DNA of 33,176 nt, taken from contig JALFRH010000232.1 of the NCBI GenBank assembly GCA_022785155.1, positions 1-33,176 on the forward strand, given 5' to 3'. Of the stretch, positions 1-33,176 are shown in pieces. A model generated the notes under the pieces. It was not told the origin of the DNA. It did not search any database and saw nothing but the letters and a program-made list of their open reading frames with translations. Both the position numbers and the translations under genes were made by a program. The first letter of the stretch is position 1. The number at the start of each line of letters is the position of its first letter. The stretch is from Spirochaetales bacterium. GTDB lineage: Bacteria > Spirochaetota > Spirochaetia > Sphaerochaetales > Sphaerochaetaceae.

Positions 1-84
1 AAGAATGATCACGATTTCTACTATGAGGGCTCTATTGTAAAACCTGAGTGGGAAGAAAGAGACAAGACATATAGGGAAAGATAA
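1..84 (+). CDS. C-terminal end of an unrecognised protein (partial, 5' end outside window)
   Basis: Frame 1 is open from the first base to a TAA at 82-84 and gives a charged tail ending in EWEERDKTYRER. The composition (many E, K, R, Y and D) looks like real coding sequence, and a terminator-like hairpin follows about 100 bp downstream. It is only 27 codons long, so chance openness cannot be excluded and no family can be assigned. Confidence 0.4.
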   Translation, partial: KNDHDFYYEGSIVKPEWEERDKTYRER

Positions 85-394
85 TTGGTCATGCTTGAGG
101 AAAGTGGTGGAAAAAATATCAAGTAAAGACTATTGAAGTTATCATTGGACGATTGATTATACTTAATCTAATTATTCCATACTGCAGAAAGTGTCCTATG
201 CATTAGAAATAACTATGGCGCTTTCTGCTTTGTTCTGGTTTTCATATACCCATATGTTTACTTGGTAAACGCTGAAAATGGATCTAAATCGCCTGAGAAG
301 AAACTTGGGATGCATGTTGCTTAAAGGGGATGTACAAAGCTCCAAAATAGAAAAGTAGATTCTCTTGTTTCAGGCATCTTTCCCAATATCTCTT
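85..394. other. Intergenic stretch without a recognisable gene
   Basis: Apart from the hairpin at 184-232, both strands are broken by stops and show no recognisable protein. It may be decayed sequence at the edge of the accessory stretch. Confidence 0.5.
184..232 (+). terminator. Possible rho-independent terminator or long hairpin
   Basis: GCAGAAAGTG and CGCTTTCTGC form a 10-bp stem with one G-U pair around a loop of about 25 nt, followed by the U-rich TTTGTT. It could end the rightward gene whose tail occupies 1-84. The long loop and short U tract make it moderate at best. Confidence 0.4.
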
Positions 395-718
395 TTATCT
401 TTTTCTGGAATACTTATTTGCCGCCACAATCATTAAGACTGTATCGAGTAATGTAAAAAGAACAAATATATAGATGAAGAAGGTGGAAAGTGTGTCTATA
501 AGTAATGCCATTGTCAGGACTAATGCAGATATAGGAAGAATCCCCACGCCCACTATTCTTGATAGCTTCTTCTCGTCTATATTCTCTTTTTCTTTTTTTG
601 TTGCTGTATTGTAACCTGCCACAAGCCAAGGTGCGTAGCCGGAGATTAGGATAATGCTCATAATGAAGAGGACGGCGAAAACTACATATAAAATGATTTT
701 TTCTTCTTCAGTATTCAT
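395..718 (-). CDS. DUF3784-like small membrane protein
   Basis: This is a 107-aa protein with an N-terminal membrane segment (LYVVFAVLFIMSIILI), then a GYAPWLVAGYNT motif and a DEKKLSR segment, and two more hydrophobic stretches. The pattern of a first helix, W-L-[IV]-A-G-Y-N-T, a charged DEKK loop and further helices is what I know from DUF3784 proteins, which have no established function. The ORF track starts 25 codons earlier, but that extension is translated from the 54-bp repeat shared with the 1833-3293 gene. I place the start at ATG 718 because GGGAG lies about 9 nt upstream. The gene stands alone and is transcribed leftward from the repeat-bearing region. Confidence 0.7.
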   Translation of the reverse strand: MNTEEEKIILYVVFAVLFIMSIILISGYAPWLVAGYNTATKKEKENIDEKKLSRIVGVGILPISALVLTMALLIDTLSTFFIYIFVLFTLLDTVLMIVAANKYSRKR

Positions 719-754
719 ATTGATGCACTCCCATAGATATTGACCAAAAATATC

Positions 755-822
755 GATGGCTAGACGATTGTTTTGTCGAGTACTCGACAACATTTGTCGA
801 GTCTGTCGAGTCTGTCAAGTCT
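755..822. repeat. Palindromic/tandem repeat element, copy A
   Basis: The core at 760-813 is identical over 54 bp to 3344-3397. It contains the perfect palindrome TTGTCGAGTACTCGACAA (773-790), followed by direct copies of TGTCGAGTC and a diverged third copy TGTCAAGTC that copy B lacks. It ends about 41 bp upstream of the DUF3784-like start. The spacing and symmetry suggest an operator or promoter-associated element; a dispersed repeat family is the alternative. Confidence 0.85.
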
Positions 823-1014
823 ATCTACATATAGACAATCAAAAGGCATATGACATCCGGTACACAATTATTGTAAATATCTGTTTAAACTTTCAAAAGG
901 AAAAAGAAATCCCATCCTCTGCCTTACATTGCTGCTCATTAACAGCGAATTCATCAAAGCATACGATTTGATATTATATGACTTGCTGAGAATGGAGCCA
1001 TCCAAATAAAAGAT

Positions 1015-1431
1015 AAGCTTTTTCTTATTTTTCCTTGTGGCATTCCTCTTCTTTTGTCGTTTCAATTGGGAGGAAATCTTTCTTTTTTCTATTTGATCGG
1101 GATTCCTCCTTTTTGAGGTTTTTCAATTTATCGTGTTGTTTTTTCAAAGCTTCTGAGCTTTTGTGCCTGCCCCCTTTGACAAATCTCTTTCTTCGCTTCC
1201 TTAAGTCTTCTCTTGGGATTCTTTATTTGGGTTTTTTATCTTTACATCTACCTCTGGGCTAAACTGTAGTTTGTGTTAGTTGTCTTTGCTGATCTAGTAT
1301 TTCCTTGTCGCTGGGTTATGATCCGAAAATCACCTTTGCGACATAAAGCCTACCATTTTCTGTTCTCTCGAAAACATCTACCCGAAAGGTCCTTCGTAGT
1401 AGACTGTCAAACTTCCACTGTTTCCTTCCAT
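1015..1431 (-). pseudogene. yjdF: Decayed yjdF / DUF2992 gene
   Basis: Reading leftward from ATG 1431 (GGGAGAG about 8 nt upstream) gives MEGNSGSLTVYYEGPFG and then a stop. One frame over it continues as VDVFERTENGRLYVAKVIFGS, a stop, then PSDKEIL. Another frame gives LQFSPEVDVKIKNPNKE, then KGAGTKAQKL, and finally the basic tail QLKRQKKRNATRKNKKK. Remembered YjdF/DUF2992 proteins have the same blocks in the same order: a VYFEDPFW start, FER-E-GK, VAK-V-FG-EP-D, L-FSP, a KGIGTKAQ motif and a lysine-rich C-terminus. The first break fits loss of one T from the Trp codon (TTC TGG GTA became TTC GGG TA). An in-frame GAA/GAG-to-TAA change and further frameshifts follow. In Firmicutes the family is often controlled by an azaaromatic-sensing riboswitch; I did not recognise one here. 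The 3' limit is approximate. Confidence 0.7.
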
Positions 1432-1550
1432 AGTATCAGCTCTCCCTGGAATAAGTATTCTAGTCATAGGGGGAGGGTGAGGACTTTACGAAAAATGCTG
1501 TTTTCCGTTTTTTCTCTTTGTTTCTTTCTTTTCCAAAGAGGGTAAGATGT

Positions 1551-1590
1551 CAAAAAAAGCTGAAACCTATTTGTATTTAGTTCCAGCTTC
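1551..1590 (-). terminator. Terminator hairpin, diverged copy of the tRNA-Pro terminator
   Basis: On the minus strand AAGCTGGAAC and GTTTCAGCTT form a 10-bp stem with a 13-nt loop, followed by a run of seven T. The block at 1530-1595 matches 3669-3728 in sequence and order (TTCCAAAGAGGGTAAGAT, A-run, CTGAAACC, AGTTCCAGCTTCAATAG). It would end leftward transcription from the 1833-3293 gene. Confidence 0.6.
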
Positions 1591-1595
1591 AATAG

Positions 1596-1832
1596 TTCCA
1601 TAGGAGATTCACATCGATACAAGTTGTTATAAAGCAATGAAATATGTAGGATGTTAAGATTAGCAATTGGAATACATTTTGTATAGCTCGTCCATATTTC
1701 TTCAAATGACATTGTAGTTTTCCCATCTCTATCTTAAAATCTTTGTTGATAAATAGGGAATGACTATTCGAGGAGGAATACTTGTTTGAAGGTTTTCCAT
1801 GACCTTAGATGAGCAATTATGCTTGCTTGGAT
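1596..1832. other. Gap downstream of the AlbA_2 gene, no gene seen
   Basis: The leftward ORF 1464-1712 runs through the terminator block and has no ribosome binding site or recognisable motif, so I do not call it. No repeat or RNA gene was recognised here. Confidence 0.5.
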
Positions 1833-3293
1833 TCACGGTTTTCTCATACACCTATAAACTATGTCACCTCCGCTGATTGACTTGGTAATGGTTCCTTCCA
1901 TTGTCATACGGTCTATTGCCAACCTAATCTTTCTTGTAATTCCTTTGTAGCCAAGGGCTCTTGATATTTCTGTAATAGTCATTTCTTTATTATGCAAAAC
2001 ATTACAAATCTTCATTTCAAATTCATTGTTTTTATTCTTTTGGGGAAGGAAAGATCCATGAACAGGAATAATCACGGATAGATACTTTCTGTCGCTATCC
2101 ATATCGATTCTGAATCTGTCGCTGCCATTATCCTCCAGTGCCTTTAACGCTGTGGGGAATCCTGTGTTTCTCCCTTCTATAAGATGAAGTTCCTTAAGAA
2201 AGTCACCTATCCTTCTGTTTCTGTATATTCTGGCTCTGAAATCATATTCCTTGATTTTGCTATCAGTAATACTTCTGTCGAATCCAGGAAAACTTGTTAT
2301 CTCCATACATTCTTTAGTGATTCTTACGGTAATAGGTTCCTGAACCTGATATGACCTGTGATAGACAGCATTTGAAAGTATTTCTTCAACAGCCTTGAAA
2401 GGATAATTGAAAACCCTCATTGCTTCAGCTTTATCATCAAGCTTGAACACTTTCTCAGATATGACATAACTTCGAATGTACTCCAGTGCCATTCTCAGCT
2501 GATGCTGTATCGGCCCTCTGAATACCTTTTCTGTCATACCTTCCCCTGTGGAATCTGGGATATCTACTATCTCAATTCTTGCATTTCGGAAATATGTGTC
2601 GATTTTGTTGGAGAACATCAGAAGCCCTACATTTCTTGGTTTTAGGTATTCATTGCTTCCAGCTACCAGCTGCAGATCTCTAGCAACTGAAAGACTGTCT
2701 CTGGATAAGGAAAGCTCATAAAGATCGCTTCCAATTTCCTTAAGGTGATCCTGCATCAGACTTATACTCAAATCCGATACGTCTGCTGCGAGGTTCTCCC
2801 TATCATCAAAAGGAATATCTGATGAAACATAGAACAATTCCTTCTCTTCGTTTGAATCAGCAATTACAGTACTAGAGAATTTCCTTATATAATAATGCTT
2901 TGTACTCTGATTACCTGTTACTTCCCTAGGAGCTTTGTAGGGTCTGCCAAATCCACCTGATACCCATATCACGATGACCCACTTATCCTGGAATAATATA
3001 GGCTCAACAACAGGCTGGTAGAGAGGTTCAATGAAATGACAATGATTATGGAGTTTCTTTAGAATATCATCAATTCTACTCTTTTCTATTCCTTTGACCG
3101 GAAATACTGGGCAGCCATCTTTTTCTTCCACTCCGACGATAATATACCCGCCTCCCATATTATCGATGTCATTGGCAAAAGCGCAGATTGTCCTAATTAT
3201 TTCACTGGGATTATAGTCAGCCTTATACTCAATCCTTGATGACTCAATTATATTGCTGTTAAGTAAATCGTTGATGTTTATCGGAATACCCAT
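1833..3293 (-). CDS. AlbA_2 (Schlafen-type) ATP-binding, DNA-binding regulator
   Basis: This 486-aa protein has three parts. Residues about 15-60 carry an AlbA_2 signature: ESSRIEYKADYNPSEIIRT, an AFAND segment and GGGYIIVGVEE. The middle carries an ATPase-like motif (AVEEILSNAVYHRSY), as in HATPase_c_4. The C-terminus has a winged-helix segment (MTITEISRALGYKGITRKI). This is the architecture of COG2865-type proteins, annotated as putative transcriptional regulators or as parts of defence and toxin-antitoxin-like loci; no substrate is known. The ORF track begins 28 codons earlier inside the 54-bp repeat. ATG 3293, preceded by GAGG about 5 nt upstream, is the likely start. The palindromic repeat 51 bp upstream is a natural candidate for an autoregulatory operator, but that is inference. 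Confidence 0.8.
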   Translation of the reverse strand: MGIPININDLLNSNIIESSRIEYKADYNPSEIIRTICAFANDIDNMGGGYIIVGVEEKDGCPVFPVKGIEKSRIDDILKKLHNHCHFIEPLYQPVVEPILFQDKWVIVIWVSGGFGRPYKAPREVTGNQSTKHYYIRKFSSTVIADSNEEKELFYVSSDIPFDDRENLAADVSDLSISLMQDHLKEIGSDLYELSLSRDSLSVARDLQLVAGSNEYLKPRNVGLLMFSNKIDTYFRNARIEIVDIPDSTGEGMTEKVFRGPIQHQLRMALEYIRSYVISEKVFKLDDKAEAMRVFNYPFKAVEEILSNAVYHRSYQVQEPITVRITKECMEITSFPGFDRSITDSKIKEYDFRARIYRNRRIGDFLKELHLIEGRNTGFPTALKALEDNGSDRFRIDMDSDRKYLSVIIPVHGSFLPQKNKNNEFEMKICNVLHNKEMTITEISRALGYKGITRKIRLAIDRMTMEGTITKSISGGDIVYRCMRKP

Positions 3294-3337
3294 TTCTACC
3301 TCATATAGATGATTGTATGGTATTAACCTATAATTGT

Positions 3338-3400
3338 CGATAACTAGACGATTGTTTTGTCGAGTACTCGACAACATTTGTCGAGTCTGTCGAGTCTACT
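3338..3400. repeat. Palindromic/tandem repeat element, copy B
   Basis: The core 3344-3397 is identical over 54 bp to copy A (760-813), including the 18-bp palindrome and two direct TGTCGAGTCT units. It lacks the third unit of copy A and then diverges, with a shared AGTCAATCA-like tail. It ends about 50 bp upstream of the AlbA_2-family start codon, almost the same placement as copy A before its gene. Confidence 0.85.
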
Positions 3401-3689
3401 TGCAGATAGTCAATCAATAAGTATATTTAACTCTTCCTCCTATCGATGGAAGTCAAACGTAGATAGCTGCTTTCTCCTGACAGTCGGTTTCTGTATAACA
3501 GCCGAGGTCATGAACCTCGGGTCCAATGGACTCAAAAAGAATACAGTCGAGGTGAAAGTGGAGTATTGACTATATATAAAAGGAAAGGAGAGGGCTTTTA
3601 ACGAATATGAACGGTTCTTAGAGAAGCCAAGAAACCGGGTATTTATCCTCTTTTCTTGTTCTATTTCGTTTCCAAAGAGGGTAAGATAA
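3401..3689. other. Gap between repeat B and the tRNA-Pro terminator
   Basis: No gene was recognised. It contains a CCGAGGT-N5-ACCTCGG hairpin near 3501-3520 without a U tract, and the conserved TTCCAAAGAGGGTAAGAT block (3669 on) that is duplicated at 1530. The ORFs on both strands here have no ribosome binding site and no motif. Confidence 0.5.
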
Positions 3690-3723
3690 TAAAAAAAAGA
3701 AGCTGAAACCAAGTTCCAGCTTC
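3690..3723 (-). terminator. Terminator of the tRNA-Pro gene
   Basis: On the minus strand GAAGCTGGAAC-TTG-GTTTCAGCTTC is an 11-bp stem with one G-U pair and a 3-nt loop, followed immediately by eight T. It starts 5 nt after the tRNA 3' end. Confidence 0.85.
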
Positions 3724-3728
3724 AATAG

Positions 3729-3801
3729 TCGGGATGAATGGACTCGAACCATCGATATCCTGCTCCCAAAGCAGGCGCCATAGCCGCTAGGCGACATCCC
3801 G
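3729..3801 (-). tRNA. tRNA-Pro (anticodon UGG)
   Basis: The minus strand folds as a full cloverleaf. The acceptor is CGGGATG/CATCCCG (7 bp) with discriminator A. The anticodon arm is CCTGC-TTTGGGA-GCAGG, placing TGG at positions 34-36. The T arm is GATGG-TTCGAGT-CCATT. CCA is not encoded. The anticodon reads CCN proline codons, mainly CCA. It has its own promoter (3813-3841) and terminator (3690-3723), so it is a complete single-gene unit, divergent from nth with only 30 bp between them. Confidence 0.95.
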
Positions 3802-3812
3802 AAACAACAAGG

Positions 3813-3841
3813 AGTATAGGGAATTTATAAAATGGAGTCAA
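3813..3841 (-). promoter_or_regulatory. tRNA-Pro promoter overlapping the nth start codon
   Basis: On the minus strand TTGACT (3841-3836), a 17-bp spacer and TATACT (3818-3813) make a near-consensus sigma-70 promoter. The predicted start site lies a few bases before the tRNA 5' end at 3801. The -35 box lies inside codons 2-4 of nth, and the spacer spans the nth ATG. Confidence 0.8.
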
Positions 3842-4449
3842 CACCTTTTGAAATAATATCTAAATTAGATATGGTCTTTCCTAAAGAAATAGAATTCTTA
3901 CCTTGTACTGAGCCATTTAGGTTTCTTGTGACAGTAATCCTCAGTGGTTCCAGCACCGATAAAATGGCTATGATAAGCGCAGAAAAGCTCTTCGGAGTCT
4001 TTCCTGATCCCAAAGCCATCAGCGAGGCAAAGCGTGAAGAAATTGAAGATCTCATCCATTCTTCAGGTCTATTCAGGGCAAAAGCCAAGAACATACAGGA
4101 ACTATCAAAGATAGTTGTGGAAAGGGGAATCCCTGATACCTTGGAAGAGTTGGTGAAGCTTCCAGGTGTGGGGGAGAAGACTGCTTCCTGCTATCTGCAG
4201 AAAGTCAAAGGGGAGAGCGCTGTTGTAGTAGATACCCACTTTGAGCGTACTGCCTTTCGTCTTGGTCTGACACATACCCATGATAGAATAAAGGCATGTA
4301 AAGAGATCAAGGATACTATAGATAAAGAGTATTGGAATCGCGTCAGCGATACTGTCAATAATCTAGGGCGAAAGTTTTGCAGGCCAAAGCCCAGCTGCAA
4401 CCAATGCCCACTCTCAAATCTATGCCCCAAAGTAGGTGTAAACCTGTAA
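3832..4449 (+). CDS. nth: Endonuclease III (DNA glycosylase/AP lyase)
   Basis: This 205-aa protein matches the bacterial Nth length. The helix-hairpin-helix LVKLPGVGEKTASCYL supplies the catalytic lysine (in GEKTA), and VVVDTHFERTAFRLGL supplies the catalytic aspartate of the VDTH motif. A C-terminal four-cysteine cluster should bind a 4Fe-4S centre. It excises oxidised pyrimidines and cleaves abasic sites in base excision repair. The first two cysteines here are five residues apart (C-RPKPS-C), against six in E. coli Nth, followed by the usual C-x2-C-x5-C. The start at ATG 3832 has AGGGAA about 8 nt upstream. The tRNA-Pro promoter on the opposite strand runs across this start region. Confidence 0.93.
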   Translation: MESTPFEIISKLDMVFPKEIEFLPCTEPFRFLVTVILSGSSTDKMAMISAEKLFGVFPDPKAISEAKREEIEDLIHSSGLFRAKAKNIQELSKIVVERGIPDTLEELVKLPGVGEKTASCYLQKVKGESAVVVDTHFERTAFRLGLTHTHDRIKACKEIKDTIDKEYWNRVSDTVNNLGRKFCRPKPSCNQCPLSNLCPKVGVNL

Positions 4450-4479
4450 TAAATGGTCTGACGGGTATTTACAAATACT

Positions 4480-4598
4480 TTGACTTTCTATAAACTTCCA
4501 TAGTTGTGACGGCATAAATCTTTGCCATGCTCCCGGCTTCATGCCGACAAAGGTTTTGTCAGAAAAAGAAAGAACAAATAGTAAGGTGGATAAAGATC
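4480..4598 (+). promoter_or_regulatory. Candidate promoter and structured 5' leader of rpmB
   Basis: TATAAA at 4489-4494 could be a -10 box, with TTTACA 15 bp upstream as a weak -35, giving a leader of roughly 100 nt. In it CGGCAT (4510-4515) pairs with ATGCCG (4541-4546). The loop bases CTTTG (4520-4524) pair with CAAAG (4548-4552) beyond the stem, so an H-type pseudoknot is possible. A competing hairpin GACAAA-GGT-TTTGTC (4546-4560) uses the same bases. Ribosomal protein leaders often bind their product; whether this one does is unknown. Confidence 0.4.
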
Positions 4599-4829
4599 AT
4601 GGCTAGAAGATGTGATATTTGTGGAAAGGGTACAATTTCTGGTAACGTCGTTACAAGAAAGGGACAGCCTAAGAAGAAGGGCGGTGTCGGTCAGCATATC
4701 GGCGTAACAACAAAGCGCGAGTTCAGACCTAACATCGTTACAGTCAAGGCACTTATCGACGGTACACCAAGAACAATTAAGATCTGCACACGCTGCCTCA
4801 GAGCTGGAAAAGTGCAGAAGGTTGTTTGA
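4599..4829 (+). CDS. rpmB: Ribosomal protein L28 (bL28)
   Basis: This is a 76-aa basic protein beginning MARRCDICGKGTISGNVVT. The first CxxC (CDIC) and a second one (CTRC) near the C-terminus make it the zinc-binding form of L28. The middle has the expected RPNIVTVKALIDGTPRTIKICTRC-like strand region. It is a component of the large ribosomal subunit near the E site. The ORF track starts 24 codons too early; ATG 4599 has AAGGTGG 9 nt upstream. It stands alone between nth and a terminator, with no rpmG next to it. Confidence 0.96.
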   Translation: MARRCDICGKGTISGNVVTRKGQPKKKGGVGQHIGVTTKREFRPNIVTVKALIDGTPRTIKICTRCLRAGKVQKVV

Positions 4830-4860
4830 TTTCGCCTGGTGACTAGTTTGGTGAGATGAG

Positions 4861-4892
4861 GAGCTCCTTCTTGAGTGGGGGCTCTTTTTTTA
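4861..4892 (+). terminator. Terminator after rpmB, or attenuator before the thr operon
   Basis: GAGCTCC-TTCTTGAGT-GGGGCTC, with one G-U pair, forms a 7-bp stem followed by eight T. The next gene starts only 25 bp after the T run, leaving no room for a separate promoter downstream of it. Confidence 0.75.
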
Positions 4893-4917
4893 AATCTTTT
4901 TTTAAGGGAACAAAACA

Positions 4918-7335
4918 GTGAAAAGTATTAGGGTACACGCTCTCGAAGGATCAATGGTTTCAACCTGGAAAGGAATAGAGAAGCTATACAATATCCACAA
5001 AAAAGAAAAAGAAGACGTACAGGTTTATGTTCTTCCTCCAACAAGAGATCCCGATCTCAGTTTCTACAGACTATTGGATGCAGCGGAAAACAAGAATGAC
5101 GGCATTTGGAATATGCTCGATCAGAAGAGGACGGCTTGGCTTGAGCTGGTGGCTGCTACATTGAAAGAAGAAGATAAAAAGGCAGTCTCCGAGTATATTA
5201 CCCAAAGCTTTGAATCCATCAAAGATATCCTCAAGGCCGTCTGGATTCTTGAAGATAAGTCTGGAGCCGCTTCAGACCACCTGGAGACCATGACATCCCT
5301 TTTCCTTGAAAAGATTGTTTCATCTTATTTTTTGCAGAGAGGAGAGAGCGTAGAATCCAAAGAATTGAATAAACTTCTCTCCGATCATAATCCTTCCTTC
5401 CAGAGCAGGGCTGTCTTCATTTCCGGTGAGCTTGTCTACTGTGTAGATGACAGGGATGCAGCTGGAAAAGAGAGAACGGATGAAGGCTGGGGTGAGTATT
5501 CCTCCGCCCTTGTTGCAGCCCAACTTTCAGCCCCCCTTACATATTGGAACCAAAGGAGCCTGTTGTATTCAGCCAGCAAGAAGGACGTTCCCAATGCCCA
5601 CCTGATTAAAGATATGACATATGCGGAGGCCACGGAGCTTTCATTCTTCGGTGCTCCTGTAGTCCATCCCCATTCCTTTATTCCAGCAGAAGAGGCAGGA
5701 GTACCATTATCCCTCAGATATTGGGGAGACCCGGAAGAAGAGGGGACTTTGGTTACAAGGGAAGGAAAGAAATCCAGTAAAGATGGAGTCAAGGCTTTCT
5801 CTGTAGTAAAGAACATATCGTTAATCAACGTGGAAGGCTCAGGTATGTCTGGTGTTCCTGGTGTATCTTCCCGTCTCTTCGGCGCACTTAGAAACGAAGG
5901 CATAAGCGTAATCTTCATATCCCAGGCATCAAGCGAATACTCAATCTGTTTCGCTGTTCCTACACCTCAGGCTCAGAATGCGAAAAACACTCTTGAGAAA
6001 GAGTTCAAGAGGGAAATATCCCTCCACCAGATTTCTTCCATCGATATGGAAGATAATCTCTCCATTCTTGCTGTTGTCGGTGAATCCATGCCAGGACGCA
6101 TCGGTGTCGCAGGTAAGCTCTTCTCATCCCTTGCCAGAGCTGGCGTAAACGTCAGAGCCATTGCCCAGGGTTCAAGTGAAAGAAACATCAGCGCCGTCAT
6201 CTCCAGCCGTGATGCCGTAAAAGCCGAAAGAGCACTCCATACAGTATTCTTCATGTCCCAGCAGACACTTTCCTTAGGTTTGTTCGGCCCAGGAAACATC
6301 GGAGGAACCTTGCTTGATCAGATCGGAAGGGAAAGGGAGAGGTTAAAGAGGGAGTTTGACCTTGATATTAGAGTGAGAGGAATTGCAACAAGCAAGAAAA
6401 TGCTGATCAGTGAAGAAGGCATAGATCTCAGCTCTTGGAGGGAACAGATGGATCAGTATGCCATCCCTTACAATGAAGAGATATTCCTTTCTCACATCAA
6501 GGCTTCATATTATCCTCATTGGGTTCTTGTGGATGCTACTGCAAGCAAAGAAAGGGCAATGCAGTATAAATCCTTTATTGAGGAAGGTTTCCATGTAATA
6601 ACGCCAAACAAGAAGGCATCCAGCGGCCCATACGACTACTATGAAAGCCTCTACGAAACTTCCCTTAGGACAGGAAAGAAGTTCCTGTATGAAACGACAG
6701 TCGGTGCAGGACTTCCTATTATAACAACCCTCAAGGACCTGAGGGAGACAGGCGATATCATAGAGAAGGTTGAGGGTATGGTTTCAGGTACTCTTGCCTG
6801 GCTCTTCAGTAACTATGACGGAACAGTTCCTTTCTCACATCTTGTAAAGAAGGCAAAGGATATGGGCTTTACAGAGCCTGATCCTAGAGACGACCTCTCA
6901 GGAATGGACGTAGCGAGAAAGACTGTCATTCTTGCAAGAGAGTTGGGATATAAGGCGGAAGTTGAAGACCTCGATATCAGAAACCTTGTTCCTGCTGATC
7001 TCAGAGATGTATCCAAGGAAGAGTTCCTGGAAAGAATGAGTGAAATGGATGACGAGATGCTTTCTCTTTATAAAGAAGCGGAAAAGAAGGGCATGAAACT
7101 AAGATACGTCGGTACGGTAGACGGAGGAAAGTGCTCTGTTTCCCTTTCATCCTTCCCCCTCGATCATCCTTTCAGTCAGGCTAAGGGAACTGATAATGTC
7201 ATCGAGTTTACTACAGCCAGATATCATAACCAGCCTTTGGTTGTCCAAGGACCTGGAGCAGGACCAGAGGTCACGGCAGCTGGAATATTTGCAGATATAT
7301 TGAGGTTAAGTGCATACCTCGGAAGCAGAATCTAG
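4918..7335 (+). CDS. thrA: ThrA-like fusion: degenerate aspartokinase, ACT domains and homoserine dehydrogenase
   Basis: This 805-aa protein is collinear with E. coli ThrA. Residues about 1-290 match the aspartokinase domain by position (KDMTYAEATELSFFGAPVVHP) but lack its active-site motifs. K-F-G-G-T-S is A-L-E-G-S-M, G-R-N-G-S-D is D-E-G-W-G-E, and T-D-V-D-G-V-Y-T is N-Q-R-S-L-L-Y-S. ACT domains follow (SQASSEYSICF, AIAQGSSERNISAV). From about residue 452 the homoserine dehydrogenase domain is intact: GPGNIGG, VITPNKKASS, TVGAGLP, and the active-site stretch DPRDDLSGMDVARK. So NAD(P)-dependent reduction of aspartate semialdehyde to homoserine is expected, but aspartate phosphorylation is not. 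The GTG start at 4918 has AAGGGA 8 nt upstream. It is followed after 9 bp by thrC. Confidence 0.9.
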   Translation: MKSIRVHALEGSMVSTWKGIEKLYNIHKKEKEDVQVYVLPPTRDPDLSFYRLLDAAENKNDGIWNMLDQKRTAWLELVAATLKEEDKKAVSEYITQSFESIKDILKAVWILEDKSGAASDHLETMTSLFLEKIVSSYFLQRGESVESKELNKLLSDHNPSFQSRAVFISGELVYCVDDRDAAGKERTDEGWGEYSSALVAAQLSAPLTYWNQRSLLYSASKKDVPNAHLIKDMTYAEATELSFFGAPVVHPHSFIPAEEAGVPLSLRYWGDPEEEGTLVTREGKKSSKDGVKAFSVVKNISLINVEGSGMSGVPGVSSRLFGALRNEGISVIFISQASSEYSICFAVPTPQAQNAKNTLEKEFKREISLHQISSIDMEDNLSILAVVGESMPGRIGVAGKLFSSLARAGVNVRAIAQGSSERNISAVISSRDAVKAERALHTVFFMSQQTLSLGLFGPGNIGGTLLDQIGRERERLKREFDLDIRVRGIATSKKMLISEEGIDLSSWREQMDQYAIPYNEEIFLSHIKASYYPHWVLVDATASKERAMQYKSFIEEGFHVITPNKKASSGPYDYYESLYETSLRTGKKFLYETTVGAGLPIITTLKDLRETGDIIEKVEGMVSGTLAWLFSNYDGTVPFSHLVKKAKDMGFTEPDPRDDLSGMDVARKTVILARELGYKAEVEDLDIRNLVPADLRDVSKEEFLERMSEMDDEMLSLYKEAEKKGMKLRYVGTVDGGKCSVSLSSFPLDHPFSQAKGTDNVIEFTTARYHNQPLVVQGPGAGPEVTAAGIFADILRLSAYLGSRI

Positions 7336-7344
7336 GAGGAAAAT

Positions 7345-8607
7345 ATGGTCAGATTCGTTTCAACAAGAGATAAGAATGGCCCATCTTGCAGCGTCAGCGA
7401 AGCCCTGTTGAAGGGATTGGCACCGGATGGAGGCTTGTATGTTCCGTCAACTATGCCTCAGCGTCCAAGTGATTTCACACTTAAAGAAGGTGTATCCTAC
7501 GCAATGTATCAGGCGATAAAACCATTTTTCGAAGGTGATGAACTGGAAGGCGATCTTCTCCAGATTTGCCAGGATGCATTTAATTTCCCGGTTCCTATGA
7601 AGAACCTTGGAGGCAACAAGGTGCTTTTGGAATTGATCTACGGCCCTACAAGCGCCTTTAAGGACTTCGGTGCCAGATTCCTTGCTTTCTCCATGGAGAA
7701 GCTTCTTGAGAGAAGAGGAGAAGAAAAGACAATCCTTGTCGCCACAAGCGGCGATACAGGCGGAGCTGTCGCAGCTGCTTTCTGGAGAAGAAAGAACCTG
7801 AAGGCAAAAGTGCTCTTCCCAAAGGGAAGGGTGGCTGAAAGACAGAGGGCCCAGCTTACTACCTGGGGCGATAACATCGAGAGCTATGAAGTGGATGGAA
7901 ACTTCGATGACTGTCAGAAAATGGTCAAGGAAGCTTTCATGGACAAATCCATAACAGAAGGCCTCAGTTCTTCAAACTCCATCAATATCGGTCGTCTGTT
8001 GCCTCAGATGGCTTACTATGCTTATGCCAGTGAGATGTATTATGCCCTTTATGGAGAGAAACCAGTAATCATCGTGCCATCTGGAAATGTAGGAAATGTT
8101 ACAGGCTGTTTCTGGGCCAAGGCCATGGGTTATCCGATTGAGAGAATTGTAATGGCCACAAATGCCAACAGAACGATTCCTGATTACCTGGAAAGCGGAG
8201 AGTATAAGCCAAGGGCAAGTGTAAAGACTTTGGCCAATGCCATGGATGTCGGAGCACCTTCGAATATGGAGAGACTCTTTGATATGTTCCCTACCTTCGA
8301 AGACTTCTCTGCTTCTGTAAGTGCCATGAGCGTCAGCGACAGCGAAATACAGAGAACCATAAAGGAAGTATATGATGAAGACAAATATATCATTTGTCCT
8401 CATACAGCTTGTGGAGAAAGGGTGAGAAGGGATTATTTCAGCACTTCACCGACTATGGTCGTCTCTACAGCCCATCCTGCCAAGTTCGATACCATTGTGG
8501 AACCTTTGATCGGTACTACTGTACCAATTCCAAAGAACCTTTGGGAAATAATCCAGAAGCCAAGTTATGCCAAAGAGATAGGAAGAAATTACAAGGAATT
8601 GTTCTGA
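7345..8607 (+). CDS. thrC: Threonine synthase
   Basis: This 420-aa PLP enzyme converts O-phosphohomoserine to threonine. The PLP lysine is in PTSAFKDFG (about residue 106), the substrate/PLP loop is ATSGDTGGAVAAAF, and the phosphate-binding turn is SGNVGN. The N-terminus RFVSTRDKNGPSCSVSEALLKG and the GLAPDGGLYVP block are typical of the E. coli-type family. The start is well fixed: AGGAGG overlaps the thrA stop codon and lies 6 nt before ATG. thrB (homoserine kinase) is not in the window. The last 19 bp overlap the 3' end of the convergent MATE gene. Confidence 0.96.
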   Translation: MVRFVSTRDKNGPSCSVSEALLKGLAPDGGLYVPSTMPQRPSDFTLKEGVSYAMYQAIKPFFEGDELEGDLLQICQDAFNFPVPMKNLGGNKVLLELIYGPTSAFKDFGARFLAFSMEKLLERRGEEKTILVATSGDTGGAVAAAFWRRKNLKAKVLFPKGRVAERQRAQLTTWGDNIESYEVDGNFDDCQKMVKEAFMDKSITEGLSSSNSINIGRLLPQMAYYAYASEMYYALYGEKPVIIVPSGNVGNVTGCFWAKAMGYPIERIVMATNANRTIPDYLESGEYKPRASVKTLANAMDVGAPSNMERLFDMFPTFEDFSASVSAMSVSDSEIQRTIKEVYDEDKYIICPHTACGERVRRDYFSTSPTMVVSTAHPAKFDTIVEPLIGTTVPIPKNLWEIIQKPSYAKEIGRNYKELF

Positions 8608-9956
8608 TTCCTCTCTCCATAGACATCGGTTGTGAAATAATAGATGAAAAAGAGTAATGTGACCAATGACCAGGAAATGGCATATGAGAGCATTACTCTT
8701 TCTATTGAAGCCCTTGCAAATGGTGTAGAAAGCCATATTATTCTCACGCCACATATTCCGAATACAGTGAAAAGGGTAGGTACGAAGGTCTTTCCCACCC
8801 CTCTGAGGGCTCCCGAGAATACTTCTATGGGTACATAGATTATGAAAACAGGAGCGATGGTCAATAGAATCCTCATTCCTATTTCCATTACGTTTTCGTC
8901 CGAAGAGAAGAGCATGAAACCATACTTTCCGAATTTAATATATAGCATGGCCAGAAAGAGGGATGAGACGATGGTGATGCCAAGGCACTCCAATACTCCT
9001 TTCTTGGCTCTTCTGATTTTGCCTGCTCCATAGTTTTGGCCTACAAATGTGGTGATGGATACTCCGAAGGCATTTACTATCATCCAGAATACAGCGTCCA
9101 ACTTGTTATATGCAGCCCAAGCGGCAGCGGTGTCGGTGCCGAAAGAGTTTACATTGGTTTGGATGATCATATTGGATATATTGTACATTACTGATTGGAT
9201 GCCTCCAGGTAGTCCGATGGCCAACATCTTTTTCAGTATTATCCTGTCCATTGAAGCCATCTTGCTTACTTCCATTTTCTGGAGGCCCTTTCTTGTCCCC
9301 AAGAAGATGAGGGTGGCAAAAGCCGCTGTAAATTGGCTGAGGACTGTAGCCTCTGCAGCCCCTCTGACGCCGCGCCTGAATACAGCTATGAAGAGAATAT
9401 CCAGTGCGATGTTCAACAAGGCTCCGATAATAAGAAACCAAAGGGGATGCTTTGAATCACCGAAGGCCCTTAAGACTCCTGAAGTCATGTTGAACATGAT
9501 CAATCCCATGGAGCCTAGAAAGTATATATGAAGATAGGTGGTGGCCAGAGGAAAGATATCATCAGGAGTGTCCATTATCCTCAACAAAGGCTTTGTGAGT
9601 ATAAAGCCGAATACAGATATGACAACTCCAAAAAGAAGGGAAAGAGCAATGGCTGTATGGAGGCTTTTCTTTACTTTGTCTTCATCCTTGGCACCATAGA
9701 ACTGGCTTATGACCACAGTGGCTCCGCTTGCCATGCCATTGAAGAAGCCGATGATGAGGTTTGTAAGGGTGCTTGTACCTCCAGAGACTGCAGCCAGGGC
9801 TTCTTTTCCAAGAAACTGCCCCACGATCACTGCATCCACTGTGTTATAGAGAGTCATAAAAAGTGTCCCGAAAAAAATCGGGAAGAAGAATATAAGAATC
9901 TGTTTCCAGATTACACCTTCAGTTATACCATTTGAGACTTCTTGGACTTTACCCAT
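8589..9956 (-). CDS. MATE-family multidrug/metabolite efflux transporter
   Basis: This 455-aa protein has about 12 hydrophobic segments. The MATE N-terminal block ITEGVIWKQILIFFFPIFFGTLF is followed by YNTVDAVIVGQFLGKEALAAVSG, and the repeated half begins near KKMLAIGLPGGIQSVMYNIS. Family members exchange Na+ or H+ for organic cations or metabolites; the substrate cannot be read from sequence. No Shine-Dalgarno sequence precedes ATG 9956, but promoter boxes sit so close that the mRNA may have almost no leader. The C-terminus ends inside thrC with no terminator seen. Confidence 0.93.
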   Translation of the reverse strand: MGKVQEVSNGITEGVIWKQILIFFFPIFFGTLFMTLYNTVDAVIVGQFLGKEALAAVSGGTSTLTNLIIGFFNGMASGATVVISQFYGAKDEDKVKKSLHTAIALSLLFGVVISVFGFILTKPLLRIMDTPDDIFPLATTYLHIYFLGSMGLIMFNMTSGVLRAFGDSKHPLWFLIIGALLNIALDILFIAVFRRGVRGAAEATVLSQFTAAFATLIFLGTRKGLQKMEVSKMASMDRIILKKMLAIGLPGGIQSVMYNISNMIIQTNVNSFGTDTAAAWAAYNKLDAVFWMIVNAFGVSITTFVGQNYGAGKIRRAKKGVLECLGITIVSSLFLAMLYIKFGKYGFMLFSSDENVMEIGMRILLTIAPVFIIYVPIEVFSGALRGVGKTFVPTLFTVFGICGVRIIWLSTPFARASIERVMLSYAISWSLVTLLFFIYYFTTDVYGERNQNNSL

Positions 9957-9966
9957 AGCAATAGGG

Positions 9967-9996
9967 ATTCTAGTAAAGGAAAGGAGAATAAATCAA
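9967..9996 (-). promoter_or_regulatory. Promoter of the first MATE gene
   Basis: On the minus strand TTGATT (9996-9991), an 18-bp spacer and TAGAAT (9972-9967) lie 10 nt before the ATG. The transcript would begin within about 5 nt of the start codon, consistent with the absent ribosome binding site. Confidence 0.45.
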
Positions 9997-10080
9997 TATC
10001 TTTACCAAGATGAATTATTTTCTTATAGGAATCATATTAATTGACTTTTTGTTTCAGTTGGCATGTGCTAGTATCAAAAT

Positions 10081-11382
10081 ATGCTTTCAAATGTGTTGAT
10101 GTTGGTTTCCATAGATCTTATCGCCATTATCGGTGAAATGATCATTTTATCTAATTCTTCCAGGAACAATAAAGATGTAGGGCAACCTCTATTCAACCTG
10201 CTGGTTTTATCTTTGTTATTCGTTACATTTACAGATCTTATTTCATGGTTCTGTATGGATGTAGACACAACCTTAGGAGTCTTCATAGGATCCTTCGCAG
10301 GCTTCTGCAACTATCTATTTCCCAGCCTGTCTTGGTGGATTTGGCTCATATATGCATATTCCTTTATTTCTGTAAGTAAAACCAAGAGTAGAAGAAAGGC
10401 TTTCTTCGTGTCCTCCATCTTCCCGACACTCTGTTCTTTCATTTGTCTCATAATAAACTTTTTCACAGGAATCTACTTTTCATATATCGGAGGAATATAC
10501 ACCAGAGGTAAGTTATATTGGATCAATATGTTGTTTTCCGCCACATATATGGTCTGGTTTTCAATCCTTATGATCATAGACTATCGTCAGACCGATGATG
10601 AAAAGCACAAAAAGTATATCACCTACCTCTTCGGTTTCATTGCCCTCCCTATCTTGGGCCTGGTGTCGGAACAGATATTATTCGGTATGTACCTGGCTCC
10701 TGCCTTCTCTTTCCTAGGTGTCCTTATGATATATCTCAATGTCCAAAAAGAGAGGATCATAGACATAGAAGCTGAGAAAGAGGCTGCAAAGGCCGAGTTG
10801 GAAGGGGAGAAGATAAAAGTGATGCTGAGCCAGATCAAGCCACACTTTCTTTTCAATACCCTCAATATCATCAGATCCCTTATTACAAAAGATCCAGATA
10901 CTGCCGTGGAGGCTGTCGATCATTTTGCAGACTATCTGAGGGAAAACATGACCAGTCTGGAACTTGCAGGCTGCGTCAGTTTTACAGAGGAACTGCATCA
11001 CGTAGAGAACTATCTGTATATAGAGAAGCTAAGATTCCAGGATCATATCAACATCGAATATGACATAAAAACAGTGGACTTTATTCTTCCCGCCCTCTCT
11101 TTGCAGATTTTGGTGGAGAACTCTGTAAAACATGGAATATCTCCCAAAGAAGAGAGCGGATGGATAAAAATAAGGACTACAGAAGACTCGGACTTCTTTA
11201 TGGTGGTCTGCGAGGACAACGGTGTAGGTTTCGATACTGGAAAGAAAATGTCCAATAAACACGTAGGCATAAGAAACACAAGAATGAGACTGCAGACCAT
11301 GATCCAAGGTTCACTGTTGATCAACAGCACACCAGGTGTAGGTACAAGGGCTGTGATTCTTATTCCCAAACATCAGAAGTAG
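10081..11382 (+). CDS. 7TM LytS/YehU-type sensor histidine kinase
   Basis: This 433-aa protein has about seven hydrophobic segments in residues 1-220, a short coiled linker (EKEAAKAELEGEKIK), then the His_kinase (PF06580) motif SQIKPHFLFNTLNIIRSLI. His255 is the likely phosphoacceptor. The ATPase lobe shows LQILVENSVKHGI, EDNGVGFD and GIRNTRMRL. Such kinases normally signal to a LytTR or AraC-type response regulator encoded next door, and none is present here, so it is an orphan. ATG 10081 has no ribosome binding site and follows a TAGTAT box by 6 nt. An internal ATG at 10099 is the alternative start. It overlaps the convergent amidohydrolase by 10 bp. Confidence 0.88.
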   Translation: MLSNVLMLVSIDLIAIIGEMIILSNSSRNNKDVGQPLFNLLVLSLLFVTFTDLISWFCMDVDTTLGVFIGSFAGFCNYLFPSLSWWIWLIYAYSFISVSKTKSRRKAFFVSSIFPTLCSFICLIINFFTGIYFSYIGGIYTRGKLYWINMLFSATYMVWFSILMIIDYRQTDDEKHKKYITYLFGFIALPILGLVSEQILFGMYLAPAFSFLGVLMIYLNVQKERIIDIEAEKEAAKAELEGEKIKVMLSQIKPHFLFNTLNIIRSLITKDPDTAVEAVDHFADYLRENMTSLELAGCVSFTEELHHVENYLYIEKLRFQDHINIEYDIKTVDFILPALSLQILVENSVKHGISPKEESGWIKIRTTEDSDFFMVVCEDNGVGFDTGKKMSNKHVGIRNTRMRLQTMIQGSLLINSTPGVGTRAVILIPKHQK

Positions 11383-12266
11383 ACTTTTTCTGCTGTTTTA
11401 TGGAAATACCATTCTTCTTCTTTGTGGGTAAATACTCCCTTTGAGTAATCAAGCTGTCTTGAAAGGGGAACCTGAACCAAGGTGCTTGGCATATCGCTTC
11501 CCCACATCAAGTGTTCAGCCCCCACTATATCTCTTGCATACTGGAGATATCTTCTTGCTGTTTCAAAGGGATACTCCTCTACTCTTGTTTTCCAGAAAAG
11601 GGCGGCGGTATCGAAGAAGATATTGTCTCTTTTCAATGTCTCCAGTTCCCTTTTGATGTTTTCATCCTGATTTCTTCTTGGGGAAGAGAGATGACATACT
11701 ACTATGTTCATGGATGGGAAATCCTGTGCAATCCTCTTTATTGCATCCACCTGATGGCTTTCGTCTCCTGGAGAACCCAGGTCGAAGGCCACTGTCCTTA
11801 TCTTTCCATATAGCCTTTTATATATGGAATACATAAGTTCTCCATCCAGTGGGAATGTAGGATGTATACCCATGAGGCCGCAGCCTGTGGATACTTCGAA
11901 TTTAAAGGCGTCGATATCCAAAGAAAGCAGATAACCAAGTATTTTATCGCTATTCCTGCAGAATGGATCCATCGTAAGGGCTCCTCTCAATCTATCTTTG
12001 TTCTTCTTTACAGCTTCAATGACACCGTAGTTGTCGAAGCCTAGAAAGCCTCCCTGCAACAGGACCGCCTTATCTATGAAATGGCTGTCCATTACGGAGA
12101 AAAGGGAAGAGAGGGGGAACTCTGTCTTTTCATATTCTTCAGGAAGCAACTGAATCACTTCACCGTTGCTCCAAATGGCCTTCCCCTTGGAAAGGGGCTT
12201 CAGTTCTCCATCTGCTCCGAAACCAGAGAGCGTTGAAAATATATGGGCATGGGCATCAATAATCAT
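11373..12266 (-). CDS. Amidohydrolase_2 family metal-dependent hydrolase
   Basis: This 297-aa TIM-barrel hydrolase has the N-terminal metal motif DAHAHIF, a central VCHLSSPRR strand with another likely ligand, and a C-terminal WGSDMPST motif carrying the catalytic aspartate. These fit PF04909 (COG2159), whose members include decarboxylases, lactonases and hydrolases, so the substrate is unknown. It is divergent from the GH4 glycosidase gene across a regulatory gap, so a role in sugar or lactone breakdown is possible but inferred. The start is SD-less, with promoter boxes 6 nt upstream. The 3' end overlaps the histidine kinase gene by 10 bp. Confidence 0.8.
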   Translation of the reverse strand: MIIDAHAHIFSTLSGFGADGELKPLSKGKAIWSNGEVIQLLPEEYEKTEFPLSSLFSVMDSHFIDKAVLLQGGFLGFDNYGVIEAVKKNKDRLRGALTMDPFCRNSDKILGYLLSLDIDAFKFEVSTGCGLMGIHPTFPLDGELMYSIYKRLYGKIRTVAFDLGSPGDESHQVDAIKRIAQDFPSMNIVVCHLSSPRRNQDENIKRELETLKRDNIFFDTAALFWKTRVEEYPFETARRYLQYARDIVGAEHLMWGSDMPSTLVQVPLSRQLDYSKGVFTHKEEEWYFHKTAEKVYF

Positions 12267-12272
12267 GGCTTG

Positions 12273-12301
12273 AGAATAAATTCATAGATGTTTTGGAGCA
12301 A
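12273..12301 (-). promoter_or_regulatory. Promoter of the amidohydrolase gene, leaderless geometry
   Basis: On the minus strand TTGCTC (12301-12296), a 17-bp spacer and TATTCT (12278-12273) end 6 nt before the ATG at 12266. Transcription would start at or next to the start codon. Confidence 0.5.
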
Positions 12302-12313
12302 GAAGAATTTTTT

Positions 12314-12386
12314 CTACAGTGCAAAAAATGATACAAAAAATATACTCACTATGTTTTTCTTTCTACTGCACTAAAATGATACAAAG
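12314..12386 (+). promoter_or_regulatory. Two direct repeats in front of the GH4 gene (candidate operator pair)
   Basis: TCTACAGTGCAAAAAATGAT-ACAAA (12314-12338) and TCTACTGCACTAAAATGAT-ACAAA (12363-12386) are imperfect direct repeats, 49 bp start to start, or nearly five helical turns. The AGTGCA and TGCACT parts are inverted relative to each other. The second copy abuts the AGGAGG ribosome binding site. This looks like a paired binding site for a sugar-responsive regulator, but the protein is unknown. Confidence 0.6.
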
Positions 12387-12397
12387 GAGGATGCCAT

Positions 12398-13741
12398 ATG
12401 AAAGAAACACGAATGTGCATTATCGGAGGAGGAAGTAGGCTTTGGGCAATACAGTTCTTCAAGGATTTGGCATATAACAAAATGACCAACGGAACTGTAG
12501 TCCTGTATGATATAGACCATAAGGCGGCAATGAACAACGTTGCCGTGGGAGAGCAGACTTTCCGTGTCAACGATAGTGTCGGTAGATTTAAGTTTATTGC
12601 TGAAGATAACCTTGAAAAAGCTCTTCAAGGCGTAGATTTGGTGATCATATCAATTGAGCCGGGTAACATTGAGTGCAGAAAGGGAGATCTTCTGCTTCCT
12701 GAGGAATATGGAATATTGGAGAGTGTCGGAGATACCACTGGTCCGGGAGGAATCATGAGGGCCCGTAGGGCACTGCCATTCTTCTTTGAGTTTGCCAGGA
12801 CAATAAAGAAGGTATGCCCTGATGCTTGGGTAATAAATTATACAAACCCTATGACTCTCTGTACTGCGGCCCTTTACAAGGCCTTCCCTGGAATCAAGGC
12901 TTTGGGATGCTGCCATGAAGTATTCCATACTGAAACATTCATTGCAGAAAAAGTGGCCCAGTGGTTTGATGTTCCTGTTCCAGACAGAAGAGAAATCAAG
13001 GTTGATATTACAGGTGTGAATCACTTCACTTGGGTTACAGGCGCTTCCTGGCGTGGTATCGATCTTATGCCGAGACTTAAGGCCTTGAGTGAAGATCCAA
13101 ATACATATAAGGATCTTACAGAGGTTGCAAAGAAGAGGGTTGAGGAAGAGAAGTGGTTTGACTGCGACCACATTGTCGCCCTTTCCCTTCTCAGGGACTT
13201 CGGTGCCCTCGGTGCTGCAGGAGACAGACACCTATCTGAATTTGTGCCTTTCTATCTTAATTCAGACGAGGATTTCTGGAGATATGGAGTAGTAAGGACT
13301 CCTTATAAATGGAGAGTTGAGGAAGATAAGAGAAAGAAGGCCAAGGTTTACGACGATGAGGAGTTGAAGGCCAAGCTTTCAGATGAAGAGGGTGTGGATA
13401 TAATGAGATCCCTTATGGGAGACAGGACTCTTTACACCAATATCAACGTTCCAAACGAAGGTCAGATTACATATCTTCCAAAGGGAAGGATCGTTGAATC
13501 CAATGGCTTCATAAGTGAAAACTCAATTCGTCCTATAGTATCCAAAGAACCTCCATTGGCTGTTCAGAATATGGTGAGACGAGTATCTGATATACAGGAT
13601 ATGACACTGGAGGCCATATGGAACAATGATGAGAAGCTATTGTTCTCAGCATTCCTATCGGATCCTTTGGTAAATCTCAATAGAGATAAAGCAAAAGAGC
13701 TTTTCGATAAAATGCTTGTCGCTTCCCAGTATAAGCAATAA
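12398..13741 (+). CDS. Family 4 glycoside hydrolase (alpha-galactosidase/alpha-galacturonidase-like)
   Basis: This 447-aa protein of GH4 type uses NAD+ and a divalent metal for redox-assisted hydrolysis. The N-terminal Rossmann motif is CIIGGGSRLW. The family blocks SVGDTTGPGGIMRARR, INYTNPMTLC, the metal-binding cysteine/histidine segment GCCHEVFHTE and TGVNHFTWVTG are all visible. The CHE segment differs from the CN-P motif of 6-phospho-glycosidases, which points to non-phosphorylated substrates. The nearby but convergent galK makes an alpha-galactoside plausible, while GVNHFTW also occurs in galacturonidase-like members. AGGAGG lies 7 nt before ATG 12398. A pair of direct repeats upstream probably controls it. 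Confidence 0.88.
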   Translation: MKETRMCIIGGGSRLWAIQFFKDLAYNKMTNGTVVLYDIDHKAAMNNVAVGEQTFRVNDSVGRFKFIAEDNLEKALQGVDLVIISIEPGNIECRKGDLLLPEEYGILESVGDTTGPGGIMRARRALPFFFEFARTIKKVCPDAWVINYTNPMTLCTAALYKAFPGIKALGCCHEVFHTETFIAEKVAQWFDVPVPDRREIKVDITGVNHFTWVTGASWRGIDLMPRLKALSEDPNTYKDLTEVAKKRVEEEKWFDCDHIVALSLLRDFGALGAAGDRHLSEFVPFYLNSDEDFWRYGVVRTPYKWRVEEDKRKKAKVYDDEELKAKLSDEEGVDIMRSLMGDRTLYTNINVPNEGQITYLPKGRIVESNGFISENSIRPIVSKEPPLAVQNMVRRVSDIQDMTLEAIWNNDEKLLFSAFLSDPLVNLNRDKAKELFDKMLVASQYKQ

Positions 13742-13775
13742 AAAATAAGGGCAGTTGGATGATCCGGCTGCCCTT
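13740..13775 (-). terminator. Terminator of galK, possibly bidirectional
   Basis: AAGGGCAG (13747-13754) and CTGCCCTT (13768-13775) form an 8-bp stem with a 13-nt loop. The minus strand continues with ATTTTTTATTG, a good U tract for galK. On the plus strand only a weak AT-rich tail follows, so it may also serve the GH4 gene. Confidence 0.8.
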
Positions 13776-13789
13776 GATTAATATTTCAA

Positions 13790-15040
13790 TCAGTAGATTC
13801 TTGCTACAGGTAGGCTTCTTATAGAGATTATTGTTGTGCATCCCTTTCCGAAGAGATTCTCCATGCCCTCTACATATCTGGATATAAGCCTCTTGGGAAC
13901 ATAGGCCTGTATTGTTCCTGCAAATCCACCTCCATGTACCCTTACGGCACCTTCGCCATCCAAGATCTCTTCGCTTAAAGCGATTGCCAAGGATACTCCC
14001 TGCTCCTTGGGGCAGGATGAAGGATATACATTCTGAAGGAATCTGAAGGAAGAGTTCCCGCTTTCAGTTACGTTATAAAGGAAAGTATCTATATCTCCCT
14101 GTTTCAGGTCATTGAGCATGTACCTGACCCTCTCATTTTCCTTGAAAAAATGATAAGCACGAAGTATCGCCCTGTCATTTTTTACTCTTTCCCTGATGGC
14201 AGAGAGGTCTTTGATGAAGGCGTCGAAGTCCACTTCCCTTAGGTTTTCTTTTCCATAGAAATGGGCGATCTGTCTCATTTCAGGAGGTACTGCAGCATAT
14301 TCGTCAGTCAAATCTGCATGGCAGCCTCTGGTATCTGTAATGACCATCTCCAAATCATAATCGGAGAAATCAAAGGAGAGGGCCTCTACCTTTGGTTCGG
14401 TTTTGTCCTCAAAGTCTATTCCGATTATTCCGCCATAGGCACAGGAAAGCTGGTCCAGTAGACCTGATGGCTTACCAAAGTATACATTCTCTGCATATTG
14501 GCCGATCTTGGCCAGCTCCACAGGGGAGAGGGCATCCTCTGCATAAAGGGCATTGAATATCTCCGCTATCAATACTTCCACTGAGGCGGATGAACTGAGA
14601 CCTGAACCTCTCAGGACCCTGGATGTTACGTTTGCATCCCAGCCCTTGATCTCAAAACCTCTATCCTTGAAAGCTTTGGCGATTCCTCTGAGAAGGGATG
14701 CAGTGGTATTTATTTCATCCTTCTTGATTTCATCATCCGAGAAATCTATGGAACACTTGGGGAAGCCTTCACTATAGAAGTTGATGACAGTGTCATCCCT
14801 TCTGGATGCTGCGGCGATTGTATCCAGATTGATTGCAGCGCCGATGACAAGGCCAAGGTTATGGTCTGTATGGTTTCCTGCTATCTCGGTTCTACCAGCA
14901 GCTGAGAAAATCATAGGTTTGTCTTTACCGAACAAAGCCTTATGAGCCTCTACCAATGAGAGGAATCTATTATCCATTTCTTCCACGTTTACGCTCTTAC
15001 CGTAAAGAGCAGTATATTTTTGTCTTAGAGTTGAAATCAT
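13790..15040 (-). CDS. galK: Galactokinase
   Basis: This 416-aa GHMP kinase phosphorylates galactose at C1 in the Leloir pathway. The galactokinase signature reads AAGRTEIAGNHTDHNLG, with the substrate-recognition GRTE-N-TDH residues. The ATP-binding loop is VLRGSGLSSSASVEV, the segment carrying the catalytic aspartate is GKPSGLLDQLSCAYGG, and motif 3 is RVHGGGFAGTIQAYV. The N-terminal extension before the signature (about 45 residues) is somewhat longer than in E. coli GalK. galT and galE are not in the window. It lies 15 bp downstream of the recQ-like stop, so the two genes may share a transcript. Confidence 0.95.
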   Translation of the reverse strand: MISTLRQKYTALYGKSVNVEEMDNRFLSLVEAHKALFGKDKPMIFSAAGRTEIAGNHTDHNLGLVIGAAINLDTIAAASRRDDTVINFYSEGFPKCSIDFSDDEIKKDEINTTASLLRGIAKAFKDRGFEIKGWDANVTSRVLRGSGLSSSASVEVLIAEIFNALYAEDALSPVELAKIGQYAENVYFGKPSGLLDQLSCAYGGIIGIDFEDKTEPKVEALSFDFSDYDLEMVITDTRGCHADLTDEYAAVPPEMRQIAHFYGKENLREVDFDAFIKDLSAIRERVKNDRAILRAYHFFKENERVRYMLNDLKQGDIDTFLYNVTESGNSSFRFLQNVYPSSCPKEQGVSLAIALSEEILDGEGAVRVHGGGFAGTIQAYVPKRLISRYVEGMENLFGKGCTTIISIRSLPVARIY

Positions 15041-15055
15041 ACCTATATTCTAATT

Positions 15056-16468
15056 TTAAGATTGAAGTTGTAAAAGCCTTTTCTTTCCCATTTTACTTAG
15101 TACAAGGAATCTTAGTTTTGTATTGATATATCCAGAAGCTTCCAATTCCCTAAGGCTTTCCTCGACTTCCTTCACTGTCCATTTATGCAGTTTTGGAAAA
15201 GGATTGAAAAGGCTTTTTCTTATGAGTCTCTTGATTACACTTTTCCTTCTTCTCAATAAGTGCCTGTTCATTTCCTTGAGTATGGCTATTTCTCCTGAAG
15301 GAACGAAGTTGTCAGAGACACATGCCGAGCAGCGGCCGCACTCGTCATGCTCCGTCTCTTCACCCATTATTTTCAATAGGGCATTCCTTATACATTCTCC
15401 TGAAGAAAATACACTCTTCAGTTTCCCTTCTTCCCTTTGTTTCCACAGCACAAAAGAGTGGGCCTCCTCTCCGTCTCTTCCAGCTCTTCCTGCCTCCTGA
15501 AGAAACTCGTCGGCTTTCTGGGGAAGATAAATGTGGATTACGCTTCTTATATTCTTTTTATCAACCCCCATTCCATAGGCCGTGGTGGCTGCCAGCACGC
15601 CGTCATTGGAAAGAAAAAATTCTTCCTCTATCTGTTTTCTCTTTTCCTTGTCCAATCCTGCATGGTAGAAAAGACACCTGATGGCTTTGGAAGTAAGAAA
15701 GAATGCCACTCTCTCCGTGTCTTCCCGACTTCTACAGAAAATCACAGCAGGCCTGTATTCCTTTTTTCTTAGAATCTGTACTAGATCGTCTTCAATCTTC
15801 AAAGAGTGTATGGAGTGGTAATAGATATTGTTCCTGTCACTGGAAGCTTTGACGACATAGGGTGTGGATCCAAGAAAGACACGTTGGACTATGGTGGGGT
15901 AGATTTTATCTTCCATGGTGGCGGTAAAGGCAAGAATGTGGCGGGGCTTTATAAGGGACAACAAGGATGGCAGTTCTTTGTAACTGGGACGAAAAGTATC
16001 TCCCCAGCTTACTGTGGTATGGACTTCATCTATGACTACTGTGGATGTCTTTTCCCATAACTCCTTGTATTCAGGTTTACTCATTAAATATAGGAGCATC
16101 TCCATGTTTGTTATCAAGACCTTGTATTCGCCATTGATCAAGGCCTCGATCTTTCTCTCCCTTTCTTCTCTGGCCATACCACCCTTTAGGGTGAGCGTCG
16201 GTATGTTCATCCCTTTCATCCTCTTCTCTTGGTCTGCCATCAAGGAAAGAAGTGGGTAAATGCATATTACAATTCCTTTGATAAAAATGAGAGGCGCCAT
16301 GAAGCAGATGGATTTACCGCTTCCTGTAGGAAGGACAGCCAGGAGTCTCGTCTCCTTCTTGTTTTCTTCATTCATTGCTATATGGGTCACCACCAGTTCC
16401 TGATGGGGAAGAAGATATGTTATTCCCAGTTTTTCTCTCAGTTCTTTCTTTAGTTTCATTTGATCCAT
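15056..16468 (-). CDS. Short RecQ-family ATP-dependent DNA helicase
   Basis: This is about 470 aa. Walker A is LPTGSGKSICF. Motif II is DEVH (RecQ usually has DEAH), followed by the RecQ aromatic loop TTVSWGDTFRPSYKEL. Other motifs are AFTATMED, VIFCRSREDTE, ATTAYGMGVDKKNIRSVIH and QEAGRAGRDG. A cysteine set (ECGRCSAC, with an upstream C) fits the RecQ zinc region. A C-terminal winged-helix-like part is present but the HRDC domain is missing, so it is shorter than E. coli RecQ. The ORF-track start is a TTG at 16489. ATG 16468 or ATG 16459 are better, but neither has a Shine-Dalgarno sequence. A TTCAAA-18-TTTAAT promoter lies just upstream (16502-16473). Confidence 0.88.
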   Translation of the reverse strand: MDQMKLKKELREKLGITYLLPHQELVVTHIAMNEENKKETRLLAVLPTGSGKSICFMAPLIFIKGIVICIYPLLSLMADQEKRMKGMNIPTLTLKGGMAREERERKIEALINGEYKVLITNMEMLLYLMSKPEYKELWEKTSTVVIDEVHTTVSWGDTFRPSYKELPSLLSLIKPRHILAFTATMEDKIYPTIVQRVFLGSTPYVVKASSDRNNIYYHSIHSLKIEDDLVQILRKKEYRPAVIFCRSREDTERVAFFLTSKAIRCLFYHAGLDKEKRKQIEEEFFLSNDGVLAATTAYGMGVDKKNIRSVIHIYLPQKADEFLQEAGRAGRDGEEAHSFVLWKQREEGKLKSVFSSGECIRNALLKIMGEETEHDECGRCSACVSDNFVPSGEIAILKEMNRHLLRRRKSVIKRLIRKSLFNPFPKLHKWTVKEVEESLRELEASGYINTKLRFLVLSKMGKKRLLQLQS

Positions 16469-16570
16469 ACATATTAAACAGAAAAACAAGGGATATTTTG
16501 AATTTTGAATTTATGATTTAAAATAACATTCCTATATAAGAATGAAATATTTGGTATTATATTAAATTGA

Positions 16571-16601
16571 AGAAATGAAAAAGGGGAGGACAAACCTCCC
16601 C
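16571..16601 (-). terminator. Terminator of ackA
   Basis: On the minus strand GGGGAGG-TTTGT-CCTCCCC is a perfect 7-bp stem followed by TTTTTCATTTC. It lies directly after the ackA stop. Confidence 0.9.
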
Positions 16602-16612
16602 ATACCTATACG

Positions 16613-17956
16613 TCAGTTCTTCTTTGGAGGAACAGCGATGATATTCTTGAGGCCGGGCTTCTTCTCAAGGTTCTTTACAAGACCTCTCTCTCTAGCCTTA
16701 TTTACGTAGTTAGGATCTTCGAAAGAGTAGTGGAAGTTTGTATGGACATCATATGTTCCCTTCATGAGGGCATAAGCGTCTTCAGTGATTACAAGCTCTT
16801 CATCTGTCGGGATGACGAAGATCTTTACAGGTGAATCATCTGCGCTGATTACAGTTTCAGCGTTTCTGCAGTGTGAAAGGTCGTTCTTCTCTGGATCGAT
16901 CTTGATTTCAAGTCCTTCCAGTCCCTGACAGGATCCAAGTCTGATGTTCTCACCCATTTCACCTACACCTGCAGTGAAGACAATGGCGTCGACCCTTCCG
17001 AGAAGTGCAGCATATGCACCGATGTACTTCTTGATTCTGTGGCACTCAAGGTCTACGCAGAGCTGAGCCTTTTCATCGCCATTTTCAGCCATAATGGAAA
17101 CGTCTCTTCTATCGCTCTTTCCGCAGAGGCCTACAAGACCGGACTTCTTGTTGAGGATAGTGTCCATTTCTTTTACAGAGTAACCTGCATTCTCACAGAT
17201 ATATGGGATGACAGCTGGATCGATGTCTCCGCTTCTTGTTCCCATAACAAGACCTTCAAGTGGAGTGAGACCCATTGTAGTGTCGATACATACACCATTC
17301 TTTACAGCACAAGCGGAAGCACCGTTTCCGATATGGAGGATGATTACGTTTGTATCTTTGTTTTCCTTTCCAAGGAGAACTGCAGCTCTCTTTGCGCAGT
17401 ACAGGTGGCTTGTTCCGTGGAAACCATAGCGGCGTACGTTGTACTTTTCATACCACTCATAAGGAACGGCATACATAAAAGCTTCCCTAGGCATTGTCTG
17501 GTGCCAAGCTGTATCGAGAACGATTGCCTGTGGAACATTTGGCATAAGCTTTCTTGCACATTCGATGCCCATGATGTTGCCTGGCATGTGGAGTGGTCCT
17601 AGTGGAATAAGGGTCTTGAGCTGCTCTATGACTTCATCTGTTACAAGTGTAGACTTCTTGAACATCTCACCGCCGTGGAGAACTCTGTGTCCTACAGCAC
17701 CGATTTCAGAAAGATCCTTGATACAGCCGTATGTAGGATCCTGGAGCATCTTGAGAATGTAATCGATGGCTTCGGCATGGGTGGGAGAAACGAACTTGTC
17801 ATTGAACTCCTCTTTGCCACGAGACTTCTGTTCGATAGTCGAGTATTCCTGGCCGATGCGTTCTACCACACCGACTGTAAGGACATCCTTGTTGTCCCAA
17901 TCATAGACCTGATATTTTGCGGAGGAACTTCCGCAGTTCAAGGTTAAGATTACCAT
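16613..17956 (-). CDS. ackA: Acetate kinase
   Basis: This 447-aa enzyme makes ATP and acetate from acetyl phosphate in fermentation. Motifs in order are [44 protein letters not shown], the phosphate loop [37 protein letters not shown] and PTDEELVI. About 45 extra residues follow the usual C-terminus ([20 protein letters not shown] and a lysine-rich end), so it is longer than the roughly 400-aa E. coli enzyme. CAGGAG lies 6 nt before ATG 17956. No pta is adjacent; it is a single-gene unit with its own terminator, divergent from the unknown secreted protein. Confidence 0.96.
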
Positions 17957-18027
17957 TGATATCTCCTGAATATGTTATTCGTTTTATGAGTGAATGATAT
18001 ATCAGAAAGAAGAAAACCTCCACCTCA

Positions 18028-18062
18028 ATAAATGTAAATAAATGAAAAATGGATAAATGTAA
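18028..18062. repeat. Three short ATAAATG repeats between ackA and the secreted-protein gene
   Basis: ATAAATG occurs at 18028, 18038 and 18053, the first and third extended to ATAAATGTAA. The first two are exactly one helical turn apart. They lie in the shared promoter gap and could be a regulator site, or merely AT-rich sequence. Confidence 0.35.
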
Positions 18063-18083
18063 CTGAAATTGCGTTATATATGT

Positions 18084-19124
18084 ATGAAGCGAATTATATT
18101 GATTGTAGGTTTTTCAGTTTTTCTCTCATTTTTGCTCCACTCTTATTCCATTGTCTTTGACACTGGAAGTATAGGGGTCGAGGGAGATAGAGGAAAGGTT
18201 GGAGTAAATAGATGGGGTATGAGGATAAACAGCCCATACTTTTCCTTCGGCGGCGTGGACACAGGTGGTGACATCAAGAAGATTGACGATCCCCATTACT
18301 CTTATTCCCATGGGCTGTACTATGGCCTTCCCTCCAAGACAACAAGTCTATTCGGTTCCACAATAAGGGGGAAGGAGAGCTGGCTTTCTTTTATTTATGG
18401 AGAGCGTAATGGTTTTGGCTTTGGGTATGAGGGGAGGAATATAAGGGCTTTCCTATATTCATTTTCAAAAGAGGAAGACAAAAACATTCAAAAGAGATTG
18501 GTGGACAGAGTGGACGTAAATGTAATCTACCTGGGCCTTGAGGGAAAGAAGGATATGTTTTCCTTCTCCTCCTTCCTATCCTTTACAGATACCCTTTATT
18601 TCTCCTCCATGGTGAAGGGCAGTATGGATTTGGGCATATTGAAAATAGAGATGGGGTATGGGAGACTCCAGAGGTTACTGAAGAGTACAAATGATTGGGA
18701 GACGAGCCTGCAGCTATCACTACATAAAGAGACTGCAGAAGTTACCTTCTCCCTCTTTCTCTCTCCTCCTCCCATTTATTCTTACTCCTATGGGTCCCTG
18801 GAATTTATATCAGAAGGAGGAATGACAATAGGGAACGTAAGGATTGAAGGGGCTTTAAAACGAAGCTTTAAAAATGGAAAGGAAGATGTGGACGCCTCCC
18901 TTTCTCTTTCCCATTCTTTCTGGAAAGTGAAGATATCGAAAAAAAGCGGCGTCACCGTTTCCTGTAGTTTCGATTCTTCTTCCTTCTCCATAGGACAGGA
19001 TAAACTGGAGACGAAAGTCGTGTTGGAGGAGAATGAAGTGGAGATTACCGTCGACAGTGGAGGAAAGAGTAGTGTAAAGGGGAGAATAGAAATAAAGGAT
19101 CAAACCAGTCCTCCAAGACCATGA
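18084..19124 (+). CDS. Unrecognised secreted, beta-rich protein (possible outer-membrane barrel)
   Basis: This 346-aa protein has a clear signal peptide, MKRIILIVGFSVFLSFLLHSYS, without a lipobox cysteine. The rest is rich in alternating short strands with G, S, F and Y (GFGFGYEGRNIRAFLYSF, LYFSSMVKGSMDLGILKIEM, SLSLSHSFWKVKISKKSG), which resembles outer-membrane barrel or autotransporter-like proteins of spirochaetes. The very C-terminus (KDQTSPPRP) does not end in the aromatic residue typical of proteobacterial barrels. I do not recognise the family. The ORF track starts at TTG 18069; ATG 18084 begins the signal peptide, but no ribosome binding site precedes it. A TTATAT box ends 4 nt upstream. 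No terminator was found after it. Confidence 0.7.
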   Translation: MKRIILIVGFSVFLSFLLHSYSIVFDTGSIGVEGDRGKVGVNRWGMRINSPYFSFGGVDTGGDIKKIDDPHYSYSHGLYYGLPSKTTSLFGSTIRGKESWLSFIYGERNGFGFGYEGRNIRAFLYSFSKEEDKNIQKRLVDRVDVNVIYLGLEGKKDMFSFSSFLSFTDTLYFSSMVKGSMDLGILKIEMGYGRLQRLLKSTNDWETSLQLSLHKETAEVTFSLFLSPPPIYSYSYGSLEFISEGGMTIGNVRIEGALKRSFKNGKEDVDASLSLSHSFWKVKISKKSGVTVSCSFDSSSFSIGQDKLETKVVLEENEVEITVDSGGKSSVKGRIEIKDQTSPPRP

Positions 19125-19337
19125 AGGACAGTTTTCCCGTCCCCATATGACTATAAATGGAACGAAAAAAAGGAAATACACTTGAAGGCATATGCGAGTT
19201 CAATTCTTGGCCCAGGAATGTATATTTTGTGTGTAAAACGGGTTCTATGAAATTTTTATGGCAGCCAATCTTCTTTAATCATGGGCATAAATCTATTATA
19301 CTTACAGAAAGTGCCTTTGGCACAAAGGAGATTAAGC

Positions 19338-20741
19338 ATGAAGCTGTATAACACAATGGATCGCAAAGTTGAGGAGTTCGTACCGATTGAAGAAGGAAAG
19401 GTCGGAATGTACTGTTGTGGTCCTACAGTCTACAACTATGCCCATATCGGTAACTTAAGGACTTATATTTTTGAAGATATACTTCACCGCACCTTGGAAG
19501 AGGCTGGATATAGAGTAAAACATGTCATGAACATCACTGATGTGGGACATCTTACAGGTGATGGAGACGATGGCGAAGACAAATTGGGCAAGAGAAGTAG
19601 AGAGACTGGAAAGAGCGTATGGGATATTGCAGCATTCTATACAGACGCTTTTTTTGCAGATGAAAAAGCTTTGAATATCAAGAGACCCAATGTAGTGTGC
19701 AAGGCTACCGACCACATACAGGATATGATCGCCCTCATCAAGAGACTGGAAGAGAAGGGCCATACATATACTGCCGGAGGAAATGTCTATTTCTCAATAG
19801 ATACCATCGACGACTATGGAAAACTTGCAGGCCAGAAACAGGAAGATAAGCTCAGCGGTGCACGTATTGCAGTGGATGGCAACAAGCGTAATCCTCAGGA
19901 CTTCGTACTATGGTTCACCAACAGCAAGTTCGGCGAGCAGGCTATGATGTGGGACTCCCCATGGGGAAGAGGATATCCTGGCTGGCATATCGAATGCTCC
20001 GCCATGAGCATGAAATATCTTGGTGAAACCTTTGATATCCATTGCGGTGGCATAGATGCAATTCCTGTCCACCACACCAATGAAATTGCTCAGAGTGAAG
20101 CCGCCACCGGCCATAAGTGGGTCAACTACTGGTGCCATGGAGAATTCCTTCTCAACGATAAGGGTAAGATGAGTAAATCCTCAGGAGAGTTCCTGACTCT
20201 ACCTGTATTGGTAGGTCATGGCTACAATGCTCTGGATTACAGATATTTCTGTCTAGGCGGCCATTATCGTACTCAGCTTAAGTTCTCCTACGAGGCTTTG
20301 GACCATGCAAAGAGCGCAAGGGAGAGGCTGAACTCAATGGTGGCTGAGTTAAAGGCAAAGGCAAAGCCGGAATCCACAATCTCTGAAAAGGCAGAGAGTT
20401 ACAAGGATTCTTTCTTTGCCGCGCTTTTCAACGACCTCAGATGCCCTGAGGCCTTGGCTGTAATGTGGAAGATGCTGAAAGACAACTCCATTCCCGAAGG
20501 AGAAAAGCTTTCTCTTCTTTACTCCATGGATAAAGTACTTGGTTTGGACCTGGATAAAGTCGAGGCCAAGAAGGAAGAAAAGGTAGGTGGAGAAGAGGAG
20601 TGGAAGCTTGTTGAAGAGAGAAAACAGGCTAAGGCTGAAAAGAACTATCAGAGAGCCGATGAAATAAGAAAAGAGTTGGAAGAAAGGGGATATATCGTGA
20701 AAGATACCCCTCAGGGACCAATTCTTCAAAAAATAGTGTAA
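19338..20741 (+). CDS. cysS: Cysteinyl-tRNA synthetase
   Basis: This is a 467-aa class I aminoacyl-tRNA synthetase. The zinc/active-site cysteine is in MYCCGPTVYNYAHIGNLRT, which also carries the HIGH motif (HIGN). The second zinc ligand group is GWHIECSAMS with the later HHTNE. KMSKS is KGKMSKSSG. The C-terminal charged part (EERKQAKAEKNYQRADEIRKELEERG) is the usual anticodon-binding tail. The ORF track starts 19 codons early; AAAGGAG lies 7 nt before ATG 19338. A TATACT box near 19297-19302 with TTTAAT 17 bp upstream is a weak promoter, and a small GTGCC-TTT-GGCAC hairpin lies just before the ribosome binding site. The sigma factor gene follows after 27 bp. Confidence 0.96.
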   Translation: MKLYNTMDRKVEEFVPIEEGKVGMYCCGPTVYNYAHIGNLRTYIFEDILHRTLEEAGYRVKHVMNITDVGHLTGDGDDGEDKLGKRSRETGKSVWDIAAFYTDAFFADEKALNIKRPNVVCKATDHIQDMIALIKRLEEKGHTYTAGGNVYFSIDTIDDYGKLAGQKQEDKLSGARIAVDGNKRNPQDFVLWFTNSKFGEQAMMWDSPWGRGYPGWHIECSAMSMKYLGETFDIHCGGIDAIPVHHTNEIAQSEAATGHKWVNYWCHGEFLLNDKGKMSKSSGEFLTLPVLVGHGYNALDYRYFCLGGHYRTQLKFSYEALDHAKSARERLNSMVAELKAKAKPESTISEKAESYKDSFFAALFNDLRCPEALAVMWKMLKDNSIPEGEKLSLLYSMDKVLGLDLDKVEAKKEEKVGGEEEWKLVEERKQAKAEKNYQRADEIRKELEERGYIVKDTPQGPILQKIV

Positions 20742-20768
20742 CCATTAGATAGGAAATTTGTTAATAAG

Positions 20769-21302
20769 ATGGAAATCAAAAGTACCAACCGGGAAGATTT
20801 CAGGAAAGTATACGATGCGAATTACACACTTTTGATGCAGGTGGTGATGCACATTGTCTACAATCAGGAAATTGCAGAAGACTTGGTCCAGGAATCATTC
20901 GAACGTTTTTATGTTAAGAATCTTTCCTTCCCGACCATGGATGATGCCAAGTATTGGCTGTTGAGAGTTTCCAAGAATCTGGCTCTCAATAATGTTCGAA
21001 GGAACAAGAGAGAGATACAGCTTGTGGATAAGGTCAAAAAGATGCCGGGTGAAACCGCAAACTACTATGACTCCTCCAAGGCTGTCATGGAAGAAGAGGA
21101 AAGAAAGGCTGTTAGAGATGCCGTCAATGCTCTGCCAGAGAACTTGAGAAGCGTGATACAGCTGAAAGAGTACTCGGGTCTTGACTATAAAGCTATAGGA
21201 AAGGTTCTGGGTATTTCTGAAACTAATGTTAAGGTCAGAGTCCATAGAGCCAGAAAAAAGCTGGAAGAGATTCTTTCCTCGGAGGATAAAGATGTGTATT
21301 GA
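20769..21302 (+). CDS. ECF-type RNA polymerase sigma factor
   Basis: This 177-aa protein has sigma region 2 (YNQEIAEDLVQESFERFYVK, then WLLRVSKNLALNNVRRNKRE) and region 4 (LPENLRSVIQLKEYSGLDYKAIGKVLGISETNVKVRVHRARKKL). It lacks regions 1 and 3, as expected for the ECF group. It would direct transcription of a stress or envelope regulon under control of the anti-sigma factor encoded by the next gene. Its last 11 bp overlap that gene, so the pair is translationally coupled. It sits 27 bp after cysS with no terminator between them. Confidence 0.92.
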   Translation: MEIKSTNREDFRKVYDANYTLLMQVVMHIVYNQEIAEDLVQESFERFYVKNLSFPTMDDAKYWLLRVSKNLALNNVRRNKREIQLVDKVKKMPGETANYYDSSKAVMEEEERKAVRDAVNALPENLRSVIQLKEYSGLDYKAIGKVLGISETNVKVRVHRARKKLEEILSSEDKDVY

Positions 21303-21831
21303 TCTGCAGATGCTGTCCGCATATATGGATGGAGAATTGAAAGAGCCATACAGAACCCAGGTGAAGGAACACCTGGAGCACTGTGCCGCCTGCAGGAATC
21401 TTCTTGAGAATATGAAGTCTTTGGATGAAAGGATTCAGAAAGATACTTTTTCTGATGAAGAACTTAATAGGAACAAAGACGCCATTTTCAAGAAACTTGA
21501 TGCAAAGTGTTTTGGGGAAGGTAAGCAGATCTCTTTCTTTAGAAGAAAGATACAGATGAGCATACCTGCTGCAATAACAGCCGCAGCCGCTGCAGTATTC
21601 ATCTTTGCCGGTGGATTTGTTTTCTTTGGTTCAAATGCAAAAGAGACCAATGATATTCTTCCGTCATTCTCCGTCAATGCCGATACGGAAAACGTCAGAC
21701 TTGTTTCTTCTGGCAAGAACAGTCTGGATGATTATACTCTTGAAGAAATACTCCAGTATCTGGATGGAAAAGGCTACCAGGTGGATATATCCATAAAAGG
21801 CCTCCAGCCTTTGGAAGAGAAAGGGGAATGA
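21292..21831 (+). CDS. Zinc-finger anti-sigma factor (membrane anchored)
   Basis: This is a 179-aa protein. The N-terminal anti-sigma domain has the ZAS motif H-x3-C-x2-C (HLEHCAACRNLL) after LSAYMDGEL. Residues about 87-107 form one membrane helix (IPAAITAAAAAVFIFAGGFVFFG), followed by an extracytoplasmic region of about 65 residues. It should bind and silence the ECF sigma factor until a periplasmic signal releases it. The ORF track starts upstream in another context; ATG 21292 with GGAGG 7 nt before it is the real start, overlapping the sigma gene by 11 bp. Confidence 0.88.
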   Translation: MCIDLQMLSAYMDGELKEPYRTQVKEHLEHCAACRNLLENMKSLDERIQKDTFSDEELNRNKDAIFKKLDAKCFGEGKQISFFRRKIQMSIPAAITAAAAAVFIFAGGFVFFGSNAKETNDILPSFSVNADTENVRLVSSGKNSLDDYTLEEILQYLDGKGYQVDISIKGLQPLEEKGE

Positions 21832-21859
21832 AAAAACTTGGACCCGTGGTTTCGGGTCC
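21831..21859 (-). terminator. Terminator of the second MATE gene, possibly bidirectional
   Basis: GGACCCG (21840-21846) and CGGGTCC (21853-21859) form a 7-bp stem with a 6-nt loop. On the minus strand AAGTTTTTT follows. The plus strand is followed by ATTAATATAG, so it may also end the sigma/anti-sigma transcript. Confidence 0.75.
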
Positions 21860-21878
21860 ATTAATATAGCCTATATCA

Positions 21879-23240
21879 TCATGCTTTCTCTTTACTCTTT
21901 GTCCTGCACTCTTTAAGAAATGAAAAGTAAAGGTAGAAAGCCAGGGAGAAAGTCAGGACATCTGCTGCTGGCTGAGCTATCTCGACGCCTGTTATACCCA
22001 GGAATCTGGGAAGAATAAGAATGGCGGGTATGAAGAAGATGCCTTGTCTGCAAAGGGCGAGAAGAGTGGCGGCCGCCACATGGCTTGTTCCCTGAAGGGC
22101 CATATTTGCCGTTACGTTTATTCCGCAGAAGGGTAGGAGAAGGCACTGTGCCCTCAAGGCCACCGTACCCACCTGGAGGACCAAGGGATCGTTACTTATG
22201 AAAGCCTTGATGATGGACGGGGTGAAGATATAGGTAAGGATCGAGAGTATGGTTATGATGATGGACCCTACCTTACCTGTAAAGACTGTGGCTTCCCTTA
22301 CTCTCTCATATTTGCCAGCTCCCCAGTTATAGGAGCAGACAGGCTGGAAGCCCTGTCCGAAACCCAGAAGGGCTGAGAAAATAAAGAAGGTGATCCTTCC
22401 TGTAATACTCATGGCTGCAATTGCTGCGTCTCCATATTGGGCGGCACTTAAGTTCAATAGAATTGTTGAGACACTGGCCAACCCCTGTCTTGCAAGGGAT
22501 GGAAGTCCAGTCTTAATTATGGTGATAAGTATTTTGATACGGAAATTCTTAAGTTTCTTTATGGATATCTCCGCTTCGCTCTTTCCTGTAATAAAGGCCA
22601 TGAGAAGAATAATGAAGCTGATGAACTGGCTTAGGGCTGTGGCAATGGCGGCACCTGCAGTTCCGAATCCAAATACGAAGATGAACAATGGATCCAAGGC
22701 GATGTTGAGTACTCCACCTGTTGTGATGCCTATCATTGCATAAAAAGCTTTTCCCTCGGAACGGAGGATATTGTTCATGACAAGGGCTCCGATCATAAAT
22801 GGGCAGGCAAGAAATATGTACTGGGCATAGGCTTCGGCATAGGGAAGAATGGTCTCTGTCGCACCCAGGACCTTCATCAGGTTTTTGTTGAAGACAATAC
22901 CTAAGACCGCCAGGACTCCGCCCAATAGAATGGCGAAGAAGAAAGAGATGGAAACCAAGGTGTCGGCCTTGTCCTTTTCCTTGGCTCCAAGGGAACGGGC
23001 TGCCAGGATTCCTCCTCCCAAACCAATGGTGAAACCTACTGCCTGGATTATTGCCATTATTGAGAAAACAACACCTACTGCGGCTGAGGCACTGGTTCCT
23101 ATCTGGGAAACGAAATAGGTGTCAGCCATGTTGTAGATGGAAGAAATAAGCATAGATACGATGGTCGGTATCGCCAAACGTGGAATAAGGGAAGACACAG
23201 GAGCCTGTGTCATTCTTATATATTGTTGTGTCTCATTCAT
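21879..23240 (-). CDS. MATE-family efflux transporter (second, DinF/NorM-like)
   Basis: This is a 453-aa membrane protein with about 12 hydrophobic segments. Typical MATE blocks are IPRLAIPTIVSMLISSIYNMADTYFVSQIG, SIMAIIQAVGFTIGLGGG, LRSEGKAFYAMIGITTGGVLNIALDPLFIF and the second-half IIKTGLPSLARQGLASVS with GFGQGFQPVCSYNWGAGKY. It is from a different subgroup than the 8589-9956 gene, as the two share only family features. The ORF track starts 26 codons early. ATG 23240 is more likely, though it has only a weak GGGA upstream. It is divergent from valS. Confidence 0.92.
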   Translation of the reverse strand: MNETQQYIRMTQAPVSSLIPRLAIPTIVSMLISSIYNMADTYFVSQIGTSASAAVGVVFSIMAIIQAVGFTIGLGGGILAARSLGAKEKDKADTLVSISFFFAILLGGVLAVLGIVFNKNLMKVLGATETILPYAEAYAQYIFLACPFMIGALVMNNILRSEGKAFYAMIGITTGGVLNIALDPLFIFVFGFGTAGAAIATALSQFISFIILLMAFITGKSEAEISIKKLKNFRIKILITIIKTGLPSLARQGLASVSTILLNLSAAQYGDAAIAAMSITGRITFFIFSALLGFGQGFQPVCSYNWGAGKYERVREATVFTGKVGSIIITILSILTYIFTPSIIKAFISNDPLVLQVGTVALRAQCLLLPFCGINVTANMALQGTSHVAAATLLALCRQGIFFIPAILILPRFLGITGVEIAQPAADVLTFSLAFYLYFSFLKECRTKSKEKA

Positions 23241-23289
23241 GGTCCCAAATTTATCACAATTTAAAGAAAAGAGGGATACACTCTCTCCA

Positions 23290-23318
23290 TTGTTAAGAGC
23301 ACTGTTTTTTGATACCAT
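23290..23318 (+). promoter_or_regulatory. Candidate valS promoter
   Basis: TTGTTA (23290-23295), a 17-bp spacer and TACCAT (23313-23318) lie about 25 nt before the valS start. No T-box-like anticodon or antiterminator structure fits in this short space. Confidence 0.4.
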
Positions 23319-23343
23319 AAACGGCGACGGAGGACTTTTACGT

Positions 23344-25992
23344 ATGAAAGCCGTGGAATTGGCAAAAGCCTATAACCCAAAAGATTTTGAGGACCGCATC
23401 TACAGCGAATGGAAAGAGAAGGGAGAGTTTGCTCCTAGAAGTGGCGAGGGACATTTTACTGTCGTCATGCCACCTCCAAACGTCACAGGTGTCCTCCACA
23501 TGGGCCATGCTTTGAATAACAGCCTACAGGATATAATCATCAGATATAAAAGAATGACGGGTGTTCCGACCCTTTGGGTTCCTGGAACAGACCATGCCGG
23601 TATCGCAACACAGAACGTCGTTGAAAGACAGCTTGCAAAGGAAGGCTTGAGACGCCAGGATCTTGGAAGAGAGAAGTTCTTGGAGCGTACTTGGGCTGTA
23701 AAAGACAAGCACCACAACATCATCAAGAGCCAGCTTGAGAAAATGGGATGTTCCTGCGATTGGGACCATGAAAGATTCACAATGGATGAAGGTCTTTCAA
23801 AGGCTGTAAGGGAGTCTTTCGTCACCCTGTATGAGAGAGGCTTGGTATATAAAGGAAAATATCTTGTAAACTACTGCCCCAAGTGTGGAACAGCCTTGGC
23901 GGATGATGAAGTGGAGTATGAGAACGTACCTGGAAAACTCTATGACGTAAGATACCCATATTCCGATGGCTCGGGGTGGATCACTGTTGCAACCACAAGA
24001 CCTGAGACAATGTTCGGAGACGTGGCTGTTGCAGTAAACCCTGAAGACGAGAGATATAAGGATATCATCGGAAAGAAGCTTAGACTTCCTCTTACAGATA
24101 GGGAGATCCCTATTATTGCAGACTCCTTTGTCGAGCTTGGCTTTGGAACAGGTATGGTGAAGATCACTCCTGCCCATGACCCTAATGACTGGGAGTGTGG
24201 AAAGAGACACAACCTGGAAGCCATCAATGTCCTCAATCCTGATGGAACAATGAATGAAAACTGCCCTGAAAAATACAGAGGGGTTCCGGCTCAGGAAGCA
24301 AGAAAGATGGTTGCAGAGGAGCTTAAGGAGAAGGGCTATCTCGTAAGCGAAAAGGACTACAACCATGAAGTAGGCCACTGTTATAGATGCCACACCATCG
24401 TGGAGCCGTATCTTTCGGAGCAGTGGTTTGTAAAGATGCGCGGTATGGCGGACAAAGCCATTGATGCATGGAAGAAGGGTGACATCCAGTTCTATCCCAA
24501 GAGATGGGAAAACACCTATATCCATTGGATGGAAACCATCAAGGACTGGTGTATCTCCCGTCAGTTGTGGTGGGGACACAGAATCCCTGTGTGGTACTGT
24601 GAAGACTGCGGTGAAATGATAGTGTCCAGAGAAGATGTGACAGAGTGTCCAAAGTGCCACAGTCACAACCTGAAGCAGGATACTGATGTTCTTGATACTT
24701 GGTTCTCTTCCTGGCTCTGGCCTTTCTCAACTCTCGGCTGGCCGGAAAAGACAGCTGACTTTGAGAAGTTCTTCCAGACAAACACCCTTGTATCAGCCTA
24801 CGATATCATCTTCTTCTGGATCAGCAGAATGATTATGGCCAGCGAGGAATTCCTTGGAAAGGCTCCTTTCAAGGACATTGTCATCACAGGTCTTGTAAGA
24901 GATACCCAGGGTAGAAAGATGTCCAAGTCTTTGGGAAACGGAATCGATCCATTGGATGTCATCGACGAGTATGGTGCAGATGCCATGAAGTTCACCCTCT
25001 GCTTCCTTGCAGCCCAGGGCCAGGATGTCCAGATCGATATGAACTCCTTCAAGCTTGGATCAAGATTTGCCAATAAGATTTGGAACGCAACAAGATTCCT
25101 GTTGATGAATCTTGAAGGCAGAAATCTTGTAAAGGTTGAAAAAGAAAGACTCAATACTTTGGACAAGTGGATCTATTCTCGTCTCAACGATGCAGCCCTC
25201 TCAATCAAGAAGGCTATGGAAGAGTATCACTTCAATGATGCGGCACAGACAGTCTATTCATTCTTCTGGAATGATTTCTGTGACTGGTATATTGAAGCAA
25301 GTAAGGAAAAGCTTCTCCATGGAAGCGATGAAGAGAAGGACCTGCAGGTCTCCATCCTTATGGATATCCTGGAGTCATCAATGCGCTTGATGCATCCATT
25401 CCTTTCCTTCCTTACAGAAGAGATCTATCAGAAGCTTCCCAACCACAATGGAGACGTAATCGTAGCCAAGTATCCTGAATACGATGAAAAGGAAAAGGAT
25501 GCTTTTGCCGAGGCTTCCATGGATAGCCTTCAGGAAGTGGTAAGAGTGGTGAGAGCTGTGAGAAGCACACTTGGAATCGGACCGGAGAAGAAGCTGAAGG
25601 TTGTCGTGAGACCGGATAAGACAAATAAGTATGTGGACTTCTACAACAATGAAGTGAAGATAATGACATCTTTCATGGGTGCTTCCTCCGTAATCATAGA
25701 CGCAGAAGGCAGTGAAGATACTTCAAAGGCCTTCCCTTGCCATGGAAGTGGCTTCGAAGCCTTTGTCTTTGTACGTGACGCCATCGATGTAGAGGGTGAG
25801 ATCAAGAGACTTGAAGGGGAGATAAAGAAGGCTGAAGCCAATTTGGCCCAGAGCATAAAGAAGCTTGAAAACGAGAACTTCATTTCCCATGCAAAACCTG
25901 AAGCCATCGAGAAGGAGAAGAGCAAGAAGGCAGAGTTCGAAGAAAAGATTGCAAAATCCACAGAACACATATCCCTTCTTAAGACTCTTTGA
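23344..25992 (+). CDS. valS: Valyl-tRNA synthetase
   Basis: This is an 882-aa class I synthetase. The HIGH motif is in PNVTGVLHMGHALN, the KMSKS motif is GRKMSKSLGNG, and the editing domain holds TTRPETMFGDVAVAVNP. Zinc-type pairs occur (YCPKCGTAL; CEDCGE with CPKCHS). The C-terminal coiled coil typical of ValS is complete (GEIKRLEGEIKKAEANLAQSIKKLENE). The ORF-track start is 69 codons too early, inside the region antisense to the MATE gene. ATG 23344, with GGAGG about 10 nt upstream, matches the family N-terminus (LAKAYNPKDFEDRIYSEWKEKG). It is followed by a strong terminator. Confidence 0.97.
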   Translation: MKAVELAKAYNPKDFEDRIYSEWKEKGEFAPRSGEGHFTVVMPPPNVTGVLHMGHALNNSLQDIIIRYKRMTGVPTLWVPGTDHAGIATQNVVERQLAKEGLRRQDLGREKFLERTWAVKDKHHNIIKSQLEKMGCSCDWDHERFTMDEGLSKAVRESFVTLYERGLVYKGKYLVNYCPKCGTALADDEVEYENVPGKLYDVRYPYSDGSGWITVATTRPETMFGDVAVAVNPEDERYKDIIGKKLRLPLTDREIPIIADSFVELGFGTGMVKITPAHDPNDWECGKRHNLEAINVLNPDGTMNENCPEKYRGVPAQEARKMVAEELKEKGYLVSEKDYNHEVGHCYRCHTIVEPYLSEQWFVKMRGMADKAIDAWKKGDIQFYPKRWENTYIHWMETIKDWCISRQLWWGHRIPVWYCEDCGEMIVSREDVTECPKCHSHNLKQDTDVLDTWFSSWLWPFSTLGWPEKTADFEKFFQTNTLVSAYDIIFFWISRMIMASEEFLGKAPFKDIVITGLVRDTQGRKMSKSLGNGIDPLDVIDEYGADAMKFTLCFLAAQGQDVQIDMNSFKLGSRFANKIWNATRFLLMNLEGRNLVKVEKERLNTLDKWIYSRLNDAALSIKKAMEEYHFNDAAQTVYSFFWNDFCDWYIEASKEKLLHGSDEEKDLQVSILMDILESSMRLMHPFLSFLTEEIYQKLPNHNGDVIVAKYPEYDEKEKDAFAEASMDSLQEVVRVVRAVRSTLGIGPEKKLKVVVRPDKTNKYVDFYNNEVKIMTSFMGASSVIIDAEGSEDTSKAFPCHGSGFEAFVFVRDAIDVEGEIKRLEGEIKKAEANLAQSIKKLENENFISHAKPEAIEKEKSKKAEFEEKIAKSTEHISLLKTL

Positions 25993-26001
25993 GAAAGAAA
26001 C

Positions 26002-26025
26002 AAGACCCCGGGAAACCGGGGCCTT
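26002..26025. terminator. Bidirectional terminator between valS and the Hc1-like gene
   Basis: CCCCGG and CCGGGG around GAAA form a very GC-rich 6-bp stem, with AAG/CTT at its base. It is U-poor on the plus strand (CCTTATC) and T-rich on the minus strand (TCTTGTTTCTTTC). It lies between two convergent stops. Confidence 0.75.
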
Positions 26026-26049
26026 ATCATAGAGTAAACGAAAGAATAA

Positions 26050-26235
26050 TCACTCTTTTTCCAATTCTTCTTTAGCTTGGGATATCTCCGCTCTTCTTGC
26101 TTTTGCAAGCTTGGCTATTTCTGCCAGAGCCTTTCTTGCTCTTGTGGCGGAGGACTTTACGCCCTTTTCAACAAACTTTTTGTTTTCAGTTACATAGATC
26201 TCCATCTGGGCAATAATTTCATCATGAATAGACAT
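26050..26235 (-). CDS. Histone H1-like (Hc1-family) small DNA-binding protein
   Basis: This is a 61-aa, lysine/arginine-rich helical protein. The segment VEKGVKSSATRARKALAEIAKLAKARRAEI closely resembles the V-E-K-G-N-K-A-A-G-T-R-A-R-K pattern that I recall for bacterial Hc1-like histone proteins (PF07432), found in Bacteroidetes, chlamydiae and others. Such proteins bind and compact DNA without sequence preference. AGGAGAG lies 6 nt before ATG 26235. A TTGACA box (near 26299-26304, minus strand) lies upstream, without a clear -10 at standard spacing. It is a single-gene unit ending at the shared terminator. Confidence 0.8.
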   Translation of the reverse strand: MSIHDEIIAQMEIYVTENKKFVEKGVKSSATRARKALAEIAKLAKARRAEISQAKEELEKE

Positions 26236-26341
26236 GGCTATCTCTCCTATTTCATTTACTGATGAAGAAATAATAACACATTAAATGTAGAGTGCAAGTG
26301 TCAATGAAACATTTATATCCTTTTGGTGGACTCTTCCATGG

Positions 26342-27484
26342 TCATACAGTTCTTCCCTTCCACTCAAAGCCCTTTCCTGAGGCTTTTCTATACATTCCAT
26401 GTAGATACATGGCTGATATTGCTGTAAAGGAGAGGACACCTGAAATGGATACCATTTTCCCGAATCCTATTTCCCTTGCACCTATGGCCCAGGAAATAAA
26501 GGTCAAGGCCCATCCGGAAAGGGAAATGATGATCAATTTTGTCTCATGACCATAGATAAAGAACAAGAGAGGAGTATATGCAATGAACATCAAAACTGCT
26601 ACAGCAAGTATCAATAGGCCTACCATCAGAAGGGTGGAGGGGAATACATCTGTTATACTCCTTTCCAAGCCCTTGAAGGCGCTTATGCCGTCTTCATACA
26701 TTTTGCAGGATACTTCCTTGGAAATATTTCTGAATCCATATTTCTTTCCATTTCTCATGAAATGCTTGATTATGCCGATATCATCGCAGACAGATTGGGG
26801 CATGGCTCCATAGCCTCCAACCTCATCATAGCTGTCCTTTCTCATCATGACATATTGTCCGATACCTATGGAAAAAGGAATGAACTGGATTGGGTTTAGA
26901 AAGAAATGGGGAAGGACTACATTGGAGAAAACCATTGATGCTGTAACGACTCCGCCCCAGAATGTAGCTGTCCCTTGGTTTGGAAAACCGGAGAGTATAT
27001 CCAAGTTTTCGTCTTCCATATATCTTACCCCAATTGATATGGAAGAGGGGAAATGGACTGTATCTGCATCTGTGCAGAGAAGGATGTCCCCCTCTGCATG
27101 GGGAATAAGATTCAGAAGGGCATTGATCTTTCCATATGAAGAGAGTCTCTTTCCCCCTGTATTCTGAAAGCCCCTGATCTTGTGGCTTTTGGCCATATAT
27201 CTTTGGATAATCTCCCAAGTCTTATCTGTAGACTGGTCGTCGATTACGATTACTTCATAGTTGGGATAATCCTGGTTCAGAAGGGAATCCAAAAGCCTTG
27301 GAAGGTGTTCTTCTTCATTTCTTGCAGGTATTACCACTGAGACTTTCTTTTTCCCTTCAATAATCTGCTTCGTTGCTTTTTTATGGTGGCGACGGAAAAA
27401 GAGTGTATTGGCCATTGTACATATAAAGCACCAAATTCCGAATATCAGTGGGATAGCGGCCAGTATTGAAAGAAAGGTTTTCAT
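26342..27484 (-). CDS. Membrane-bound family 2 glycosyltransferase
   Basis: This is a 380-aa protein. An N-terminal membrane helix (FLSILAAIPLIFGIWCFICTMA) is followed by a GT-A domain: VSVVIPARNEEEHLPRLLDSLLNQ, VIVIDDQSTDKT, the D-x-D motif in LLCTDADTVHF, and an acceptor-side CDDIGIIKHF segment. Three or four C-terminal helices follow. The layout resembles CrtQ/HpnB-like GT2 enzymes that glycosylate lipids or carotenoid-like acceptors, but the acceptor is unknown. Its ATG overlaps the stop of the preceding gene (ATGA), so it is translationally coupled. It is last in the lon-U32-TPR-GT2 run; no terminator was identified after it. Confidence 0.88.
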   Translation of the reverse strand: MKTFLSILAAIPLIFGIWCFICTMANTLFFRRHHKKATKQIIEGKKKVSVVIPARNEEEHLPRLLDSLLNQDYPNYEVIVIDDQSTDKTWEIIQRYMAKSHKIRGFQNTGGKRLSSYGKINALLNLIPHAEGDILLCTDADTVHFPSSISIGVRYMEDENLDILSGFPNQGTATFWGGVVTASMVFSNVVLPHFFLNPIQFIPFSIGIGQYVMMRKDSYDEVGGYGAMPQSVCDDIGIIKHFMRNGKKYGFRNISKEVSCKMYEDGISAFKGLERSITDVFPSTLLMVGLLILAVAVLMFIAYTPLLFFIYGHETKLIIISLSGWALTFISWAIGAREIGFGKMVSISGVLSFTAISAMYLHGMYRKASGKGFEWKGRTV

Positions 27485-28203
27485 TTCAGTTTTTTCTCCA
27501 AATCCTTCTTTAACTCCATAAGGGCAGGTTCTCCATTATAGATATCAAGGGCAAGGGATAGATAAGTGCTGCTTTCCTCATAGTTCTTTCTATTGAAGTG
27601 TGCCGTAGCCAAGGCTCCATATAGGGAATAGACATTGGACAGTGAAAGTGTGTCTATATTTCCCAAGAGAGGTTCCATTTCTTTAATGGCATTTTTGTTG
27701 GAGCCTCCGGCGATTTGAGGAGTAAATATCAATCTCCAGCCGTTGGTAATAATGAAGTATGCTTCTTCCGGATACTTCTTTACAGCTTCCTTGACCAGGT
27801 TGGAGTTTTCCAGCCCTGAAGATAGATAATCTTTATCTATATACGTCTTGGAAGAAGTATAGTCGATTCTTGCAATCATATAGATGATGTCATTGGTTTT
27901 ATCCATGTCATCCAGGTAGGTTTTCTCTTGTTTCAGGTGTTCCTTGGCCTCTTCTTTGTAACCATTGTCCGCAAGGTATCTGGAATAAATGTATTCTCCC
28001 CTTGCTTTCTCGAAGTGGGAAACATCCGACTCCATGTAAGAACTGTACTCTACATCCACTATACTTCTATCCTCGTTGTCCTTTATGACTTTTTCCAGCC
28101 TGCACCATCCATCGGTTTCGAATTGCTTCAATTGGTCTGTAATGGAGAACAGCGGGGATAGGGATAAAAATAGAATAAAAATAGATAAGATTTTCTTTGT
28201 CAT
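27481..28203 (-). CDS. Secreted/periplasmic TPR-like helical protein of unknown function
   Basis: This is a 240-aa protein with signal peptide MTKKILSIFILFLSLSPLFS and then helical repeats. YIYSRYLADNGYKEEAKEHL and ALATAHFNRKNYEESSTYLSLALDIY read like tetratricopeptide units. It may be a scaffold or assembly partner of the glycosyltransferase encoded next, with which it overlaps by 4 bp. The ORF-track start is a TTG; ATG 28203 lies 3 bp after the U32-family stop codon, so coupling with that gene is likely. I do not recognise a named family. Confidence 0.72.
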   Translation of the reverse strand: MTKKILSIFILFLSLSPLFSITDQLKQFETDGWCRLEKVIKDNEDRSIVDVEYSSYMESDVSHFEKARGEYIYSRYLADNGYKEEAKEHLKQEKTYLDDMDKTNDIIYMIARIDYTSSKTYIDKDYLSSGLENSNLVKEAVKKYPEEAYFIITNGWRLIFTPQIAGGSNKNAIKEMEPLLGNIDTLSLSNVYSLYGALATAHFNRKNYEESSTYLSLALDIYNGEPALMELKKDLEKKLK

Positions 28204-28206
28204 CAA

Positions 28207-29442
28207 TTATGAAAAATACTTCTGATCAGAGATACGTCTGATGATGTATCCCTCCTTTAATGGTAGATTTGTCTCAATAAGTCCCTTTTTCATGTGATCC
28301 AACTTAAAGATTGGAAAACCGTTTTCATCTAAAATCTTGAAGTTGGAGTCAGAAAGAAGAGGAACATCCGGGCCTATGAACTCCAATGTCTGCCCATTCT
28401 TTATTTGGTTTCTGCAGTCGATTTCCCATAGGTTTTCCTTTACCTTCTTTCCTATGGTCCCCAAGAAAGTATATGAACGTTCATATCCATAGCTTGTGGG
28501 ACGGGATACGTCGTCGTCAACCCTTGATTCCACCGGATCGTCACGGAAGAAGAAACCTGTGGTGAATTCCCTGTGGGATACATCGAAGATGTCTCTCTTG
28601 TAGAGGTCTTTGTCCTTGTCGTCGTCTATTGCCTTTCTATAGGCTCTTGTGACTACGGCCACATAGTAGACGCTCTTCATTCTCCCTTCGATTTTCAGGG
28701 AGGAAAGGCCTGCATCCTCCAATTCCTTTACATGGTCTATCATGCATAAGTCCTTGGAAGACAGGATGGTGGTATAGTCTCCATTCTCTTCAATGGGGAA
28801 ATAGGTGCCTTTTCTCTCCTCTTCCTCAAGAGCATACATTTTATAGTTCCAACGGCAGGTATGGGAGCAGTCCCCTCTGTTTGCGCTTCTTCCCGTAAGG
28901 TAGGAAGAGAGCATACAGCGTCCTGAGTAGGACATGCACATGGCCCCATGAACAAAGGCTTCCAGTTCCAATTCAGGGACCTTGTCCTTGATTTTCTTTA
29001 TATCGCTTATGCTTGCTTCTCTCCCAAGTATTACTCTCTCAAAGCCCATGTCCTTGTACATCTTTGCACTTTCGCTGTTGATGCATGAAGCCTGGGTGGA
29101 TAGGTGCAGGGCCCTGTCAGGGAAGTTTTTTTTCAAGAAGGGGACAGTGCCTATATCGGAGACGATGAAGGCGTCGAAGGGCCAGGAAGCTATCTCGTCC
29201 TTAAGGGTGAGAAGCTTCTCCATCTGGCTCTCCTTAAAGAGTATATTGAGAGTACAATATACCTTTTTGCCTGTCTTCTCCTTCAAGCGTCTTACTTTCT
29301 CAGCTTCTTCCTGGGAAAAGTTTCCTGCATTTGCCCTTAATGAGAACTCTGTCATTCCCATGTATGCTGCATCTGCACCGAAGTTGAAGGCAGTCTCAAG
29401 TTTCTCATAATTACCTGCAGGTGAAAGAAGTTCTATTGCCAT
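28207..29442 (-). CDS. Peptidase U32 family protein, TrhP/YegQ-like tRNA hydroxylase
   Basis: This 411-aa protein starts MAIELLSPAGNYEKLETAFNFGADAAYMG. The U32 signature is EAFVHGAMCMSYSGRCMLSS, followed by conserved cysteines in NRGDCSHTCRWNY and the LKIEGRMKSVYYVA block. Although called peptidases, YegQ/TrhP-type members are known to hydroxylate U34 of certain tRNAs using prephenate-derived chemistry; which role applies here is inferred from overall similarity. Its ATG overlaps the end of lon by 10 bp. It is part of the lon-led leftward operon. Confidence 0.85.
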   Translation of the reverse strand: MAIELLSPAGNYEKLETAFNFGADAAYMGMTEFSLRANAGNFSQEEAEKVRRLKEKTGKKVYCTLNILFKESQMEKLLTLKDEIASWPFDAFIVSDIGTVPFLKKNFPDRALHLSTQASCINSESAKMYKDMGFERVILGREASISDIKKIKDKVPELELEAFVHGAMCMSYSGRCMLSSYLTGRSANRGDCSHTCRWNYKMYALEEEERKGTYFPIEENGDYTTILSSKDLCMIDHVKELEDAGLSSLKIEGRMKSVYYVAVVTRAYRKAIDDDKDKDLYKRDIFDVSHREFTTGFFFRDDPVESRVDDDVSRPTSYGYERSYTFLGTIGKKVKENLWEIDCRNQIKNGQTLEFIGPDVPLLSDSNFKILDENGFPIFKLDHMKKGLIETNLPLKEGYIIRRISDQKYFS

Positions 29443-31910
29443 TTTACCGCCTTTCCGAAGGCTTCGGCCTGGAGGAAGGTCTCTTCCTCCCTTTCCTTTT
29501 TCTCTTTTTCCTTCCTTTCCTTCTCGATTTTATCCAGCTCTTCCTTGTCCAGTCTCTTGGAAGCTTCGGATGGGAATGCAATGTTGATCACTTCCTGGAT
29601 ATCCTTTACAGGATGGAAGACGACTTCCCCCTTGACCTCATCGTCAAGCTTTTCCAGATCCCTGATATTAGAGAATGGAATTATGATTTCTTTTATTCCA
29701 TTTCTTCTTGCACCAAGGATCTTTTCCTTCAAGCCTCCGATGGCTTCAACCTTTCCGGTAAGGGTAAGTTCTCCTGTCATGGCAAGCTTCTCCTTGACGC
29801 TTGTCTCCCTATACATGGACCAAAGGGCTGTAAAGAGTGTTATGCCTGCACTTGGTCCATCCTTAGGTACCGCCCCTTCAGGGCAGTGGAGATGTATGGA
29901 GTGGTTTTCGAAGAAGGAAATATCCAAGCCTCTGAGATATGCTTCTTCCTTTACTCTTGAGAAGGCGATGGACACGGATTCCTTCATTACATCCCCCAGC
30001 TGACCTGTGATCTTCATTTCGCCTTTCTGAGGCAGGGCTACGGCTTCCACAGGTATTACATCTCCGCCGGCGCTTGTCCATGCCAGACCCATAGCCATAC
30101 CAATGGTGTCTGCAACCCTGATTTCATCGGATGGAAAGAGTGGAAGGCCAAGATAATCCTTGATATCCTTTGAGCTTACCTTTACAGGAAGCTTCATCTC
30201 TTCTTCAGGTGTCTCCAGAATCTTCAGGGTAACCTTCCTCATGATTTTATCAAGCTGGTTCTTGTACTGTCTTACACCTGCTTCCCTTGCATATTCCTCT
30301 GCAACTTTACCAAGGGATTTGTCGTCGATTCTGAACTCCTTCTTCTTAAGGCCGTTTTTCTTCATCAAGTCTGGAACAAGATACTCTTTTCCAATGTGTA
30401 TCTTCTCCAGGGGGGTATATCCTTCCATCTCTATGACCTCCATTCTGTCATAGAGAGGCCTTGGAATTCTTGAGAGATCGTTGGCTGTAACTATAAATAG
30501 AACCTTTGACAGATCGTATGGAAGATCCAGATACAGGTCCCTGAAGTTTACATTCTGTTCCGGGTCCAAGACTTCAAGGAGAGCTGAAGCAGGGTCTCCG
30601 TTGATGCTTTCACCCATTTTATCGATTTCATCGATGAGGATTACAGGGTCCACGGTCTTTACATTCTTTACAGCCTGGATGAGCTTTCCAGGCAGTGCCC
30701 CGATGTAGGTTCTTCTGTGGCCCTTGATTTCCGCTTCATCCCTCATTCCGCCTACGCTGAAACGGTAGAACTTCTTGCCCAAAGCCTTGGCTATGGATGA
30801 AGCTACACTGGTTTTTCCTACTCCCGGAGGGCCTGCCAGGCATATGATGGCACCCTTTGTACTTTGGGCCTTAAGCCTGGAGGCAAGGAATTCAACAATC
30901 CTCTCCTTGACTTCCTTCATTCCATAGTGGTCCTTTTCCAGCTGTTCCTTCACCTTTGTGATGGAGTAGTCTGGAACTTTGTCTTCAAAAGAGAAGGGGA
31001 GATCAAGGATAGTCTCCACATAGGATTTTGTAAGCATGTACTCTGCGTTCATCGGGTCTAGGTTCATGAGTTTCTGCAGTTCCCTGTCTACAGTCTCCCT
31101 ATACTCCATAGGCAGTTCCTTTGTAGCTGCACGCTGGAAAATGTCACCCTTGGAAGGAGCATTTGACAATGAAGAGTTGCCCAAAACTCCGTTCAGCTCC
31201 TGGGTAAGCATTCTGATCTGTTCCCTGAGGATGGCTTCCTTGTTTCTGCTTTTGACTCTGTTGATGAAGTCGGCTTTGATCTGCTCTTCTTTATCAAGGA
31301 TCTCTTTTTCTCCTGCAATATAGGAAGTGAGATCGTTGACTCTCTTTTTGCGGTCGGTGGATTCAAGGATCTCCTCCAAGAATTCCTTTGGAGCGCTTAC
31401 AAGAGAAGATGCCGCATACCAGCAGATGGCGTCTGCATCATTGAAGTTCGAGATATTGACATCTGTGGCAAAGGAGAATACCTGGGTCTTGGCAAGGGAT
31501 GTCACAAGATCCTTAAGTATTCTTACATATGGAGTAAGGACCTTGTCTGAAACAGGCTTGTCCACTATATCTGAAACATTGGCCACTATTGGAAGGGGTT
31601 CTGTTAGTATGGAATCTATGGAGACCCTCTTCAATGTGGAGACAAATACATGGATGCAGTTGTTCGGCAGCTTTATGAACTTTGATATCTTTGCCAAGGT
31701 TCCGACCTTTCTGAGGATGTCCTTTTCATCCTTAAGGACGGCAACGAATATGCCGCCGTTTTTCTCAATGGCATAGTTGATGGCCTTTATGTCGTCGGGT
31801 CTTGCGATCATCAAAGTTGTAAAGGTTTCAGGAAAGAGAGGTCTCTCCGTCAAAGCCAGAACAGGTGCTGATGTTACATTTATTTCGTTTTTATTGGTTG
31901 TTTCGTTCAT
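29433..31910 (-). CDS. lon: ATP-dependent protease Lon
   Basis: This 825-aa protein has an N-terminal LON substrate-binding domain (APVLALTERPLFPETFTTLM), an AAA+ domain with Walker A GPPGVGKTSVASSIAKAL and Walker B VILIDEIDKMG, and a serine-lysine protease domain. The catalytic serine is in PKDGPSAGITLF and the catalytic lysine is in TGKVEAIGGLKEK. The last ~45 residues form a highly charged E/K helix tail (EELDKIEKERKEKEKKEREEE) beyond the usual end. It degrades misfolded and regulatory proteins in the cytoplasm. AGGAAA lies 7 nt before ATG 31910. It is first gene of the operon with the U32, TPR-like and GT2 genes. Confidence 0.96.
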   Translation of the reverse strand: MNETTNKNEINVTSAPVLALTERPLFPETFTTLMIARPDDIKAINYAIEKNGGIFVAVLKDEKDILRKVGTLAKISKFIKLPNNCIHVFVSTLKRVSIDSILTEPLPIVANVSDIVDKPVSDKVLTPYVRILKDLVTSLAKTQVFSFATDVNISNFNDADAICWYAASSLVSAPKEFLEEILESTDRKKRVNDLTSYIAGEKEILDKEEQIKADFINRVKSRNKEAILREQIRMLTQELNGVLGNSSLSNAPSKGDIFQRAATKELPMEYRETVDRELQKLMNLDPMNAEYMLTKSYVETILDLPFSFEDKVPDYSITKVKEQLEKDHYGMKEVKERIVEFLASRLKAQSTKGAIICLAGPPGVGKTSVASSIAKALGKKFYRFSVGGMRDEAEIKGHRRTYIGALPGKLIQAVKNVKTVDPVILIDEIDKMGESINGDPASALLEVLDPEQNVNFRDLYLDLPYDLSKVLFIVTANDLSRIPRPLYDRMEVIEMEGYTPLEKIHIGKEYLVPDLMKKNGLKKKEFRIDDKSLGKVAEEYAREAGVRQYKNQLDKIMRKVTLKILETPEEEMKLPVKVSSKDIKDYLGLPLFPSDEIRVADTIGMAMGLAWTSAGGDVIPVEAVALPQKGEMKITGQLGDVMKESVSIAFSRVKEEAYLRGLDISFFENHSIHLHCPEGAVPKDGPSAGITLFTALWSMYRETSVKEKLAMTGELTLTGKVEAIGGLKEKILGARRNGIKEIIIPFSNIRDLEKLDDEVKGEVVFHPVKDIQEVINIAFPSEASKRLDKEELDKIEKERKEKEKKEREEETFLQAEAFGKAVKWQ

Positions 31911-32034
31911 CTTTGTTTCCTAACAATGAATATAATAGTAAAAATTCCTACTAGAAAGAAGGCGTAGTGGAAAAAGGGTGAAAATTACACCTTTCTCCAC
32001 ATATTCTTACTTTTCCCTTCTTTAATCCATACCC

Positions 32035-32063
32035 TTGAAAAACATAGGTGAGACAATAATTAT
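32035..32063 (+). promoter_or_regulatory. Weak candidate promoter toward the carbamate kinase gene
   Basis: TTGAAA (32035-32040), a 17-bp spacer and AATTAT (32058-32063) could drive arcC with a leader of about 95 nt. It overlaps the -10 box of the opposing lon promoter. Confidence 0.35.
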
Positions 32064-32087
32064 AGGCGAAAGGGTTGTTGGAAACAA
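32059..32087 (-). promoter_or_regulatory. lon promoter
   Basis: On the minus strand TTGTTT (32087-32082), a 17-bp spacer and a consensus TATAAT (32064-32059) form a good vegetative promoter, giving a leader of about 140 nt. I saw no CIRCE inverted repeat. Confidence 0.55.
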
Positions 32088-32112
32088 AGCTTTCTACAAA
32101 TTGAAAGAAAAA

Positions 32113-32149
32113 TGTTGCAATTTGTTGCAATCGTGTTAACCTCTTAACG
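32113..32149. repeat. TTGCAAT direct repeat and GTTAA/TTAAC inverted repeat before arcC
   Basis: GTTGCAAT occurs twice exactly 10 bp apart (TTGCAA at 32115 and 32125), so both face the same side of the helix. GTTAA-CCTC-TTAAC (32035+100 to 32148) follows at once and ends 14 nt before the arcC start. The arrangement looks like an operator. Confidence 0.45.
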
Positions 32150-32162
32150 TGAGGAAATCAAA

Positions 32163-33107
32163 ATGGAAAGCAAACTTATTGTAATTGCCATTGGTGGAAA
32201 CTCTCTCATCGAGGATTCCAAACACGTAACGGTACAGAGTCAGTATGATGCAGCAAATAAGACGGCGAAGCATATTGCACGTCTGGTTCAGGCAGGAAAC
32301 AGAGTGGTCATTGCCCATGGTAACGGACCACAGGTAGGATATATTCTCAGAAGAGCAGAATTGGCTCAGAATCAACTTCACAGAGTCCCACTTGATTCTT
32401 GTGTTGCAGATACCCAGGGAGCCATTGGATACCAACTGCAGATGGCTCTTGGCAACCAGATGGCCGCTGACGGCTTGAAGAAGAATATCGCCACAGTTGT
32501 GACTCAGGTTGAGGTGAAGGCAGATGATCCTTCCTTCCAGAAGCCTACAAAGCCCATTGGATCATTTATGTCTGAAGAAGACGCCATGGAGCGGAAACAA
32601 AAGGATGGCTGGAGTGTAGTTGAAGACGCAGGAAGAGGCTGGAGAAGAGTCGTTGCATCCCCCAAGCCTGTTTCCATCATCGAATTGGAGACCATCAGAT
32701 GCCTCTTGGACAACGGAGTCATCGTCATTGCAGCCGGTGGCGGCGGTATTCCTGTCGTCAGGGATGAAAATGGCTTCTTGAAGGGAAAAGAAGCTGTAAT
32801 AGACAAGGACTTGGCTGCAGCAATGCTTGCCAAAGACCTTAACGCAGATATGTTCGTCATATCCACTGCAGTTCCTAAAGTCTGCCTCAACTATGGAAAG
32901 AGCAATGAAAAGAAGCTGGATTCCATTACCACGGATGAAGCAAGGGAGTATATCAATGAAGGACACTTCGCTCCTGGCTCGATGCTTCCGAAAATCCAGG
33001 CTTTGGTTGACTTCGTAGATACCACAGGAAATATTGGAATCGTAACTGATCCTGAGCATCTCTATGACGCAGTATATGGAGAACAAGGAACTAAGATTCA
33101 AAACTGA
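32163..33107 (+). CDS. arcC: Carbamate kinase
   Basis: This 314-aa amino acid kinase-fold enzyme makes ATP from carbamoyl phosphate and ADP, the last step of arginine or purine/allantoin fermentation. Motifs are IVIAIGGNSLI, VVIAHGNGPQVGYI, ADTQGAIGYQLQMAL, AAGGGGIPVV and VIDKDLAAAMLA. GAGG lies 8 nt before ATG 32163. arcA and arcB are not within the window, so the carbamoyl phosphate source is unknown. It is divergent from lon and closes with a strong terminator, so it appears to be transcribed alone. Confidence 0.96.
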   Translation: MESKLIVIAIGGNSLIEDSKHVTVQSQYDAANKTAKHIARLVQAGNRVVIAHGNGPQVGYILRRAELAQNQLHRVPLDSCVADTQGAIGYQLQMALGNQMAADGLKKNIATVVTQVEVKADDPSFQKPTKPIGSFMSEEDAMERKQKDGWSVVEDAGRGWRRVVASPKPVSIIELETIRCLLDNGVIVIAAGGGGIPVVRDENGFLKGKEAVIDKDLAAAMLAKDLNADMFVISTAVPKVCLNYGKSNEKKLDSITTDEAREYINEGHFAPGSMLPKIQALVDFVDTTGNIGIVTDPEHLYDAVYGEQGTKIQN

Positions 33108-33134
33108 TTATAGACTTATATGCCAATTGGTCTT

Positions 33135-33176
33135 GGACAGGTAGGAAAGCCATTCTTTTCTTCCTGTCCTTTATTA
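33135..33176 (+). terminator. Terminator of arcC
   Basis: GGACAGG (33135-33141) and CCTGTCC (33163-33169) form a 7-bp stem, extendable inside by AGGAAAG/CTTTTCTT, followed by TTTATTA at the window edge. Confidence 0.8.

Follow-up and report, generated by a model that had tools for sequence, protein, structure and literature searches.

It is commonly presumed that fused enzymes retain both activities. A stretch of 33,176 nucleotides from a Spirochaetales bacterium (contig JALFRH010000232.1), here referred to as the window, harbours a ThrA-type gene for an aspartokinase-homoserine dehydrogenase (AK-HSD) fusion in which the kinase residues have been replaced, and this raises the question what the kinase half still contributes to the protein. 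The initial annotation proposed that it had been kept only as a regulatory or structural module. In the reading that we consider likely, the protein is a threonine-regulated HSD with a dead AK domain kept for structure and signal transmission. Added to the earlier reading are the reach of this type of fusion, its ancestry and the signs of new constraint on its N-lobe.

The gene, encoding HSD fused to a degenerate AK, is located at 4918..7335 on the + strand (stop codon included) and encodes 805 aa from a GTG start. Its reading frame had been called clean, and indeed no internal stops were found in the 805 codons. The domains follow each other in a single chain as in ThrA: a degenerate AK N-lobe (residues 1-190, 4918..5487, +), a degenerate AK C-lobe (residues 191-290, 5488..5787, +), two ACT segments (residues 291-448, 5788..6261, +; Pfam ACT_9 twice) and HSD (residues 449-805, 6262..7332, +; PF03447 and PF00742). 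Pfam detected the HSD at 457-795 and both ACT segments, and of the amino acid kinase only a fragment (191-264). The protein scores 809 bits with NCBIfam NF006959, the equivalog for bifunctional AK-HSD I (cut-off 726), with the best stretch starting at residue 192. The fused gene is followed after 9 bp by the start of thrC, encoding threonine synthase (7345..8607, +; TIGR00260, 253.8 bits, cut-off 167.1), and the two genes are probably co-transcribed. The gene order nth - rpmB - fused gene - thrC is common to most relatives with long enough contigs. The stretch that separates rpmB from the fused gene contains a terminator-like hairpin with a T-run (4858-4887), 30 bp ahead of the GTG, that may act as the rpmB terminator or as an attenuator of the thr genes; terminator-like sites are no more frequent in the window than in shuffled sequences. 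Elsewhere in the window, the 18-bp palindrome TTGTCGAGTACTCGACAA occurs in two exact copies (773-790 and 3357-3374), each as part of a longer leader that is itself repeated. The copies lie where two ORFs of the - strand (395-793 and 1833-3377) have their 5' ends. By chance no copies are expected, and the palindrome is absent from the other loci fetched; the copies are possibly operators of one regulator.

The first reading held that the hallmarks of AK catalysis had been replaced, and the alignments agree. KFGGTS has become ALEGSM (residues 8-13), GRNGSD has become DEGWGE (188-193) and TDVDGVYTxDPR has become NQRSLLYSxSKK (211-222), while KDMTYAEATELSFFGA, described as a retained fold-supporting part, is present at residues 231-246. 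AK positions are numbered here as in E. coli LysC. From the LysC and M. jannaschii AK structures, K8, D222 and K257 are taken by us to be phosphate or nucleotide residues, E119 and R198 to be substrate residues and D202 to be involved in catalysis. All six are replaced in the window protein (K8 by A8, E119 by S127, R198 by E189, D202 by E193, D222 by Q212 and K257 by P247), and the T45 equivalent is lost as well. The protein was compared with E. coli ThrA, MetL and LysC, with 59 fused enzymes that keep the motifs (the intact enzymes) and with six stand-alone AKs of the same genus. The same catalytic columns are almost invariant in the intact enzymes (K257 in 53/59), and the six stand-alone AKs keep them except at the K257 position. 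Since S or T is found there in these stand-alone AKs, K257 is the weakest marker of the putative kinase loss.

The search for relatives sharing these losses was successful. All 65 spirochaete copies collected first have a degenerate kinase site, and the replacements recur: K8 has changed to A in 55 of the 65, R198 to E in 54, D202 to E in 64, T221 to N in 59 and K257 to P in 54. Twenty extra copies from other genera, fetched as a test, have all lost the scored kinase residues. Because the same losses are seen in 65 relatives and 20 further copies, chance is excluded. The joint loss of catalytic residues indicates that the AK half is almost certainly without kinase activity.

It had also been claimed that the protein aligns with ThrA along its full length. 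For single-sequence and HMM comparison this did not hold, as the alignment starts only at about residue 192; residues 1-160 could be recognized as an AK N-lobe, albeit only via profiles or the predicted fold. Similarly, phmmer alignments of the fused protein with solved aspartokinases begin at residue 188 or later. With hhalign, the N-lobe was matched to intact N-lobes with an E-value of 7e-15 at 13% identity, and the C-lobe to active enzymes with an E-value of 5e-30. The predicted structure of the fused protein (mean pLDDT 86.7) keeps the AK fold, the former glycine-rich loop (~171-190) being the poorly predicted region. This N-lobe E-value, together with the model's AK fold, ruled out a swap of the N-lobe for an unrelated domain. 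The best PDB matches of residues 1-445 are to the threonine-sensitive aspartokinase of M. jannaschii (3c1n, 3c1m), and a fold search gave 37% identity of the HSD half to yeast HSD 1ebf. A resemblance of the model to the inhibited T-state was set aside, single models being too weak for this: the window protein matched the threonine-/lysine-bound AKs (3c1n 0.82, 2j0x 0.79) better than the substrate-bound ones (3c1m 0.71, 2j0w 0.70), and in a single-model intact control the values were 0.84 for 2j0w vs 0.77 for 2j0x, with 3c1n (0.90) and 3c1m (0.86-0.88) hardly separated.

Degenerate fusions were found in ~70 of the 81 genomes of the order, where their matches to the AK profile never start before position 180, and in five genomes of other families (G037, G038, G051, G056 and G059). 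G039, from another family of the class, carries an intact fusion (L018). In a tree built by a quick method from the ACT and HSD columns only, the kinase columns being left out, 55 degenerate copies form one clade with an SH-aLRT of 100, with long branches among the outgroups. Where members of this clade are named they are spirochaetes, Sphaerochaeta sp. M55B162 among them, from which the surveyed order is probably Sphaerochaetales. Copies outside the order show in-between motif states: L077 has VDGVMSADP and has lost KFGG, L076 keeps KF with GG changed to DD, and L073 and L074 keep TAD or TADP. The history with the best support is a single loss of the kinase with step-wise erosion afterwards. 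One of the genomes surveyed, G008, encodes on contig C49 an ACT-HSD protein sequence (L045) identical to L066 of G028; G008 has a second, different copy as well (L046), and this bin is likely contaminated.

Such erosion could mean that the kinase domain is functionless baggage in slow decay, kept only as the upstream fusion partner of a needed enzyme. The graded series from L077 (VDGVMSADP) via L074 (TTADP) to the genus of the window, where both motifs are lost, fits this explanation, as does the N-lobe being the least conserved part of the protein (0.52 vs 0.78 for HSD). However, the selection data argue against it. Among five close relatives, dN/dS was ~0.06 for the N-lobe, 0.04 for the C-lobe, 0.02 for ACT and 0.02 for HSD, ratios that are rough with dS > 1 and near saturation. 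In the three genomes in which both could be compared, the N-lobe of the fusion showed a dN/dS of 0.050, near that of the N-lobe of the active stand-alone AK (0.069) and far below 1. Moreover, a full-length domain that is predicted to fold is retained almost everywhere, and new invariant residues persist in several families. Slow decay is thus very unlikely. The statement that this is not decay stands, with open frames in dozens of species, the low N-lobe ratio and the newly invariant residues, and a pseudogene was ruled out by the open frame, the low dN/dS and the recurrence in dozens of genomes. The N-lobe and C-lobe combine a predicted amino acid kinase fold, loss of the catalytic residues and conservation across species under purifying selection, the features of a pseudoenzyme of this superfamily.

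The ACT segments and the dehydrogenase were said to be intact, and this was confirmed: in the 65 copies both ACT motifs are invariant and the HSD motif columns are at or near 100%. The window protein has the threonine-site residues in both ACT segments (Q336 in ISQASSE, Q417 in IAQGSSE, S330 and G418), as well as the nucleotide-binding and catalytic motifs of HSD. S330 and G418 are the equivalents of S345 and G433 of ThrA, and these positions, like ISQASSE and IAQGSSE, show little or no variation among the 65 copies. Threonine resistance of E. coli ThrA resulted from changes at 345 and 433, and MetL, described as being without ACT domains, is not inhibited by threonine (PMC12925634). The invariance of the motifs and of the S345/G433 equivalents makes it plausible that the dead kinase half is kept for threonine feedback on HSD, which we infer to be the best reading. 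Among the observations that count against this reading, ThrA of V. natriegens keeps 345 and 433 but shows only slight inhibition by threonine (PMC12925634), and a shortened fusion in the 1.2 Mb genome G120 (L206, 715 residues) is without the second ACT motif.

A fusion with a dead kinase requires aspartyl phosphate from elsewhere, and a second, stand-alone AK had been predicted. It was found in 66 of the ~70 fusion-bearing genomes of the order, a count made by hand in which a stand-alone AK is a match from the profile start and three of the 66 are incomplete; several of the genomes in this survey are single-contig. In all five genomes from other families the degenerate fusion is likewise accompanied by a stand-alone AK, and in G039, with its intact fusion, a second AK match is absent. 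In the window's own assembly (2.17 Mb, 259 contigs, 94% complete) no second AK was found, the remaining amino acid kinases being ProB, carbamate kinase and UMP kinase. Absence of any other AK would speak against the first reading as a whole, and the draft taken alone would have been such a case; this is offset by the end of contig C242. In G013, a close relative, ~750 bp separate the AK frame from a particular neighbour gene that precedes it, and C242 of the window's genome (7786 bp) ends 259 bp past its match to that neighbour gene. Since the contig ends before the expected site, an assembly gap is the likely reason for the missing AK. An Asd/ArgC-type semialdehyde dehydrogenase is present in the genome (PF02774 match).

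ThrB was not found in the window's genome and is rare in the survey of the order, and a TIGR02535-type homoserine kinase was looked for and not found. The gap leaves a homoserine kinase to be explained, and this brings up the idea that the fused protein still phosphorylates aspartate or another substrate, e.g. homoserine, via replacement residues, among which the near-invariant E at D202 (64/65) could be one. However, phosphate, nucleotide and substrate residues are lost jointly, the region of the glycine-rich loop is poorly predicted, a stand-alone AK is nearly always present and ThrH accounts for the ThrB gap. ThrH (TIGR02137, phosphoserine phosphatase/homoserine phosphotransferase) was found in 28 of 31 genomes of the order and in all five relatives tested, so that a route from HSD via ThrH to ThrC is available to the group; homoserine phosphorylation in the order probably runs through ThrH. 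Repurposing as a homoserine kinase was largely rejected on the ThrH count together with the loss of the ATP-site residues, and any remaining kinase activity of the fused protein appears extremely improbable. ThrH was not found in the window's draft assembly, and a draft without stand-alone AK and without ThrH counts against our main reading. In another 1.2 Mb genome the ThrH match (G121:C2:68745-69344) contains one in-frame TAG.

The N-lobe provides evidence for constraint of a new kind. Among 41 representative N-lobes, with a mean identity of 34% and a minimum of 14%, exactly three positions are invariant: W64 (codon 5107..5109, +), F98 (5209..5211, +) and W109 (5242..5244, +). W64 is W in 63/63 copies having the position vs 0/59 intact enzymes, F98 is F in 63/63 vs 8/59 and W109 is W in 63/63 vs 2/59. 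The set was found again in 18 of 20 copies left out of its discovery, of which the G112 copy agrees with L112 in every motif shown, so that both probably come from one genome and the copy is not independent; others may overlap with named records too. One exception, in G085 (L204), is a full-length degenerate fusion with M-I-D instead of W-F-W and with the ACT motifs kept; the other is the shortened G120 fusion mentioned above, a possible next step of erosion. Compared with intact enzymes, conservation has gone up in block 61-70 (0.69 vs 0.39) and block 101-110 (0.78 vs 0.59) and down at the former active-site segments. That W64/F98/W109 were gained points to more than a dead kinase being passively kept.

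It could be speculated from this signature that the former AK domain has acquired a new role, as a regulatory domain for a new ligand or by docking onto and regulating another protein of the pathway, such as the stand-alone AK, ThrC or ThrH. With trans control of the stand-alone AK, flux into the pathway as well as flux at the branch point would be set by one complex. The three residues being the sole invariant N-lobe positions in such divergent copies and absent or uncommon in intact enzymes, and the shift of conservation from the active-site segments to the helices 61-70 and 101-110, are in favour of such a role. On the other hand, a like signature would be expected if aromatic residues had repacked a helical hairpin once the active site was lost, and G085 retains its ACT motifs and full-length gene without any of the three residues. 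A new role is regarded as rather unlikely, although less so than slow decay.

In the preferred reading, a threonine-regulated HSD, the enzyme would descend from an AK-HSD fusion of which the kinase died and the domain was kept. Aspartyl phosphate would be supplied by the separate, intact stand-alone AK, and the fused protein would be left with the HSD step alone, the conversion of aspartate semialdehyde to homoserine. Still folded and still joined to the two ACT segments, the dead AK domain would contribute structurally to the oligomer and would serve as the platform by which ACT-bound threonine inhibits HSD. With the tasks divided in this way, the entry step, which lysine shares, would no longer be tied to the fused protein, and threonine control would sit at the HSD branch point.

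Thus one of two fused activities appears to have been lost, probably once and long ago, and the dead half has been kept and re-specified in most of a spirochaete order and several further families, a natural experiment in which feedback would be separated from catalysis. It also implies a systematic annotation error, as NF006959 scores the window protein above its cut-off and metabolic reconstructions would credit this protein with aspartokinase. In the open-licence literature nothing on point was found on an inactive AK within an AK-HSD fusion; an earlier mention is possible.

The window protein resembles E. coli ThrA (NF006959) in AK - two ACT - HSD order, length, ACT and HSD motifs and the adjoining thrC, and differs from it in the lost kinase residues, the W64/F98/W109 signature and the partner, an intact stand-alone AK. 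With E. coli MetL (AK-HSD II) it shares an AK-HSD fusion that lacks one original property, but as a mirror image: in MetL the kinase motifs persist and the glutamine motifs of ACT are gone, while the window protein shows the reverse. The threonine-sensitive aspartokinase of M. jannaschii (3c1n, 3c1m) has the closest solved fold, but is an active kinase that is not fused to HSD. Functionally, the window protein would be like the HSD of B. subtilis (PMC9728202), an HSD with a regulatory domain without kinase activity of its own. The B. subtilis enzyme, however, has a single C-terminal ACT and no kinase-derived domain, whereas the window protein carries an N-terminal dead kinase and two ACT segments.
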